From Leclercia adecarboxylata (GTDB lineage Bacteria; Pseudomonadota; Gammaproteobacteria; Enterobacterales; Enterobacteriaceae), in the NCBI RefSeq assembly GCF_006874705.1, contig NZ_CP035382.1, positions 3,968,001 through 4,032,000 on the forward strand: a DNA stretch of 64,000 nt, written 5' to 3'. The notes below the pieces were generated by a model. The model was not told where the DNA came from. It ran no database searches and saw nothing but the letters and a program-made list of their open reading frames with translations. Of this stretch, positions 1 to 64,000 are shown piece by piece (position 1 is the first letter of the stretch; the number at the start of each line of letters is the position of its first letter). The position numbers were made by a program, and so were the translations under genes.

Positions 1-679
1 CGCTAAACCAGTCGCTGTTTTCCTGACGAATTAACTGCACCGACTCGCCAATTTCCTGCAGATGCAGGGTCATCGCTTTTTCTACCGCATCGGCGTCGCG
101 TTTTTCCAGCGCGCTGAAAATATCCAGATGCTGACGCAGCAGCATCTCCGGCGGCGAGACGTGATCGAGGCTCATGTAACGCACGCGGTCCATGGTTGCC
201 TTAATATTCTCGATGGTGTCCCAGGCCAGCTGGCAGTCGGCAATTTGTGCCAGTTTCTGGTGAAACTCGTCGTCAAGCAGGAAAAAATCATTCAGCTGTT
301 TGCGCTCAATGGCGATGCGTTGCTGATGCAGGTTCTGCTCGATCAGGTAACACTGATGATCGTCGATAAGGTTCGCTGCGCGTCGTACCACGGCGCACTC
401 AATGGCCTGACGGACGAAACAGCCATTACGCACCTGGGTGAGGGAGATCTTATTCACGTAGCTGCCGCGCTGGGGGCGGATCTGAATCAGACCGTTTTCA
501 GCCAGCTTAATAAAGGCTTCACGAACCGGCTGGCGAGAGACATCAAAACGGACCGACACCTCTTTTTCAGAGAGCGGGGTGCCCGGCGGGATCAGACAGT
601 GCACAATGTCGCTGCGCAAAATACGGTAAATCTGCTGATTAACGGGTTGGGTCGGATTGAGTTGCGATTCAGCGGCCAT
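1..679 (-). CDS. rspR: GntR-family (FadR-type) regulator RspR/YdfH, 3' end cut by window
   Basis: The protein begins [20 protein letters not shown] and is near-identical in pattern to E. coli RspR (YdfH, 228 aa). The N-terminal winged helix (about residues 15-80) contains [19 protein letters not shown], and a helical FCD-type effector domain follows with [10 protein letters not shown] and [10 protein letters not shown]. The ATG at 679 matches the E. coli start. About 226 codons are visible, so only the last two or so are lost at the left edge. In E. coli the protein represses rspAB (sugar-acid dehydratase/dehydrogenase); rspAB would lie outside the window. The adjacent ydfG on the same strand reproduces the E. 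coli order. Confidence 0.93.
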
Positions 680-742
680 TGGTTGTGATTTCTCAAAGAA
701 TTAACCGGTAAATACTACCATTCTTTTGCCGGGCATCCCAGT

Positions 743-760
743 CCCGGCCCTAAGGCCGGG
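743..760 (-). terminator. GC-rich hairpin downstream of ydfG
   Basis: CCCGGCC and GGCCGGG arms surround a short loop 11 bases past the ydfG stop. No convincing T-run follows on the minus strand, so this may be a REP-like processing hairpin rather than a strong intrinsic terminator. Confidence 0.35.
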
Positions 761-770
761 CGGGGAAAGG

Positions 771-1517
771 TCATCCGCGATGGACGCTGAGACCGGCAAA
801 ACTCTGGCTGACCGGCATCATTTCAACGGTGTTAATGTTGACGTGTTTTGGCAGGGTGGCCACCCACCAGACGGCTTCAGTGACATCATCCGGCGTCAGG
901 GCGGTGGTGTTCTCGTAGGTTTTACCGGCTTTATCGTCATCGCCTTTAAAGCGCACGTTGGAGAACTCCGTCCCGCCGACCAGGCCTGGCTCGATATCCG
1001 TCACGCGGATGGCGGTGCCGTGCAGGTCGGTGCGCAGATTCAGGCTGAACTGGCGCACAAAGGCTTTGGTCGCGCCGTAGACGTTACCGCCTGCGTAAGG
1101 CCAGCTGCCCGCGGTTGAGCCAATGTTGATCACATGACCACGGTTACGTTCGACCATTCCGGGCAGGACGGCACGGGTCATATAGACCAGGCCTTTGTTA
1201 TTGGTGTCGATCATCGTTTCCCAGTCTTCCACGCTGGCTTTGTGGGCAGGCTCCAGCCCCAGCGCCAGCCCGGCATTGTTAACCAGTACGTCGATGTCAC
1301 GCCATTCAGCCGGCAGGTTAGCCATCATCTCTTCAATGGATGCGCGGTTACGCACGTCCAGCTGCGCGGTCAGAATGTTCTCTCCGAGCTCCTCTTTCAG
1401 CTCCTGCAGACGCTCCTGACGACGACCGGTGGCAATCACCTTATGCCCGTTGGCGACGAAGCGACGCGTGATACTTTCACCAAAACCCGCTGTCGCCCCG
1501 GTAACTAATATAATCAT
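771..1517 (-). CDS. ydfG: NADP-dependent 3-hydroxy acid / serine dehydrogenase YdfG (SDR)
   Basis: The product is 248 aa, exactly the E. coli length. Classical short-chain dehydrogenase marks are present: GATAGFGESI cofactor loop at the N-terminus, NNAGLALG near residue 80, a Ser in INIGSTAGSW and the YGATK catalytic Tyr/Lys. E. coli YdfG oxidises L-allo-threonine, serine and 3-hydroxypropionate and reduces malonic semialdehyde in the uracil (Rut) pathway; that role is taken from the family. The ATG at 1517 is chosen because it gives the MIILVTGATAGFG N-terminus of the family; the reading frame stays open far upstream, into the antisense of dcp, but that extension has no recognisable domain. 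It is divergent from dcp. Confidence 0.95.
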   Translation of the reverse strand: MIILVTGATAGFGESITRRFVANGHKVIATGRRQERLQELKEELGENILTAQLDVRNRASIEEMMANLPAEWRDIDVLVNNAGLALGLEPAHKASVEDWETMIDTNNKGLVYMTRAVLPGMVERNRGHVINIGSTAGSWPYAGGNVYGATKAFVRQFSLNLRTDLHGTAIRVTDIEPGLVGGTEFSNVRFKGDDDKAGKTYENTTALTPDDVTEAVWWVATLPKHVNINTVEMMPVSQSFAGLSVHRG

Positions 1518-1670
1518 CTCACTGTTCCTCAACGCTTTTTGTGTTTTACTACCATAGCATGTGATCTGACGCAGAGTAAGGCGACATTTTGCCCCCTTCG
1601 GGTCACAGAGATTGCAGCGACTGTCGGGCTGGCCTACTCTGGTGAAATTCATCGTATTCAGGAGTCTGAT

Positions 1671-3716
1671 ATGTCTGGCACTAACCCCTTTACCGCAAGC
1701 AGCCTTTTGCCGTACCAGGCACCGCATTTTGATCTGATCGACGACAGCCACTATCGCCCGGCCTTCGACGACGCCATCCGCCAGAAGCGCGAAGAGATCG
1801 CCGCAATCGCCGGGTCTGCGGCGGCGCCTGACTTTAACAATACCGTGCTGGCGCTGGAGAACAGCGGCGGCCTGCTGAGCCGGGTGAGCAACGTCTTCTT
1901 TGCCATGACCTCGGCACATACTAATGATTATCTGCAGCAGCTGGAGGAGGCTATCGCCACCGAGCTGGCGGCGCTGTCCAATGATATCTGGCTGAACGAC
2001 GCGCTCTTTGCCCGGGTGGATGCTGTCTATCACGCGCGGCAGACGATGGCTCCGGACGCGGAGTCCCTGCGCCTGATCGAGGAACTGCACCAGCGCTTTA
2101 TCCTGGCCGGGGCTCGCCTGGGAGAGGCGCAAAAACAGGCGCTGAAAGCGATTAATACGGAGTCTGCCGCCCTCACCAGCCAGTTTAACCAGCGTTTGCT
2201 GGCGGCTGATAAAGCGGGCGGGCTGGTGGTGGATTATCCTCATCAGCTGGATGGCATGAGCCAGGCAGAGAAGGCGGCAGCAGCCCAGGCGGCAGCGGAG
2301 AAGGGGCTTAGCGATCGCTGGCTCATTCCGCTGCTTAACACCACCCAGCAACCGGCCCTGCAACAACTACGCGATCGCCAGACCCGGGAAAATCTGTTCA
2401 ACGCGGGCTGGCTGCGCACGCAAAAAAACGATGCCAACGATACCCGTGAGCTGGTACGTCGTCTGGTAGCGCTGCGGGCGCGTCAGGCTGAACTGCTGGG
2501 CTTCGACAGCTATGCCAGCTGGAAAATTGCCGACCAGATGGCGAAAACGCCCGACGCCGCGCTGGCGTTTATGCGCGGCATTGTCCCGGCCGCGCGCGGG
2601 CGCGCATTGCAGGAGCAGGCCGATATCCAGAAGGTGATTGATGATGAACAGGACGGATTTAACGTGCAGGCCTGGGACTGGTCGTTTTATGCCGAACGCG
2701 TGCGACTGGCGAAGTACGCCCTGGATGAATCACAGGTCAAACCCTATTTTGCCCTAAACCGGGTGCTGACCGACGGCGTCTTCTGGGCGGCGACCCAGCT
2801 GTTCGGCATTACCTTTGTCGAGCGCAACGACATCCCGGTTTATCATCCTGACGTGCGCGTCTGGGAAATCTTCGATCACCACGGGGAAGGGATGGCGCTA
2901 TTTTACGGTGACTTCTTCGCCCGCGACTCGAAAGGCGGCGGGGCGTGGATGGGGAATTTTGTCGAACAGTCCCATGAATCTGGCACCCGTCCGGTGATCT
3001 ATAACGTCTGCAACTATCAAATGCCGGCGGAGGGCCAGCCGGCGCTGATCTCCTGGGATGATGTGATCACCCTGTTCCATGAATTTGGTCACACCCTGCA
3101 CGGACTGTTTGCCAGCCAGCATTACGCTACGCTCTCCGGGACCAACACGCCGCGCGATTTTGTCGAATTCCCGTCGCAAATCAACGAACACTGGGCCAGC
3201 CATCCGCAGGTCTTTGCCCACTATGCCCGCCACTATGAAACCGGGGAGCCGATGCCAGACTCCTTGCGCGAGAAAATGCTCAGTGCGACCCAGTTCAATA
3301 AAGGCTATGACATGACCGAGCTGCTCAGCGCCGCGCTGCTGGACATGAACTGGCACGGGTTAGCCGCCAACGAAGCGCCAGAGGATGTTGAGGCCTTTGA
3401 AACCGCAGCCCTGGAGCGCGAACAGCTGCATCTCTCCGCGATACCGCCGCGCTATCGCAGCAGCTACTTTGCCCATATCTTCGGCGGCGGCTATGCGGCG
3501 GGCTATTACGCCTATTTGTGGACGCAAATGCTGGCCGACGATGGCTACCAGTGGTTTGTGGAAGAGGGCGGCCTGACCCGCGAAAACGGGCAGAAATTCC
3601 GCGAGGCGATTTTGTCCCGCGGCAATGGCACTGATTTAGCTGAACTTTATCGTCAGTGGCGCGGGCACGATCCGCAGATTGAGCCGATGCTGGTGAATCG
3701 CGGGTTGAGTTCGTAA
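1671..3716 (+). CDS. dcp: peptidyl-dipeptidase Dcp (M3 zinc peptidase)
   Basis: The 681-aa product has the same length as E. coli Dcp. The zinc site HEFGH lies in TLFHEFGHTLHGLF at about residue 470, with the downstream Glu ligand in the FVEFPSQINEHW region as in thimet-type M3 peptidases. The enzyme removes C-terminal dipeptides from oligopeptides in the cytoplasm. The start is the ATG of MSGTNPFTASSLL, preceded by a purine-rich CAGGAG element; the open frame extends to 1539 but that part overlaps the divergent promoter region. It is followed by an intrinsic terminator, so it is probably monocistronic. Confidence 0.97.
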   Translation: MSGTNPFTASSLLPYQAPHFDLIDDSHYRPAFDDAIRQKREEIAAIAGSAAAPDFNNTVLALENSGGLLSRVSNVFFAMTSAHTNDYLQQLEEAIATELAALSNDIWLNDALFARVDAVYHARQTMAPDAESLRLIEELHQRFILAGARLGEAQKQALKAINTESAALTSQFNQRLLAADKAGGLVVDYPHQLDGMSQAEKAAAAQAAAEKGLSDRWLIPLLNTTQQPALQQLRDRQTRENLFNAGWLRTQKNDANDTRELVRRLVALRARQAELLGFDSYASWKIADQMAKTPDAALAFMRGIVPAARGRALQEQADIQKVIDDEQDGFNVQAWDWSFYAERVRLAKYALDESQVKPYFALNRVLTDGVFWAATQLFGITFVERNDIPVYHPDVRVWEIFDHHGEGMALFYGDFFARDSKGGGAWMGNFVEQSHESGTRPVIYNVCNYQMPAEGQPALISWDDVITLFHEFGHTLHGLFASQHYATLSGTNTPRDFVEFPSQINEHWASHPQVFAHYARHYETGEPMPDSLREKMLSATQFNKGYDMTELLSAALLDMNWHGLAANEAPEDVEAFETAALEREQLHLSAIPPRYRSSYFAHIFGGGYAAGYYAYLWTQMLADDGYQWFVEEGGLTRENGQKFREAILSRGNGTDLAELYRQWRGHDPQIEPMLVNRGLSS

Positions 3717-3737
3717 GGAATTTTTAGGCTGGAAACA

Positions 3738-3764
3738 GAACCGGGCGTGATGCCCGGTTTTTTT
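3738..3764 (+). terminator. intrinsic terminator of dcp
   Basis: ACCGGGC and GCCCGGT arms with a TGAT loop are followed by a run of seven T, about 20 bases after the dcp stop. Confidence 0.9.
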
Positions 3765-3913
3765 GCAACAGTCTGGTCTCGCTTTGAGCGAGAAGCGGAC
3801 GTTCAGTCAGAGTATCTAAGGAGCTGGACACAAATCTTCTGACAAAGCGCTAAGAGCCCAAAACCATCACACCTCATATGAAGTGAAATAGTGGACTATC
3901 CTGAGACGTTTCC

Positions 3914-5146
3914 GTGTTAAAAAGAAGATTACCTTACATGGAGATGTTGTTATTTATGGCTTTTTTTTCCGGAATCACTGGGCGGCTGTTCCTCATAAAC
4001 GTAATGACCGCCATTTCATATGCCTTCATATTGCCTGTAATGAGTCTTTTTTTAATAAACGGGTTACATGCTAGCCCGATTTTTATCACTTTCTACAGCC
4101 TGGGGTTTGCCCTGTCAGGATTGTTTTTCAGCCAGCTGATGGGATCTCTTGCAGATAAGGGACATCCAGTCAGGCAACTTTTCATGATTTCTGTTACGTC
4201 GCTTTTTGTGGCGGGTTTAGCCTTCAGTTTCTGTCGTGAACCTGTCGAGGCTCTGGCCATCGGCATTTTCTTAATGGGGCCAGGCAATGCGTCTATCCCG
4301 TTACTCCTGTCGATGATCCGAAAGCATTCACTGTCGGCGGGGCTTAACGCTACGCGACTCAATACGCAAATGCGTTCAGGCGTGTCAATTGTATGGATTG
4401 CCGGACCGGCTCTGGCATTTGTCTTCGCCGACCGATTTGGCTTCACCTTTAATTTTCTGGCCTCAGCCCTGCTTGCGGCCATAACCTTACTTGCAAGCCA
4501 GTTTCTGCTTTCGAAGGATAAAAAAACTGTCAGTACAGGCAGAACAGAAACAACTCAAGCCAGTAATGCCCCTATCACGGGCATGATTTGGGCTCTGGGC
4601 GCAGTAATGATGCTGGCAAATTTATCCAATAACATGTACCTGACCATTATGCCGCTCTACCTGGTACACGAGCTTAATTTACCCGCTTCGTTTCCGGGTT
4701 TTCTGCTGGGTGCAACCGCGATAATGGAGATTCCCGTTATGCTTGCCGCTGCTCATCTGGCAGAGAAAACAGGGAAAGAACCACTGATTATGGTCGGATT
4801 TCTCTTTGCTGCCGTCTATTACAGCCTGCTTCAGCTGGCCACTAACATGACAGAACTGATTGTGCTGCAACTTTTTAACGGATTATTCTTTGGTATTTTT
4901 GTCGGCTTAGGCATTTCTCTTATTCAGGACGCGTTGCCTGAACGTAGCGGCTTCGCATCAGCATTTCACTCCAATGCCATGCGCACAGGCATGATGTCAG
5001 GCAATGGTATTGCCGGTCTGATGGCGCAAGTAGCAGGGTTTAAAATGACGCTGCTTGTTCCATTGTTATCAGTGTGTTGTGCTGCTTTGCTAATGCTTTG
5101 CATAAAGAGAAATCACCCGACAAAAAACAGTTCACCAATGGGCTGA
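3914..5146 (+). CDS. MFS sugar-efflux (SET family) transporter
   Basis: The 410-aa product is a 12-helix major facilitator. Segments such as GFLLGATAIMEIPVMLAAAH, LQLFNGLFFGIFVGLGISL and RSGVSIVWIAGPALAF resemble SetA/SetB sugar-efflux pumps, although identity to either looks modest, so no symbol is given. SET pumps export lactose, glucose analogues and some glycoside drugs; the substrate here is unknown. The longest start is GTG 3914; an in-frame ATG at 3938 (MEMLLFMAFF) is an equally good choice. The gene is AT-richer than dcp before it and opens a patchwork of single genes with separate leaders, which suggests acquired DNA. Confidence 0.8.
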   Translation: MLKRRLPYMEMLLFMAFFSGITGRLFLINVMTAISYAFILPVMSLFLINGLHASPIFITFYSLGFALSGLFFSQLMGSLADKGHPVRQLFMISVTSLFVAGLAFSFCREPVEALAIGIFLMGPGNASIPLLLSMIRKHSLSAGLNATRLNTQMRSGVSIVWIAGPALAFVFADRFGFTFNFLASALLAAITLLASQFLLSKDKKTVSTGRTETTQASNAPITGMIWALGAVMMLANLSNNMYLTIMPLYLVHELNLPASFPGFLLGATAIMEIPVMLAAAHLAEKTGKEPLIMVGFLFAAVYYSLLQLATNMTELIVLQLFNGLFFGIFVGLGISLIQDALPERSGFASAFHSNAMRTGMMSGNGIAGLMAQVAGFKMTLLVPLLSVCCAALLMLCIKRNHPTKNSSPMG

Positions 5147-5216
5147 CAGTCCTCATAAATATACGTACAAACCCGATTAACCAGCGCTGTTGCTTCGATT
5201 TTATTCTCATTAATAC

Positions 5217-5284
5217 ACTGTCCGCTTCTGGCACGAAGCGGACGAGCTAACTGAGCTGAAGGTCTGCTGTGAGCGAAAAGCGAC
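5217..5284 (+). repeat. 68-bp repeat, copy 1 (inverted with respect to 7778-7846)
   Basis: Contains the short palindrome CGCTTCTGGCACGAAGCG followed by GACGAGCTAACTGAGCTGAA and GGTCTGCTGTGAGCG. The same sequence with about three differences lies in reverse orientation at 7778-7846. This copy fills most of the roughly 300-base gap between the efflux pump and the phosphatase gene; I see no other gene there. A degenerate fragment (GAGCGAGAAGCGGACGTTC) also occurs near 3788-3806. Confidence 0.85.
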
Positions 5285-5443
5285 GGTACGGGCTGTATCA
5301 TTCTATCTGTATCTGCGCACATTGATCTTCATCTGGCACGTTATCTAAGCATCCAGGGTCAACCCTAAATATGGTGGTAGTGCATCCTGCCTTCATCGCG
5401 TTAGTCTATCGGCGTCAAAAGGATCACAAGAACAAAGCGCTTT

Positions 5444-6001
5444 ATGGAAATTATTTTGATGCGTCATGGAAAGCCGTCATTTACAGGTTCTTCGAGGGTA
5501 ACGAGCCTTGAGATGAACGAATGGATTTCACAATATGATCTCTCTGATACGGGCAGCGATATGCCCCCGCAATCATGTAAAGCATTAGCATCCAGCGCAT
5601 TGCACATCATAAGCAGTCCTCTTCCCAGAGCGCTTTCATCTCTGAAGGCATTAGGGCGTGAACCGGATATCATTGATGAAGCCTTCAGGGAAGCTGACTT
5701 GCCCCTGTTCGGGATGCCCGCTGTTAAGTTATCCCCCATCGTCTGGGCATCTCTCTTCCGCGTGATGTGGCTTTGTGGCATCTCCCGTAATGTAGAGTCC
5801 TTGGGAATAGCTAAGCAACGCGCCGTTCAGGCTGCGGATATCCTGGTCATGTCTGCAAAAGTATCAAATGGACCTGTGCTGCTCATGGGTCATGGGGTGA
5901 TGAATCGGCTGATTGCAAAGGAACTCATATCGTTAGGCTGGAAAGCGTGCCGTCGCCAGGGTAGTGGTTACTGGAACGCGGGTATTTACAGCTTACTCTA
6001 A
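5444..6001 (+). CDS. histidine phosphatase family protein
   Basis: The 185-aa product starts MEIILMRHGKPSF; the RHG triad is the phospho-acceptor signature of the phosphoglycerate-mutase-like superfamily. A second conserved His appears late in LLMGHGVMNRLIAKEL, and SSPLPRALSSLKAL supplies the usual middle Arg. No signal peptide is seen, so it should be cytosolic. The substrate cannot be deduced; SixA/CobC-like and broad-specificity phosphatases are alternatives. It is a single gene with about 300 and 200 non-coding bases around it. Confidence 0.8.
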   Translation: MEIILMRHGKPSFTGSSRVTSLEMNEWISQYDLSDTGSDMPPQSCKALASSALHIISSPLPRALSSLKALGREPDIIDEAFREADLPLFGMPAVKLSPIVWASLFRVMWLCGISRNVESLGIAKQRAVQAADILVMSAKVSNGPVLLMGHGVMNRLIAKELISLGWKACRRQGSGYWNAGIYSLL

Positions 6002-6205
6002 GTAAAGATCTTAATTAAACATTCACTCTATCTGGCCTTTTGAGGCTAACAGGTCTGCTTCTGGCCCCTCTATTCTGCAGGGCGAGGAGCAGTTATTTTT
6101 AGATGTTGCCCCGTTCTTCTGCGTTAACACTCAGTGGGGGAATTAATCAGGCCGAGCGCGGGGTCCCGCTCTTTTTTAACCGGCTGGCTTAAACAGGAAG
6201 ATTTG

Positions 6206-7117
6206 ATGTATACCAAAAATATTCGTGCGATGCTCGGAGGGGCTTTTCTATTGACGTCAGTCTTCATCCCAACGTCCAAAGCTCAATCTCTGTCCATATC
6301 ATCAGAATATCCAAACTTGCAGCCTGTGTCCGTTCAAACACAAGGCTCAGGAAAAGATGTCATATTGATCCCAGGGCTGGCGTCGTCTCGAGGAATTTGG
6401 ACCGATTTAGCATCAGGTTTACAGCTGAACCATCGCGTTCACATTTTAGAACTCGCGGGCTTTGCGAGTACACCTGCTATTTCCCACCGGGACGGGAAGA
6501 TCATCGCTCCGGTAGTTGACGCCATCGCTGAATACATCCGCACCCAACACATCAAAGCTCCTGCGATCATTGGCCACTCTCTTGGCGGGGAGATTGCATT
6601 GATGCTGGGGGCACAGCATCCTGACCTGGTCGGTCGCTTAATGATTGTCGATGCTTTGCCGTTCTATATGTTAATGATTGACCCTGCGGCGACCAGCGAA
6701 TCAGCTTCTCAGCGTGCTATTGCAACAAGAGATTGGATACTGGCGCAATCGCCGGAAGAATTTGTAGCGTTTCAGAAAACATCCATAGCCCGTTTAGCTA
6801 AGACCGAGGCGGTGAGGCCTGCACTGTTGGCTGCAGGGCTCAGTTCCGATCGCAGAACCCTTGCAGATGCTGTGTATGAATTGATGATTACCGATTTGCG
6901 CCCCGAGCTTGACCACATCAGAGCACCGATTGAGATCGTTTATGCGTATGACGCCTTATTCGGGGTGCCTGCATCCAGCGTGGATGAAATGTACCGTCGA
7001 GCCTATACCAATGCGCCAGATATCCATTTCACACGAATCGATGACAGTTTTCACTTTATCATGCTTGATCAGCCAGAACGATTCTCCAGCGCGGTTCAGT
7101 CATTCTTAAACAAATAA
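6206..7117 (+). CDS. exported alpha/beta hydrolase
   Basis: The 303-aa product begins MYTKNIRAMLGGAFLL and carries a Sec-type signal peptide ending near SKAQS, so a periplasmic location is predicted. The fold is marked by the oxyanion-loop region LIPGLASSRGIW, the nucleophile elbow GHSLGGE in IIGHSLGGEIALMLG, and a late catalytic His in DDSFHFIMLDQP. The ATG at 6206 follows ACAGGAAG at good distance; a longer in-frame start at 6134 would spoil the signal peptide. The substrate is unknown (esterase, lactonase or haloperoxidase-like are all possible). Confidence 0.8.
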   Translation: MYTKNIRAMLGGAFLLTSVFIPTSKAQSLSISSEYPNLQPVSVQTQGSGKDVILIPGLASSRGIWTDLASGLQLNHRVHILELAGFASTPAISHRDGKIIAPVVDAIAEYIRTQHIKAPAIIGHSLGGEIALMLGAQHPDLVGRLMIVDALPFYMLMIDPAATSESASQRAIATRDWILAQSPEEFVAFQKTSIARLAKTEAVRPALLAAGLSSDRRTLADAVYELMITDLRPELDHIRAPIEIVYAYDALFGVPASSVDEMYRRAYTNAPDIHFTRIDDSFHFIMLDQPERFSSAVQSFLNK

Positions 7118-7361
7118 GGCATGCTTAGGGCGCACATAAATCGACGTTACTGCAGCGGCCGCAAAACAGTGATGTCCGCTCTATGCCAACTGCGGACGTT
7201 GTTGTGTTTAACATCAGATGAAACAGCAGAGCTACTTACATGGAACCTGACTATTGGATCAGAACGTTTGTAACTCCTAAACAGTTAGTGTTGATCGCCT
7301 TCAGGCGCACCTAACCCTATGTGATATAATTGATTTTTGGGTTTTGATATGAGGTCAGGTT

Positions 7362-7694
7362 GTGAATACATATATTTTGCTTGGTGGGGCCATCGTCGCT
7401 GAAGTAATCGGAACAACTCTGATGAAATACTCTGAAGGGTTTACACGTCTATGGCCATCTGTAGCCACCATTGTTTGCTACTGCGTCGCTTTCTATCTTC
7501 TCGCCCAGACGCTGTCGAACATCCCTACAGGTATTGCTTACGCCATTTGGTCAGGTGCTGGCATCGTATTAATCAGCCTTGTAGGCTGGCTGGTAAGTGG
7601 ACAAAAGCTTGATTTCCCGGCGATAGCGGGTATGTTCCTGATTTGTGCTGGAGTTTTGGTTATCAATATTTTTTCAAAATCTTCTCCTCATTAA
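7362..7694 (+). CDS. emrE: small multidrug resistance pump EmrE
   Basis: The 110-aa product has four membrane helices and follows E. coli EmrE almost residue by residue, including the proton/drug-binding Glu14 (GGAIVAEVIGTT), Tyr40, Tyr60 and Trp63 (IAYAIWSGAGIVLISL). It exports quaternary ammonium and other lipophilic cations in exchange for protons as an antiparallel dimer. The start is GTG at 7362 with AGGTCAGG upstream, and a TATAAT hexamer lies about 35 bases before it. In E. coli emrE sits in prophage DNA; here it lies in a segment bounded by inverted repeats. Confidence 0.93.
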   Translation: MNTYILLGGAIVAEVIGTTLMKYSEGFTRLWPSVATIVCYCVAFYLLAQTLSNIPTGIAYAIWSGAGIVLISLVGWLVSGQKLDFPAIAGMFLICAGVLVINIFSKSSPH

Positions 7695-7777
7695 ATCCAT
7701 TAAGTGCGCGTCAGACCTCTGGCGCGCTTGGGCATGCCTTTGGTTAATTGAACAGCTTTCAAATCCATTCCCACTAT

Positions 7778-7846
7778 GTCTGCTTCTCGCTCACAGCAGA
7801 CCTTCAGCTCAGTTAGCTCGTCCGCTTCGTGCCAGAAGCGAACAGT
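7778..7846 (-). repeat. 68-bp repeat, copy 2 (inverted)
   Basis: Reverse-complement partner of 5217-5284, with about three mismatches and one single-base gap. The two copies bracket the phosphatase, hydrolase and emrE genes (2.6 kb). It occupies the gap between emrE and the SDR gene. Confidence 0.85.
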
Positions 7847-7921
7847 CTCATGGAGCGTGTAGGCCCGCTATGAGTTAGGATCGGACGTTAACTGCTCCGA
7901 TAAGCGTCGCCAGATTCAGCT

Positions 7922-8659
7922 TCAGACTCTCAGTTTTTCGCGAGTTGGACCTTCAAAGTAGATGCTACTGATATGGCAGCTACGCGGTTGAGCCAGCACA
8001 AAACGAATTGCTTCCCAGACTGAACGCCCATTCATCAGACGTTCCCCCATTTTGGGTCGGCTATCGACAAACGTACCTAATCCTGTTAGTTCGAAATCCG
8101 GAGGATACAACCCAGTCACACGTATATTTTCTTCGGACAACTGTTGCGAGAGTTTAGTTGTAAATCCGCTAAGCCCGTGTTTGCTGGCAAAAAAAGCGGG
8201 GTGCGCAATGGAATCTGTAAAATTTGGAATCCCACATGAAGATATAATTGAAACGATATCCGCACTTTCTGAACGTCTTAACCCGGGTAGTAACGCCTGA
8301 GTCAGTAGAATCGAACCTGTCAGTCCCGAACTGACGGTATTGATAATCTCTGTGTTTGGTTGATCGTCTAACGTTCCTGACAGCCATTGAGCATCATTAA
8401 GGATTAAAATGTCTATGGGTCTGTCTGAAGTTAACAACTGTGAAGAAAACTGAGAAAGGGATTCAGGCTGAGTCAAATCACAGATATATCCTTTCGCCAT
8501 TCCGCCTTCAGCCTTGATGATACCGCAAGTTTTTTGAATATCATCAACACGCCTCGCGCAAAAATCTACCTCGACGCCTTCTCGTGCCAGCCACACGCTC
8601 AGCGCCTGACCAAATCCCGCGCCGCCACCGGTAATCACAGCTCTTTTACCTCTAAGCAT
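7922..8659 (-). CDS. SDR-fold protein with catalytic Tyr replaced by Phe
   Basis: The 245-aa product begins MLRGKRAVITGGGAGFGQAL, a normal Rossmann cofactor loop, followed by an Arg-containing FCARRVDD segment that suggests NADP. In place of NNAG it has LNDAQ, and in place of YxxxK it has PAFFASKHGL, so the general-acid Tyr is Phe while the Lys is kept. The upstream Ser (SIISSCG) is present. I chose the start at 8659 because AAGGA lies nine bases before it; ATG 8665 is only three bases from that site. It is either a catalytically altered or inactive SDR, or a regulator or binding protein built on this fold. Confidence 0.75.
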   Translation of the reverse strand: MLRGKRAVITGGGAGFGQALSVWLAREGVEVDFCARRVDDIQKTCGIIKAEGGMAKGYICDLTQPESLSQFSSQLLTSDRPIDILILNDAQWLSGTLDDQPNTEIINTVSSGLTGSILLTQALLPGLRRSESADIVSIISSCGIPNFTDSIAHPAFFASKHGLSGFTTKLSQQLSEENIRVTGLYPPDFELTGLGTFVDSRPKMGERLMNGRSVWEAIRFVLAQPRSCHISSIYFEGPTREKLRV

Positions 8660-8843
8660 CTTCATCCATCCTTTATTAATGATTGTGTGGATGTAGATAT
8701 ACATGAGGAGGTAGATTGGCATCTTTCAGTTAGTGCCATTTTGAGACGACAGGAAGACGCTGTATATCCAGACCATTTGGTGCCTGAACATCGCATTAAA
8801 TATCGTTATGAGTTTTCTGATGTAGATTGTAATAGTGAAGTGG

Positions 8844-10054
<1,211 letters not shown>

Positions 10055-10094
10055 TCACCTCTATTCAGGTGGCCAAATTCAGTAAACCACTTCA

Positions 10095-10673
10095 TAGCGA
10101 CTTTTTTAGGCTTTCTACGTGTAATGCGGCGTATAGAAGTTATCAATCTTAGGGTTAATCAGCACCGCTGAACGTATTGCCATAAAGAGTGTTGCCCGCC
10201 AGCTGCCCGCTGTCTCAGTCATTCGGGCATACGCCAACCAGCGCCGGAACAGGCAAAATAACCAACAACAGCGGAAGTGGTTTGTTGGTTGAACTCAGCC
10301 TGACGCATACATTATTGCTCTGATAGAGCGTTTAAAATAATTTCAGTGTTGTTGCGTTGAAAAAAATAATAAATGCTGAAAAAAAATGTAAAGACCTGAG
10401 TGACATAATTTGTACTAAGCACAAAAGAGGATGAATTAGGGCACATAAAAGAAAGCGCGTGAAAAAAACGCTAATTAATCGCCTTAAGTCAAATTAACGC
10501 CACTTAACAGATCCATAGGCGCAAGGTTATGTAAGTGGTTGTTAAGATTAATCTTAGAATTGGCGGGAATAAGGACTATTCATTAGAGATGCTGAATGTT
10601 TTGGCGTAAATTTATTCGCAAAAATTATGTTACAAATTCTACGAATTTATTCACAACCAAGGACGTTTAGCGT
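10095..10673. other. 579-base non-coding stretch between IS element and lipoprotein gene
   Basis: No convincing gene is seen. The first 100 bases continue the pre-insertion sequence. On the minus strand near 10170-10240 a short open stretch reads GQLAGNTLYGNTFSGAD then stop, which may be a gene tail remnant. The last 200 bases are AT-rich and hold the likely promoter of the lipoprotein gene, including the 14-bp palindrome listed separately. Confidence 0.5.
10543..10556. promoter_or_regulatory. 14-bp perfect palindrome upstream of lipoprotein/Slam genes
   Basis: TAAGATTAATCTTA is a perfect dyad about 120 bases before the lipoprotein start in an AT-rich leader. It does not match the Fur consensus. 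It is a candidate operator only. Confidence 0.3.
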
Positions 10674-11414
10674 ATGGGGATCTTAAAACCTGGATTATTA
10701 CTGACTGCTTTTGTGCTGACTGCATGTGGTGGCGGTGGCGGTGGTGGTGGTAGCGACAGCACGCCTCCAGTAACCACTGCGCCTGTGCAAACGGATAACG
10801 GCAATACGGATACCACACCGGAAACCCCTGCCACGGCACCGGTCAGCCTGACCACCGGCGGTACCCTTTCTGGTTGGACCTACACCACCCCTGAGGGCCG
10901 TGAATATGTTTTGCGCAACTCCGGGATCTCTGCGGGCTCGGTGCAAACTCATGGGGTCACCCGTGGTGGTGGCCAATTCCTGATCTCCTCAACATCATGG
11001 TGCTGTGGTCGTATGAGTTACACCATCTTCGGTACCTGGACACAGCATGAAACAGGGCAGCATGAGGTCTTCTACACCGGGGATGCCACGCTAGCGGCTA
11101 ACATGCCAACCCAGGGAACGGCGACCTATGTGGGTCAGGGTATGCGTGAAAGTAACCTGAGTGATGCTCGCTTTGACATTGATTTTGCGGCGAAAACCAT
11201 CACTGGCACCATTGCAGCCAATGATACCTTTGGTAGCGAAATTGCGATGCAGGGCAACATTGCCAACGGTGGTTTCACCGGTAACGCGCAATCCGGCGGG
11301 CAGGAGGGGACGTTCACCGGACATTTCAATGGCCCTACGGCTGAAGAGTTGGGCGGTCTGGCGCAGTTTACAGACACGACTAAAAACGCATCCTTTGGCG
11401 CGACACGTCAATAA
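10674..11414 (+). CDS. predicted Slam-dependent surface lipoprotein (TbpB-like barrel)
   Basis: The 246-aa product has a lipoprotein signal with lipobox LTAC (Cys19) followed by eight consecutive Gly and a Ser/Thr/Pro-rich tether to about residue 60. This is the architecture of outer-surface lipoproteins handled by Slam. The rest is Gly/Thr-rich beta sequence (FDIDFAAKTITGTI, GFTGNAQSGGQEGTFTGHF) ending FGATRQ, like the C-terminal eight-strand barrel of TbpB, factor-H-binding protein and hemophilin-type proteins. A vicinal CysCys pair (SWCCG) lies mid-protein. The ligand is unknown; heme, iron-carrier or host-protein binding are family precedents. The next gene, 37 bases on, is the likely translocon. 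Confidence 0.8.
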   Translation: MGILKPGLLLTAFVLTACGGGGGGGGSDSTPPVTTAPVQTDNGNTDTTPETPATAPVSLTTGGTLSGWTYTTPEGREYVLRNSGISAGSVQTHGVTRGGGQFLISSTSWCCGRMSYTIFGTWTQHETGQHEVFYTGDATLAANMPTQGTATYVGQGMRESNLSDARFDIDFAAKTITGTIAANDTFGSEIAMQGNIANGGFTGNAQSGGQEGTFTGHFNGPTAEELGGLAQFTDTTKNASFGATRQ

Positions 11415-11421
11415 ATCGTTT

Positions 11422-11444
11422 TCCGGTCAGCCTGGCTGACCGGA
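11422..11444 (+). promoter_or_regulatory. intercistronic 9-bp hairpin between lipoprotein and Slam genes
   Basis: TCCGGTCAG and CTGACCGGA form a perfect stem with a five-base loop directly ahead of the Slam start. No T-run follows, so read-through with differential expression or mRNA stabilisation is more likely than full termination. Confidence 0.6.
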
Positions 11445-11451
11445 CCTTCAG

Positions 11452-12882
11452 ATGGTAAGCCTTTCTATGAATATTTTGCGTACTGGCGCACTGAGTTTGC
11501 TGTGCCCGCTCAGCGTTGCGTTTGCTGCGCCGCCGGAAACCGACTCGATTCCTGCTGCCCCCCACTTTGAACGACTGACCACGCCGGACAAGCGCACCGA
11601 GCCTGGCGACAAGACACTGCATGTTACCAATACTCAACTGGCGGAACAGCCAGAGCTGGCGATGGCGCTGCTCGATCAGGCCATTCGTGAAGAAAAGTGG
11701 CCGATGGTTCGTGCCATTTTACCCGTCTATGCGGCGTCTCCCAATCCGGATTCTACCCTGATTCATTTTGCGAAAGCCGGGCTGGCGCGCAGCCAGGGGC
11801 ATTATGCAGAGGCGATTGAACACTATCGCGCTATTCTGACCAGGCACCCTGACTTTGCTGCGGTGCGTCTGGATTTAGCGCGTGCCATGTTTGAAAATCG
11901 TCAGTTTGACGCGGCTGATTATCAATTTCGTCGTGTATTACAAAGCAACCCGCCGGAGAATATTCAGCAGGTCATTGCACAATACCTTGAGCGTATTCAG
12001 AAAGGCAGCGCATTAACGGGTTCATTCAGCGTGAGTTATCTGAATGACAGCAATGTGAATAATGCTTCATCGGGTAAAACCATTCGGGTTGGCGATCGTC
12101 TGTTTATTCGTAATAAGGATAGTTTCCCTCAGCGCGGAGAAGGTTTCTGGTTCAATGGCGCATTACAAAAAGATGTCCAACTCTACGATCAGCATGGCTT
12201 GCGATTTCTTGGTACGGTAAACGGTAAGAGTTACTGGAATAATCATGATTTTGATGATATTACCACCCGTGCTTATGCTGGATATCAATGGCGTAATTTC
12301 CGGCAGCAATTTGCCCTGTTACCTTTTTATGAAAAAAGATGGTATGGCACCGAGGCGTACTCTTCTGGCCCTGGCGTCCGCGCCGAATACAGTTATTTAC
12401 TTACGCCCACCTGGCAGGTGAGTCAGGCGCTGGAATATCAGAAACTGGATTATGATGATGAAAATTATCGATTCTTGCGCGGGCAAAATCGTTACTCTTC
12501 CACAACCCTGTCCCATGCCTTCAGTAACCGGGTGTCAGGGTTTGCCGGCTTCGATCTGCTCGATCAGCAGACCTTCACTCGCAGTGAGTCTAACCACCGG
12601 GTAGGTTTGCGCAGCGGGGTGCAGGTTGATATGCCCTGGCAACTCTCTTTTGCCGCCACCACGGCCATTGCCAGACGCAATTATCAGGCCGACAGTGATA
12701 TCTTTTCGACGCGACGGAAAGATAACGAACAGATCTATAACCTCTCGCTCTGGCATCGCGACCTTTATTTCTTTGGGGTAATGCCGAAACTGAATTTCAC
12801 CTATAAACGGGTCGATAGCAATATCGATTTCTATGATTATCGACAGAGAAATGTCACGCTTTCTGTGGATAAGAATTTTTAA
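11452..12882 (+). CDS. surface lipoprotein assembly modifier (Slam, DUF560)
   Basis: The 476-aa product has a signal peptide (ending near SVAFA), a periplasmic TPR-type domain at about residues 60-185 (HYAEAIEHYRAILTRHPDFA, then ENRQFDAADYQFRRVLQSNP) and a C-terminal beta-barrel of about 290 residues rich in alternating aromatic strands, ending VTLSVDKNF with the terminal Phe of outer-membrane proteins. This TPR-plus-barrel layout and the QQVIAQYLERIQ linker are those of Slam proteins, which carry lipoproteins across the outer membrane to the surface in Neisseria and Acinetobacter. The partner lipoprotein is immediately upstream. The start is ATG 11452; ATG 11467 (MNILRTGALSLL) is possible and gives a cleaner signal peptide. 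Confidence 0.87.
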   Translation: MVSLSMNILRTGALSLLCPLSVAFAAPPETDSIPAAPHFERLTTPDKRTEPGDKTLHVTNTQLAEQPELAMALLDQAIREEKWPMVRAILPVYAASPNPDSTLIHFAKAGLARSQGHYAEAIEHYRAILTRHPDFAAVRLDLARAMFENRQFDAADYQFRRVLQSNPPENIQQVIAQYLERIQKGSALTGSFSVSYLNDSNVNNASSGKTIRVGDRLFIRNKDSFPQRGEGFWFNGALQKDVQLYDQHGLRFLGTVNGKSYWNNHDFDDITTRAYAGYQWRNFRQQFALLPFYEKRWYGTEAYSSGPGVRAEYSYLLTPTWQVSQALEYQKLDYDDENYRFLRGQNRYSSTTLSHAFSNRVSGFAGFDLLDQQTFTRSESNHRVGLRSGVQVDMPWQLSFAATTAIARRNYQADSDIFSTRRKDNEQIYNLSLWHRDLYFFGVMPKLNFTYKRVDSNIDFYDYRQRNVTLSVDKNF

Positions 12883-12952
12883 CAGACGTTTGCCAGGCCA
12901 TTTTAGTGAGTATGCAGAAAAAGACTAATACGAAAGAATGAATTTAACATGA

Positions 12953-12978
12953 AAAGCACGCTCCGGCGTGTTTTTTTA
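12953..12978 (+). terminator. intrinsic terminator after Slam gene
   Basis: GCACGC and GCGTG arms with a TCCG loop are followed by seven T, about 75 bases after the stop codon. It separates the Slam pair from pga. The remaining 230 bases before pgaA are AT-rich leader without an ORF; in E. coli this leader is long and bound by CsrA, which I cannot confirm here. Confidence 0.8.
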
Positions 12979-13205
12979 TTTCATGAGTTGGTAAAAGGCA
13001 AGCGTGGCTGCTAACTTTTCGAGTGCCGCCCAGGTGTTTTTTTAAAACAGGTAGTCATTGGCTGGATAATGGTAAATACGAAAAAAGTATGACATTACAA
13101 ATTCATCTGTACTTTTTTCTTTCTTGCTTAGCTATTAAATTTCCGTCATCTTTTAGTCATGTATAAATGAAAAGCTCACGTTAAAACAGAGATTAAGGGT
13201 TAGCC

Positions 13206-15671
13206 ATGTTCAGAGTTTCCTGCTCCTCTTGCGTTATTAAACCCTTACGTTCAGGACGATATTTATTAATGGTGAGCATGTTATTCCCGACATGGGCATA
13301 CGCCGAAATGTCTGCCTACGACGAACTTATTATTCAGGCACGGGATGGCGACCGCCAGCCTTTATTGCAATACCTTGCCGTTCGGGAAAAGCAGACACAG
13401 TTAACGGCGGGAGAGATTGCTGACTGGCTTCAGGTTTCCTCATGGGCCAATAATGACGTTGAGACGCTGGCGGTATGGGAGCGTTATCGCCAAAGCATGG
13501 CCATCCCTGCCAGAGGGCAGGTCGCTGCCGCCCGCGCGCTGCGTAACCAAAAGCAGTGGAATGACTCGCTGGCCGTCTGGGAAACCGTTCTGCAAGATGA
13601 GCCCGGCAATAGCGACGCCCGCACCGGCTGGATAATGACGCTCGCAGATGCCCATCGCAACGAGCAGGCCATCACCGAAGCCCGGCGCTGGGCAGACGAG
13701 GAGCCGGGGCCAGAGAGGGAGGCACTGCTGGCTTATGTTTATCATGCTCAGGGGAAAAACTGGGATTCAGTACTGGCGGCCAGCCAAATCGATACCGATT
13801 CAGACCACAACAAAAACGTGGTGCCCACGCTGCTGGCTGCCATGTCGGCCAACCGCATTGCCGGCCCCGCGCTGACCCTTTCAGAGCGCTTCCCGCAGCC
13901 TGATGCCATTACACGTCAACTTGAACTGGATGCGGCGGCGCAAACCGTCCGCACTGCGTTCACGCCCACCCGCAATGAAGAGGAACGATTTCTGGTGGCA
14001 GATAAAGCACTGGCTCGCTATGACGCGCTGATTGCCGAGTGGAAATCCCATCCCGAGGCGCAAGGTGATGTGCGACGCGCCAGAATTGACCGGCTGGGGG
14101 CGCTGGTTATCCGTAAACGCATGGATGAAGCGATCGCCGAATTTGAGTCGCTCGAGGCGAGCGGAACGCCGGTTCCTGACTACGCCAGACGATGGGTCGC
14201 TTCTGCATATCTTGCGCAGAAGCAGCCGGACAAAGCCGAGTCGCTGCTTGAAAGCATCTATTTTCCGCGTGGCTCGACCCTGGCATCACAGCCGTTGACC
14301 ATGGACGATCAACAGGAACTGCTGTTTGCCCGTCTCGATAACAACCATTTCGACGAAGCGAAGCAGCAACTGGATACATACACTAAAGAGAACCCTTACC
14401 TGCGACAAATCTACGGTTCTCCTACGCCGGAGCCCAATGACAGCTGGCTACTGGCAAGAACCTTACAAACCGAATATCTGGTCGCCACCAATAATTTGCC
14501 TGCAGCCGAGACGCATGCGGAGCGGTTGGCGCGAACAGGATCGGGTAACCAGGCACTGCGTATTGCCTATGCGTCAGTGCTGCTGGCGAGAGGATTACCC
14601 CGTGCCGCAGAGCGCGAACTTAAGCTTGCCGAAGTCATTGAACCCAGCAACCTGGAGCTGGAACGGCAACAAGCATGGACGGCCATGGAGCTACAGGAGT
14701 GGCAGCAGGCCGACGAACTGACGAAGGATGTAGTTACCCGCAGCCCGGATGACGCCGCCACGTTGCAGCTTGAACGACTGATGGCGTTGCATAACAAAGC
14801 TGAACTGCGGATAGCCGGGTCTCAGGGCATCTCATCCGACAGTCCGGTCAGTGGCAAAAATGATTTTACCCTCAACGCTGCGCTTTATAGCCCACCTGTT
14901 AACCAAAACTGGCGACTGTTTACCGGCTACAACTTTGCCCGTGGCGAATTTGAGGAGGGGAAGGGCATAAGCCGGGACCTGCTGGCGGGCGTGGAATGGA
15001 CGTCAAGGAATAGCTGGGCCGAAATGGAGGTCTCCGGGCGCAACGATGGCAGCGATCAGAAAATCGGCGGACGCCTCTCTGGCTGGTACGATTTCAGCGA
15101 CAGCTGGCGGGTCGGGGGCTCGGCGGAGCGGTTATCCCGTAACACGCCGCTGCGTGCCCTGCGTAATGGGGTAAACGCCAACGGTGGCGATCTGTGGTTA
15201 CGCTGGTATCAGAACGAACGACGCGAATATCAAGTTTCGCTTTTCGGTGCCCATTTCACCGACGGCAATGATCGACTGGAATACGGTATCAGCGGTAAAG
15301 AACGCCTCTGGACGCTACCACGTTTTACTCTGGATTTTCTCCCCGGCATCGGCGGCAGCCATAACAGCAAAGAAAATGTGCCTTATTACAACCCCAAACG
15401 CGATCTTGCAGCGGTTGCAGGGCTGCGCGCCGAACAGGTGCTGTACCGCCATTACGACACGGTCTGGAAGCAGCAGTTTGAGGCGGGGGCGGGCGGCTAC
15501 TGGCAAAAAGGGCACAGTGCCGGGGCCATCAATCAGTTAGGTTACGGGCAACGTATTCAATGGAATAACGTAGTGGATGCCGGGGTGAAACTGACCTGGG
15601 ATAAGCGTCCATACGACGGGAAGCGGGAGCGCAATATTGCCCTCGCATTTGATCTGAATGTCAGGTTTTAA
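13206..15671 (+). CDS. pgaA: poly-beta-1,6-GlcNAc export porin PgaA
   Basis: The 821-aa product has a signal peptide (LFPTWAYA cleavage), a long TPR superhelix to about residue 510 (repeated Trp/Leu/Ala helices such as LAVWETVLQDEPGNSDARTG) and a C-terminal 16-strand type barrel ending LAFDLNVRF with the outer-membrane terminal Phe. PgaA passes deacetylated PNAG through the outer membrane. It is the first gene of pgaABCD, nine bases before pgaB. The leader between 12979 and 13205 contains no ORF. Length and order match E. coli (807 aa), with clear divergence in the barrel. Confidence 0.94.
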   Translation: MFRVSCSSCVIKPLRSGRYLLMVSMLFPTWAYAEMSAYDELIIQARDGDRQPLLQYLAVREKQTQLTAGEIADWLQVSSWANNDVETLAVWERYRQSMAIPARGQVAAARALRNQKQWNDSLAVWETVLQDEPGNSDARTGWIMTLADAHRNEQAITEARRWADEEPGPEREALLAYVYHAQGKNWDSVLAASQIDTDSDHNKNVVPTLLAAMSANRIAGPALTLSERFPQPDAITRQLELDAAAQTVRTAFTPTRNEEERFLVADKALARYDALIAEWKSHPEAQGDVRRARIDRLGALVIRKRMDEAIAEFESLEASGTPVPDYARRWVASAYLAQKQPDKAESLLESIYFPRGSTLASQPLTMDDQQELLFARLDNNHFDEAKQQLDTYTKENPYLRQIYGSPTPEPNDSWLLARTLQTEYLVATNNLPAAETHAERLARTGSGNQALRIAYASVLLARGLPRAAERELKLAEVIEPSNLELERQQAWTAMELQEWQQADELTKDVVTRSPDDAATLQLERLMALHNKAELRIAGSQGISSDSPVSGKNDFTLNAALYSPPVNQNWRLFTGYNFARGEFEEGKGISRDLLAGVEWTSRNSWAEMEVSGRNDGSDQKIGGRLSGWYDFSDSWRVGGSAERLSRNTPLRALRNGVNANGGDLWLRWYQNERREYQVSLFGAHFTDGNDRLEYGISGKERLWTLPRFTLDFLPGIGGSHNSKENVPYYNPKRDLAAVAGLRAEQVLYRHYDTVWKQQFEAGAGGYWQKGHSAGAINQLGYGQRIQWNNVVDAGVKLTWDKRPYDGKRERNIALAFDLNVRF

Positions 15672-15680
15672 GGGCGCTTC

Positions 15681-17696
15681 ATGATGAAACGATGGCTTCT
15701 CGCCGCGAGGGTAATCGTCGGGTGGATGATGATGAGCATGTGTGCATTGGCCGCGGCACCGCGTTACCTTCCTCCCGCCGAGCGTCCGGCGCTGTATGCG
15801 GACCAGCGCTGGCCCACAAACAGCTTTCTGGTGCTGGGCTGGCATGACGTGGAGGACGGTGCCGCCGATCAGCGCTATCTGTCCGTGCGCACCAGCGCCC
15901 TGAACGACCAGTTTGCCTGGTTGCATGATAACGGCTACCACCCGATTAGCGTGCAGCAGGTGCTGGATGCCCATGCCGGAAAAATCACCTTGCCTGAAAA
16001 GGCGGTGATGCTGACCTTTGATGATGGATACAGTAGCTTCTCGACACGCGTTTTGCCGCTGCTTCGGTTGTTCAAATGGCCTGCTCTGTGGGCGCCTGTC
16101 GGCAGTTGGGTGGATGCACCGGAACATTCGCTGGTGGATTTTGGCGGACTAAAGACACCGCGGGAAAAGTTTGCCACCTGGAAAATGGTACGCGAGGCCA
16201 GCGAGTCGGGGCTTGTGGAAGTGGGGGCGCACACCTGGGCCTCCCATTACGGCCATCAGGCCAATCCGCAAGGCAGTAAGGAGCCCGCAGTCGCTAACCG
16301 GTTTTACGATAAAACCAGCGGACAGTACGAAACGGATGCGCAGTTTGAACAGCGTATTCGTGCTGACCTGTCGCGCATTTCGGGCAAAATCGAAGAGGTC
16401 ACCGGGAAAGCACCGCGAGCCTGGGTCTGGCCCTACGGTGCGGCGAGCGGGACAACACTTAAGCTCGCGCATCAGCAGGGCTACCAGATAGCTTTCACCC
16501 TGAACCAGGGGCTGGCGAATGCCGCAAATCTGGAAGATGTTCCCCGGGTGCTGATTTCCAACAACCCTTCGCTGCGTAGCTTCGCCAGCCAGATAGCTCA
16601 GGTCAGGGAACCTGAGACCATGCGGGTTATGCATGTCGATCTCGACTATGTGTACGACAAAAACCTGGCTCAACAGCGTAAAAATATCGATCTGCTCATT
16701 CAGCGGGTTTTCGATATGAAGATCACCCATGTCTTTTTACAGGCCTATGCCGATCCGAAAGGGGACGGCAACGTCAATGCGCTCTATTTCCCCAGTCGCT
16801 GGCTCCCTATGCGGGCGGATCTGTTTAACTTCGTTTCCTGGCAGTTGCAGACCCGTGCCGCAGTGAAGGTTTACGCCTGGATGCCGGTACTGGCGTTTGG
16901 GTTAGACCCCTCGGTGCCTCGCGTGGCGGCCTGGTCGTCAGACACCGGACGAATTGCGCCAGATAATCGCCAGTATTTGCGCTTATCACCCTGGAGTGCG
17001 GTTGCCCGGCAGAGAATCAACGACATCTACGAGGACCTGGCGCGCCATGCCAACTTCAGCGGCATTCTGTTCCATGATGACGCTTTTTTGACCGACTTTG
17101 AGGATGCCTCCCCGGATGCGCTCAAAGCCTATCGTTTAGCAGGCTTCCCGGACGATCTCGCGCAGATTCGCGCCAACCCGGAACTGCTGGCGCGCTGGAC
17201 GCGCTTTAAAAGTCGCGCCCTGATTGATTTTACCCGGGAGCTCACGCAAACCGTGCGTGCCGTGCGCGGCCCACAGATCAAAACCGCCCGCAACATTTAC
17301 GCCATGCCGGTACTGGATCCCCAGAGCGAAACCTGGTTTGCGCAGAATCTGAATGATTTTCTCGGCACCTACGACTGGACAGCCCCGATGGCGATGCCGC
17401 TGATGGAGAATGTCCCGGTCAACGATGCCAATGCCTGGCTGGACAGACTCGTCGGGCAGGTAGCCCGTTACCCCGGCGCGCTGGATAAAACGGTCTTTGA
17501 ACTTCAGGCACGCGACTGGCGTAAGGGGGCAGGGCAGGACAACATTAGCGGTGAAATGCTTAACGGGTGGATGCGGCAGCTCAAGCTGAGCGGTGCCAGA
17601 AACTATGGCTACTACCCGGACGATTTCATTAACGATCAACCCCGGATGGCAGAGATCCGTTCTGCTTTTTCCTCCTACTGGTATCCGCAAAAATGA
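15681..17696 (+). CDS. pgaB: PNAG N-deacetylase PgaB
   Basis: The 671-aa product has the CE4 polysaccharide deacetylase domain (residues about 40-300) with metal and catalytic residues at the same numbers as E. coli: His55 (LGWHDVED), Asp114/Asp115 (TFDDGY), His184 and His189 ([10 protein letters not shown]). A C-terminal GH153-type hydrolase domain follows ([30 protein letters not shown]). Partial deacetylation is needed for export. The expected lipobox is poor: the N-terminal Cys21 is preceded by Met (MMSMC), so the protein may be released by signal peptidase I at ALAAA instead of lipidated. It overlaps pgaC by ATGA. Confidence 0.94.
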
Positions 17697-19027
17697 CCGA
17701 TCGCCTCATCGCCTTTCTGATCCTTTGCCTGATGTTCAGTTTTCCGCTCGGCGTGGCGGTGATTTTTACCGGTGAAGTGATCCTTGATTTCGTCTTTTTC
17801 TGGCCGCTGTTTATGTCGGCCCTCTGGATAAGCGGTGGGCTTTACTTCTGGTTTCACCGCGAGCGCCACTGGCCATGGGGGCCGGGCACACCGCCACCTG
17901 TACTCGAAGGCAATCCGCTGATCTCCATTCTTGTGCCGTGCTTTAACGAAGGGCTGAATGCACGTGAGACTATCGAAGCGGCGCTGGCACAACGTTATGA
18001 AAATATAGAAGTGATTGCTATCAATGACGGTTCTATCGACAGCACCGCGGCCGTGCTGGACAAGTTAGCAAGTGAGTATGCGCGGCTGCGGGTGATTCAT
18101 CTGGCGGAAAATCAGGGTAAAGCGGTAGCCCTGCAGGCGGGTGCCGCGGCGGCGCGCAGTGATTTTCTGGTGTGTATTGATGGTGATGCGCTGCTGGATA
18201 AAGATGCGGCGGTGTATATGGTCGCACCGCTGCTCAATCACCCTCGCGTGGGGGCCGTGACCGGTAATCCGCGTATCCGCACGCGTTCAACGCTGGTTGG
18301 GCGAGTCCAGGTGGGGGAATTTTCATCTATCATCGGCCTTATCAAGCGTACCCAGCGCGTCTATGGTCAGGTCTTTACCGTTTCCGGTGTCATTGCCGCT
18401 TATCGCCGTCGCGCCCTGGCAGAGGTGGGGTACTGGAGCCCGGATATGATCACGGAAGATATTGATATCAGTTGGAAGTTACAACTGCGCCACTGGTCAA
18501 TTTTCTTCGAACCTCGTGCGCTGTGCTGGATTTTGATGCCCGAGACGCTGAAAGGGCTCTGGAAGCAGCGTCTGCGCTGGGCGCAGGGGGGCGCGGAGGT
18601 GTTTATCGTCAATATGCGTCGCTTGTGGAGCTGGGAGTACCGACGTATGTGGCCTCTGTTTATTGAGTTTTGTATGTCAACCGCATGGGCCTTTGCCTAT
18701 GCCGTCAGCATTCTGTTGTTTCTCTTCGGGCTGCTTATTCCGATGCCCGATTCTTTATATGTTCAGCACCTTTTCCCACCGGCTTTTACTGGCCTGATGC
18801 TGGGCGTGGTCTGTCTGTTGCAGTTCACGGTCAGTCTGATTATTGAAAGACGCTACGAGAAAGGTATTGCGGCGTCTCTGTTCTGGATTATCTGGTTTCC
18901 GGTGGTGTACTGGATGTTGAGCCTGTTCACTACGCTTGTGGCTTTCCCGAAAGTCATGCTGCGCCGCAAACGCAGCAGAGCCCGTTGGGTGAGTCCCGAT
19001 CGCGGTATTGGGAGATTAAAACCATGA
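17693..19027 (+). CDS. pgaC: PNAG synthase PgaC (GT2 glycosyltransferase)
   Basis: The 444-aa inner-membrane enzyme has two N-terminal helices, a cytosolic GT2 domain and three C-terminal helices. Signature residues are present: NDGSIDST, the IDGDALLD DxD-type site (Asp163/Asp165), TEDIDISWK and the QRLRWAQGG processivity motif. It polymerises UDP-GlcNAc and, with PgaD, secretes the chain. In E. coli the PgaC/PgaD complex is allosterically activated by c-di-GMP; the GGDEF genes at 57.7-61.3 kb are local candidates to supply it. Both ends overlap neighbours (ATGA), so translation is coupled. Confidence 0.96.
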
Positions 19028-19461
19028 TCCAACCTTTAATTTTTACTGAACAACGGCTGTTTCCACGCGCGCTGGATTCTCTGTTAACCATCGTTGCCTG
19101 GCTGGGGTTTGGCTGGCTGATTTACAGTGGTCTGATAACCGCGATTGAACACAATCCTTTTATGGGGACCAGACCGTTCTACACCACGCTCAGTACGTTG
19201 AGTATCTACCTGCTGGTGGCCTGTCTTATAAGTCTGGCGCTGATCGCCTGGGCAAAATACAACCAGCTGCGCTTTCGTATTGAGCGTCGTAAGCGCCGGC
19301 CTGAACTTGAGCGCCATGAAGTTGCGGCAAGTTTCAATATCACCCCCGAACTGGCGCTAATGATGAGCGAGGCCAAAGTCTTTACCCTCGCTCATTACGA
19401 TACGGGGGCAATTGACCGCGTGTGGATGGCGAAAATCCTCGCTAACGCGCAGCGCGAGTAA
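19024..19461 (+). CDS. pgaD: PNAG synthase accessory subunit PgaD
   Basis: The 145-aa product has two membrane helices ([20 protein letters not shown] and [20 protein letters not shown]) and a basic cytosolic loop [10 protein letters not shown], the layout of E. coli PgaD, which helps bind c-di-GMP and stabilises PgaC. The C-terminal part is longer and diverged from E. coli. The ATG at 19024 overlaps the pgaC stop; a longer start at 18985 lies inside pgaC and is not needed. The assignment rests on position and topology more than on sequence identity. Confidence 0.88.
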
Positions 19462-19464
19462 CGA

Positions 19465-19506
19465 AAAACCTGCCGGTAATTCTGGATGTTTGCTGGCAGG
19501 TTTTTT
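19465..19506 (+). terminator. intrinsic terminator of pgaABCD
   Basis: AAACCTGCC and GGCAGGTTT arms are followed by a T-run, starting four bases after the pgaD stop. Confidence 0.85.
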
Positions 19507-20144
19507 ATGGAGTACCTGCGGCTCGCTTAATACAGGAGGGCGGAATAGGCATGCGTAGAGCGATGCCTGTAATGACGCCGGGGATCACGTAGTGAAACGG
19601 TCTGACAAACCGGCTGAGGCATTAACCTGCTCAGGCGTGAACAGGCCTTTTCGCAATAATTCAGAGATAAAACCGAAATAAGCTGTGCCGCGCGCCAGGA
19701 AGAGCATCACTGGACGCTGCGATTCCGCTTTCGAAAATATATGCGCCGCCTGCAAGCACCGGGGGGGATTTTTAAATTTTATTTAGTTAGCGGTGGGCTG
19801 TCGCCCAATGCTAATATTACGATTCAGTGACAATACGGTCGGTTTCTCGTGGGCATACTGCATCGAACAAAGTCTTTGGCGCGGAAGAACTTGCCATCAA
19901 TACTCATTTCTCCGTACATCATATCGTTGATAAAGTATTACCGCGTAACTTCTTAGAAGGTGATAGCTTTATCTCCGCACTGATTCCGCTTACCGGCCGC
20001 TTTGCTTGCCTTTATTTAAATTAACAGATTGATACTACTTACACACCATTATTATTAGTAGTTTCTCACAAAACCTTTAACACCGGGTTGCCGAAAGCAC
20101 AGTATTGTAATACTTTGACATTTTATTTTATTAATGGACTTGCT
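19507..20144. other. 638-base stretch with gene remnants, between pgaD and a lipoprotein gene
   Basis: No intact gene is recognised. A minus-strand coding remnant is listed separately. On the plus strand 19827-20024 is open for 65 codons (NKVFGAEELAINTHFSVHH and onward), without a clear ribosome-binding site; its composition is protein-like, but I recognise no family, and it may be a truncated gene. A G7 run lies at about 19763. Confidence 0.4.
19585..19762 (-). pseudogene. C-terminal gene remnant, unknown family
   Basis: On the minus strand a frame without start reads IFSKAESQRPVMLFLARG, then TAYFGFISELLRKGLFTP, then EQVNASAGLSDRFTT and a TGA at 19585-19587. The residue mix looks like a real globular tail, yet no start, ribosome-binding site or upstream domain is found; the frame decays near the G7 run. 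It is probably the 3' end of a deleted gene. Confidence 0.35.
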
Positions 20145-20513
20145 ATGAAAATAACCACCTTACTAAATGCAGGAATACTTACGCTGCTCCTTGCGGGTTG
20201 TAACGACAACGATTTTAAATCACGTACAATTACTATTGAAGGCCTTAAGCTAGAGTTATCTGGTAGTAAACTTGTAGGGAAAGCAGGGAATAAAAGCGAA
20301 ACCTGCGATGTAGACACCTATAAATCGGACAGAGAAGGTGATGAAAAAGTCTGGAGTGAATATATTATATATAAGTGTGGGGAGCGCAGCTTTATCAGAG
20401 TTGATTTCAAATACCCCGTAACCAGCGCGGACCCAATGCCAATTAGGTCTGGCAGCACAAATAATCGTTTCATGGAACCGAAATACTTCACCTGGGCCGA
20501 TGTAAAAATGTAG
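20145..20513 (+). CDS. small lipoprotein of unknown function
   Basis: The 122-aa product begins MKITTLLNAGILTLLLAGC, a textbook lipoprotein signal (lipobox LAGC, Cys19), followed by Asn/Asp residues that do not include Asp at +2, so outer-membrane sorting is expected. Two further Cys (TCDVDTY and YKCGERS) could form a disulfide. No domain is recognised. The start at 20145 is chosen for the lipobox; the frame extends to 20088 without a signal. The last 26 bases overlap the convergent unknown ORF. Confidence 0.6.
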   Translation: MKITTLLNAGILTLLLAGCNDNDFKSRTITIEGLKLELSGSKLVGKAGNKSETCDVDTYKSDREGDEKVWSEYIIYKCGERSFIRVDFKYPVTSADPMPIRSGSTNNRFMEPKYFTWADVKM

Positions 20514-20907
20514 TAGTTCCGGCCTTACCTTGCTGGAACAATTCCAGTGTAGACAGTGCTTTCGGTGGTTCGCGCATTAATTGCGCCGATCCAGTGCATT
20601 GCAGCATGTCTGCGGTACGCAGCGACTTATCATCTGTATTCAGCCACTGGCCAGATAACGTCATGCTTTTGTTCGCCTCGTCCCATGTCATGTTGTATTG
20701 CGTATAGCTTCCGCCCAGCTCAGCATAGATACGGAAGAAACCCTGCTGCCCACGGTGATCAAGGGGGCCGCCAGGAAACGGAAAATATCCTACGCTAAGC
20801 TTGTTTCTTAAGTAGGCATGACAGGCAGCTTCGAGCGCTCTGCGGACATTATTGTCAGTATTGTGTATGAAAACGGGTGGCAGGTTAGCTGATATGAAAA
20901 TCGCCAC
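20488..20907 (-). CDS. unknown protein, possibly truncated
   Basis: The 139-aa frame begins MAIFISANLPPVFIHN and contains RRALEAACHAYLRNKLSVGY and GFFRIYAELGGSYTQYNMTW, a soluble-looking sequence without signal peptide or recognised motif. The start is uncertain and the N-terminus may be missing, as with a gene cut at its 5' end. It is convergent and overlapping with the lipoprotein gene, which makes one of the two boundaries suspect. Confidence 0.4.
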   Translation of the reverse strand: MAIFISANLPPVFIHNTDNNVRRALEAACHAYLRNKLSVGYFPFPGGPLDHRGQQGFFRIYAELGGSYTQYNMTWDEANKSMTLSGQWLNTDDKSLRTADMLQCTGSAQLMREPPKALSTLELFQQGKAGTTTFLHRPR

Positions 20908-20937
20908 GCTAACAGCGTGGCGACTGAAGGGCTTGCG

Positions 20938-21540
20938 TTATCCGTTGTCCTTCTCGTCCAGAGCTTGACGGTATCTTGCTCGTTCGCCTTCATCCAGATT
21001 TGGATCTGATAACACAGATCTCCCTTTGATGGCTAAATCCGTATCTATTTCTGTCTGGGTAGCATAAGTCTTAGTTATAGTTCCGTTTGGATATGCAGTC
21101 CCGTTAGTCAATGGCCCACCAGTACCTCGGGCGAAAGCCAATGAAACAACACCCACAGCCAGTAACGCTGCTATCAACGGATAAAAAAACGTAGGTGAGA
21201 CTTCTTCCAGAAACAAACTCAGCCGTACGAATGGAATAACCGAACATAGAATAAGAGCGCTACTTGCGAGAAACCATGACTTCAGTCTACCACTTTCATG
21301 CCTGAGTATGGAGTAAAGACAAATCAATCCTACGACGACTAAGACGGTAAACGTGATAATCAGCGTCAGGTTAACTTGATTAGAAATCCAATATAGGGAA
21401 TTTCCAGCTGAGTATACGATTGAAAAGAGAACTAATGGGGCCAGCCGTTTAATGTTTTTACTGACGGCAAAATACAACGCTAATACCGGAATAGCGTTAA
21501 TGATGCTGCCTATTAATATAGGCATGAAGGGGATGGGCAT
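20938..21540 (-). CDS. multi-helix membrane protein of unknown function
   Basis: The 200-aa product (from MPIPFMPILIGSIINAIPV) has about five membrane helices to residue 145 and a soluble acidic tail with DPNLDEGERARYRQALDEKD. The start at 21540 is supported by a GAGG element; the open frame reaches 21672 but without a membrane-compatible start. It lies 134 bases after a small zinc-ribbon gene on the same strand and the two may be co-transcribed. No family is recognised. Confidence 0.6.
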   Translation of the reverse strand: MPIPFMPILIGSIINAIPVLALYFAVSKNIKRLAPLVLFSIVYSAGNSLYWISNQVNLTLIITFTVLVVVGLICLYSILRHESGRLKSWFLASSALILCSVIPFVRLSLFLEEVSPTFFYPLIAALLAVGVVSLAFARGTGGPLTNGTAYPNGTITKTYATQTEIDTDLAIKGRSVLSDPNLDEGERARYRQALDEKDNG

Positions 21541-21674
21541 ATTGAACCTCAAGAAGTTTATGTGAATACACAATATGAAGTGATTCAGGGTGGCAATGAC
21601 TATATTTGGTACAGGACTGCCTGTCAAATGAGGTTTCCCTCTTTGCCATAGATGTGTTGGCTCACAAATCAAAG

Positions 21675-21956
21675 CTAATTCGGCCCGGAATATCCCGGCA
21701 AGATTTCTCTTTCCGACCGAACGACCAGGCCAATACTGTTAATTACAATCGCAGCAATGACATTAAAAATTATTTCACCAGTGGTGGCTGGCAGCTTCTT
21801 CCCACCATAGTCAGTCCCACCGCTATAGTTACCTGAATTCGCGTTGTCAGATGAAGATACGTAGGAGTTGTTGTAGCTGGAAGTATGGTGCCGGGTCTTG
21901 CTGCGCTCATTTTCTCCACAGTCAGGGCAATAGCGATCAGAAACCATCGACTTCAT
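21675..21956 (-). CDS. small CPDCG zinc-ribbon-like membrane protein, unknown
   Basis: The 93-aa product starts MKSMVSDRYCPDCGENERSK, with one CxxC knuckle, a Ser/Asn/Gly-rich low-complexity linker (residues about 25-50) and one hydrophobic helix (TTGEIIFNVIAAIVINSIGL). A single CxxC cannot form a full zinc site, so dimerisation or a partial ribbon is implied. ATG 21947 (MVSDRYCPDCG) is an alternative start. Function unknown. Confidence 0.55.
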   Translation of the reverse strand: MKSMVSDRYCPDCGENERSKTRHHTSSYNNSYVSSSDNANSGNYSGGTDYGGKKLPATTGEIIFNVIAAIVINSIGLVVRSEREILPGYSGPN

Positions 21957-22234
21957 ATTTCTATTGTTTTTATGGCTTGCCGTGTTGTGCTTAAACTAAA
22001 GTTTTTGCAGGGCTTTCCTTAGGCGTAGATTTTATTTTTACAAACGTTACTGTTTCTATCAATCCCCATTTTTAGTGGGTGCCAGGTTTGCCATACACGT
22101 CTGCCATCAGCCCCGTTTGACCTGTTTTTCTGTATGCCTAGATAACCGGGCACCGTAGATCGCTGAAGCTAGTGACAAATGCAAAATACGTTCTAAGATT
22201 CTTAAGGACAAAAACTGAGAACATGGAGTTTCTT

Positions 22235-22342
22235 ATGACGGTTGCTATGTTGACAGCCTTATCTGCGTTGCTGATTGTGTCGGGGCTTATCTATTTTTTG
22301 AGGCAGTTAGTAAATACATGGTGTGACCCCGAACGTCACTAG
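22235..22342 (+). CDS. 35-aa single-helix membrane peptide
   Basis: The short frame MTVAMLTALSALLIVSGLIY, then FLRQLVNTWCDPERH, is one membrane helix with a basic/polar C-terminus. GGAG lies six bases before ATG 22235; ATG 22223 is also in frame (adds MEFL). Downstream, 22343-22456 is a structured leader-like stretch (GTTGCC and GGCAAC arms) ending in a strong terminator. A short hydrophobic peptide plus structured RNA plus terminator is the layout of type-I toxins and stress-induced small proteins, but no homologue is recalled. Confidence 0.45.
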   Translation: MTVAMLTALSALLIVSGLIYFLRQLVNTWCDPERH

Positions 22343-22456
22343 GCAGGCGGAGGTTGCCCTGATGGATTTCCTTCGCAGGCAACAGGCTATGCAGGGCGCA
22401 GGCTATCACCTGTGAACATTTACAATGTAGGGATCGACAGCCGCATCCTGGAAACA

Positions 22457-22477
22457 ACCGCCTCCGGGCGGTTTTTT
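22457..22477 (+). terminator. intrinsic terminator after small peptide gene
   Basis: ACCGCC and GGCGGT arms with a TCCG loop, followed by six T. Confidence 0.85.
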
Positions 22478-22676
22478 AGTGCCAGATGAATTGTGTCGTT
22501 TGCGGATTAAAGGTTAAGGTGGCTGCACTCCAGTTCTTTTCGGCAAGAATTTTCTCTATGCAATGCGTGGCGTAAAGATCATCTGGTGGAGTGAAAGAGG
22601 TATATTCGCGTTCGTGGGTTAACTTGAAATCATGTTTAGAGCCAAAAATTAAACCCTGAATGCGTATGCCTTCATT
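22476..22676 (-). pseudogene. C-terminal remnant of an unknown gene
   Basis: The minus strand reads, without start codon, GLIFGSKHDFKLTHEREYTS, then FTPPDDLYATHCIEKILAEK, then NWSAATLTFNPQTTQFIWH and TAA. An in-frame TAA at 22677-22679 closes the upstream side, so about 67 codons remain. The sequence is clearly protein-like (W, H, Y spacing), so this is a gene tail rather than noise. Its stop codon is inside the T-run of the plus-strand terminator. Confidence 0.5.
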
Positions 22677-22757
22677 TTAGGTCCTTATACGGAAAAAACG
22701 ACGCGTACACCATGCGATAATGTTTTCCCTTCATTACATATAATCAAGGATATAAGC

Positions 22758-22961
22758 ATGCATACGCGCACAAACCTTTTTGAACAATGGCTCCAGTACT
22801 CGATGACGACCTACTGTGATACATGGCCACCCACACTAACAGACGTCATAGGATTGCTAGCCGCGGTTATCACGCTTCTGGCTGTGGAAAGGAATTCGTA
22901 TACAACGCTTCGGATCTACATACCCGCTTTCTTGAATGTTTTTATACTTTCGCGAAAATAA
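22758..22961 (+). CDS. small possible membrane protein, doubtful
   Basis: A 67-aa frame starting MHTRTNLFEQWLQYSMTTYC has AAGGA eight bases upstream and a TATAAT-like hexamer before that, and one hydrophobic helix (LTDVIGLLAAVITLLAVE). Nothing is recognised and the C-terminus has an ill-defined composition, so it may be a frameshifted or chance ORF. Confidence 0.3.
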   Translation: MHTRTNLFEQWLQYSMTTYCDTWPPTLTDVIGLLAAVITLLAVERNSYTTLRIYIPAFLNVFILSRK

Positions 22962-23077
22962 AAAGTTACTTTTTGGAGAAACAGCCGTCATTCGCTGGCT
23001 TTTCTCATATATTCAGGGCTGCCATCTCGTTCAGGACGCCATAACTTCCTGCCACCAGGCTGGATTACGGCAATAAA

Positions 23078-23102
23078 AAAGCAGGATTAACATCCTGCTT
23101 TA
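23078..23102 (-). terminator. intrinsic terminator (bidirectional hairpin)
   Basis: AAAGCAGGA and TCCTGCTTT form a perfect stem; on the minus strand it is followed by a T-run, about 20 bases after the stop of the small membrane-protein gene at 23124. Confidence 0.8.
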
Positions 23103-23123
23103 GTGTGTTTAGCTTTCGCTAAA

Positions 23124-23321
23124 CTATTTGCCAGATAGATTTCGCCAGATACTCTGGCTAATCCCAAAAGCCATTGCTAAACAAAACCCGCCGGCAGACC
23201 ATCGTTCAATCCCCTCTGCCATAAAGAATATGGCAATTCCTGTCACCGCCAGTGGCAGCGCAGCGATAAAGAAAAGAGCGACATTACAGAACACCTGGCC
23301 TGCAGTAACTTTTTGAGACAT
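23124..23321 (-). CDS. 65-aa two-helix membrane protein, unknown
   Basis: MSQKVTAGQVFCNVALFF begins a product with two hydrophobic helices (to about residue 50, IERWSAGGFCLAMAFGISQS being the second) and a basic end. GGGTATT precedes ATG 23321; the longer start at 23354 is weaker. It is followed by a clean terminator on its strand, which supports it as a real transcription unit. No family recognised. Confidence 0.55.
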   Translation of the reverse strand: MSQKVTAGQVFCNVALFFIAALPLAVTGIAIFFMAEGIERWSAGGFCLAMAFGISQSIWRNLSGK

Positions 23322-23553
23322 GGTAATACCCTTATTGAACGAAACCGTCGACAACAGTTGTTGTTATTCTTGGGTGGTTTTTTTTCGTTCAAGGGGAAAG
23401 ATCACTATCTCATCGCTGGTCTTTCCGGGCAATCCTGATTTTTTGTAGGGAGCCGCCAGTGAATCCCCGTCGGGTGATGGCAGATTTTTTCACATTCAGG
23501 GTAAGCCTTATTATGATGCCATGTTGCACGTTTGGACTTACAGAAGGATGAGC

Positions 23554-23865
23554 ATGGATTTTTCCCCTTTACTACACGCGTTCGCCGCCGTAACGATCCA
23601 GTGTCTGTTCGGCCTGAAACTGGGCAGATGGGGAATCGGTGGTGCGCTGGGTTCCCTGTGGTTTATCGCCCGTGAGCAGACCCAGGCTGAATACCGCTGG
23701 ATTGCCCTGTTTGGCCAGGGTAAGCGCGCCAACATGCCGTGGTGGGGCGGGTTTGACTGGCAGGTGTGGAATATGGCCAGCCTGCTCGACTGGCTGGTTC
23801 CGGTTATCGCCTGTACAGCCGTCTGGCTAGTCGCGCGTTACCGTTCATCCTCAACCCGCTCATAG
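23554..23865 (+). CDS. 103-aa hydrophobic Trp-rich protein, unknown
   Basis: The product MDFSPLLHAFAAVTIQCLFG has an N-terminal amphipathic or membrane segment, a central GSLWFIAREQTQAEYRWIAL with basic and aromatic residues, and a C-terminal helix (LLDWLVPVIACTAVWLVARY). AAGG lies seven bases before ATG 23554; ATG 23548 is the alternative. The look is that of small prophage-associated membrane proteins, but I cannot name one. A terminator follows at 23978. Confidence 0.55.
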   Translation: MDFSPLLHAFAAVTIQCLFGLKLGRWGIGGALGSLWFIAREQTQAEYRWIALFGQGKRANMPWWGGFDWQVWNMASLLDWLVPVIACTAVWLVARYRSSSTRS

Positions 23866-23977
23866 CTCGTTTAACCTTCATTTATCTTTCTCATGCTAAC
23901 CTGGTCAGGATCCGCAGCCCGGTATGGAATGCCGGGTCCGTAGATATCAAAATACAAATCTATCCATGCAAGCATTT

Positions 23978-24004
23978 ACCGCCAGTCTCTGGCGGTTTTT
24001 TTTT
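23978..24004 (+). terminator. intrinsic terminator
   Basis: CCGCCAG and CTGGCGG arms with a TCT loop, followed by nine T. It ends the AT-rich unknown region; the rest of 23866-24172 has no ORF and is the leader of the next gene. Confidence 0.88.
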
Positions 24005-24172
24005 GCCCTTCAGACCAACATGAATTTTTTTCAATACCGATGAATTTTTCTCGTTTGCCGTGCGGCGCAGGCTATGACATCTTTTGGACATATAGCCATC
24101 CAGAAGTCTAAATGTTCAAATAATGAATTATCACTGTCGGCAATTACCTGGCGGCAGTTAAAGGAGATAAGC

Positions 24173-25276
24173 ATGCAGCGACAACACGCCCCGAACCGTG
24201 CCGATGTGGTAGGCAGTTTCTTACGTCCCGACGCCATCAAACAGGCGCGGGTGAAGTTCGCCAGCGGTGAAATCGACGCGCAGCAGCTGCGTGCGGTAGA
24301 AGACGAGGCGATTCGCCATGTGGTAGAGCAGCAATGCGCCTGCGGCTTAAACGTAGTGACCGACGGCGAGTTCCGTCGCGCCTGGTGGCACTTTGATTTC
24401 TTCGATGGCCTGCAGGGCGTGGAGCGTTACGACTCAAACCAGGGGATCCAGTTTAACGGCGTGCAGACCAAAGCCCACGGCGTGCGCGTCACCGGCAAGC
24501 TGGGGTTCGGCAGCCATCCGATGCTGGATGATTTCCGCTACCTCCAGAGCGTCAGCGGTAACGCCCAGCCGAAGATGACCATCCCGAGCCCGAGCGTGCT
24601 GCACTTCCGCGGAGGACGTAAGGATATCGATGCCACCGTCTACCCGGATCTGGAGGTTTACTTCGACGACCTGGCGCAAACCTGGCGCGATGCCATTCAC
24701 GCTTTCTACGCGGCGGGCTGTCGCAACCTGCAGCTGGACGACACCGTCTGGGCCTACCTCTGCTCCGACGATCAGCGCCGCCAGATCCGCGAGCGCGGCG
24801 ATGACCCGGACCAGCTGGCGCATACCTATGCCCGCGTGCTGAATAAGGCCCTGGAAGGCAAGCCGGACGACCTGACCATCGGGCTGCACGTCTGCCGCGG
24901 TAACTTCCGTTCGACCTGGATCTCCGAAGGAGGCTACGAGCCGGTGGCCGAAATTCTGTTTGGCACCGTCAACGTCGATGCCTTCTTCCTCGAATATGAC
25001 AACGATCGTAGCGGCGACTTTGCCCCGTTACGCTTTGTCCGTCCGGGCAAGCAGCAGGTGGTGCTGGGGCTGATCACCACTAAAAGCGGCGAGCTGGAAA
25101 ACCCGGAAGGGGTGAAAGCGCGTCTGGAAGAGGCAGCGAAGTACGTGGCGAAAAGCCAGATCTGCCTCAGCCCGCAGTGCGGCTTTGCCTCCACCGAAGA
25201 GGGCAACGCCCTGACCGAAGCCCAGCAGTGGGATAAGGTTCGCCTGGTCACCCAAATCGCCAGCGAAGTCTGGTAA
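24173..25276 (+). CDS. MetE C-terminal-domain-like methyltransferase (YxjG/YxjH type)
   Basis: The 367-aa product is a stand-alone cobalamin-independent methionine-synthase-type barrel. It begins NRADVVGSFLRPDAIKQAR and shows VTDGEFRR, the LQLDDTVWAYL strand, the HVCRGN zinc ligands (His, Cys) and a second Cys in LSPQCGFAST. Such short homologues (B. subtilis YxjG/YxjH) methylate homocysteine with other donors or act on related thiols, and often lack the folate-binding half of MetE. The start has GGAG eight bases upstream. AGAAGTCT at 24102 resembles a MetJ box, which is weak evidence. It is not obviously linked to the urea transporter downstream. Confidence 0.82.
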   Translation: MQRQHAPNRADVVGSFLRPDAIKQARVKFASGEIDAQQLRAVEDEAIRHVVEQQCACGLNVVTDGEFRRAWWHFDFFDGLQGVERYDSNQGIQFNGVQTKAHGVRVTGKLGFGSHPMLDDFRYLQSVSGNAQPKMTIPSPSVLHFRGGRKDIDATVYPDLEVYFDDLAQTWRDAIHAFYAAGCRNLQLDDTVWAYLCSDDQRRQIRERGDDPDQLAHTYARVLNKALEGKPDDLTIGLHVCRGNFRSTWISEGGYEPVAEILFGTVNVDAFFLEYDNDRSGDFAPLRFVRPGKQQVVLGLITTKSGELENPEGVKARLEEAAKYVAKSQICLSPQCGFASTEEGNALTEAQQWDKVRLVTQIASEVW

Positions 25277-25293
25277 CGGCTTATCCACAGCGT

Positions 25294-25310
25294 TGCATTA
25301 ATTAAGTGCA
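25294..25310. promoter_or_regulatory. NtrC-type enhancer site upstream of urtA
   Basis: TGCATTAATTAAGTGCA is a 17-bp dyad with the TGCA-N9-TGCA spacing of the NtrC consensus (TGCACC-N5-GGTGCA), inside longer AGCGTTGCA/TGCAACGCT arms. Its centre lies about 110 bases before the predicted transcription start, like the NtrC sites of glnA. An mRNA hairpin after the methyltransferase gene is the alternative, but no T-run follows. Confidence 0.65.
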
Positions 25311-25383
25311 ACGCTGTGCCATCCTGATCCGCCCCTGCGTTCAAAACCCTCTCCAGCCCCCTGATCCTGCTGATTTTTCGTTC

Positions 25384-25398
25384 TGGCATCCTTTTTGC
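25384..25398 (+). promoter_or_regulatory. sigma-54 (-24/-12) promoter of urtABCDE
   Basis: TGGCATCCTTTTTGC fits the sigma-54 consensus TGGCAC-N5-TTGC with exact GG/GC spacing, 83 bases before urtA. With the upstream dyad it predicts nitrogen-limitation (NtrC) control. Confidence 0.85.
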
Positions 25399-25480
25399 TC
25401 TGTCTAATCCTGAATGCTTTTTCTGCGTCCACGCCGTAACGGACGATTTCGCACAGCGTTGTTTTTCAGGAGTGAAAATT

Positions 25481-26752
25481 ATGCATCGTCGTACCTTGTT
25501 AAAAGCCTTTGCTTTATCGGCCTCCGTGGTGGCCATGGGGATGAGTTTCAGCGTGCAGGCAGCCGACACCATCAAGATTGGCATCATGCACTCGCTCTCC
25601 GGCACGATGGCGATTTCCGAAACGCCGCTGAAAGATGTGGCGCTGATGACCATCGACGAGATCAACGCCAAAGGCGGCGTGCTGGGCAAAAAGCTGGAGC
25701 CGGTGGTGGTGGATCCCGCCTCCAACTGGCCGCTGTTTGCCGAGAAAGCCCGTCAGCTGTTAAGTCAGGATAAGGTGGCGGCGGTCTTTGGCTGCTGGAC
25801 CTCGGTCTCGCGCAAATCGGTGTTGCCGGTGTTTGAGGAGCTGAACGGTCTGCTGTTCTACCCGGTGCAGTACGAAGGGGAAGAGATGTCCCCGAACGTC
25901 TTTTACACCGGCGCGGCACCTAACCAGCAGGCCATCCCGGCGGTGGAGTACCTGATGAGCGAAGACGGCGGGGCGGCGAAGCGCTTCTTCCTGCTGGGCA
26001 CCGACTATGTCTACCCGCGCACCACCAACAAAATTCTGCGCGCCTTCCTGCACTCAAAAGGGGTGCAGGATAAAGATATCGAAGAGGTCTACACCCCGTT
26101 CGGCCATAGCGATTACCAGACCATCGTCGCCAGCATCAAGAAATTCTCTGCCGCAGGCAAAACCGCGGTGGTCTCCACCATCAACGGCGACTCCAACGTG
26201 CCGTTCTACAAAGAGCTGGCTAACCAGGGCGTAAAAGCCACCGACGTGCCGGTCGTCGCCTTCTCGGTGGGTGAAGAGGAGCTGCGCGGCATCGATACCA
26301 AACCGCTGGTGGGTAACCTGGCGGCGTGGAACTACTTCGAATCGGTGGATAACCCGGCCAACCAGACCTTCGTCGCGGCCTATAAAAACTGGGCCAAAGC
26401 GCAGAAGCTGCCGAACGCCGGCACGGTGGTGACCAACGACCCGATGGAAGCGACCTATGTGGGGATCCACATGTGGGCCCAGGCGGTGGAAAAAGCGGGC
26501 ACTACCGACGTGGATAAAGTCCGCGCCGCCATGGCAGGCCAGTCCTTCAAAGCACCATCGGGCTTCACCCTGACCATGGATGCCACCAACCACCACCTGC
26601 ATAAGCCGGTGATGATTGGCGAGATCGAGGGTAACGGCCAGTTCAACGTGGTGTGGCAGACCGAAGCCCCGGTGCGTGCCCAGCCGTGGAGCCCGTACAT
26701 CGCCGGGAATGACAAAAAGCCCGACACCCCGATCAAAACCGCCAGCAATTGA
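25481..26752 (+). CDS. urtA: urea ABC transporter substrate-binding protein UrtA
   Basis: The 423-aa product has an N-terminal MHRRTLLKAFALSASVV signal with a twin-Arg pattern (RRTLLK), so Tat or Sec export to the periplasm is possible. The mature part is a type-I branched-chain-amino-acid-type binding protein: IKIGIMHSLSGTMAISETPL, VFGCWTSVSRKSVLPVFEEL, YPVQYEGEE and VVTNDPMEATYVGIHMW are UrtA hallmarks. AGGAG lies eight bases before ATG 25481. It is first in a five-gene operon headed by the sigma-54 promoter. Confidence 0.95.
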   Translation: MHRRTLLKAFALSASVVAMGMSFSVQAADTIKIGIMHSLSGTMAISETPLKDVALMTIDEINAKGGVLGKKLEPVVVDPASNWPLFAEKARQLLSQDKVAAVFGCWTSVSRKSVLPVFEELNGLLFYPVQYEGEEMSPNVFYTGAAPNQQAIPAVEYLMSEDGGAAKRFFLLGTDYVYPRTTNKILRAFLHSKGVQDKDIEEVYTPFGHSDYQTIVASIKKFSAAGKTAVVSTINGDSNVPFYKELANQGVKATDVPVVAFSVGEEELRGIDTKPLVGNLAAWNYFESVDNPANQTFVAAYKNWAKAQKLPNAGTVVTNDPMEATYVGIHMWAQAVEKAGTTDVDKVRAAMAGQSFKAPSGFTLTMDATNHHLHKPVMIGEIEGNGQFNVVWQTEAPVRAQPWSPYIAGNDKKPDTPIKTASN

Positions 26753-26777
26753 ATCCGGATCATAAAGAGGTAAAGCC

Positions 26778-28352
26778 ATGAACGTCATGCGCACGATCTT
26801 CGCTCTCGTATGGCTTGCCGGACTGCTGCCAGGGATGGCGCAGGCAACGGACGCCGATAATTTTGTTGCCGCCAGCCGCAGCCAACAGGCGGTACTGCTC
26901 GAGCAGTGGGCCGCCGCACCCGATCCCGCCCGGCTGGCGCTGCTGCGCGCCTTGCAGCAGGAAAATGTCTTTATCGATACCAATAAGCAGGCCTTCACCC
27001 GGGAAAACGGCGCCTTGACCACTCTCGGCGAGGGCGGAGAGCCGGCAGGCGCTACCAAAGCCGTGCGGCTCACCAACCGCCTGCGGGTGCTGGCCGCTAC
27101 GGCGCTCGCCACCCATCAGCTGACAGGTGACAGTGTCACCGAAAGGCTGGCGGCGGCGAAGCAACTCCAGCGCGATCCCCAGCCGCAGATGCTGCCTTTT
27201 TTACAACGTCAGCTGGCAAGCGAGAATAATGACGCGGTGCGTCAGGTGCTGAACCTGGCCGTCGCCAGTCTCCAGTTGACCAGCACCCAGCCCGCGGTAC
27301 GCCAGCAGGCCGTCACGCTGCTGGGCGAGTCGAGCGATCCGGAGGTGCAGGCCCGGCTGCTGCCTTATACCCATCCGCAGACCGAACCGGACGCCGGGGT
27401 GCGGGAAGCCGCCGCAGAAAGCCTGCGTCAGATCCAGCACCGTCAAACCATCAGCGATCTGCTGGGTCAGGCGTTTATGGGCCTGTCGCTGGGCTCCATT
27501 CTGCTGCTGGCCGCGCTCGGACTGGCGATCACCTACGGCCTGCTGGGGGTGATCAATATGGCCCACGGCGAAATGCTGATGCTTGGCGCCTACGCCACCT
27601 GGATGGTGCAGCAGGCGATGGCGCAGTTTACCCCGCAGTGGCTCACCTTCTACCCGCTGGTGGCGCTGCCGGTGGCGTTCGGGCTCACCGCAGGCGTGGG
27701 CATGGCGCTGGAGCGCACGGTGATCCGCCACCTCTATGGCCGCCCGCTGGAAACCCTGCTCGCCACCTGGGGCATCAGCCTGATGTTGATCCAGCTGGTG
27801 CGCATGATCTTCGGGGCGCAAAACCTTGAGGTGGCTAACCCGGCGTGGCTCTCCGGCGGCGTGCAGGTCTACGCCAGCCTGATCCTGCCGTGGAACCGGC
27901 TGGTGGTGCTGGGCTTTGTGCTGCTGGTGCTATTTTTCACCTGGCTGATCCTCAACAAAACCCGTCTTGGGCTGAACGTGCGGGCGGTGACGCAGAACCG
28001 CAGCATGGCGGCCTGCTGCGGGGTGCCTACCGGGCGCGTCGATATGCTGGCCTTCGGGCTGGGTTCCGGGATTGCCGGGCTCGGCGGGGTGGCGCTGTCT
28101 CAGCTGGGCAACGTCGGGCCGGAGCTGGGCCAGGGCTATATCATCGACTCCTTCCTGGTCGTGGTGCTCGGCGGCGTGGGGCAACTGGCCGGCAGCGTGG
28201 CGGCCGCCTTCGGGCTGGGGATTTTCAATAAGATCCTCGAACCGCAGATGGGTGCCGTACTGGGCAAAATCGTGATTCTGGTGGCGATCATTCTGTTTAT
28301 CCAGAAGCGTCCTCAGGGGTTGTTTGCACTGAAAGGGAGGGTAATCGACTGA
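26778..28352 (+). CDS. urtB: urea ABC transporter permease UrtB
   Basis: The 524-aa product has a signal sequence (ending MAQATDADN) and a roughly 200-residue soluble helical domain before the LivH-type permease, which begins near residue 228 (LLGQAFMGLSLGSILLLAAL). GLLGVINMAHGEMLMLGAYA is the LivH/UrtB signature. The long N-terminal extension is usual for proteobacterial UrtB. It lies 25 bases after urtA and overlaps urtC by one base (TGATG). Confidence 0.94.
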   Translation: MNVMRTIFALVWLAGLLPGMAQATDADNFVAASRSQQAVLLEQWAAAPDPARLALLRALQQENVFIDTNKQAFTRENGALTTLGEGGEPAGATKAVRLTNRLRVLAATALATHQLTGDSVTERLAAAKQLQRDPQPQMLPFLQRQLASENNDAVRQVLNLAVASLQLTSTQPAVRQQAVTLLGESSDPEVQARLLPYTHPQTEPDAGVREAAAESLRQIQHRQTISDLLGQAFMGLSLGSILLLAALGLAITYGLLGVINMAHGEMLMLGAYATWMVQQAMAQFTPQWLTFYPLVALPVAFGLTAGVGMALERTVIRHLYGRPLETLLATWGISLMLIQLVRMIFGAQNLEVANPAWLSGGVQVYASLILPWNRLVVLGFVLLVLFFTWLILNKTRLGLNVRAVTQNRSMAACCGVPTGRVDMLAFGLGSGIAGLGGVALSQLGNVGPELGQGYIIDSFLVVVLGGVGQLAGSVAAAFGLGIFNKILEPQMGAVLGKIVILVAIILFIQKRPQGLFALKGRVID

Positions 28353-29425
28353 TGAGCCAGCCACTGACCTTAACCCTGGCGCGGAAAGCGCCGCGCAGTT
28401 TACCGATCATACTCGGCCTGCTCCTTGCCGCCCTGCTGGTACTGCCGTTTCTGGCGCTGCTGCCCGCCACGCATCCGCTGGCGGTTTCCACCTGGATGCT
28501 GACGCTGGTGGGCAAAATCCTCTGCTATGCGATTGTCGCCGTAGCGCTGGATCTGGTGTGGGGCTATGCCGGCATGCTGTCGCTGGGCCACGGCCTGTTC
28601 TTTGCCCTCGGCGGCTACGCGATGGGGATGTACCTGATGCGCCAGGCCGCGGGCGACGGCCTCCCGGCCTTTATGTCGTTTCTCTCATGGAGCGAGCTGC
28701 CCTGGTTCTGGTGGGGCACGCAGCATTTCGCCTGGGCGCTGGTGCTGATCGTCATGGTGCCCGGCCTGCTGGCGCTGCTGTTCGGCTGGTTTGCCTTCCG
28801 CTCAAAAATCAAAGGGGTCTATTTCTCCATCATGACCCAGGCGCTCACCTTCGCCGGGATGCTGCTGTTCTTCCGCAATGAAACCGGCTTTGGCGGCAAC
28901 AACGGCTTTACCGGCTTCACCACGCTGCTGGGCTTCCCGGTGACCGCCACCTCAACGCGCATCGCGCTGTTTATTGCCACCGTGCTGCTGCTGGCGGCGT
29001 CGCTGGCGGTGGGGTACGCGCTGGCCAAAAGTAAGTTTGGCCGCATTCTGACCGCGGTACGCGACGCGGAAAACCGGCTGACCTTCTGCGGCTACGATCC
29101 CCGCGGTTTTAAGCTGCTGGTCTGGACGCTGTCGGCGGTGCTGTGCGGGCTGGCCGGGGCGCTGTACGTCCCGCAGGTCGGGATCATCAACCCCGGCGAG
29201 ATGTCGCCCACCAACTCCATCGAAGCGGCAATCTGGGTCGCGCTCGGCGGGCGGGGTACGCTGATCGGTCCGGTGATTGGCGCCGCGCTGGTGAACGGCG
29301 CAAAAAGCGTCTTCACCGTGGCGATGCCGGAGTACTGGCAGCTGTTTCTCGGGCTGATCTTTATTGCGGTGACGCTGTTTTTACCGCGCGGCGTAACGGG
29401 CCTGTTCCGCAAGGGAGACCAGTAA
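28352..29425 (+). CDS. urtC: urea ABC transporter permease UrtC
   Basis: The 357-aa LivM-type permease has about ten helices; DLVWGYAGMLSLGHGLFFAL and NRLTFCGYDPRGFKLLVWTL match the family, and WVALGGRGTLIGPVIGAALV is the EAA-like contact loop for the ATPases. It pairs with UrtB in the inner membrane. Start and stop overlap its neighbours, so translation is coupled. Confidence 0.94.
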   Translation: MSQPLTLTLARKAPRSLPIILGLLLAALLVLPFLALLPATHPLAVSTWMLTLVGKILCYAIVAVALDLVWGYAGMLSLGHGLFFALGGYAMGMYLMRQAAGDGLPAFMSFLSWSELPWFWWGTQHFAWALVLIVMVPGLLALLFGWFAFRSKIKGVYFSIMTQALTFAGMLLFFRNETGFGGNNGFTGFTTLLGFPVTATSTRIALFIATVLLLAASLAVGYALAKSKFGRILTAVRDAENRLTFCGYDPRGFKLLVWTLSAVLCGLAGALYVPQVGIINPGEMSPTNSIEAAIWVALGGRGTLIGPVIGAALVNGAKSVFTVAMPEYWQLFLGLIFIAVTLFLPRGVTGLFRKGDQ

Positions 29426-30216
29426 TGAGCGAGCAATTATTTACCCGCCAGCTGCCCGGAGATCGCTATCGCGACCAGACTGACCCGGTGTTACAGCTGG
29501 AGGGGATCAACGTCAGCTTTGACGGCTTTAAGGCGCTCACCGACCTGTCGCTGAATATTGGCGTGGGTGAGCTGCGCTGCGTGATTGGCCCCAACGGCGC
29601 GGGAAAAACCACGCTGATGGACGTTATCACCGGTAAAACGCGGCCCCAGAGCGGGCGCGCGCTGTACGACCAGTCGACGGACCTCACTACTCTGGATCCC
29701 ATCGCCATAGCCCGTCAGGGCATCGGGCGCAAATTCCAGAAGCCGACGGTGTTTGAGGCCCTGACGGTATGGGAAAACCTCGAGCTGGCGATGAAGGGGG
29801 ATAAATCGGTGTGGGCCAGCCTGCGCGCCCGACTGAGCAGCGAGCAGGGAGACAGGATCAACGAGATGCTGAGCCTGCTGCGCCTCGGCGGGGAGCGGCA
29901 TCGCCGGGCGGGCCTGCTGTCGCACGGGCAGAAGCAGTTTCTCGAGATCGGCATGCTGCTGGTTCAGGAGCCGCATCTGCTGCTGCTCGACGAACCGGCC
30001 GCCGGGATGACCGACGCCGAAACCGAGTACACCGCCGAACTGTTTCGCACCCTGGCGGGCAAACACTCGCTGATGGTGGTGGAGCATGACATGGGCTTTG
30101 TGGAAACCATTGCCGATCACGTTACCGTCCTGCATCAGGGGCGGGTGCTGGCCGAAGGCTCGCTGCGCGAGGTGCAGGCCAACGAGCAGGTGATTGAAGT
30201 CTATCTCGGACGCTAA
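29425..30216 (+). CDS. urtD: urea ABC transporter ATP-binding protein UrtD
   Basis: The 263-aa ATPase has Walker A GPNGAGKTT, Q-loop GRKFQKPTVFE, the signature LSHGQKQFLEIG and Walker B LLLLDEPAAGM, as in LivG-type subunits. Its start ATG shares one base with the urtC stop; an upstream in-frame extension into urtC is not coding. It energises urea uptake together with UrtE. Confidence 0.95.
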   Translation: MSEQLFTRQLPGDRYRDQTDPVLQLEGINVSFDGFKALTDLSLNIGVGELRCVIGPNGAGKTTLMDVITGKTRPQSGRALYDQSTDLTTLDPIAIARQGIGRKFQKPTVFEALTVWENLELAMKGDKSVWASLRARLSSEQGDRINEMLSLLRLGGERHRRAGLLSHGQKQFLEIGMLLVQEPHLLLLDEPAAGMTDAETEYTAELFRTLAGKHSLMVVEHDMGFVETIADHVTVLHQGRVLAEGSLREVQANEQVIEVYLGR

Positions 30217-30225
30217 GGAGCGCGG

Positions 30226-30924
30226 ATGCTACAGGTTAACGAACTGAATCAGTACTACGGCGGGAGCCACATTCTGCGCGGGGTCAGCTTTGAGGCGCTC
30301 CCCGGGGAAGTCACCTGCCTGCTGGGGCGTAACGGGGTGGGCAAAACCACGCTGCTGAAGTGTCTGATGGGGCTGATCCCGGCGCGCAACGGCGAAATCC
30401 TCTGGCAGGGCAAATCCATCACACACGCCAGACCGCACCAGCGGGTGCAGGCCGGGGTAGCCTATGTGCCGCAGGGGCGGGACATCTTTCCCCGCCTGAC
30501 GGTGGAGGAGAACCTGCTGCTCGGGCTATCGCGCTTTCCGGCGCGTGAGGCGAAGCAGGTCCCGGAGGAGATCTGGCAGCTGTTTCCGGTCCTTAAGGAG
30601 ATGAAGCAGCGCCGGGGTGGCGATCTCTCGGGCGGGCAACAGCAGCAGCTGGCGATTGGTCGGGCGCTGGCGAGTCGTCCTCAGCTGTTGATACTTGATG
30701 AACCGACGGAGGGGATCCAGCCTTCGGTGATTAAGGAGATTGGCCAGGTGATCCGTCAGCTCGCGAACCGGGGCGATATGGCGATCCTGCTGGTGGAGCA
30801 GTTTTATGACTTTGCCGCCGAGCTGGCCGACAGCTATCTGCTGATGTCCCGGGGCAGCATTATCCAGCGCGGGCGCGGGGAGGATATGGAACAGGAGGGC
30901 GTTCGCGGTCTGGTGGCGATTTAA
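30226..30924 (+). CDS. urtE: urea ABC transporter ATP-binding protein UrtE
   Basis: The 232-aa LivF-type ATPase has GRNGVGKTT (Walker A), LSGGQQQQLAIG (signature), LLILDEPTEGI (Walker B) and a switch His replaced by Gln in LLVEQFYDFA, as is usual in this branch. It starts nine bases after urtD and is the last operon gene. No urease structural genes follow in the window. Confidence 0.95.
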   Translation: MLQVNELNQYYGGSHILRGVSFEALPGEVTCLLGRNGVGKTTLLKCLMGLIPARNGEILWQGKSITHARPHQRVQAGVAYVPQGRDIFPRLTVEENLLLGLSRFPAREAKQVPEEIWQLFPVLKEMKQRRGGDLSGGQQQQLAIGRALASRPQLLILDEPTEGIQPSVIKEIGQVIRQLANRGDMAILLVEQFYDFAAELADSYLLMSRGSIIQRGRGEDMEQEGVRGLVAI

Positions 30925-30941
30925 CGGGGTTGTTTTGCGAT

Positions 30942-30958
30942 ATGTTATACTATAACAT
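30942..30958. promoter_or_regulatory. Zur box upstream of zinT
   Basis: ATGTTATACTATAACAT is a dyad, perfect except for the central base, matching the enterobacterial Zur consensus TGTTATA-N-TATAACA, 36 bases before the zinT start. Confidence 0.92.
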
Positions 30959-30993
30959 CCATCACTCTTTTAAAATGGAGTGAGGACGTTACC

Positions 30994-31635
30994 TTGGCAG
31001 GACATATTGGTAAATTTGCAATGACTCTGGGGGCGCTGCTGGTCAGCGGCCAGCTGTATGCCCATTCCCACGGCCACCAGATGACCGAAGCGGAACAAAA
31101 AGCGGCCAACGGCGTGTTTGACGATAAAGACGTAAAAGATCGCCCGCTCTCCAACTGGGACGGCGTCTGGCAGTCGGTCTATCCGTTTTTGCTGAGCGGC
31201 GATCTCGACCCGGTGTTCAAGAAGAAAGCCGAGAAAGACAAGAGTAAAACCTTTGACGAGGTTAAAGCCTATTACCGCACCGGCTACGCTACGGACGTGG
31301 AAACCATTGGCATTGAGAACAACGTGATGGAGTTTCACACCGGGAAAAACCTGAGCCGCTGTGAATACGTCTCTAACGGCTACAAGATCCTGACCTATGC
31401 CTCCGGCAAGAAGGGCGTGCGTTACCTGTTCGAATGTAAGGACGCCAGCAGCAAGGCACCGAAGTTTGTCCAGTTCAGCGACCACACTATTGGTCCGCGC
31501 CAGTCGGCCCATTTCCATATCTTTATGGGCAACACCTCCCACGAGGCGTTATTAAAAGAGATGGATAACTGGCCGACCTATTATCCGAACGAAATGTATA
31601 AAAAGCAGGTGGTAGAGGAAATGCTGCACCATTAA
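30994..31635 (+). CDS. zinT: periplasmic zinc-binding protein ZinT
   Basis: The 213-aa product has a signal peptide (to LYAHS), a His-rich HSHGHQ N-terminus and the ZinT core: [50 protein letters not shown] with the metal-binding His residues, and NWPTYYP. It scavenges zinc and delivers it to ZnuA under zinc starvation. The start is TTG 30994, aligned with the start of E. coli ZinT and preceded by GAGTGAGGA; no in-frame ATG gives a signal peptide. Repression by Zur is predicted from the box at 30942. Confidence 0.94.
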
Positions 31636-31651
31636 TTCCGGTGCGGCCTGT

Positions 31652-31685
31652 GCGCCGGGTGGCGGCTACGCCTTACCCGGCCTAC
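31652..31685. repeat. REP hairpin
   Basis: GCCGGGTGGCGGCTACGCC followed by TTACCCGGCCTAC is a typical enterobacterial REP unit, directly after zinT. Confidence 0.85.
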
Positions 31686-31777
31686 AAAATCTTTCAGAAC
31701 TCATTAATATTTTCTTTATTTTATCTCGGCTCTAATGATGAACCTATTGATTTTGCTATAGAAATGCTGAGGAAGTG

Positions 31778-31969
31778 ATGGGTTTTCTTAAACAGTGGCT
31801 CAAGGAAGAGGTGATTTTAATTATCTGGGGATGGGGCTGTTTTCTGTCTGTTCTCTTTTTTAGTATGTTTGCAGTGGTCTATTTCCCTGACGTTGCGATC
31901 ACCATGATCGGTGCATTTATCTTATTACTTGTAATTGGGCATCTTTTCCTCTGGTTTAAATATAAATAA
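31778..31969 (+). CDS. 63-aa two-helix membrane protein, unknown
   Basis: MGFLKQWLKEEVILIIWGWG starts a product made of two long hydrophobic helices and a WFKYK basic end. GAGG precedes ATG 31778 (GTG 31775 is the longer alternative). No family is recognised; it lies between two REP clusters and forms a single-gene unit. Confidence 0.55.
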   Translation: MGFLKQWLKEEVILIIWGWGCFLSVLFFSMFAVVYFPDVAITMIGAFILLLVIGHLFLWFKYK

Positions 31970-32022
31970 TAAATGCTCTCAGTAGGGAGATATTGCACCA
32001 TTACGTTCCCGGTGCGGTCTGT

Positions 32023-32094
32023 ATGCCGGGTGGCGCTGCGCTTACCCGGCCTACTGGCTTTGTAGGCCCGTGCAAGCGTAGCGCCGCCGGGCAA
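32023..32094. repeat. BIME (paired REP units)
   Basis: Two inverted REP units, GCCGGGTGGCGCTGCGC / TTACCCGGC and GTAGGCCCGTGCAAGCG / GCCGCCGGGC, fill the gap downstream of ydeE. Confidence 0.85.
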
Positions 32095-33294
32095 TTACCG
32101 CGATACTAAATCAGGCACATCAACCCACGCCTTCACCCGCATCCCCCGCAAAATCATCAGCCAGGCCAGCACAATGGCAACCATCATAATCACAAACAGC
32201 GACCAGTGCGGGAGATGGGTCAGGATCAGCCCGGTGATCATCGGGTTGAAGGCCGCACCCAGCCAGCCAAGCGCCTGGGCGGAGAAATAGCTGGCTTTCA
32301 TGCCCGGCGGGGCGATGTTGTCGATCAACATGTATTCCCCTGGCGCATAGATAATCTCACCCACGGTAAAGACAGCCGCAGCCAGCCCCCAGTAGATCAG
32401 ATTCTCCCCGGAGAGCATAAACCCGGCCAGACCGAGGACAAAAAACAGGGTGCCCAGCGTCATCAGCGGGCGGATATTACGGGCCGACAGTTTACGGCCA
32501 ATGATGTACTGCAGCGAAACCACCATCGCGGCATTCACCGGCAGCACCACGGCCACCACGTTCTGGGCGAAATCGCTGTCGTAGTCTGCCGCCAGCACGT
32601 ACTGGGAAATGCAGCTGGCGAAGGAGCCGCCAACATAGGAGGCCAGCAGCCCGGAGAGGGTATACCAGAACAGCGCCCGGTCACGCAGCAGTACCGACGG
32701 CTGCCACGGCACTGGCACATGCTCGCTGTCGGCCGCCACGCCTTTCTGCACATAGCGTTGGACCAGCACCAGCGGCAACGCGGCGCAGAAGGCCGCTACC
32801 CAGAACGGCAGTTGCAGGCTGTACATCACCAGCAGGGTGCTCAATGGCGGCCCGACGGTCCAGCCGATGTTAAGAAAACTGTAGTTAAGGGAGAAAACCC
32901 GCGCTTTTTCCGCCGGGTTGAGCACATCGGAAAACCAGGCTTTCAGCACCGTGGAGAAGATCGAATAGGCGCAGTTGATCAGCGAGAAGGCCAGCACCAC
33001 CAGCACGACGTTATCCACCAGTGGGATCGCCAGAAAGCCCAGAGCCACCGCCGTAATGGCGATCAGCATGTAGCGGTTTTTATCGAATTTATCGGCCAGA
33101 ATGCCAAACCCCAGGCTGAAAACCACCCCGATAGTCAGCGCCACCGTCAGGGCATAACCAATATTCTCCACGCTCATGTTATAGACGCGGGTGAGATAGA
33201 TGGTCATAAACGGCAATGTCGCGCCGCGACCAATGGTGAGTAACAGCGACGACGCCAGTAGCGCTGCGGTTGAGCGCCTGAGTGATGGTTTCAT
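32095..33294 (-). CDS. ydeE: MFS transporter YdeE (dipeptide efflux)
   Basis: The 399-aa product matches E. coli YdeE closely: LRRSTAALLASSLLLTIGRG, LPFMTIYLTR, GFGILADKFDKNRYMLIAIT, VGEIIYAPGEYMLIDNIAPP and MKASYFSAQALGWLGAAFNP. E. coli YdeE exports dipeptides and contributes to drug and arabinose-analogue efflux. ATG 33294 (MKPSLRRS) aligns with the E. coli start; a TTG at 33309 is the longer option. It faces eamA divergently, as in E. coli, whereas the mgtS-dgcZ-ydeI-ydeJ segment normally between ydeE and dcp is replaced by the accessory DNA described above. Confidence 0.93.
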   Translation of the reverse strand: MKPSLRRSTAALLASSLLLTIGRGATLPFMTIYLTRVYNMSVENIGYALTVALTIGVVFSLGFGILADKFDKNRYMLIAITAVALGFLAIPLVDNVVLVVLAFSLINCAYSIFSTVLKAWFSDVLNPAEKARVFSLNYSFLNIGWTVGPPLSTLLVMYSLQLPFWVAAFCAALPLVLVQRYVQKGVAADSEHVPVPWQPSVLLRDRALFWYTLSGLLASYVGGSFASCISQYVLAADYDSDFAQNVVAVVLPVNAAMVVSLQYIIGRKLSARNIRPLMTLGTLFFVLGLAGFMLSGENLIYWGLAAAVFTVGEIIYAPGEYMLIDNIAPPGMKASYFSAQALGWLGAAFNPMITGLILTHLPHWSLFVIMMVAIVLAWLMILRGMRVKAWVDVPDLVSR

Positions 33295-33487
33295 TTTCCT
33301 GCCCGACAATTGCGTGTGAAGTTTTTGTTATGTCTTATCAGGATTAACATGGCATAAGAGGCTTGTATACCACCAAATTTATCCCTAAGTGCTTCGCCTG
33401 ACTGTCAGAATTAATGATCTGTTCCTCGGCGGTTTTTTTCGTTACTTTGATAAGCGTTTACAAAAATTTAATAAACAGGGGCAGGGT

Positions 33488-34387
33488 ATGACGCGCAAAG
33501 ACGGGCTGCTGGCATTGCTGGTGGTAGTAGTTTGGGGGCTGAATTTTGTGGTGATCAAAGTCGGATTGCACAACATGCCTCCGCTGATGCTGGCCGGTTT
33601 ACGCTTTCTGCTGGTGGCCTTCCCGGCGCTGTTCTTCGTTGCCCGTCCAAAGATCCCGTTTCGTCTGCTGCTGGGCTACGGCCTGACCATCAGCTTCGGT
33701 CAGTTTGCCTTTCTGTTCTGCGCCATTAACTTCGGCATGCCCGCCGGTCTGGCCTCGCTGGTGCTACAGGCGCAAGCGTTCTTCACCATCATCCTTGGAG
33801 CGCTGGTGTTTGGCGAGCGCCTTCAGGGCAAACAGCTGGCGGGGATTGCCCTGGCCGTGGTCGGCGTGCTGGTGCTGGCGGAGGCCAGCCTGAACGGGCA
33901 GCACGTCGCGCTGCTGGGCTTTTTACTGACCCTGGCGGCGGCGTTCTGCTGGGCCAGCGGCAATATCTTCAACAAAAAGATCATGCAGCTTGAGACGCGT
34001 CCGGCGGTGATGTCGCTGGTAGTGTGGAGTGCGCTGATCCCGATCCTGCCCTTTATGGCGGCCTCATATCTGCTGGATGGCCCGACGGTGATGTTGCACA
34101 GTCTCGTCACCCTCGACCTGACCACGATTTTGTCGCTGATCTACCTGGCCTTTGTCGCCACCATTGTCGGCTATGGCATCTGGGGCGCGCTGCTCGGGCG
34201 CTACGAAACCTGGCGGGTGGCACCGCTGTCGCTGCTGGTCCCGGTGGTGGGCATCGCCAGTGCGGCGCTGCTGCTGGATGAAAAACTGGGGGCGTTGCAG
34301 CTGGTGGGGGCGCTGCTGGTGATGGCCGGACTTTATATCAACGTTTTCGGCTTGCGCCTGCGTCGGGCGACGCGGGTCAGAGGCTAA
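33488..34387 (+). CDS. eamA: cysteine / O-acetylserine exporter EamA
   Basis: The 299-aa DMT-superfamily protein has ten helices in two EamA repeats, starting MTRKDGLLALLVVVVWGLNF with the family VVWGxNF motif, and equals the E. coli length. It exports O-acetylserine and cysteine. ATG 33488 has CAGGG directly upstream; the frame continues upstream to 33389 without relevance. It is convergent with marB across a shared hairpin. Confidence 0.94.
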   Translation: MTRKDGLLALLVVVVWGLNFVVIKVGLHNMPPLMLAGLRFLLVAFPALFFVARPKIPFRLLLGYGLTISFGQFAFLFCAINFGMPAGLASLVLQAQAFFTIILGALVFGERLQGKQLAGIALAVVGVLVLAEASLNGQHVALLGFLLTLAAAFCWASGNIFNKKIMQLETRPAVMSLVVWSALIPILPFMAASYLLDGPTVMLHSLVTLDLTTILSLIYLAFVATIVGYGIWGALLGRYETWRVAPLSLLVPVVGIASAALLLDEKLGALQLVGALLVMAGLYINVFGLRLRRATRVRG

Positions 34388-34411
34388 AAAAAAGCCCCGC
34401 GCGGGCGGGGC
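34384..34411 (-). terminator. intrinsic terminator of marRAB (shared with eamA end)
   Basis: GCCCCGC and GCGGGGC arms; on the minus strand a run of seven or more T follows, so it terminates marRAB. It overlaps the eamA stop codon. Confidence 0.85.
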
Positions 34412-34419
34412 AAAACGCA

Positions 34420-34635
34420 TTAAGAGTGCTGATTGTAATAGGGCACGCCTAATTCGTCGGATTTGTCGCTGCCTGCGCCCATATGGTTAAAGTCATGGGG
34501 CGACTGGCCGTTAGCCGTTGGCAGGATCATCGTGTCGCGGCTGTTCTGCTGCGGGACACGTGGAGTTTGCTCCGCAAAACTCTGGCCAGAGACCAGCACC
34601 AGGGCGGTGAGAACGGCGGAAGCGAATAATTTCAT
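34420..34635 (-). CDS. marB: periplasmic protein MarB
   Basis: The 71-aa product has a signal peptide (VLVSGQSFA) and ends HMGAGSDKSDELGVPYYNQHS, nearly identical to the conserved MarB tail. MarB modestly represses marA expression through an unknown periplasmic route. It is the last gene of marRAB, separated from marA by an unusually long 176 bases that contain a palindromic repeat. Confidence 0.93.
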   Translation of the reverse strand: MKLFASAVLTALVLVSGQSFAEQTPRVPQQNSRDTMILPTANGQSPHDFNHMGAGSDKSDELGVPYYNQHS

Positions 34636-34654
34636 AATTTCCTCGATACGTCTT

Positions 34655-34802
34655 AGAGCCTATCCCATTAGGCTATTTTATTTGCCATTTTGAACCTGGG
34701 CAGTGCTCACAATCCTCACGTACTTAAAGTACGCTCCGGTTGTTCCGCGCTGTCCGTGTTCAAACTGTCTGCAACAATTACGCCTACTGGGATAGCCTAA
34801 AA
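34655..34802. repeat. 148-bp imperfect palindrome inserted between marA and marB
   Basis: Outer arms TATCCCATTAGGC and GCCTACTGGGATA, inner arms GAACCTGGGCAG / CTGTCCGTGTTC, and central CGTACTTAAAGTACG fold into one long hairpin. In E. coli the marA-marB gap is only a few tens of bases. The sequence resembles a class of palindromic intergenic repeats of Enterobacter-type genomes (from memory; copy number cannot be checked here). Confidence 0.8.
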
Positions 34803-34811
34803 TACAGGCGT

Positions 34812-35195
34812 TTAGCAGTTACAGTGGTTAATCGGAAGCAGATACCGGGATTCCCCATGCATATTGGTGATGCGATATTTATGCGGTGGAACGTCGAAGT
34901 AGTTCTTGAACGTGCGTGTCAGGGTCTGCTGCGATTCAAACCCATAACGCTCAGCCAGATACAGGATCGGCTCGTTACTTTCCTTCAGCTTCTGCGCGAT
35001 TTCCGTTAATTTGCGGCTGCGGATGTACTGGCCTAATGAGTGGCCGGTCTCTTTTTTAAACATCCGTTGCAGGTGCCATTTTGAGTAACCTGAACGCTCA
35101 GACACTTTCTCAAGCGAGAGCGGCGACTCCAGGTTATCTTCGATCCAGCCCAAAATGCTATGAATAGTGATGGCGTCAGTATTGCGTCTGGACAT
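34812..35195 (-). CDS. marA: AraC/XylS-type transcriptional activator MarA
   Basis: The 127-aa product is almost identical to E. coli MarA: two helix-turn-helix units in [20 protein letters not shown] and [20 protein letters not shown]. It activates the mar/sox/rob regulon (acrAB-tolC, micF and others). ATG 35195 ([12 protein letters not shown]) gives the E. coli length. It lies 18 bases downstream of marR in one operon. Confidence 0.97.
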
Positions 35196-35213
35196 CGTCA
35201 TACCTCTTTCTGT

Positions 35214-35648
35214 TTACGGCAGGATTTTCTTAAGCAAGTGCTCAAGAGTTGCCACTTCGTCCGCCGTTAAGTTTTTTGTTAGTTCCTGGTGCAGTTTTTG
35301 TCCTACTAATTGATGACATTGTTCACACATTGCCGCGCCGTCGCTGGTCAATTGCACCAGCACGCCGCGTTTGTCATTCGGATTCGGGCGGCGTTCAATC
35401 CACCCCTTGCAGACCAGCCGATCCATCATGCGCGTCAGCGCGCCGAGGTCGACAGATAAGATTTTCTTCAGCTCAACCGGGGTGATACACACTTCGCAGC
35501 GCACAGAACAGAGCACTTTAAACTGGGTTGCGGTGATATCCAGCGGTGATAAATAATCATTGAGCAGGCGGTCTTTCTTCTGGTTAACCATGTAGATAAG
35601 CCGACCCAGCGGAATGATTTCGTTGAAGAGGTCACTGGTGCTTTTCAC
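35214..35648 (-). CDS. marR: multiple antibiotic resistance repressor MarR
   Basis: The 144-aa winged-helix protein matches E. coli MarR (STSDLFNEIIPLGRLIYMVN, SVDLGALTRMMDRLVCKGWI, NPNDKRGVLVQLTSDGAAMC). Copper-reactive Cys80 appears conserved (VRCEVCITPVELKK region). The start is GTG at 35648, as in E. coli, which gives KSTSDLF; an in-frame upstream extension runs into the operator. It represses marRAB at the two dyads at 35654-35701. Confidence 0.96.
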   Translation of the reverse strand: MKSTSDLFNEIIPLGRLIYMVNQKKDRLLNDYLSPLDITATQFKVLCSVRCEVCITPVELKKILSVDLGALTRMMDRLVCKGWIERRPNPNDKRGVLVQLTSDGAAMCEQCHQLVGQKLHQELTKNLTADEVATLEHLLKKILP

Positions 35649-35653
35649 AATGG

Positions 35654-35701
35654 TTGCCCTGGCAAGTAGTTTAATCACGGCAGATATTATTGCTCAGGCA
35701 A
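35654..35701. promoter_or_regulatory. marO: two MarR operator dyads
   Basis: TTGCCCTGGCAA at 35654-35665 (site II) and TTGCTCAGGCAA at 35690-35701 (site I) correspond to the E. coli MarR sites TTGCCNNGGCAA, with the first adjacent to the marR start codon. Confidence 0.88.
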
Positions 35702-35726
35702 CTATAAGTCAACTGAATGCATTTGC

Positions 35727-35746
35727 TTATGACACGATTTGCTAAA
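35727..35746 (-). promoter_or_regulatory. marbox (MarA/SoxS/Rob site)
   Basis: On the minus strand, TTTAGCAAATCGTGTCATAA matches the E. coli marRAB marbox (TTTAGCAAAACGTGGCAT), upstream of the operator. Confidence 0.82.
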
Positions 35747-35905
35747 GCGATTCAGATCACTTTTTTGCCCGCCAGGCGGATCGTCATATCATCGGGATAA
35801 ATTGATTTCGGAGCGAAAATATTACTTACGATGTGTGCGTAGCTGTAACGGTTGTTTTGACCCTATACTTGCCTGGTTAATTTTTGATAAGGACGAATCC
35901 GTAAA

Positions 35906-36571
35906 ATGGTTGATTTAATTAAAGCAATTGGTCTTGGGCTGGTGGTGCTGTTACCCCTGGCAAACCCGTTAACCACCGTTGCGCTTTTCCTTGGCCTGGC
36001 GGGCGACATGAACCGTGAACAACGTAATCATCAGTCGCTCATGGCCTCCGTTTACGTCTTCGCGATCATGATGGTGGCGTACTACGCCGGGCAGCTGGTA
36101 ATGAACACCTTCGGGATCTCCATTCCCGGCCTCCGAATTGCGGGGGGGCTGATCGTGGCCTTTATCGGTTTCAGAATGCTGTTCCCCGCGCCGAAATCGC
36201 CGGATGATTCAGACGTGCAGGACGCGCTGGAAGATAAGCAAAATAAAGCGGCTCCGAACATTGCCTTCGTGCCGCTGGCGATGCCAAGCACCGCAGGTCC
36301 GGGTACCATTGCGATGATCATCAGCTCCGCCTCGACGGTGCGCAGCGGTTCTGCTTTCCCGGACTGGGTGGTCATGATTGCGCCGCCGCTGATTTTTGCC
36401 ATTATCGGCGTGATCCTGTGGGGCTGTCTGCGTAGCTCGGGCGCGATTATGCGCTGGGTGGGCAAAGACGGTATCGAAGCCATCTCCCGCCTGATGGGCT
36501 TCCTGCTGGTCTGTATGGGCGTGCAGTTTATTATTAACGGCGTGCTGGAAATTATTAAAACCTACCCGTAA
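35906..36571 (+). CDS. marC: MarC family membrane protein
   Basis: The 221-aa inner-membrane protein has six helices and follows E. coli MarC ([53 protein letters not shown]). Its function is unknown; it is transcribed divergently from marRAB and is not needed for the Mar phenotype. AAGGA-type ribosome-binding site (AAGGACGAATCC) precedes ATG 35906. Confidence 0.95.
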
Positions 36572-36580
36572 TAACTGAAC

Positions 36581-36600
36581 CGGGTGGCGCTCGCCACCCG
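36581..36600. terminator. hairpin between convergent marC and sotB
   Basis: CGGGTGGCG and CGCCACCCG form a perfect 9-bp stem with a two-base loop midway between the two stop codons. T-runs are weak on both strands. Confidence 0.6.
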
Positions 36601-36609
36601 ATTACCTCT

Positions 36610-37806
36610 CTAGCTGTGATGCGGTTGCTCTTCCAGGGCGACGGGCCATTTGCGAAAGATCAGCACCGACCAGATCAGCGCCGCAAGGGCCGGGATCGCC
36701 CCCAGATAACCGATCGACGCCATCGACAGATGCAGGATCACCTGATTGCCCACCAGCGCACCCGCGCCAATCCCCAGGTTGAAAATACCCGAGAACAGCG
36801 CCATCGCCACGTCCGTGGCATCCGGCGCCAGGGCCAGCACTTTCACCTGCATCCCAAGACCGATAATCATGATTGCCACGCCCCAGACGATGCTCAGCAG
36901 GGCGAGATTTGTCTCACTGCCCGAGGCGGGCAGCAGCAGAAGCAGACACGCCAGCAGCAGGCCAATGGCGCTGCTCACCAGCAGCGAGGCGTGACGGTTG
37001 CCGAGCTTGCCAAACAGCAGGCTGCCGATAATGCCTGCGCCGCCCAGCAGCAACAGCAATACCGTGGCAAAGCTGGCGCTGAACCCGGCGATGGTCTGCA
37101 CAAACGGCTCGATGTAGCTGTAGGCGGTGTAATGGGCTGTCACCACGACGACCGTCAGCAGATAGAGGCTCATCAGCGCCGGACGACGCATCAGCAGCGG
37201 CAGGCTTTTCAGCGAGCCGGAATGCTCACTTGGCAGTTTGGGTAACAGCTTGATCAGACACAGCAGGGTGAACAGCGCCCCGAGCCCAATAACGAAAAAG
37301 GTGGTACGCCAGCCAAATATCTGTCCGACGATGCGGCCGATTGGCAGCCCGAGCACCATCGCCAGCGCGGTGCCGGTGGCCAGCAGGCTCAGGGCCTGAG
37401 CGCGCTTCCCGGCCGGGGCCAGGCGGATCGCCAGCGAAGCGGTAATTGACCAGAAAATGGCGTGCGCGAAGGCAATGCCGATCCGGCTTATCACCAGCAC
37501 CGTGAAGTTCCACGCGAGGAACGACAGCACATGACTGGCAATAAACAGCACAAACAGCCCGATCAGCAGTTTGCGCCGCTCCATCTGGCTGGTGAGCAGC
37601 ATAAAGGGTAACGACATCATCGCCACCACCCAGGCATAGATGGTGAGCATGATCCCCACCTGCGCGGTCTCCATGCCAAAGCTGCTGGCGATATCCGAGA
37701 GCAGGCCGACGGGGACAAATTCAGTGGTATTGAAGATAAAGGCGGCAACGGCGAGCGTGACCACCCGTAGCCACGCGACCCTGCGGGAAACGGTGTTGGT
37801 TGTCAT
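36610..37806 (-). CDS. sotB: sugar efflux transporter SotB (YdeA)
   Basis: The 398-aa, 12-helix MFS protein matches E. coli Sot[61 protein letters not shown] and FYSYIEPF-like helix 8 ([17 protein letters not shown]). It exports arabinose and IPTG-like sugars. It is convergent with marC, as in E. coli, and its 5' side marks the start of a 13-kb insertion relative to the K-12 sotB-ptrR neighbourhood. Confidence 0.95.
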
Positions 37807-37981
37807 AGGGAAATCCAGGAGTCGTTACGTCAATGAGGTGCGGCGATCTTAAAACCTTCCCTGCTGAAAATACAATCATTTTGTGATTTAGATCTCACTA
37901 TATCCAAAAAGTAATAGCTGGTGAAACAGGGTATTTTCCATGAATATAGGATGCAACATTACGTTAACAGTGGGTAAAGCA

Positions 37982-38776
37982 ATGCAGGAGATTGAGTTTT
38001 ATCTGGTCGATGCGTTCAGTGAAGGCTCGTTTGGCGGCAACCCTGCGGCGGTGTGCCCTTTGCCGGCATGGCTACCGGACGAGACGCTGCTCAATATGAC
38101 GCGGGAGCACAACCAGTCGGAGACCGCTTTTTTCGTGCGCCACCGGGGCGGCATTGAGCTGCGCTGGTTCACCACGCGCGGCGAGGTGAACCTCTGCGGC
38201 CACGCCACTCTGGCGACCGCCTGGGTATTGTTCAACGAGCTGGACTATCCCGACGCCCGCATCCATTTTGATACCGCCTCCGGCAGGCTTACCGTCAGCC
38301 GTGACGGCGACTGGCTGACCCTCGATTTCCCGGCCTGTCCTGGCGAGCCGCAGACCCCGCCGGCAGAGATGCTTGCCGCGCTTGGGATCGAAAACTACGT
38401 CGAGGCCCGCAAGGGGCGCGCCTGGGTGCTGGTGCTGGAAGATCGCCAGCAGGTTGAGGCGGTCACGCCGGATATTCACGCCATGACGCCCGGCGAGCAT
38501 AAAGTGTCGATCACCGCGCGCGGCGAGGGCGAATACGATTTTGTCAGCCGCTTCTTTTCTCCGGGGGCGGCGCTGTGGGAAGATCCGGTCACCGGGTCGG
38601 CCCATACCATGCTGATCCCGTACTGGAGCGAAAAGCTGAATAAAACGTCGCTCTTTGCCCGGCAGGTCTCTGCCCGTGGCGGCGACGTGCGTTGTGAACT
38701 GAAGGGCGACCGGGTGTTAATGAGCGGCAGGGCATCGCTGTATATGAAAGGTCATCTGTTTTTACGCTTACAATAA
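37982..38776 (+). CDS. PhzF-family isomerase-like protein (copy A)
   Basis: The 264-aa product has the diaminopimelate-epimerase-like PhzF fold: YLVDAFSEGSFGGNPAAVCP, the catalytic Glu in HNQSETAFFVR, the INLCGHAT-type motif VNLCGHATLATAWVL and WEDPVTGSAHTMLIPYW. PhzF enzymes isomerise trans-2,3-dihydro-3-hydroxyanthranilate, but enterobacterial homologues outside phenazine clusters have unknown substrates. ATG 37982 is used since it aligns with copy B; a longer start at 37940 exists. It is followed 12 bases later by its paralogue. Confidence 0.85.
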   Translation: MQEIEFYLVDAFSEGSFGGNPAAVCPLPAWLPDETLLNMTREHNQSETAFFVRHRGGIELRWFTTRGEVNLCGHATLATAWVLFNELDYPDARIHFDTASGRLTVSRDGDWLTLDFPACPGEPQTPPAEMLAALGIENYVEARKGRAWVLVLEDRQQVEAVTPDIHAMTPGEHKVSITARGEGEYDFVSRFFSPGAALWEDPVTGSAHTMLIPYWSEKLNKTSLFARQVSARGGDVRCELKGDRVLMSGRASLYMKGHLFLRLQ

Positions 38777-38787
38777 GGGTTAACCCA

Positions 38788-39585
38788 ATGAAAGAAATTG
38801 CCTTTTATCTGGTCGATGCGTTTAGCGATCGCGCGTTTGGTGGGAATCCTGCAGCCGTTTGCCCGCTCGAGGAGTGGCTACCGGATGACGTGCTGTTAAA
38901 GATGGCCCAGCAGCATAACCAGTCGGAAACCGCCTTTTTCGTGCGTACCGACGTGGGCTTTGAACTGCGCTGGTTTACCACTCAGTACGAGATTAACCTT
39001 TGCGGTCACGCCACGCTCGCCAGCGCCCACGTGATTTTTGAGTATCTGGACTACCCACACACCGAGATCGTTTTCTCCACCCGTTTTGTCGGCGACCTGA
39101 AGGTCACCCGCAGCGGCGACTGGTTAACGCTTAACTTCCCGGCGTGGAGCAGCGAGCCGGTAGACAACCCGCCAGCGCTGCTGTTCAGTACCCTCGGCAT
39201 CACCGGGGCGAAGGAGGTGCGGGCAGGGCGCGACTACATGGTGGTGCTGGAGAACCAGCAGCAGGTTGAAGCGTTGACCCCGGATATCGACGGCATGATG
39301 CCGCTGGATAAGATGGTCTGCGTCACCGCCCCGGGGGATGAGTATGACTTTGTCAGCCGCTTCTTCTGCCCGGGCGAGTCGGTGGCGGAAGATCCGGTGA
39401 CCGGCTCCGCCCACAGCATGCTGATCCCGTACTGGAGCGAAAAGCTGGGTAAAACGTCGCTACAGGCCCGTCAGGTCTCGCCCCGCGGCGGCGATCTGCG
39501 CTGCGAGCTGAAGGGCGACCGGGTATTGATTGGCGGCCAGGCGGCGCTCTATCTGAAAGGCACCGTTTACCTGCGCGGCCATTAA
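38788..39585 (+). CDS. PhzF-family isomerase-like protein (copy B)
   Basis: The 265-aa product is a close paralogue of the preceding gene (same YLVDAFSDRAFGGNPAAVCP start, HNQSETAFFVR, INLCGHATLASAHVI, AEDPVTGSAHSMLIPYWSEK). The two genes share long identical blocks, so they arose by tandem duplication and form one operon. The conserved Glu and Cys-Gly-His-Ala motifs are intact in both. Function unknown; the pair could form a hetero-oligomer. It is convergent and overlaps the next gene by four bases. Confidence 0.85.
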   Translation: MKEIAFYLVDAFSDRAFGGNPAAVCPLEEWLPDDVLLKMAQQHNQSETAFFVRTDVGFELRWFTTQYEINLCGHATLASAHVIFEYLDYPHTEIVFSTRFVGDLKVTRSGDWLTLNFPAWSSEPVDNPPALLFSTLGITGAKEVRAGRDYMVVLENQQQVEALTPDIDGMMPLDKMVCVTAPGDEYDFVSRFFCPGESVAEDPVTGSAHSMLIPYWSEKLGKTSLQARQVSPRGGDLRCELKGDRVLIGGQAALYLKGTVYLRGH

Positions 39586-40118
39586 AAGCCTTTGTTGTGC
39601 TTCAGCCACTCCACCTCTTCGGGGGTGGATGGGCGATTAAGCAGGCTGTTGCGGTGCGGGTAGCGGCCAAAGTGCTCAATAATCGCCCGGTGCTTGATTT
39701 CCGCATTCAGAAAGCCCGGCACGTTCAGGGCGGTGAACAGCCGCTCTGCCTCCTGATGAATCACCCGTGATTCCGCATGCATCATCGGCAGCAGCGAGAC
39801 GCCTTTTTCGTTGCTGTCCAGCTCCTGCCACATCGGCTGATAAACCAGCTCCTGGGAGAGGATCAGCGCCATGCCGTCCTGCTGCCAGGCGCGTGCGTCG
39901 TTGCGGTTCAGGTTGCGCGAGAGTTGATCGAGCAAAACGATCTCCGCCAGCCGTCCGTGCGGCGTGTCCCGCCAGTGAAACAGCTCCCCACGACAGGCGG
40001 CCTGCCACAACGGGTAGAAGCGGTGTTTGCACTGGGCGTCGAAATCATCATTGCGGGAAAACCAGAGCGGTTGATGCTGGTCGTGAAACCAGAATTCAAG
40101 CAGAGAAGCGTATTCCAT
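39582..40118 (-). CDS. DUF924 family protein
   Basis: The 178-aa product starts MEYASLLEFWFHDQHQPLWF and shows the DUF924 pattern: LAEIVLLDQLSRNLNRNDAR, PMMHAESRVIHQEAERLF, IIEHFGRYPHRNSLLNRPST and EVEWL near the end. It is a TPR-like helical protein of unknown biochemical role. GGAA precedes ATG 40118; ATG 40151 would add 11 residues. The gene abuts a REP array on its 5' side. Confidence 0.85.
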   Translation of the reverse strand: MEYASLLEFWFHDQHQPLWFSRNDDFDAQCKHRFYPLWQAACRGELFHWRDTPHGRLAEIVLLDQLSRNLNRNDARAWQQDGMALILSQELVYQPMWQELDSNEKGVSLLPMMHAESRVIHQEAERLFTALNVPGFLNAEIKHRAIIEHFGRYPHRNSLLNRPSTPEEVEWLKHNKGF

Positions 40119-40157
40119 GGCGGGTTCCGGCGTTGGGGTTAAGGCGCTCATACAAAT

Positions 40158-40621
40158 GTAGGCCGGGTAAGGCGTAGCCGCCACCCGGCGTGGTTTGGCA
40201 CCCTGAGGTCTGCAACGCCGGGCGGTGCTGGCGCTTGCCCGGCCCACGGTGTGGTGCGGTTTTTGTAGGCCGGGTAAGGCGCAGCCGCCACCCGGCGTGG
40301 TTTGGCACCCTGAGGTCTGCAACGCCGGGCGGCGCTGGCGCTTGCCCGGCCTACGATGTGGTGCGGTTTTTGTAAGCCGGGTAAGGCGCAGCCGCCACCC
40401 GGCGTGGTTTGACATCCTGCGGTCTGCATCGCCGGGCGGCGCTGGCGCTTGCCCGGCCTACGGTATGGTGCGGTTTTTGTAGGACGGGTAAGGCGTAGCC
40501 GCCACCCGGCGTGGTTTGGCACCCAGCGGTCTGCAACGCCGGGCGGCGCTGGCGCTTGCCCGGCCTACGGTGCGGTGCGGTTTTTGTAGGACGGGTAAGG
40601 CGTAGCCGCCACCCGGCAAAC
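40158..40621. repeat. 107-bp tandem BIME array (4.4 units)
   Basis: The unit starts GTAGGCCGGGTAAGGCG and contains two inverted REP hairpins (GCCGGGTAAGG / CCACCCGGCG and CGCCGGGCGGCGC / GCCCGGCCTAC). Units begin at 40158, 40265, 40372, 40479 and 40586, an exact 107-base period; the last is truncated. It fills the whole gap between the DUF924 and SDR genes, and there is no gene in it. Confidence 0.95.
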
Positions 40622-40633
40622 AGGCCGCACAAC

Positions 40634-41311
40634 TCACCCCAGCGACGCCCCACCGCACAGCACCAGCTCCTGCCCGGTGATGGGCGCGGCCTCGGCGCTC
40701 AGCAGATAGTTGACCATCGCCGCCACCTCTTCCGAGGCGATCAGCCTCCCCATCGGCGGCATTTTTGGCGGTGACGTTTGCCGTCCGGGCGCACTCAACA
40801 TCGGGGTCTGCGTCGCACCCGGGGCCACCACATTGGCGGTGATCCCGCGCGGAGCCAGCTCCGCCGCCCAGCTGCGCACCATCCCAACCAGCGCCGCCTT
40901 GGTCGCAACATACTGCGAGCGCCCGGCCGCTCCCCGTGAGGTGCGGCTGCCGATAGCGATCAGCCGTCCACCCGCGCTCATCCGCGGGGCAAAGTGGTTA
41001 AACAGGATCTCGGCGGCGTGGATATGCAGCCCCCACAGACGAGCGCTGACCGCCGGATCCAGTTCGCCGAGCGGGGCGGCCGCCATCATTCCTGCGGCAT
41101 GGACGATCGCCTGCGGCACCGGCAGGGTATTGAGCGTGGCGCTGAACGTGACGCTGTCACTTAAATCCACGCTCAGGCTGGTAAAGTTCGGGTGTCCGCA
41201 CTCCACTTCGCGTCGGCTTAAGCCCGTCACCTGCCAGCCTTCCGCCAGCAGGCGTTTGACGATAGCTTCGCCGATGCCCGAGCTGGCACCGGTGACAATC
41301 GCATGGCGCAT
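40634..41311 (-). CDS. SDR-family oxidoreductase of the sugar-acid cluster
   Basis: The 225-aa product is a complete classical SDR: VTGASSGIGEAIVKRL, HAAGMMAAAPLGEL (NAG-like), IGSRTSRGAAGRSQYVATKAALVGMV with Ser, Tyr and Lys, and VVAPGATQTPM. It starts one base after the YhcH-like gene and is the last gene of the minus-strand operon. It could oxidise or reduce the sugar acid or a free hydroxy/keto intermediate of the pathway; the substrate is unknown. Confidence 0.85.
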   Translation of the reverse strand: MRHAIVTGASSGIGEAIVKRLLAEGWQVTGLSRREVECGHPNFTSLSVDLSDSVTFSATLNTLPVPQAIVHAAGMMAAAPLGELDPAVSARLWGLHIHAAEILFNHFAPRMSAGGRLIAIGSRTSRGAAGRSQYVATKAALVGMVRSWAAELAPRGITANVVAPGATQTPMLSAPGRQTSPPKMPPMGRLIASEEVAAMVNYLLSAEAAPITGQELVLCGGASLG

Positions 41312-41312
41312 A

Positions 41313-41783
41313 TCACACCTCCAGCAGGGCGCGTGGCACCTTGAACACCGCCTTGCGCACGGTCATCGTCGCGTTCACCGCGCACAGCGCCTGATGCGGC
41401 TCGCCTGGGAGAAACACCGCAAAATCCCCGCTGCGTAAGGTAATGCTCACCGGATGTCCCGCCCCGGCAGCAATCCACAGATCCGGTTTGCGCTCTTCGT
41501 CGCCGACCTGCGCGACAGACTGCATCCCGGCGTGGATCGTCTCTTCACCCGCAAGCACCACCTGAATATCGGCATACAAATAGTGATATTCGGTATGACG
41601 CTCGGCCTGCGGCTGAGTCTGCGCCGGGCCGATATGGCAGAACCACGGACAGCCTTGCGGCTGCCAGCGTCCATCATCCCGGGCGATGAGCGCCGTCAGG
41701 GAACAGTCCGGGCGCTCGAGGATCGCCCGCAGCACCGGCGGGAGCCCCGCCAGCGGCAGGGCGTTAAGATGACCAATAATCAC
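41313..41783 (-). CDS. YhcH/YjgK/YiaL family protein
   Basis: The 156-aa cupin-like product contains IIGHLNALPLAGLPPVLRAI, ERHTEYHYLYADIQVVLAGE and the metal-binding FLPGEPHQALCAV (His, Glu). Members (YhcH of the nan operon, YiaL) are linked to sialic acid and unusual sugar use and are thought to act on sugar anomers. The GTG start at 41783 has AAAGGAG at good distance and overlaps the previous stop as GTGA. Its presence beside a sialidase-fold protein points to an acidic sugar substrate. Confidence 0.85.
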   Translation of the reverse strand: MIIGHLNALPLAGLPPVLRAILERPDCSLTALIARDDGRWQPQGCPWFCHIGPAQTQPQAERHTEYHYLYADIQVVLAGEETIHAGMQSVAQVGDEERKPDLWIAAGAGHPVSITLRSGDFAVFLPGEPHQALCAVNATMTVRKAVFKVPRALLEV

Positions 41784-42949
41784 TGTTGCGGCTCCTTTAC
41801 CCACTCCGGCGACACGCGCACATACTTGATCGCCTGGCGGAAGTAGGTGTAGGCGATATGCAGCGACCCGTCGGCACCCTGTTTGATGCTGGGATAGGAG
41901 AACTCGCGGTTCAGTTTCTCCAGCGAGTTGTTAGTCATGCAGTAGCCGTCACCCTCGTCGAGATTGCGCTGCCAGGCCCAGCTTTTCCCGCCGTCGTTGG
42001 ATATTGCCACCGTCATTGGCGCGCGTGGGGCGCCCCAGAAGGCGGCGCGACCGTGGGTCACCTCCGGCTCTTTACGGCCATCGCCGTCGTCGATCTCGTC
42101 ATACAGCGAGGCGCGGCGCTCCAGCGCACCCGCCGCGCTCATGTGGTTGAACACCAGCGCCAGCTCGCCGCTGGCAAGGGTGGTGACCTGAATCGACGAG
42201 TTGTTGTTCGGCAGCGCTGTAGGTTCCGGCACCGACCAGCTTTCACCGTTGTCCAGCGACTGGCTGATATAGATATTGTCCGCCCAGCGGCTGCGATACA
42301 GCGCCACCAGATGGCCGTTATTCAGGGCGGTGATGTTCATGTGCACGCAGCCCAGGCTCTCCGGCACCTCGACGTCGCGCCAGCTTTTACCCTGGTCTTC
42401 GGAGATTTTCACCGCGCTGATGTCGTCGTTACCCACCCATTTTTCGCCCGGCTGGGTGCGGCAGTAGAAGACCGGCAGCAGCCAGGTGCCGTTCTCCAGC
42501 ACCACAATGGGCTGGCGAATAAAGGTGCCGGGCTTATCCAGCAGGGTGGCAATCTCGCCCCAGCTTTTACCCAAATCCGCAGATTTGCGGTAACGGACGA
42601 TGGCGGTGTCCTGGTTGCCGGAGAGCTGCGCGGTCCACAGCAGCCACAGCACGTTGTCCGGGGCGAGGAACAGCACCGGGTTCTGCTCCGAGCGGCTGGC
42701 GTCGTCCGACAGCTTCACCGCTTCGCTCCACTGGTTGCTGCCCGGGGCCAGGCGCGACCCCCACACTGAAATATCAGCGATCCCTTCCTGCGTGCCGCCA
42801 AACCAGACGCACATCAGGGTACCATCCGGCAGCGGCAGCAGGTTCGCGGCGTGGTTCTGCGGGCAGGAAGAGGGCAGCATCGCCGTTTCCACGCGGGCAT
42901 CCTGCGGCTGCGGGCGAACAATCCCGTCACGGGTTACGGTTACAGACAT
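41780..42949 (-). CDS. sialidase-fold (BNR/Asp-box) protein, cytosolic
   Basis: The 389-aa product is a six-bladed sialidase-like propeller with several Asp-boxes: SADLGKSWGE, SEDQGKSWRD, SLDNGESWSV and SNDGGKSWAW. An Arg-rich start and HAANLLPLPDGTLMCVWFGG are typical of the exo-sialidase family. There is no signal peptide (MSVTVTRDGI), so it would act inside the cell on an imported glycoside or anhydro-sugar, unlike secreted sialidases. Lyases and isomerases also use this fold. The start follows the symporter stop by one base. Confidence 0.85.
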   Translation of the reverse strand: MSVTVTRDGIVRPQPQDARVETAMLPSSCPQNHAANLLPLPDGTLMCVWFGGTQEGIADISVWGSRLAPGSNQWSEAVKLSDDASRSEQNPVLFLAPDNVLWLLWTAQLSGNQDTAIVRYRKSADLGKSWGEIATLLDKPGTFIRQPIVVLENGTWLLPVFYCRTQPGEKWVGNDDISAVKISEDQGKSWRDVEVPESLGCVHMNITALNNGHLVALYRSRWADNIYISQSLDNGESWSVPEPTALPNNNSSIQVTTLASGELALVFNHMSAAGALERRASLYDEIDDGDGRKEPEVTHGRAAFWGAPRAPMTVAISNDGGKSWAWQRNLDEGDGYCMTNNSLEKLNREFSYPSIKQGADGSLHIAYTYFRQAIKYVRVSPEWVKEPQQ

Positions 42950-42950
42950 A

Positions 42951-44363
42951 TCAGACTCCATTATGTTGAACAGGGGCAGGCGCTTTGCGATCCGCTTTAT
43001 TCGGGATCAGACGGTCGAGGACCATAATCACCGCCGGGGTGATCAGCGCGATATACATATTGTTAATGCCAAACGGGTCGCCCAGCAGATACCAGAGGGA
43101 GGTCACCACGCAGGCACCAATCAGGCCGGCGTTGGCACCCCGGGTGCTCTTAAAGAACGGGGCATAGAAGGCAATGACCGCCACCACCGTAATCGACAGA
43201 CGAATGGCGCGGGTGAAGAAGGACAGCTTCAGCACTTCCGGCACCAGCAGGACGAAAATCAGCGGCAGGAAGCCAATCAGCAGCGACATCCAGCGGGTGG
43301 CTTTAAACTCCTGCTCCGGGGTGGGGTTGCGGTACGGCACGTAGAAATCTTTCACTACCAGCGAGGCGATAGCCAGCGCCACGGTACTCACGCTCACGAA
43401 GATTGACGCTACAAGTGACGTTGTCACCAGACCGGCCAGCCACGGGTTCATGTCCTGCAGGAAGATCGGCATGGCGTACAGGCTGTCGATCTCCGGGTGC
43501 AGATACTTCGCCGCCACGCCAATCACCGCAATCGCCAGGGCAATCGGCAGGCAGAAGAAGAACGCCACCCAGGTGGAGCGTTTGGCCGACTTCACATCTT
43601 TGGTGGAGGAGATGGCCTGGATCACAAACTGGGTACAGAAGATGGAGCCGATGGTGCCGATCAGCCAGGCGAAGATGGTGCTGGCGCCAATGTTGCCATC
43701 CCAGGTCCAGTAGTACGACGGCATCTGCTCAATCATTGGCGTAAAGCCGCCGGTTTTGGAGAGCGCGAAGCCCATGATCACCAGGATACCGAAATACTTG
43801 AGAGCGCTGTGCAGCAGCGTGACCCAGGCCACGCCCTTCATGCCGCCAAAGGCGAAGTAGAAGGTACTGACTACCGCAGTGATAAAGGCCGCGACCGGCA
43901 GGTTGACCTTCAGCACGGTGGAGATGGCCGCCGCGCCGGAGACATAGTTGCCGACGTTCACCAGCAGCAGGGCGTAAATCATGATGATCGAGATAATGTT
44001 TTTGGTGCTGGTGCCGTACTTCTCGGCAATCGCCCCGGAGATGGTGATTTTGCCGGTGCTATAGATGCGCTTCACCAGCAACAGGCCAAACAGCGGGAAG
44101 CCAATCGCCGCGCCAATCACCGACCAGGAGGCGGCAAAACCATCCTCGAACGCCGCCTGGGCGGTGCCAATGGTGGATTTGGCGCCGATGTATTCGGACA
44201 TCAGCAGGATCCCGACGATAAACGCCGGCATCGCCCGGGAGCCCTCCATAAAATCGCCGGAGTTTTTACTGCGCAACCGGAAGGTCAGCCAGGTGGTAAA
44301 CAGGATGTAGACAATCACAATGCCTACGATGATCAGGGTATCTTCAGCGGTAAAATTGTTCAT
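42951..44363 (-). CDS. sodium:solute symporter (SSS family)
   Basis: The 470-aa product has about 13 helices with SSS features: FMEGSRAMPAFIVGILLMSE, IGAKSTIGTAQAAFEDGFAA, and TKDVKSAKRSTWVAFFFCLP. It should import the cluster's substrate with sodium. SSS proteins include SiaT-type sialic acid carriers, but no specific residues allow that call here. It lies 77 bases after the aldolase gene. Confidence 0.9.
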   Translation of the reverse strand: MNNFTAEDTLIIVGIVIVYILFTTWLTFRLRSKNSGDFMEGSRAMPAFIVGILLMSEYIGAKSTIGTAQAAFEDGFAASWSVIGAAIGFPLFGLLLVKRIYSTGKITISGAIAEKYGTSTKNIISIIMIYALLLVNVGNYVSGAAAISTVLKVNLPVAAFITAVVSTFYFAFGGMKGVAWVTLLHSALKYFGILVIMGFALSKTGGFTPMIEQMPSYYWTWDGNIGASTIFAWLIGTIGSIFCTQFVIQAISSTKDVKSAKRSTWVAFFFCLPIALAIAVIGVAAKYLHPEIDSLYAMPIFLQDMNPWLAGLVTTSLVASIFVSVSTVALAIASLVVKDFYVPYRNPTPEQEFKATRWMSLLIGFLPLIFVLLVPEVLKLSFFTRAIRLSITVVAVIAFYAPFFKSTRGANAGLIGACVVTSLWYLLGDPFGINNMYIALITPAVIMVLDRLIPNKADRKAPAPVQHNGV

Positions 44364-44440
44364 CTTTGCCTCTCTTCAGGGCGTAGGAAACCTGGGCGCC
44401 CGCGGCACCCGGTATTCTTATGGACGAAATCAAACGTCGG

Positions 44441-45325
44441 TTACTGCAGTGACTTCGTCACTATCTGGCGGATCTGTTCAGTCTGTTGCGCATCAAAAGC
44501 CACCGCGTAGCGGCTTTCACCCACCTCTTCGCCCATCACCTGCAGCGCCTTTTTCACGGCGGCCGGAGAGAAGGCAATTTTATATAAATTCGTTCGCAGC
44601 TCGGTGACGCTCTCCTGCGCCTGACGCGAGCCGTCAATATCGCCCGCCTGGTAACGCGCCCAGATGGCGTTGATCGCCGACGGGGCGACGTTCGCCAGCC
44701 CGGAAATACAGGCGGAACAGCCCTCGACAAAGCCCTGGTGGATCAGCGAGTCCGGGCCGTTCAGCACGGCGAAATCCTCGATGCCCTGGGCAGCCTTCAG
44801 GAAACCGCTCAGGCTCTCATAGCTGCCCGCGCTGTCCTTAATGCCGATGATGTTCGGGTGCGAAGCCAGCACCCGCGCGGTGTGCGGTTCAATAGTGTTG
44901 CCGGTGCGCGCCGGGATGTTGTAGAGAAATACCGGCACCGTGAGGGCATCGGCGATGGCGGTGTAATGGGCGATCAGCTCCGCCTGGGTCAGGGGCACAA
45001 ACCATGGGGTGATCACCGAGACCGCATCTACGCCCAGGGCTTCGACCTGCTTGCCGAGACGAATAGTGGCGCGGGTGGAGATCTCCCCGATGTGCGCCAC
45101 CACCGGCGCACGGCCTGCGACCTCTTCCACGCAGGTGCGGGTGACGGCCACCTTTTCCTCTTCGGTCAGCACAAAGAACTCACCGTTGGTACCGCCGCAG
45201 AAAATACCGTTTCCCGCCGCCAGCTGGCGCTGGATCTGGCGTTTCAGTCCCGGCAGATGCAGCGCGCCATCCTCCGTAAAAGGGGTGACGATTGCCGTCA
45301 GCACGCCTTCAATCTTGTTACGCAT
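44441..45325 (-). CDS. DapA/NanA-family aldolase or dehydratase
   Basis: The 294-aa (beta/alpha)8 barrel carries the Schiff-base Lys163 (IIGIKDSAGSYE), Tyr135 (VFLYNIPARTG) and the carboxylate-binding loop GGTNGEF. Family members cleave 2-keto-3-deoxy sugar acids (sialic acid, KDG) to pyruvate plus an aldehyde, or make dihydrodipicolinate. A catabolic aldolase is favoured here because of the transporter, alcohol dehydrogenase and tetronate kinase around it. The specificity is unknown. Confidence 0.88.
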   Translation of the reverse strand: MRNKIEGVLTAIVTPFTEDGALHLPGLKRQIQRQLAAGNGIFCGGTNGEFFVLTEEEKVAVTRTCVEEVAGRAPVVAHIGEISTRATIRLGKQVEALGVDAVSVITPWFVPLTQAELIAHYTAIADALTVPVFLYNIPARTGNTIEPHTARVLASHPNIIGIKDSAGSYESLSGFLKAAQGIEDFAVLNGPDSLIHQGFVEGCSACISGLANVAPSAINAIWARYQAGDIDGSRQAQESVTELRTNLYKIAFSPAAVKKALQVMGEEVGESRYAVAFDAQQTEQIRQIVTKSLQ

Positions 45326-45342
45326 TTCTCACTCCTTCGATG

Positions 45343-46488
45343 TTAAATTTCGGGGAACAGGGTCTGATAAATGCCCTGCACCTCGGCATGGCTGACCTGA
45401 CGCGGGGCGTTGTTCATCAGGCGTTTTACGTTCAGGGCGGCATCGCTCAGGGAGGCGATGTCATCCCGCGGTACGCCCAGCGTTTCGAGGTTGTCCGGTA
45501 AGTTCAGGCGGCGCACCAGGGCGGCAAACCACGCCACCAGCGCGTGGGATTTCTCTTCTGCCGACAGGGAGGTATCCGCACCCGGCACCAGATCCCACAC
45601 CTGCGCAAATTTTTCGACGGCATCCGGGCGCACCACGCGCATGCAGGGCGCTAAAAGAATGGCGTTCGCGACCCCGTGCGGCAGGTGATACTTGCCGCCC
45701 AGCGGATAGGAAAGGGCATGCACCAGATGGGTTCCGGCATGGGCAATGGCTACGCCGCCGTAGTACGAGGCCCACAGCATCTCCAGCTTCGCAGCCAGGT
45801 TATGCGGCTCGGCGCAGGCGGTTTCGATATTGTTCAGCAGCTTGCGCAGGCCAATCAGCGCCGCGTTGTCGCTCACCGGATTCGCCACGGTGGCGGTAAA
45901 GCATTCGATAAGGTGACACAGGGCATCGATCCCGGTGGAGGAGGCAATGTGCGGCGGCATGCTGGTGGTGAGTTCGGGTAACAGCGCCACGTAATCCGGT
46001 AGCAGCACCGGAGAGATAATGCCGATTTTGGTACTCTGCTCAGGAATGGCGAGGATCGCGTTCGGCGTGGCTTCAGAGCCGGTGCCGGCGCTGGCCGGGA
46101 TCAGTAATGAGGCGAGTCGCAGGGTCGGTTTTTCACCCGCCAGCAGGGCATCCAGCCCCGGTGAAGCAGGATGGCACAGCACGGAGAGCAGTTTCGCCAC
46201 ATCCAGTACGCTGCCGCCGCCCACGCCTACCACCAGATCAAAGTCGGTGTTGTTGATCTCCGCCAGCAGGGCGCGAACGTCATGGTTGGTGGGCTCCGGC
46301 GGCACGCTTTCGATCACGCTGACGCTACGGTTGTCGGCTTCCAGCAAGGCGCGGATGGCGCGAGCGGCGTCCAGACGAGCGATATTGCCGTCGGTGACCA
46401 GTAAAAGGCGCGTCTTGCCTGCCAGCAGTGGCGCGAGGGCCGGGATCGCACCCGCACCGCTGATAATTGTACTGTTAATGGTTAACAC
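45343..46488 (-). CDS. iron-containing (group III) alcohol dehydrogenase
   Basis: The 381-aa product has the nucleotide-binding VGVGGGSVLDVAKLLSVL and the metal ligands in GIDALCHLIECF and GKYHLPHGVANAIL (two His). Such enzymes interconvert aldehydes and alcohols with NAD(P)H; here an aldehyde released by the aldolase is the natural candidate. The GTG start at 46488 is chosen because AGGAG lies six bases upstream; an ATG at 46548 would add 20 residues without a ribosome-binding site. Confidence 0.87.
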   Translation of the reverse strand: MLTINSTIISGAGAIPALAPLLAGKTRLLLVTDGNIARLDAARAIRALLEADNRSVSVIESVPPEPTNHDVRALLAEINNTDFDLVVGVGGGSVLDVAKLLSVLCHPASPGLDALLAGEKPTLRLASLLIPASAGTGSEATPNAILAIPEQSTKIGIISPVLLPDYVALLPELTTSMPPHIASSTGIDALCHLIECFTATVANPVSDNAALIGLRKLLNNIETACAEPHNLAAKLEMLWASYYGGVAIAHAGTHLVHALSYPLGGKYHLPHGVANAILLAPCMRVVRPDAVEKFAQVWDLVPGADTSLSAEEKSHALVAWFAALVRRLNLPDNLETLGVPRDDIASLSDAALNVKRLMNNAPRQVSHAEVQGIYQTLFPEI

Positions 46489-46587
46489 ATTGCTCTCCTG
46501 TTGCTGTGTCTGTGATTGATTTCGCTCAAACCCGGCAATCACACTCATCGTGTGTCTAAATTTATAATTTATTCGCAAATTGAATAC

Positions 46588-46603
46588 CTTGATCTTGCTC
46601 ACA
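46588..46603. promoter_or_regulatory. possible CRP site in divergent promoter region
   Basis: CTTGATCTTGCTCACA keeps one perfect TCACA half-site and a partial partner at the TGTGA-N6-TCACA spacing, between the two divergent operons. A second dyad, CACACTCATCGTGTG at about 46541, could be a DeoR-family operator. Confidence 0.4.
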
Positions 46604-46662
46604 CATAATCAAACGTGATTGAATATAATCATTATCAGGAAATGCGAACCTTTGGGGATGGA

Positions 46663-47877
46663 ATGAACAACCTGAACAGAGAAGTGGTGGCGATCGCCGA
46701 TGACTTTACCGGTGCGAACGACGCGGGGGTTAGCCTGGCATTAAGCGGTAAAAAAGTCAGCGTGGCGTTTCAGACTCCCTTTACCGGCGACACCGATGCG
46801 CTGGTTATTAATAGCGAGAGTCGTGCGCTTCGGGCATCAGAGGCCGCTGAAAAGCTGACGCACTACGCTGCCGAGATTAACGCCGCGAAATGGCTGGTGA
46901 AGAAAATCGACTCCACCCTGCGCGGCAACCCGGGGGCAGAGGTGGAGGCGCTGCTGCGTCTCAGCGGTCAGCGTCAGGCCATTATCGCCCCGGCCTTCCC
47001 GGCGGCGGGGCGCACCACGCGAAACGGCGTATGCCTGGTTAACGGCGTGCCGGTCACAGAGACCGAATTTGCCAGCGACCCGAAAACCCCGGTGCGTCAT
47101 GCCCACATTGCGGCGGTGCTGGCGGAGCAAACCCGGCTTAACAGCGTGGTCGTCACCCCGCAGCAGCTGACGGCAGCACTACATAGTGATGCGCAGCTGG
47201 TGATTGTCGATGCGCAGAGCGACGACGAGCTGGATCAGATTATCAGTGCGGCCTTTACCTGCGATGAACGCCCGCTGCTGGTGGGCTCCGCCGGGCTGTG
47301 CGATGCCCTGGCGCGCCGTCTGGCGACGCCGCGTCAGCTGCTGGCGGTTATCGGTTCGATGAGTGAGATTGCTCAGCAGCAGATCCAGCGGGTGGGCACT
47401 CAGCATAACGTCAGCAGGGTACTTATAGATATCAATGATGTGTTCAGCGATGCGCTGGCGGGCTATCAGCAGCAAATCGCTGCTGCGCTGGCGGCAGGCC
47501 AGCACTGCGTGGTGCATACCTGCGCCGATACACAGGCCCGGCATCAGATCGACACCCTGTGTCAGCAGCGCGGGTTAAGCCGTGCCGCGCTCGGGGAGAC
47601 CATCAGCGCGTTTCTTGGCGAGCTCACGCGCAGGGTGCTGGAGAGCCATAGCCCGGCGGCGCTGTACGTCTCCGGGGGCGACGTGGCAATGGCGGTCGCC
47701 AGCGCGCTCAACGCGCAAGGATTTGCCATACGCGGACAAGTGGCGCAGTGCGTGCCGTTTGGTCGGTTTTTGGGTTGTCGCTGGCAGGGGCCAGTCATGA
47801 CCAAAGCGGGTGGTTTTGGTACTGAAACCACGCTGCTTGAGGTTTTGCATTTTATCGAGGAGAAGATGAGTGACTAA
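46663..47877 (+). CDS. four-carbon acid sugar kinase (DUF1537, DtnK/OtnK type)
   Basis: The 404-aa product has the N-terminal substrate domain (IADDFTGANDAGV, KKIDSTLRGNPGAEVEAL, PAFPAAGRTTRNGV) and the C-terminal ATP domain (VSGGDVAMAVASAL, VMTKAGGFGTETTL) of the D-threonate/D-erythronate/3-oxo-tetronate kinases. It would phosphorylate a four-carbon sugar acid at O4. Paired with PdxA2 it defines the established threonate/erythronate route to DHAP. ATG 46663 follows GGGGATGG; the longer frame from 46615 enters the promoter. Confidence 0.9.
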   Translation: MNNLNREVVAIADDFTGANDAGVSLALSGKKVSVAFQTPFTGDTDALVINSESRALRASEAAEKLTHYAAEINAAKWLVKKIDSTLRGNPGAEVEALLRLSGQRQAIIAPAFPAAGRTTRNGVCLVNGVPVTETEFASDPKTPVRHAHIAAVLAEQTRLNSVVVTPQQLTAALHSDAQLVIVDAQSDDELDQIISAAFTCDERPLLVGSAGLCDALARRLATPRQLLAVIGSMSEIAQQQIQRVGTQHNVSRVLIDINDVFSDALAGYQQQIAAALAAGQHCVVHTCADTQARHQIDTLCQQRGLSRAALGETISAFLGELTRRVLESHSPAALYVSGGDVAMAVASALNAQGFAIRGQVAQCVPFGRFLGCRWQGPVMTKAGGFGTETTLLEVLHFIEEKMSD

Positions 47878-48856
47878 TATCATTGCTGTAACCATGGGCG
47901 ACCCGGCGGGCATTGGCCCGGAGATCATTATCAAATCCCTGACCGGAGGCGAGCTGTCCGGCGCGCCGTTGGTGGTGGTCGGCTGCGCCCGTACCCTGCA
48001 ACGGGTGCTGGAGAAGGGCATCACCGCCCCGGCGGAGTTACGCGTGATTACCCGCGTCAGCGAGGCGCAGTTCGGCCCGGCCATCATCAACGTGCTGGAC
48101 GAGCCGCTGGCGGATCCCGAGGCGTTGCAGCCCGGCGTGGTGCAGGCCCAGGCAGGCGATCTGGCCTACCGCTGCGTGCGTCGCGCCACCGAGCTGGCGA
48201 TGGCAGGCGAGGTGAAAGCCATTGCCACAGCGCCGCTCAACAAAGAGGCGCTGCACCTGGCGGGCCATCACTATCCGGGCCATACCGAACTGCTGGCGCA
48301 CCTCACCGACAGCAAAGATTACGCGATGGTGCTCTATACCGACCAGCTGAAGGTGATCCACATCACTACCCATATCGCGTTGCGCAAATTCCTTGATACC
48401 CTTAACCAGGATCGGGTAAAAACCGTGATTGGCATTGCGGATACCTTCCTCAAGCGCGTGGGGTATAAGAATCCGCGTATCGCCGTGGCCGGGGTCAACC
48501 CGCACGCCGGGGAGAACGGTCTGTTTGGCGACGAAGAGATCAAGATTGTCGGTCCGGCGGTGGAAGCGATGAAGGCCCAGGGTCTGAATGTGTCAGGGCC
48601 ATGCCCGCCGGATACGGTGTTTATGCAGTGTCACGAAGGAATGTACGACATGGTAGTGGCGATGTATCACGATCAGGGGCATATTCCGTTAAAATTACTC
48701 GGCTTTTACGACGGGGTGAACATCACCGCCGGGCTGCCGTTTATTCGCACGTCTGCCGACCATGGCACCGCGTTCGACATTGCGTGGACAGGTAAAGCGA
48801 AGTCTGAGAGCATGACGGTCTCTATCCAGTTAGCGATGCAAATCACACGGGAATAA
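47870..48856 (+). CDS. pdxA2: PdxA2-type 4-phospho-tetronate dehydrogenase
   Basis: The 328-aa product is a PdxA-family metal-dependent dehydrogenase: [45 protein letters not shown] and [13 protein letters not shown] with the conserved metal His residues. PdxA2 enzymes oxidise D-threonate or D-erythronate 4-phosphate, with decarboxylation to DHAP. The GTG start overlaps the kinase stop, so the two are translationally coupled. Its location next to the kinase, not in a vitamin B6 locus, supports the catabolic role over pyridoxine synthesis. Confidence 0.9.
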
Positions 48857-48857
48857 T

Positions 48858-49619
48858 ATGAAGGGCTATAGCCGGTTAGAACAGATAATGGACTACCTGA
48901 AAGGGCACAATCTGGTGACGGTAGATCAGCTGGTGGCGGCCACGGACGCCTCGCCCGCGACCATTCGCCGGGATCTGATTAAGCTCGATCAGGAGGGGGT
49001 TATCAGCCGCACCCACGGCGGCGTGACCCTGAACCGGTTCATCCCTTCACAGCCCACCACCAGCGAAAAGATGCAGCGCAGCCTGGCGGAGAAACACGCC
49101 ATCGCCTGCGCGGCAGCCAGCTTTGTTAAGGCCGGCGACGCGGTGGTGCTCGATGCGGGCACCACCATGATTGAACTCGCGCGCCAGCTGACCCATCTGC
49201 CGCTGCGCGTCATCACCAGCGATCTGCATATCGCCCTGTTTCTGTCCGAGTTTAAGCAGATTGAGGTGACGATCATTGGCGGGCGCATCGACGACTCGAG
49301 CCAGTCCTGCATTGGCGAGCACGGTCGCCGCCTGCTGCAAAACGTCTGGCCGGATATCGCCTTTGTCAGCTGTAACGGCTGGGATCTGCAGCGCGGCATC
49401 ACCTCGCCGACGGAAGAGAAAGCGGCCCTGAAGCGGGATCTGATCGCCAACGCCCGCCGCCGGGTGCTGCTGGCCGACAGCTCGAAATATGGCGCCTGGT
49501 CGCTGTTTAACGTGGCTCACCTCAACACCCTGACCGATATTGTCACCGACAAACGGCTGGACGAAGGGGTGCAACAGACCCTAAGCCAGCTGGATGCCAC
49601 CCTGACCTTAGCGCCTTAA
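48858..49619 (+). CDS. DeoR-family transcriptional repressor
   Basis: The 253-aa product has an N-terminal winged helix ([20 protein letters not shown], then [20 protein letters not shown] with the THGG turn) and a sugar-phosphate-sensing DeoR C domain ([36 protein letters not shown]). It starts one base after pdxA2 and very likely controls both divergent operons of the cluster in response to a phosphorylated intermediate. Confidence 0.92.
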
Positions 49620-49623
49620 GGGC

Positions 49624-50568
49624 TCAGGGCAGGCGGGCGATATTGGCTTTGATCACCTCCGCCGAATGGCGGAATTTTTGCAGTTCATCCTCTGCCAGCT
49701 TCAGCTCAATGATCTGCTGGACGCCGCTCTGGGCCAGCACCGCCGGCACGCCGATCGCCACGCCGTCCACCCCATACTCACCCTCCAGAATGCAGGAGAT
49801 CGCCAGCGCCCGGTGGCTGCCGGTGAAGATATTGCGACAGATTTCAGCGATAGTGGCGGCGATGCCGTACTCCGTGCAGCCCTTACGGGCATAGATCTCA
49901 AAGCCCTGTTTGCGCACGCGCTCGGCCAGTTCATCAAAATCCAGGGTTTTGCCGGTGTGACGCTGATAAACGTCAGCAATCGGCGAGCCGTAGACCGCCG
50001 AATGCGACCAGACCGGGAACTGCGTATCCCCGTGCTCACCCAGAATAAAGGCGTCGATGCTCTGCGCGCCGATATCCAGCGCCTGCGCCAGGGTCCGTCG
50101 CAGGCGGGTAGTATCCAGCCAGACGCCGGTACCAATGACCTGCTGACGCGGCAGGCCGGAGAGCTGCCACACCTGCCAGGTGATGATGTCGCACGGGTTG
50201 GTCGCGATCAGAAAAATGCCGTTAAACCCGCCCGCCATCATTTGCGGGACAATGTTTTTCACAATGCTGGCGGTGGCGGTCAGCTCATCCAGCCGCGTCT
50301 GCCCCGGTTTGAGGGCGCCGCCGGAGACGGTGATCACCGCGATATCCACATCGGCACAGTCGCTCGCCTCACGGGTGGAGATGGTCATCATCCCGGGCAT
50401 AAAGGCGGCGGCATCCGACAGATCCCAGGCGTGGCCTTCACTGCGCGGCTGGTTGATATCCACCAGCAGCAGCTCTTCACAGATATTCTGGTTCAGCAGG
50501 GCGTAGGCGGCGGAGGTACCGACGTTTCCGGCGCCGATAATCATCACTTTGCGGGCTTTGGTGTTCAT
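49624..50568 (-). CDS. L-lactate/2-hydroxyacid dehydrogenase (LDH/MDH family)
   Basis: The 314-aa product has the NAD site GAGNVGTSAAYALL, the specificity loop KPGQTRLDEL with Gln (lactate-type, where malate enzymes have Arg), ATNPCDIITW and the catalytic His in LGEHGDTQFPVW. It would convert pyruvate and L-lactate or similar 2-keto acids. It is convergent with the DeoR gene (four bases apart) and may dispose of pyruvate made by the aldolase; this link is inference. ATG 50568 gives a standard N-terminus. Confidence 0.85.
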   Translation of the reverse strand: MNTKARKVMIIGAGNVGTSAAYALLNQNICEELLLVDINQPRSEGHAWDLSDAAAFMPGMMTISTREASDCADVDIAVITVSGGALKPGQTRLDELTATASIVKNIVPQMMAGGFNGIFLIATNPCDIITWQVWQLSGLPRQQVIGTGVWLDTTRLRRTLAQALDIGAQSIDAFILGEHGDTQFPVWSHSAVYGSPIADVYQRHTGKTLDFDELAERVRKQGFEIYARKGCTEYGIAATIAEICRNIFTGSHRALAISCILEGEYGVDGVAIGVPAVLAQSGVQQIIELKLAEDELQKFRHSAEVIKANIARLP

Positions 50569-50719
50569 TGTTTTTCCTGAGATTTTAACCGTGACTGTGC
50601 CCAAACTTACGCCGCAGGCGCAGGGGGCGCAATGGCTGGCGGCAGCTATAAGTTAAAAATATGCCTGCTCGCTCGTCAGGCGGCGTTATGGTGGAGAAAA
50701 ACGACAAAAGGAGCCTGCC

Positions 50720-51202
50720 ATGTATTCCATTACCTCAGAATCGCCCGCCCATCCGGATATCACTAACCTGATTGCCGATCTCGACAGCTACCAGAGCACG
50801 CTCTATCCGGCGGAAAGCAATCATCTGCTGGATCTGACCGGGTTGCCGGAACACAGCCTGATCATGATGGTGATCCGCGATCGCCAGCTCAACGCCGTCG
50901 GCTGTGGGGCCATCGTGCTGAACGGCGACGGCAGCGGAGAGATGAAGCGGGTCTGGATCGACCCGACCCATCGCGGGCAGCGGCTGGGTGAAAAACTGCT
51001 GGCGGCGCTGGAAGATGAAGCGTTGAGCCGCAGCTGTCATACCCTGCGCCTCGAGACCGGCATCAGGCAACTGCTGGCTATTCGTTTGTATGAGCGCTGT
51101 GGCTATCAGCTGTGCGAGGCATTCCCTCCGTACGCGCCCGATCCCCTGAGCCTGTTTATGGAGAAGGCGCTGGTGGCTGATCTTCGTTTAGCAGTGCTAT
51201 AA
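50720..51202 (+). CDS. GNAT family N-acetyltransferase
   Basis: The 160-aa product has the acetyl-CoA loop [20 protein letters not shown], the strand [10 protein letters not shown] before it and the late [13 protein letters not shown]. The substrate is unknown. AAAGGAG precedes ATG 50720. Its last 47 bases overlap the convergent ptrR. Confidence 0.88.
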
Positions 51203-52034
51203 ACGCCTCGAGCTGGCGGGTCATCGCCCCCCGGCGCCACACCAGCCAGGTGGTGAGCCAGCGCCAGTTCTCTGCCAGCGGCCAGGCTTCCACCTGCTGA
51301 TGACCGGGCATACTTTCCAGCATCGAGCGCGGCATCAGCGCAATCCCGGCGCCGGCGATCACGCAGGCCAGCATGCCGTGATAGGACTCCATCTCATGAA
51401 TGCGCCCTGGCGTGGCACGATCCGCATGAAACCAGCTCTCAAAATGGCGGCGATAGGAACAGTTGGCGCGAAAGGCGTAGATATCGTGTCCGCTAATAGC
51501 CAGAGCCCGCTCGACCTTCGGCTGACCGGCCGGTACCACCAGCATCATCTCCTCCCGGTAGACCGGCATCCCCTCCAGCTCCGGGTGGGTTAAGGGCCCG
51601 TCGACAAAGGCTGCGCTTAACGTCCCCTCCAGCACACCATCGATCATCGTCCCCGAAGGGCCGGTCGCCAGCGCAAACTGAATGCGCGGATAGCGCTGGT
51701 TAAACTGCGCCAGCGAGGCCGGGATGCGCACCGCCGCCGTGCTCTCCAGCGACCCGAGGGTAAACAGCCCCTGGGGTTCATCGCCCGCCACCACCATCCG
51801 GGCTTCATCTACCAGGGCGAGGATCTGCCGGCTGTAGCGCAAAAAATTGTGACCCGCCGGGGAGAGGCGCAGCCGCTGGTTCTCGCGGATAAACAGCTCC
51901 ACGCCGAGGTCGGCCTCCAGCTGTTTGATGCGGGTGGTGAGGTTAGAGGGGACGCGATGCACCTTCTGCGCGGCCTGGGTGATGCTGCCGGTCTGGGCGA
52001 CGGCGTTAAACATTTCCAGCTGGGTCAGATCCAT
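51156..52034 (-). CDS. ptrR: LysR-family regulator PtrR (YneJ)
   Basis: The 292-aa product starts [20 protein letters not shown] with the LysR HTH ([20 protein letters not shown]) and matches E. coli PtrR through the effector domain ([40 protein letters not shown]). In E. coli it represses sad and responds to putrescine/nitrogen conditions. It is divergent from sad, with a 99-base shared promoter region. Confidence 0.95.
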
Positions 52035-52133
52035 ATCATTCTCGTAACGTGAATAAGGTGGTTACTATTATTCATTTTTAAGAAATAGCAGATCGGGCCA
52101 CACTGTAGCAACTGTTATTACACGGAGCCGATC

Positions 52134-53516
52134 ATGACTACACCTTCTGCTACCCATGCCCTGTCCATCAACCCGGCAAATGGCGAAACCTTGAGTACGT
52201 GGCCCTGGGCGACCGCCACCGAGGTTGGACATGCCCTCGCACAGACCGATGCCGCCTTTCGCCAGTGGCGCAGCGTACCGGTGGCGGCGCGTGCGCAAAA
52301 ATTACGTGACCTGGGCACCGCGCTGCGCAACCGTGGCGAAGAGATGGCCCGGATGATCACTCGCGAGATGGGCAAGCCCATCGCCCAGGCGCGTGGGGAG
52401 GTGGCGAAATCCGCCGGTCTCTGCGACTGGTATGCCGATCACGGCCCGGCCATGCTGAATACCGAGGCGACGCAGGTAGCGGACGCGGTGATCGAATACC
52501 GTCCGCTGGGGCCGGTGTTGGCGGTGATGCCGTGGAACTTCCCGCTGTGGCAGGTGCTGCGCGGCGCGGTGCCGATTATCCTGGCGGGCGACAGCTATCT
52601 GCTGAAACACGCCCCGAACGTGCTGGGTGCCGCGAACCTGATCGAACAGATTTTTAACGATGCCGGTTTCCCCCAGGGGGTTTTTAGTCAGGTGAATGCT
52701 ACCAACGACGGGGTAAGCCAGATGATTGCCGATCCGCGCATTGCAGCGGTGACCGTCACCGGTAGCCTGCGCGCCGGGGCGGCGATTGGGGCTCAGGCCG
52801 GGGCGGCGCTGAAAAAATGCGTGCTTGAACTGGGCGGCTCCGATCCCTTTATCGTCCTGAATGATGCCGATCTCGATCTGGCGGTGAAAGCGGCGGTGAC
52901 TGGACGCTATCAGAACACCGGACAGGTCTGCGCGGCGGCCAAGCGCTTTATCGTTGAGGCGGGGATTGCGGATGCGTTCAGCCGTCGCTTTGTGGAGGCG
53001 ACCGCGGCGCTGAAAATGGGCGCGCCTGACGCAGAAGAGAACTATCTCGGCCCGATGGCGCGTTTCGATCTGCGCGACGAGCTGGATCAGCAGGTGCAGG
53101 CCACGCTGGCCGAAGGGGCAACGCTGCTGCTGGGCGGTGAGAAGGTGGCGGGGGCAGGGAACTACTATGCACCGACCGTACTGGGTAACGTCACCCCGAA
53201 TATGACCGCGTTTCGGCAGGAGCTGTTTGGCCCGGTGGCGGCCATCATCGTGGCAACCGATGCCGATCACGCCCTTCAGCTTGCCAACGACAGCGATTTC
53301 GGCCTCTCTGCAACGGTGTTTACCGCCGATGCTGCAATGGCGGATCGCTTTGCCCGCCAGCTCGAGTGCGGCGGGGTGTTTATCAACGGCTACAGCGCCA
53401 GCGATGCCCGCGTGGCGTTCGGCGGCGTGAAGAAGAGCGGCTTTGGCCGGGAGCTGTCGCACTTTGGCCTGCATGAGTTCTGCAATGCGCAGACGGTGTG
53501 GAAAGACCGGGTGTGA
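52134..53516 (+). CDS. sad: succinate-semialdehyde dehydrogenase Sad (YneI)
   Basis: The 460-aa aldehyde dehydrogenase has VMPWNFPLWQVLRGAVPII, the catalytic Glu in LELGGSDPFIVL, the Cys in NTGQVCAAAKRFIV and a C-terminal GVKKSGFGRELS. It oxidises succinate semialdehyde to succinate in GABA/putrescine degradation. In E. coli the gene is followed by glsB; here a Fic gene and a chemoreceptor intervene. Confidence 0.95.
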   Translation: MTTPSATHALSINPANGETLSTWPWATATEVGHALAQTDAAFRQWRSVPVAARAQKLRDLGTALRNRGEEMARMITREMGKPIAQARGEVAKSAGLCDWYADHGPAMLNTEATQVADAVIEYRPLGPVLAVMPWNFPLWQVLRGAVPIILAGDSYLLKHAPNVLGAANLIEQIFNDAGFPQGVFSQVNATNDGVSQMIADPRIAAVTVTGSLRAGAAIGAQAGAALKKCVLELGGSDPFIVLNDADLDLAVKAAVTGRYQNTGQVCAAAKRFIVEAGIADAFSRRFVEATAALKMGAPDAEENYLGPMARFDLRDELDQQVQATLAEGATLLLGGEKVAGAGNYYAPTVLGNVTPNMTAFRQELFGPVAAIIVATDADHALQLANDSDFGLSATVFTADAAMADRFARQLECGGVFINGYSASDARVAFGGVKKSGFGRELSHFGLHEFCNAQTVWKDRV

Positions 53517-53532
53517 TCTAGCGCCGGTGTTT

Positions 53533-53612
53533 TGCCGGGTGGCGCTGCGCTTACCCGGCCTACATGAACCCCTTAGCCCGTAGGCCCGTGCAAGCGCAGC
53601 GCCGCCGGGCAA
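53533..53612. repeat. BIME (two inverted REP units)
   Basis: GCCGGGTGGCGCTGCGC / TTACCCGGCC and GTAGGCCCGTGCAAGCG / GCGCCGCCGGGC, the same unit pair as at 32023-32094, directly after sad. Confidence 0.88.
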
Positions 53613-53632
53613 TTCGGCATATTTGCGACATG

Positions 53633-53662
53633 TGTCGATAAAATGCGTTTTTTTAAACATAT
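53633..53662 (+). repeat. 30-bp direct repeat upstream of fic, copy 1
   Basis: TGTCGATAAAA at the start and TTTTTTTAAACATAT at the end; copy 2 begins exactly 70 bases later. About 27 of 30 bases agree. Confidence 0.8.
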
Positions 53663-53702
53663 TGATGTGACATGTTTATACCATCGACATAAAATGGTCA
53701 TA

Positions 53703-53732
53703 TGTCGATAAAAACGGTTTTTTTAAACATAT
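53703..53732 (+). promoter_or_regulatory. 30-bp direct repeat overlapping fic start, copy 2 (candidate operator)
   Basis: The second copy runs up to the fic start codon, and the 40 bases between the copies contain a further ATCGACAT / ATGTCGAT pairing. Paired repeats at a start codon suggest an autoregulatory operator. Confidence 0.5.
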
Positions 53733-54807
53733 GAGCTGGGATCCCGTCGTACCTTATAATGAACTTCCGGTGTTACCTCCGGATCTGGATAGCATTGAAA
53801 CCCGTAGTGTACTCAAAGCCTGTATCAGTGCGCGCGCAGCGATTGCTGAGTTAAAAACTGCGGGTGAGTTAATACCCGATCAAAGTTTATTGATTAATAT
53901 CCTACCGATGCTGGAAGCAAAAGACTCTTCCCGTATAGAGAACATTGTGACCACCAGCGATCGGCTTTTTCAATACGTTGATCGTGCCGAAAATGCCGAT
54001 CCCGCTACAAAGGAAGCGCTACGCTACCGCACTGCGTTATACGATGGATATCTCCATCTCAACAGCTATCACTTGTGCACCAATACCGCGATAAAAATTT
54101 GTACTGCACTACGAGCCGTACAAACCGATATTCGTAAGACGCCGGGTACCGTCTTGCGCGACCAGTACGAGGAGGTGGTTTATACGCCGCCAGTTGGCGA
54201 AACAACTATCCGCGATCTCCTGGCTAACTGGGAGCGCTTCCTCCATGCCGAGGATGATGTCGACCCGTTGATCAAAATGGCTATTTCACACTATCAGTTT
54301 GAATGCATTCATCCTTTCCCCGACGGTAATGGACGAACGGGACGGATCCTGAATATCCTCTATTTAATTCAGGCAGGATTGTTGTCATTACCCATTCTGT
54401 ATTTGTCTCGCTTCATCCTCGAAAGACGTAACGATTACTACACCTTATTGCGTAGTGTGACTGCGAATGGGGACTGGCAGGCATGGATCCTTTTTATGCT
54501 CGAAGCGATAGAGAATACGGCGAGATGGACAACGAAGAAGATCGCAGTGGTCCGAGCGTTGATGGCGGAGACTACTGACTATGTACGTAAGGAATTACCC
54601 AAGATTTATACACACGAACTGGTGAGGGCCCTCTTTGCACAGCCCTATTGTCGGATTGAAAACCTTGTAGAGGCTGGCGTTGCAAAACGGCAGACGGCTT
54701 CATCCTACCTCAAGCAATTAGTTGAGATTGGTGTGCTGGAGGAAATGAACGTTGGGCGTGAGAAGTTGTATATCAATACCCGATTATTACTCGAATTAAA
54801 TCATTAG
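53731..54807 (+). CDS. Fic-domain AMP transferase with intramolecular inhibitory helix and wHTH
   Basis: The 358-aa product has the Fic active site HPFPDGNGRTGR at residues 194-205 with catalytic His194. An N-terminal inhibitory helix motif, SSRIEN (residues 66-71), fits the [S/T]xxxE[G/N] rule of class II self-inhibited Fic enzymes; Glu70 would block ATP. The N-terminal Fic/DOC_N-like region (PVLPPDLDSIETRSVLKACI) and a C-terminal winged helix (NLVEAGVAKRQTASSYLKQL) complete the usual layout, so DNA binding and autoregulation are likely. No small antitoxin gene lies upstream. It interrupts the E. coli-like sad-glsB order. Confidence 0.9.
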   Translation: MSWDPVVPYNELPVLPPDLDSIETRSVLKACISARAAIAELKTAGELIPDQSLLINILPMLEAKDSSRIENIVTTSDRLFQYVDRAENADPATKEALRYRTALYDGYLHLNSYHLCTNTAIKICTALRAVQTDIRKTPGTVLRDQYEEVVYTPPVGETTIRDLLANWERFLHAEDDVDPLIKMAISHYQFECIHPFPDGNGRTGRILNILYLIQAGLLSLPILYLSRFILERRNDYYTLLRSVTANGDWQAWILFMLEAIENTARWTTKKIAVVRALMAETTDYVRKELPKIYTHELVRALFAQPYCRIENLVEAGVAKRQTASSYLKQLVEIGVLEEMNVGREKLYINTRLLLELNH

Positions 54808-54915
54808 TATTTTAAAAGGGGTTAGCGAGTTTTTAACCTACAGTCCCTTGTCATCTCCCTGAAATAGTTCTGTCATTTTCACTGCGTAGACTCGCCCACG
54901 TCTAAGGCATTGTTA

Positions 54916-56505
54916 ATGAATACAATTATGAACTTAAGCAAAATTTTCCGCCGCTTTACTCCCCGGCAGTTTGGTTTGCTGGCGGGGATCTTCTGCATTA
55001 TCGGGCTCTTTTCCGCACTGCAAATCTCTTCTTCGGTTTTACTCTCCGTCTCGCTGCGTGATGCCCAGCGCAATGAACAGCGTAACCAGATGGCGTACCT
55101 GCAACAGGCGAAGGTCGATCAGGCGCGGATCTCGCTGCTGGCGGCGAGCGATCTGCTTAACCGCGCGGGGGTTTACTTTATGCAGGATAAAGAGACCGGG
55201 TCGGACGGGAGCTGGCACAGCCTGATGGATGAGGCGCAGCAGGCGTTACGGGATTCTCAGCAGGCGTGGCAGGCGTGGCAGGCAATGCAGCCGCCGCGGG
55301 ATGAGGCCCTGCTCACCAGCTATCAGCTGTTCTTCGATGCCATCCGGGAACAGGCCGACGGGCTGGTCAACAGCCAGTCGATCGATGCCTTCTTCGCCGT
55401 ACCCGCCCAGGCTTTTCAGGCGGACTTTAATGACAACTACGCCCGCTATCAGCAGGCAAGCGCCCAGCGCGCCGCTGAGGGGCGTCAACTGCTGACCGCC
55501 AGTCTCTCCAGCCTGCAATTCCTGTTCTTACTGGCTCCGGTGGTCCTGCTGGCCATCGCCGTGGCGGTGTGGTTTGCGATGTCGCGCTGGGTGATCGTGC
55601 CGCTGCGTCGCCTTATCGCCCATATCAACATGCTGGCGGCGGGAGATCTGTCCGCGCAGCCACCAGGCGTTAAGCGTTTCAACCGTGAGATCGCGCAGCT
55701 TGGCGACAGCGTCGACACCCTCCAGCAGGGCCTGCAGCAGCTGGTGACCCAGGTCAGCGAGGCGACCACCTCGATGGTGACCAATATCGGATCGCTGGTG
55801 CAGGGAAATCAAAAGCTGTATCACCAGTCGGCGCGTCAGGCGCAGGAGCTGAAAGAGGTCACTGCACACATTGCCGACCTGGAGACTCACGTCGAGGGCA
55901 ACAGCGGCTACGCCAGGCTTGCAAGCTCGCGGGCGGACGAGGCGCGGGCGATGGCGGCAGGCGGGGATCGGATGATGGAGACGGTGAATGCCTCGATGGC
56001 GGCGATCGTGGAGCGATCTGCCGAGATGCGCGGCATTGTGGCAATCATCGATAACGTGGCGTTTCAGACCAATATTCTGGCGCTGAACGCGGCCATCGAG
56101 GCGGCGCATGCCGGGAATCAGGGGCGCGGTTTTGCCGTGGTGGCGCGGGAAGTAGGGCTGCTGGCGCGCAAAAGCAGCCACTCGACGCAGACCATCCAGC
56201 AGCTGATTAACCACTCGTTGCAGGGCATCGAAGATGGCTCGAAAGCGGTCACCCGGCTTGAAGATAACCTGCAGCAGGTCATCGGCCTGGTCGGCAACCT
56301 CTGTAGTTTGCTGAATGAGATCTCGGTCGCCACCCTCAGCCAGGGGGAGAGCATTCACCGGATGACCGGCCAGCTACAGGCGCTGAATCAGGTGGCGCAC
56401 CAGACCGATATCCTGGTGAACACCGCGTCCGAAGCCTCGCAACGGCTACATGATGAATCCGGCCTGCTGTTACAGGCGGTATCGCGGTTCCGACTTCCGG
56501 CCTGA
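54916..56505 (+). CDS. methyl-accepting chemotaxis protein
   Basis: The 529-aa receptor has a short cytosolic start, TM1 (GLLAGIFCIIGLFSALQISS), a four-helix Tar-type periplasmic domain (DLLNRAGVYFMQDKETGSDG), TM2 (FLFLLAPVVLLAIAVAVWFA), a HAMP domain (VPLRRLIAHINMLAAGDLSA) and the signalling hairpin NILALNAAIEAAHAGNQGRG. It ends VSRFRLPA and lacks the C-terminal NWETF-type CheR tether, so its methylation should need help from a major receptor. ATG 54916 is used. The ligand is unknown. Confidence 0.92.
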   Translation: MNTIMNLSKIFRRFTPRQFGLLAGIFCIIGLFSALQISSSVLLSVSLRDAQRNEQRNQMAYLQQAKVDQARISLLAASDLLNRAGVYFMQDKETGSDGSWHSLMDEAQQALRDSQQAWQAWQAMQPPRDEALLTSYQLFFDAIREQADGLVNSQSIDAFFAVPAQAFQADFNDNYARYQQASAQRAAEGRQLLTASLSSLQFLFLLAPVVLLAIAVAVWFAMSRWVIVPLRRLIAHINMLAAGDLSAQPPGVKRFNREIAQLGDSVDTLQQGLQQLVTQVSEATTSMVTNIGSLVQGNQKLYHQSARQAQELKEVTAHIADLETHVEGNSGYARLASSRADEARAMAAGGDRMMETVNASMAAIVERSAEMRGIVAIIDNVAFQTNILALNAAIEAAHAGNQGRGFAVVAREVGLLARKSSHSTQTIQQLINHSLQGIEDGSKAVTRLEDNLQQVIGLVGNLCSLLNEISVATLSQGESIHRMTGQLQALNQVAHQTDILVNTASEASQRLHDESGLLLQAVSRFRLPA

Positions 56506-56568
56506 CGTCATCCATAAGCCTCTGTTATACTCGCAGGCCGTTTTTGGCCTGTGAGCAAGGAGCAACCG

Positions 56569-57495
56569 ATGGCTGCGAACATCAATAATCAGATGCTGGA
56601 AGCCATTCTGGCGCAAGTACGTCCCTTACTGGGTCAGGGCAAGGTGGCCGATTACATCCCGGCGCTGGCCTCGGTCAACGGCAACAAGCTCGGGATTGCC
56701 ATCCGTACCGTCGACGGCCAGCGCTTCCAGGCCGGGGATGCCACCGAGCGTTTTTCCATTCAGTCGATCTCGAAAGTGCTCAGTCTGGTGGCGGCCATGC
56801 GCCAGTATGACGAGGAGGAGATCTGGCAGCGGGTGGGGAAAGATCCCTCCGGTCAGCCGTTTAACTCTCTCCTGCAACTGGAGATCGAGCAGGGCAAACC
56901 GCGCAATCCGTTTATCAACGCCGGGGCGCTGGTGGTGTGCGATATGCTGCAAAGTCGTCTTAGCGCGCCCCGTCAGCGGATGCTGGAGATTGTGCGCCAG
57001 CTCTCCGGGGTCAGCGATATTACCTACGATGCGGCGGTCGCCCGGTCTGAATTAGAACACTCGGCGCGCAATGCGGCCATTGCCTGGCTGATGAAATCGT
57101 TCGGCAATTTCCATAACGATGTGCCGACGGTCCTGCAAAACTACTTCCACTACTGCGCCCTGAAGATGAACTGTGTTGAACTGGCTGACACCTTTCTGTT
57201 TCTGGCCGCGCAGGGTCAAGCGCCGCATCTGTCTGAGCCCGTGGTCACCTCAATGCAGGCGCGGCAGGTGAATGCCCTGATGGCGACCAGCGGGATGTAT
57301 CAGAACGCCGGGGAGTTCGCCTGGCGGGTGGGGCTGCCTGCCAAATCAGGGGTCGGCGGTGGCGTGGTGGCGATTGTGCCGCATGAAATGGCGATCGCGG
57401 TCTGGAGCCCGGAACTGGACGAGACGGGGAACTCGCTGGCGGGGGTCGCGGTGCTGGAGCGCCTGAGCCAGAAGCTGGGTCGTTCGGTCTATTAA
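56569..57495 (+). CDS. glsB: glutaminase GlsB (GlsA2)
   Basis: The 308-aa product equals E. coli GlsB in length and contains the serine-dependent glutaminase motif [12 protein letters not shown] (Ser-x-x-Lys), [14 protein letters not shown] and [20 protein letters not shown]. It hydrolyses glutamine to glutamate and ammonia. ATG 56569 follows CAAGGAG; an in-frame GTG at 56551 covers that site and is rejected. Confidence 0.96.
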
Positions 57496-57602
57496 CGGGA
57501 TCCTGTGTCGGTGTATTTATTGCCACATCGTTAAACCCCGTTAACGGAGTGGTGATCGTATTACCCCTAATGTGATATACATTAATCCCAAACTTTTAAC
57601 AT

Positions 57603-57618
57603 TCACCCGCGCGGGTGA
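57603..57618. promoter_or_regulatory. 16-bp perfect palindrome upstream of dgcF
   Basis: TCACCCGCGCGGGTGA lies 40 bases before the dgcF start. A GC-rich perfect dyad in an otherwise AT-rich leader suggests an operator or a small hairpin. Confidence 0.35.
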
Positions 57619-57657
57619 TAAATCATTGTTAAAAGCAACCCTATGGATTGATATTGC

Positions 57658-59109
57658 ATGTCTTCTGCCTCCACCAGAACTCTCGCGCTTTTTCAGCCGC
57701 AAAGCGCCATGCGTAATGCGGCGGGAATATTTGCTCTGACCACGCTGTTCTATTTTATTGGCGCGCAGCTACGTCTGGTGGAGTCACTGTCGATGTTCTG
57801 GCCGCTGAATGGCGTGATGGCGGGGGTGTTTGCCCGTTATGCTTACCTCAACCGGCTGCACTACTATGCGATATCGTACATTGCCATGCTGCTGTACGAC
57901 CTTATCACCACCAACTGGGGTATCACCTCGCTGGGCATTAACCTCTCGAATATGATGTTTATTGTCACCGTTGCGCTGCTGGTTCAGCGCGACAGGCGGC
58001 TGAAAAACAGTACCCCGGATCCGGTCAATGCCCTGCGGCTGTTTAACTATTGCCTGCTGGCCGCGCTGCTGTGCGCCCTGGTCGGGGCGCTGTCGTCAGT
58101 CGGGTTGGACAATCGCACCTTCTGGCCGCTGGTCGCCGACTGGTTTAGTGAGCAGTTTTCAACCGGGGTGTTAATCGTTCCCTGTCTGCTGACCATCACC
58201 TGGCCCGCGTTCAACCGGGCCCTGCGCGCCACGCATTTAATGCCGGTGGTGTTACTGGTTATTTCTGTCGTGGCCTCGGTGGCGATCGGCGGGGCCGGTG
58301 CGCTGGCGTTTCCGATGCCGGCGCTGATCTGGTGTGCGGTGCGCTATTCACTGCCGGCAACCTGCCTGCTGACCTTTGTCACCGGGGCGGTGGAGATCAC
58401 ACTGGTCGCCAACTCCGTCATTACCATCGTGGCGACCACACCGCTCACCACCCCGATGATGTTCTCGGCGCGCCTGGGGATAGCCACCATGGCAATCTGC
58501 CCGATCATGGTGTCGGTCAGCATGGCGGCGATCAACTCCCTGATCCGCCAGGTCTCCCTGCGTGCCGATTATGATTTTTTAACCCAGGTTTACTCCCGTT
58601 CAGGGCTGTACGAGGCGCTGAAGAGCGACGAGGGGATGCGTAAAAGCCCGCTGCTGACCGTGATGCTGCTGGATATCGACTATTTCAAAAGCATTAATGA
58701 CAACTTCGGTCATGAGTGCGGGGATACCGTGTTGGCGGCCTTTGCGCGCAAAGTGCAGGAGACGGTAGGGAGCGAGGGACGGGTGGCGCGAATGGGCGGC
58801 GAAGAGTTTGCCGTGGTGGTGAACACCGCGTCGGCGCAGCAGGGCTATGCCCTGGCGGAGCGTATTCGCTCCACCATTGAACAACATCCGTTCAACTGGC
58901 GCGGGCAGGCGCTGTTTCTGACCGTCAGTATCGGTCTGGGTAGCGGAAAATCGGAGTCGCGGCAGCTAACGGACGTTTTTAATCGCCTGATGAGCGAAGC
59001 GGATGATTATCTGTATCGCTCGAAAAAAGCAGGGCGAAATCGTACCAGCGCGCGAATGACAGAGCTAACCACTGCCGCTCAAAACCCTGCGCCATCGGAA
59101 CAGCTGTAA
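57658..59109 (+). CDS. dgcF: membrane diguanylate cyclase DgcF (YneF)
   Basis: The 483-aa product has an N-terminal MASE1-like region of about eight helices (to residue 305) and a GGDEF domain with DYDFLTQVYSRSGLYEAL, MLLDIDYFKSINDNFGHECG and the active-site MGGEEFAVVV. It should make c-di-GMP. Position between glsB and uxaB is as in E. coli. No RxxD inhibitory site was obvious from the residues before GGEEF. Confidence 0.93.
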   Translation: MSSASTRTLALFQPQSAMRNAAGIFALTTLFYFIGAQLRLVESLSMFWPLNGVMAGVFARYAYLNRLHYYAISYIAMLLYDLITTNWGITSLGINLSNMMFIVTVALLVQRDRRLKNSTPDPVNALRLFNYCLLAALLCALVGALSSVGLDNRTFWPLVADWFSEQFSTGVLIVPCLLTITWPAFNRALRATHLMPVVLLVISVVASVAIGGAGALAFPMPALIWCAVRYSLPATCLLTFVTGAVEITLVANSVITIVATTPLTTPMMFSARLGIATMAICPIMVSVSMAAINSLIRQVSLRADYDFLTQVYSRSGLYEALKSDEGMRKSPLLTVMLLDIDYFKSINDNFGHECGDTVLAAFARKVQETVGSEGRVARMGGEEFAVVVNTASAQQGYALAERIRSTIEQHPFNWRGQALFLTVSIGLGSGKSESRQLTDVFNRLMSEADDYLYRSKKAGRNRTSARMTELTTAAQNPAPSEQL

Positions 59110-59227
59110 TCGTTTGCCTGCGCGGCGAGAGGGCACCTACCATATATTCACAAAACTGATAAATGCCTTGATACGTATTTTATCCGTCAATAATATAATA
59201 GGGTGATTATATCGGAAAATTCGTGTG

Positions 59228-60284
59228 ATGAACGGAACTGACAGACTCAGTAAACCCCCTCGCGTGCCTGGCAGTCGGTTTATCAAACGCATGTTTCTGA
59301 TGCGAGTGCTTGGAACATTTCTCTGCTTTTTTCCCCATTCTTTCAGCCCTGGTGGAGCAGCAACGTTCACCCTGGCTTATGGGTCTGCTGGGGATCAACG
59401 CCTTTATCTGGCCGACGCTGGCCTTCTGGCGTGCGCGACGATCCGCAACGCCGCTCAGTACGGAACACCAGAACCTGGTGCTGGATGCCGGAGCGGGCGG
59501 TTTCTGGATCGCCATGATGGCGGCGAATCCGCTACCCTCTATCACCATTGCCACTATCTTAATGGCCGACCGGCTGGCAGCGGGCGGTTTCCCGCTGATG
59601 AAAAAAGCCGGTGCGGTGATGCTGGCGGTTTTTATGGCCAGCTGGCTGACGCAGGGGATGGCGCTGATCCCCTGGGTGTCGCAACGTACGATGTACGCGA
59701 CGCTGCCGCTGATCGGTATCTATACCGTGGCGCTGAGCGTGCTCACCAACAGTATCGCCATGCGGCTGCGCTTTAAATCCCGCGAGCTGGAACGCATTGC
59801 GATGATGGATCCGCTGCTCGACATTGCCAACCGGCGTCTGCTCGAGAAGCGTATCGATCATGAGTTACATAAGCTGCGGCAGACCTGTCGCGAGTCGGCG
59901 CTGATGTTCATCGATATCGATAACTTCAAAGAGGTTAACGATCGCTTCGGACATAAGGTAGGGGATATGCTCCTGGTGACAGTGTCACAAATATTGCATA
60001 TCGCTACCCGCCAGAGCGATACCCCCGCGCGGCTGGGCGGGGACGAGTTTGTGATTCTGCTTCCGGATACTACGCTTGACGAGGCGCATCTTGTCGCGAC
60101 CCGGATTATGGATGCCGCCGCCGTGATCGATGACGTGGCGGAAGAGGCGGTCCATTGCACGATGAGTATTGGCATTGCCATTGCCACCCGGGAGATGGGA
60201 AATGTTACAGACTGGTTACAGGCAGCCGATACCGCCCTGTACCAGGCGAAACGTGAAGGGAAAAACCGCATCTTTGCTCACTAA
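59228..60284 (+). pseudogene. MASE2-GGDEF diguanylate cyclase with a 1-base frameshift in a T6 run
   Basis: The first frame (MNGTDRLSKPPRVPGSRFIK, then RMFLMRVLGTFLCFFP) is the start of a MASE2 domain; the second frame continues it (LSALVEQQRSPWLMGLLGIN, FIWPTLAFWRARRS, TMYATLPLIGIYTVALSVLT). Removing one T from the T6 run at 59327-59332 joins them into about 351 aa, close to AdrA/DgcC (371 aa). The GGDEF domain is intact: LMFIDIDNFKEVNDRFGHKV and LGGDEFVILL. It could be a pseudogene, phase-variable, or a sequencing error. The annotated span is the restored gene. Confidence 0.85.
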
Positions 60285-60336
60285 CCGGGGTCAGGATGCA
60301 CTAAGCTTTTAAAAAGCCTGACGTCCGGAGCCCCGT

Positions 60337-61302
60337 ATGAAATCACCCTCACGACCCAACAATGAAGTGGAGCGTCTCAGCGCCTTGCGCGAATCCGGGC
60401 TGCTGGAGATCGAAAATCACCCGTCCTATGACCGGCTGACCCGGCTGGCAAAACGCCTGTTTGCCGTGCCGGTGGCGATGATTAATCTGGTTGACGAGCA
60501 TGTGGTGGTGGTCAAATCTGCAGATGGCGCGGACGCGACGAATCTGCCGCGAAATCTCTCCTTTTGTGGCCATACCGTGCTCAGTGACACGCCGCTGGTG
60601 GTACCCGACACCCTGGACGATGCGCGTTTTGCCGATAATCCACTGGCTACCGACGACGATCCTGTCCGCTTTTATGCCGGTTATCCGCTGCACCTGCCCA
60701 ATGGTGCCACGGTGGGGTCGCTGTGCATTATCGATCATCAGCCGCGGCAGTTCTCAGCTTCTGACGTCGAGGCGCTGGCCGATCTGGCTGCACTGGTTGA
60801 GGTGGAGTTCGCCGCGATCTGCGCCAGCATCATCGACGACCTGACCGGGCTGTATAACCGCCGGGGATTTCATCACCTCGCCACCTACGCCATTCGCGCC
60901 GCGCGCCGGCGGGCAGAGCCGCTGACCCTCGCCTGGCTGGATCTCGACCGTTTTAAACAGATCAACGCTCGCTTTGGCCGCGCCGACGGCGATAACGCCC
61001 TGAAGGCTATGGCAAGTCTGCTGAGTTCCACCTTCCGCGAAGCCGACGTGCTGGCGCGTTACGGCGGAGATGAGTTCGCGATCCTCTTTGCCAACAGCGA
61101 CGAAAAGGGCGCATGGGTCGCCATGCAGTTTCTCACCGAACAGGCTGCGGTGTGGAATGAGCACGCCGAATATCCGTGGTCGCTTTCATTCTCCTGGGGA
61201 GTGAGCGAGTTCAACCACGATCGCGACGATCTGGAGGGCTGGCTGAAGACCGCCGATGAGATGATGTACTCCATGAAACAGCAGCGCGGTACCGGCTGCT
61301 GA
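60337..61302 (+). CDS. GAF-GGDEF diguanylate cyclase
   Basis: The 321-aa cytosolic protein has a GAF domain at about residues 25-155 (LFAVPVAMINLVDEHVVVVK, LSFCGHTVLSDTPLVVPDTL, YAGYPLHLPNGATVGSLCII) and a GGDEF domain (IIDDLTGLYNRRGFHHLATY, LDLDRFKQINARFGRADGDN, YGGDEFAILF). The GAF part resembles those of redox- or ligand-sensing cyclases, with Cys in SFCGHTV. It is the third consecutive GGDEF gene, 52 bases after the frameshifted one. Confidence 0.92.
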   Translation: MKSPSRPNNEVERLSALRESGLLEIENHPSYDRLTRLAKRLFAVPVAMINLVDEHVVVVKSADGADATNLPRNLSFCGHTVLSDTPLVVPDTLDDARFADNPLATDDDPVRFYAGYPLHLPNGATVGSLCIIDHQPRQFSASDVEALADLAALVEVEFAAICASIIDDLTGLYNRRGFHHLATYAIRAARRRAEPLTLAWLDLDRFKQINARFGRADGDNALKAMASLLSSTFREADVLARYGGDEFAILFANSDEKGAWVAMQFLTEQAAVWNEHAEYPWSLSFSWGVSEFNHDRDDLEGWLKTADEMMYSMKQQRGTGC

Positions 61303-61383
61303 GATAAGAAAATCCTCTGACAGTCGCTCTTGTGTTACGAAAATGTAAAGCGCATGGTGATGCCGTTGATAAAAAGGAGAATA

Positions 61384-61911
61384 ATGATGACATCACCCGC
61401 TATTCAGATCTTTTCCCGTGACGATATTCTCGCGCACCTTCCCCGGTTAGCGGAGATCCTGCACAGCTGTGTGACCGGCGGCGCGTCGGTAAGCTTTATG
61501 TTGCCTTACAGCCATGAGCAGGCTGGCGCGTTCTGGCGCGGCGTAGCCGACAGCGTCGCGCGGGGTGAACGTACCATGCTGGTGTCGACTAACACAGAGG
61601 GCGAACTCACCGGCACCGTGCAGCTTATTACCGATCAGCCCGACAACCAGCCGCACCGGGCGGACGTTGCCAAACTGCTGGTTCACCAGAACGCACGCCG
61701 CAACGGCGATGCCGGACGATTGATGCAGGCCCTGGAAAACGTGGCCCGTGATAAAGGTAAAACAGTGCTGGTGCTGGACACGTCAACCGGCAGCGGGGCG
61801 GAGACCTTCTATCAGCGGGCGGGCTGGCAGAAAGTGGGGGAGATCCCGCGCTATGCCTTGATGCCGGACGGTGAGATGACGGCCACCTCGGTGTTCTACA
61901 AATTCTTATAA
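61384..61911 (+). CDS. GNAT family N-acetyltransferase
   Basis: The 175-aa product has VAKLLVHQNARRNGDAGRLM (acetyl-CoA loop), LVLDTSTGSGAETFYQRAGW and a closing VFYKFL, typical of GNATs related to tabtoxin-resistance type enzymes. Substrate unknown. AAAAAGGAG precedes ATG 61384; ATG 61387 is alternative. Confidence 0.88.
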   Translation: MMTSPAIQIFSRDDILAHLPRLAEILHSCVTGGASVSFMLPYSHEQAGAFWRGVADSVARGERTMLVSTNTEGELTGTVQLITDQPDNQPHRADVAKLLVHQNARRNGDAGRLMQALENVARDKGKTVLVLDTSTGSGAETFYQRAGWQKVGEIPRYALMPDGEMTATSVFYKFL

Positions 61912-61969
61912 ATCCTGTCACAATTCACACCGTATTTGATCAAAACAGGGGTTCGTGGTCGTTAAGTTT

Positions 61970-61996
61970 TGATAAGTTATCGTACCAATCTTATCA
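61970..61996. promoter_or_regulatory. inverted repeat upstream of uxaB, candidate ExuR operator
   Basis: TGATAAG and CTTATCA arms are separated by 13 bases, ending 33 bases before the uxaB start; the centre includes GTACCAAT, partly like the ExuR/UxuR consensus TTGGTATACCAA. In E. coli uxaB is repressed by ExuR. Confidence 0.4.
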
Positions 61997-62029
61997 GGCT
62001 GTATGACTAATCATTACAAGGACCCCATT

Positions 62030-63481
62030 GTGAACACACTGAACCGTCGTGATTTCCCCGGTGCTCTCTATCCTGAACGTATCATCCAGTTTGGTGAGGG
62101 CAACTTCCTGCGCGCGTTTATTGACTGGCAGATTGACCTGCTCAATGAACATACCGACCTGAACGCCGGTATTGCGATTGTCCGCCCAATCAAAAGCGAT
62201 TTCCCGCCTTCACTGAGCACTCAGGACGGCCTCTACACCACCATCATCCGTGGCCTGAACGAGCAGGGCGAAGCGGTGAGCGACGCGCGTCTGATCCGCT
62301 CGGTGAACCGCGAAATCAGCGTTTACGACCAGTACGATGAATTCCTGAAGCTGGCCCACAACCCGGAGATGCGCTTTGTCTTCTCCAACACCACGGAAGC
62401 GGGCATCAGCTATCACGCCGGGGATAAGTTCGAGGATGCGCCTGCGGTCAGCTATCCGGCGAAACTGACGCGTCTGCTGTTCGAGCGTTTCAGCCATTTT
62501 AACGGTGCTGTCGATAAAGGTTGGGTGATCGTCCCCTGCGAACTGATTGACTATAACGGTGACGCCCTGCGCGAGCTGGTGCTGCGCTATGCCCGGGAGT
62601 GGGCGCTGCCTGCGGCCTTTACCCAGTGGCTGAACGACGCTAACAGCTTCTGCTCAACCCTGGTTGATCGTATCGTCACCGGTTATCCGCGTGATGAAGT
62701 GGCCCAGCTTGAAGCCTCTCTCGGCTATCATGATGCCTTCCTCGATACCGCCGAACACTTCTACCTGTTTGTGATCCAGGGGCCAAAATCGCTGGCGCAA
62801 GAGCTGCGTCTCGACAAACTGGCACTGAACGTGCTGATTGTTGATGACATCAAACCGTACAAAGAGCGTAAAGTGGCGATCCTCAACGGGGCGCATACCG
62901 CCCTGGTGCCGGTGGCCTTCCAGGCCGGGCTGGATACCGTGGGTGAGGCGATGAACGATACCGGGATATGCGCCTTTGTCGAAAAAGCCATCCATGAAGA
63001 GATTATTCCGGTGCTCGATCTGCCGCGTGATGAGCTGGCCTCCTTCGCCAGTGCAGTCACGGGCCGTTTCCGCAACCCGTATATCAAACATCAGCTGCTG
63101 TCGATTGCGCTCAACGGCATGACCAAGTACCGCACGCGTATTCTGCCGCAGCTTCTGGCAGGGCAGCAGGCCAGCGGCAAACTCCCGGCGCGTCTGACGT
63201 TTGCCCTGGCGGCGCTGATTGCCTTCTACCGTGCGGAACGTAACGGTGAAAGCTACCCGGTGCAGGACGATGCCCACTGGATCACCCGCTTCCAGCAGCT
63301 GTGGACCCAGCATCACGATCGACAGATCACAACCCGCGAGCTGGTGAGCGCGGTACTGAGCGTCAGCGAGCACTGGGAGCAGGATCTGACTCAGGTTACT
63401 GGCCTGGTGGAACAGGTTACGCAGGATCTGGATGCGATTCTGCAGAAAGGGATGCGTGAAGCGGTAAAACCGCTCTGCTAA
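62030..63481 (+). CDS. uxaB: tagaturonate reductase (altronate oxidoreductase) UxaB
   Basis: The 483-aa mannitol-dehydrogenase-family enzyme is nearly identical to E. coli UxaB ([60 protein letters not shown] with the catalytic Lys). It reduces tagaturonate to altronate in galacturonate catabolism. The GTG start at 62030, eight bases after AAGGA, reproduces the E. coli length; the frame reaches 62003 with an ATG that lacks such a site. Confidence 0.96.
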
Positions 63482-63491
63482 TCCGCTGAAC

Positions 63492-63518
63492 TTCCCCTCA
63501 TCCTCAGGGTGAGGGGAA
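63492..63518. repeat. hairpin after uxaB
   Basis: TTCCCCTCA and TGAGGGGAA arms, about ten bases after the uxaB stop, without a T-run. Possible weak terminator or REP-like hairpin. The rest of the 230-base gap to yneE shows no ORF. Confidence 0.5.
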
Positions 63519-63711
63519 AAACACCGCACCGTTATTGACCCATCATCCATTTTAGTTACAACATACTTTAAGTTATTCCTGTTACCGCCTCCTCAACACC
63601 GTGCGGTCTGCCTTTCGCCTCGCAATAACGTCATCATTTTTTAACATACTTGCAACCGTGACGACGATCACGTTTAATAGTCACCGCTCTTTTTTCCCGA
63701 TGAAGCTGACT

Positions 63712-64000
63712 ATGATTGTTCGACCTCAACAGCACTGGTTGCGTCTGATTTTTGTCTGGCACGGTTCCGTGCTGACCAAAATCTTTTCCCGCCTGTTTCT
63801 AAACTTTTTGCTCTCTATCGTCGTGATCCTGATGTTGCCCTGGTACACCTCGCTGGGCATTCGTCTGACGGTAGCGCCGTTCAGTATTCTCGGGGTCGCC
63901 ATCGCGATCTTCCTCGGGTTCCGCAATAACGCCTGCTACGCACGCTATGTCGAAGCGCGGCAGTTGTGGGGCCAGCTGATGATTGCGTCGCGCTCGCTGT
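63712..64000 (+). CDS. yneE: bestrophin-family channel YneE, 5' part only
   Basis: MIVRPQQHWLRLIFVWHGSV and APFSILGVAIAIFLGFRNNA match E. coli YneE (about 304 aa) with conserved bestrophin features (GFRNN, RYVEARQLWGQLMIASRS). About 96 codons are visible before the window ends. ATG 63712 matches E. coli; ATG 63700 would add MKLT. YneE-like bestrophins are ion channels, selective for cations in characterised bacterial members. Confidence 0.93.
   Translation, partial: MIVRPQQHWLRLIFVWHGSVLTKIFSRLFLNFLLSIVVILMLPWYTSLGIRLTVAPFSILGVAIAIFLGFRNNACYARYVEARQLWGQLMIASRSL

What the first reader, a model, noticed from the sequence alone, without database searches (positions are those of the whole stretch)
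40634..50568. Divergent catabolic cluster for an unidentified acidic sugar
One locus joins SSS import, a signal-less sialidase-fold protein, YhcH-like cupin, DapA-type aldolase, Fe-ADH, SDR, tetronate kinase, PdxA2 and DeoR, and ends at an LDH-like gene. Kinase plus PdxA2 is the known tetronate-to-DHAP route; DapA aldolases give pyruvate plus an aldehyde. Together they suggest a keto-deoxy acid is split into pyruvate and a C4 unit, or that two related acids are used. The combination with an intracellular sialidase fold does not match a described pathway I know.
Basis: partly seen in the sequence, partly recalled or inferred. Interest (0 to 1): 0.75.

Follow-up and report, generated by a model that had tools for sequence, protein, structure and literature searches.

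The report
Likely route for a pectin seven-carbon diacid
A conserved bacterial gene set, apparently switched by one repressor, seems to take in a rare acidic sugar, most probably Dha from plant pectin, split it, and turn the halves into pyruvate and a glycolysis intermediate by way of D-threonate; nothing has been assayed yet.

Summary
In detail: ten intact genes lie where stated, nine of them one module. It looks like one pathway under one regulator. Of 80 Enterobacterales loci picked only by the sialidase-like gene, 61 carry all five core genes (sialidase fold, DapA-type aldolase, Fe-ADH, tetronate kinase, PdxA2); so do 28 of 35 loci outside the family, 32 of them from one other family. In Pantoea the transporter/sialidase arm can stand apart, yet aldolase, Fe-ADH, kinase, PdxA2 and DeoR stay together in 7 of 7 genomes checked, and the detached arm has its own operator TGATTN6AATCA (strict in 13 of 14; 17 sites against 0.2 expected). 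Kinase and PdxA2 pass D-threonate cut-offs. Counting back through a semialdehyde reductase and a pyruvate aldolase gives a D-lyxo or D-xylo 3-deoxy-heptulosarate; Dha of rhamnogalacturonan II is D-lyxo. The aldolase has the arginine by which DHDPS holds a C4 semialdehyde acid in 65 of 65 Enterobacterales but 13 of 31 outside loci. The sialidase-fold step is open. The LDH-like gene is not core (14 of 80).

The parts
40634..41311 (-). SDR-family oxidoreductase; accessory, role unknown
   Evidence: PF13561 1.1e-32; in 72 of 80 Enterobacterales loci but 4 of 35 loci outside the family
41313..41804 (-). YhcH/YjgK/YiaL protein (family of the sialate anomerase NanQ); probably starts 21 bp inside this ORF
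   Evidence: PF04074 8.5e-24; below the NanQ equivalog cut-off, 90.2 v 160; 61 of 80 and 0 of 35 loci
41780..42961 (-). cytoplasmic sialidase-fold (BNR_2) enzyme, core; proposed to ready the ulosarate for the aldolase
   Evidence: PF13088 2.2e-68; no PDB relative by phmmer; profile touches sialidases only weakly
42951..44363 (-). sodium:solute symporter, uptake; other carrier families take its place in some relatives
   Evidence: PF00474 5.2e-28; DASS/CitMHS in 6 of 80, TRAP in L217 and L220, TTT in L223, ABC in L140
44441..45325 (-). DapA-superfamily pyruvate aldolase, core
   Evidence: PF00701 8.5e-61; Schiff-base Lys163 and Tyr135 in 109 of 109 best-scoring aldolases of the loci, Arg140 in 90 of 109
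45343..46488 (-). iron-containing alcohol dehydrogenase, core; proposed C4 semialdehyde reductase (longest ORF runs to 46602)
   Evidence: PF25137/PF00465; start set by relatives
46489..46662 (.). divergent control region between the two arms
   Evidence: strict operator in 80 of 80 homologous divergent regions, window included
46513..46528 (.). degenerate operator copy on the Fe-ADH side (TGATTGATTTCGCTCA), 103 bp from the strict copy
   Evidence: read from the sequence; relatives have pairs 103-106 bp apart
46616..46631 (.). operator TGATTGAATATAATCA, the only strict TGATTN6AATCA in the window
46663..47877 (+). D-threonate kinase (DtnK-type), core (longest ORF starts at 46615)
   Evidence: NF047819 524.4 bits, cut-off 450
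47870..48856 (+). D-threonate 4-phosphate dehydrogenase (PdxA2), core
   Evidence: NF002891 671.9 bits, cut-off 583
48858..49619 (+). DeoR-family repressor, proposed to bind TGATTN6AATCA
   Evidence: PF00455, PF08220; 59 of 80 loci
49624..50604 (-). L-LDH-like 2-hydroxyacid dehydrogenase; neighbour or accessory, not core
   Evidence: NF000824 and TIGR01771 above cut-off; 14 of 80 loci; no strict operator near it

Best explanation
One regulon for using a 3-deoxy-hept-2-ulosarate, most likely Dha (3-deoxy-D-lyxo-hept-2-ulosaric acid) of the plant pectin rhamnogalacturonan II. Proposed steps: the SSS carrier brings the acid in; the cytoplasmic sialidase-fold enzyme, helped by the YhcH protein, converts the imported form (ring, lactone or small ketoside) to the open keto form; the DapA-type aldolase cuts C3-C4 into pyruvate and a C4 semialdehyde acid (OHC-CHOH-CHOH-COOH); the Fe-ADH reduces the aldehyde, giving D-threonate; DtnK makes D-threonate 4-phosphate; PdxA2 oxidises and decarboxylates it to DHAP. 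DeoR, relieved by D-threonate or its phosphate, holds both arms off from paired operators about 104 bp apart. Shown: gene content, linkage, operator, family membership of kinase and PdxA2. Inferred: every reaction. My odds: one pathway and regulon 0.9; D-threonate as intermediate 0.8; aldolase plus reductase making it 0.65; Dha as the substrate 0.5; the role given to the sialidase-fold enzyme 0.35.
For: Five-gene core in 61 of 80 Enterobacterales loci and 28 of 35 loci outside the family, all chosen by the BNR gene. Aldolase, Fe-ADH, kinase, PdxA2 and DeoR intact in 7 of 7 Pantoea genomes where the BNR arm lies elsewhere. Same operator on both separated pieces: 13 of 14 strict, 17 sites v 0.2 expected; 0 of 61 unsplit loci have one before SSS. 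In G178 the BNR cluster has PdxA2 but no kinase, while a KdgT-like/DtnK locus has no PdxA2; the genome shows one PdxA2-type gene and one close DeoR ortholog, and operators at both loci, as if the two loci share D-threonate 4-phosphate. Kinase and PdxA2 pass D-threonate cut-offs. Stereochemistry: Dha gives D-threonate; Kdo and KDG controls give D-arabinose and D-glyceraldehyde. Dha structure from PMC12168206 (passages). Arg140, at the place of the DHDPS residue that binds aspartate semialdehyde (role recalled), in 65 of 65 Enterobacterales and 7 of 7 split-Pantoea aldolases; the genome's own NanA has Leu. Fe-ADH scores highest against lactaldehyde reductase and also scores against 4-hydroxybutyrate dehydrogenase, all below their cut-offs.
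Against: No enzyme, growth or expression data. In 18 of 31 loci outside the family the best-scoring aldolase lacks the Arg (17 of a distinct HIPQVSG-like type, one with Lys), so the acceptor may differ there. D-xylo-heptulosarate fits the stereochemistry equally. No RG-II-degrading enzyme was sought beside the cluster. The operator is absent from the BNR loci of the distant genomes G356, G111, G446. Kinase and PdxA proteins of the distant loci tested fall below the D-threonate cut-offs (L140 kinase, L140 and L151 PdxA; L215 kinase 433 v 450 and PdxA 378 v 583). A D-2-hydroxyacid dehydrogenase gene recurs near the aldolase (19 of 144 loci) and is not explained. Some Pantoea clusters lack the kinase at the locus. 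In the window's own genus G279 and G300 lack the BNR gene, though G883 has the whole set. Many loci are close relatives, so counts are not independent events.
Confidence: 0.52

Rival explanations
1. Two related acids share one regulon: D-threonate enters directly and is used by kinase and PdxA2, while the aldolase arm uses an unrelated keto-deoxy acid and does not feed D-threonate.
For: Stand-alone kinase loci exist: 5 of 17 kinase loci looked at (14 fetched plus window, L109, L110) lack aldolase and Fe-ADH within 10 kb; two of them, with a KdgT-like permease, carry the same operator.
Against: Aldolase and Fe-ADH stay beside kinase and PdxA2 in the 7 Pantoea genomes where the uptake/BNR arm lies elsewhere and in 28 of 35 loci outside the family. 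A reductase conserved beside aldolase and kinase has a natural place in the linear scheme.
Confidence: 0.2
2. The substrate is Kdo, the other ulosonic acid of RG-II and of LPS, split to pyruvate and D-arabinose.
For: DapA-superfamily aldolase and sialidase fold suit an ulosonate; Kdo occurs in the same polymer (passages of PMC12168206).
Against: The product is D-arabinose, which kinase and PdxA2 of the D-threonate families would not use; no arabinose isomerase or pentose kinase is among the ten genes; the Arg for an acceptor carboxylate would be idle.
Confidence: 0.08
3. A sialic-acid or anhydro-sialic-acid pathway.
For: Sialidase fold, YhcH family and an SSS carrier together resemble nan clusters; weak profile hits to sialidases and anhydrosialidase.
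Against: The aldolase misses the NanA cut-off (119 v 382) and the genome has its own NanA at 512 bits; no NanE or NanK among the ten genes; YhcH misses the NanQ cut-off.
Confidence: 0.04
4. The aldolase yields D-threose, which the SDR or Fe-ADH oxidises to D-threonate through a lactone opened by the sialidase-fold protein; the substrate would be a 3-deoxy-heptulosonate.
For: An SDR is present in 72 of 80 Enterobacterales loci.
Against: The SDR is missing in 31 of the 35 loci outside the family, while Fe-ADH is kept in 32 of the 35; Fe-ADHs act between alcohol and aldehyde (recalled); the aldolase Arg, where present, implies an acid acceptor.
Confidence: 0.1

Closest known systems
D-threonate catabolism by DtnK and PdxA2 (Zhang et al. 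2016, PNAS, not held; known here from passages of PMC10971088, and recall)
   Same: kinase and dehydrogenase pass the D-threonate equivalog cut-offs; same operator on two stand-alone D-threonate-kinase loci
   Different: here D-threonate is proposed to be made inside the cell by an aldolase and a reductase rather than imported
L-threonate / D-erythronate route (ltnD, denD, otnI, otnK, otnC; passages of PMC10580937)
   Same: DUF1537 kinase, DeoR-family control; DHAP as end product (recalled)
   Different: OtnK model missed (116 v 350 bits); no further otn-type genes recognised among the ten
4-hydroxy-tetrahydrodipicolinate synthase (DapA)
   Same: same superfamily, Schiff-base Lys, acceptor Arg; its open-chain product is, like Dha, a 2-keto-3-deoxy C7 diacid (recalled chemistry)
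   Different: below the DapA cut-off (189.5 v 206.15); second Tyr of the TPYY motif is Phe; the genome has its own DapA at 418 bits
[quoted passage not shown] passages of PMC8560999)
   Same: cuts a C7 2-keto-4-hydroxy diacid into pyruvate and a C4 semialdehyde acid
   Different: HpaI is a class II metal aldolase, acting in aromatic breakdown
GH33 sialidases and GH143 Dha hydrolase (passage of PMC6811678)
   Same: BNR_2 / sialidase-type repeats; GH143 acts on the same sugar
   Different: cytoplasmic by its lack of a leader; only weak profile similarity to sialidases; relation to GH143 not tested
nan sialic-acid clusters
   Same: YhcH family, carrier, DapA-superfamily lyase
   Different: NanA and NanQ cut-offs missed; no NanE or NanK

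Membership tests
D-threonate route (DtnK/PdxA2) | kinase above NF047819 cut-off | tested here: met
   524.4 v 450 bits
D-threonate route (DtnK/PdxA2) | dehydrogenase above NF002891 cut-off | tested here: met
   671.9 v 583 bits
D-threonate route (DtnK/PdxA2) | D-threonate phosphorylated and oxidised to DHAP | not testable with these tools
   needs enzymes
L-threonate / D-erythronate route | 3-oxo-tetronate kinase OtnK | tested here: not met
   116.1 v 350 bits
4-hydroxy-tetrahydrodipicolinate synthase | TIGR00674 cut-off | tested here: not met
   189.5 v 206.15 bits
4-hydroxy-tetrahydrodipicolinate synthase | Schiff-base Lys and acceptor Arg | tested here: met
   both present in the window protein; Lys163 in 109 of 109, Arg140 in 90 of 109 best-scoring aldolases of the loci
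N-acetylneuraminate lyase | TIGR00683 cut-off | tested here: not met
   119.4 v 382 bits
N-acetylneuraminate anomerase NanQ | NF040884 cut-off | tested here: not met
   90.2 v 160 bits
GH33 sialidase | arginine triad, Asp acid/base, Tyr nucleophile | tested here: inconclusive
   59-row alignment has invariant Arg, Asp and Tyr columns, but an invariant His where a FRIP-type Arg would be expected (motif recalled); no structure could be made
GH143 Dha hydrolase | sequence relation to BT1020 | not tested
   no reference sequence at hand
Kdo breakdown | genes for D-arabinose in the cluster | tested here: not met
   none among the ten genes

The most novel reading that the evidence does not exclude
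This is a dedicated pathway for Dha, the seven-carbon diacid found in plants only in rhamnogalacturonan II: a DHDPS-like aldolase splits it to pyruvate and a tartaric-type semialdehyde, an Fe-ADH turns that into D-threonate, and D-threonate itself induces the regulon through looped DeoR operators. The cytoplasmic sialidase-fold protein would be a new enzyme of ulosarate metabolism. D-threonate kinases, for which I know of no clear natural source of substrate, would get one.
Probability: 0.45. Interest if true: 0.8.

Novelty: new variant of a known kind. Interest (0 to 1): 0.66.

Why it matters
RG-II is present across plants (abstract of PMC12168206) and holds Dha, a sugar whose bacterial breakdown after release I did not find in the listings of my searches (openly licensed papers only). 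If right, this names the genes for that breakdown in many plant-linked bacteria (Pantoea, Erwinia, Pectobacterium, Dickeya, Kosakonia, Klebsiella, Enterobacter) and in Rhizobiales-like genomes, gives a source for D-threonate, a reason for a sialidase fold in the cytoplasm, and a regulator whose inducer can be tested at once.

Tried and rejected
Considered and set aside: sialic acid, Kdo, D-threose oxidation (see rivals), LDH as a core enzyme. A scan of viral contigs for close relatives of the aldolase confirmed none. The E. coli genomes show no megablast match to the cluster (distant mode not run), though one protein cluster of an 83% relative is labelled E. coli (P0087). Paper searches: no paper holds three of the four cluster terms or two of the four; some searches were listed in full, in part (20 of 41, 15 of 17), searches were too broad (12 of 1,546 and 8 of 8,234 listed). 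PMC9125672 mentions a D-threonate region in E. coli but no sialidase or neuraminidase (passages). A cluster-all-ORFs approach on GC-rich loci was too noisy and was replaced by profile searches.

Samples: of 503 confirmed BNR loci only the best 80 were kept, all Enterobacterales or close. Of the 11 phylum matches, nine were fetched (two, L109 and L110, are in the window's own family); of the 45 family matches, 32 were fetched (4, 28). The 35 loci outside the family are thus 32 from one family (26 with all five) and 3 others. Of 15 Enterobacterales loci without aldolase, 13 are Pantoea and two (L080, L083) have the BNR gene near the start of the contig, so they say nothing. Of 31 kinase matches, 14 were fetched, plus window, L109 and L110. 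One of 8 genomes asked for (L061) was not held. The SSS start of L061 is a partial-hit artefact; its operator was counted as upstream from its place. The shuffles kept base composition only. The aldolase residues are from the best-scoring, not the nearest, aldolase of each locus.

Corrected on checking: I had taken the carriers of L217 and L220 for TTT; they are TRAP. I had thought the D-2-hydroxyacid dehydrogenase to be tied to loci without the BNR gene; it is not.

'Salmonella-like' for L209 and 'Pasteurellaceae-like' for L215 in my notes are recall only. DHDPS Arg138, NAL Leu142, the FRIP motif and the LDH substrate-loop position are recalled, from no call.
Full report
What is there. Ten open genes occupy 40634-50604. 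Two arms diverge from a control region at about 46489-46662: to the left Fe-ADH, DapA-type aldolase, SSS carrier, BNR_2 (sialidase fold), YhcH and SDR; to the right a DUF1537-type kinase, PdxA2 and DeoR. An L-LDH-like gene lies convergent behind DeoR. The closest loci in the species collection are from Leclercia and Silvania (95-97% in the BNR protein).

Is it one system? I chose loci by the BNR gene only. Of 503 confirmed relatives in the genome collection the best 80 were kept; 61 of 80 hold all five core families, with aldolase and Fe-ADH in 65 and kinase and PdxA in 63. A sparse survey found the BNR gene in 11 of 398 genomes of the phylum and in 45 of 297 of one other family. Of 37 loci fetched from these, two (L109, L110) belong to the window's own family; of the other 35, 28 hold all five, and 32 of the 35 are from that one family. 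A betaproteobacterial plasmid (L010) has all five too. SBD_N kinases number 1-4 per genome in 13 genomes, so by my estimate about 1% would be expected within 10 kb by chance. The carrier varies: SSS, a DASS/CitMHS type in 6 of 80, TTT in L010 and L223, TRAP in L217 and L220, an ABC system with an SBP_bac_5 protein in L140. YhcH is in 61 of 80 but 0 of 35, SDR in 72 of 80 but 4 of 35.

Where it comes apart. In 13 of the 80 loci (all Pantoea), and in the plasmid locus L005, SSS, BNR and SDR stand without the aldolase (two further loci start near a contig end). Seven of these genomes could be searched; each holds one close aldolase elsewhere, and in 7 of 7 that second locus carries aldolase, Fe-ADH, kinase, PdxA and DeoR in the usual arrangement. 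So the cut falls between uptake/BNR and aldolase/kinase, not between aldolase and kinase. Looking from the kinase side, 12 of 17 loci examined have aldolase and Fe-ADH within 10 kb; L209, L210, L219, L221 and L222 do not (window, L109 and L110). L209 and L210 have a KdgT-like permease (291 and 273 bits, below the 454 cut-off) beside the two best-scoring D-threonate kinases (667 and 655 bits).

One regulator. The divergent region holds TGATTGAATATAATCA at 46616, the only strict TGATTN6AATCA in the window. A strict copy is present in 80 of 80 homologous divergent regions (the window and 79 loci of Enterobacterales and the order, many of them close relatives). Where two copies were seen they are 103-106 bp apart in Enterobacterales loci and 92-94 bp apart in L216, L217 and L218; in the window the second copy (46513-46528) is degenerate. 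In the 14 split loci the detached SSS-BNR operon has the motif in front of it: strict in 13 of 14, one mismatch in the other (L057), 17 strict sites in 303 kb against 0.2 in shuffled sequence, while 0 of 61 unsplit loci have a strict site there. In the Pantoea genome G687 three of the five strict sites of the whole genome lie at these two loci; in G684 it is two of nine. The KdgT-like/DtnK loci L209 and L210 carry it as well. Limits: 5-10 strict sites occur in each of the five Enterobacterales genomes searched, so single sites can be chance, and the motif is not at the BNR loci of G356, G111 or G446.

A natural complementation. The genome has one match to the D-threonate kinase model at E 1e-60 or better, one PdxA2-type gene at 77% and one ordinary PdxA at 39%, one DeoR ortholog at 80% some 43 kb from the BNR cluster, and operators at both loci. 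The simplest reading is that a D-threonate kinase makes the substrate for the PdxA2 of the BNR cluster.

Which compound? Kinase and PdxA2 of the window pass the cut-offs for D-threonate kinase and D-threonate 4-phosphate dehydrogenase; distant ones tested do not. The conserved redox enzyme beside aldolase and kinase is an Fe-ADH. A pyruvate aldolase followed by reduction of an aldehyde gives D-threonate only if the acceptor is OHC-CHOH-CHOH-COOH of the right form, hence a 3-deoxy-heptulosarate of D-lyxo or D-xylo form; bookkeeping of the Fischer projection gives this, with Kdo and KDG as controls that come out right. The D-lyxo compound is Dha, which a 2025 review describes as found, in plants, only in RG-II, as is Kdo (PMC12168206, passages). 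The aldolase scores best against DHDPS; DHDPS joins pyruvate to aspartate semialdehyde, also a C4 semialdehyde acid (recalled). Arg140 lines up with the DHDPS arginine that holds that acid group (role recalled) and is present in 65 of 65 Enterobacterales and 7 of 7 split-Pantoea aldolases, against Leu in the genome's own NanA. Against this, in 18 of 31 loci outside the family the best-scoring aldolase has Val, Ile, Met or Lys there and only 13 have Arg: the same module can hold a second kind of aldolase.

What is not explained. The BNR protein has no PDB relative by phmmer; a profile of 59 sequences touches sialidases weakly, mainly in the Asp-box region. I read it as an enzyme that opens or frees the ulosarate. 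A D-2-hydroxyacid dehydrogenase gene lies in 19 of 144 loci checked, next to the aldolase in split Pantoea loci and in Erwinia-type loci that do have the BNR gene. The L-LDH-like gene of the window, also a 2-hydroxyacid dehydrogenase family, is present at 50% identity or more in 14 of 80 loci, none of which has the D-type gene; whether the two stand in for each other is open.

Verdict. No step has been assayed. Families and fold are known kinds; the combination and the proposed substrate are new to me and to the papers I could search.

Noticed in passing
L172-L178, L213, L218, L223, L046, L053, L055, L064, L065, L069, L103 (also L106, L155): A PGDH-like D-2-hydroxyacid dehydrogenase gene recurs in these loci, in several right beside the aldolase; none of the 14 loci with the L-LDH-like gene has it, so the two may play the same accessory part, perhaps a second, 2-hydroxy-acid entry.
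   Followed up: partly
window 49624-50604: The L-LDH-like protein reads GALKPGQTR where usual lactate dehydrogenases have Q two residues before PGETR (recalled), so its 2-keto acid may not be pyruvate.
   Followed up: no
L211, L032, L031, L007: P. ananatis and P. stewartii type clusters have no kinase and no DeoR at the locus but keep the operator; in G178 the kinase and DeoR are encoded elsewhere.
   Followed up: yes
L021, L024, L025, L033, L035, L078: In the Klebsiella oxytoca type locus SSS and SDR are replaced by a TerC-family membrane protein and a DASS/CitMHS carrier.
   Followed up: partly
L104-L108, L138, L140-L148, L154, L157, L009: A second aldolase type (HIPQVSG-like motif, about 25% identical) is the best-scoring aldolase in these BNR loci.
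   Followed up: partly
window 37940-39585: Two adjacent PhzF-family genes flank the cluster; relatives lie near it in 18 of 144 loci checked.
   Followed up: partly
window 53731-54807: A Fic-family protein (Fic_N, Fic and SoFic-like domains), with no visible tie to the cluster.
   Followed up: no
L215 8952-16371: A compact 2.25 Mb genome carries the pathway as one co-directional run: kinase, PdxA, aldolase, Fe-ADH, DASS carrier, BNR, YhcH, with one strict operator in front.
   Followed up: yes
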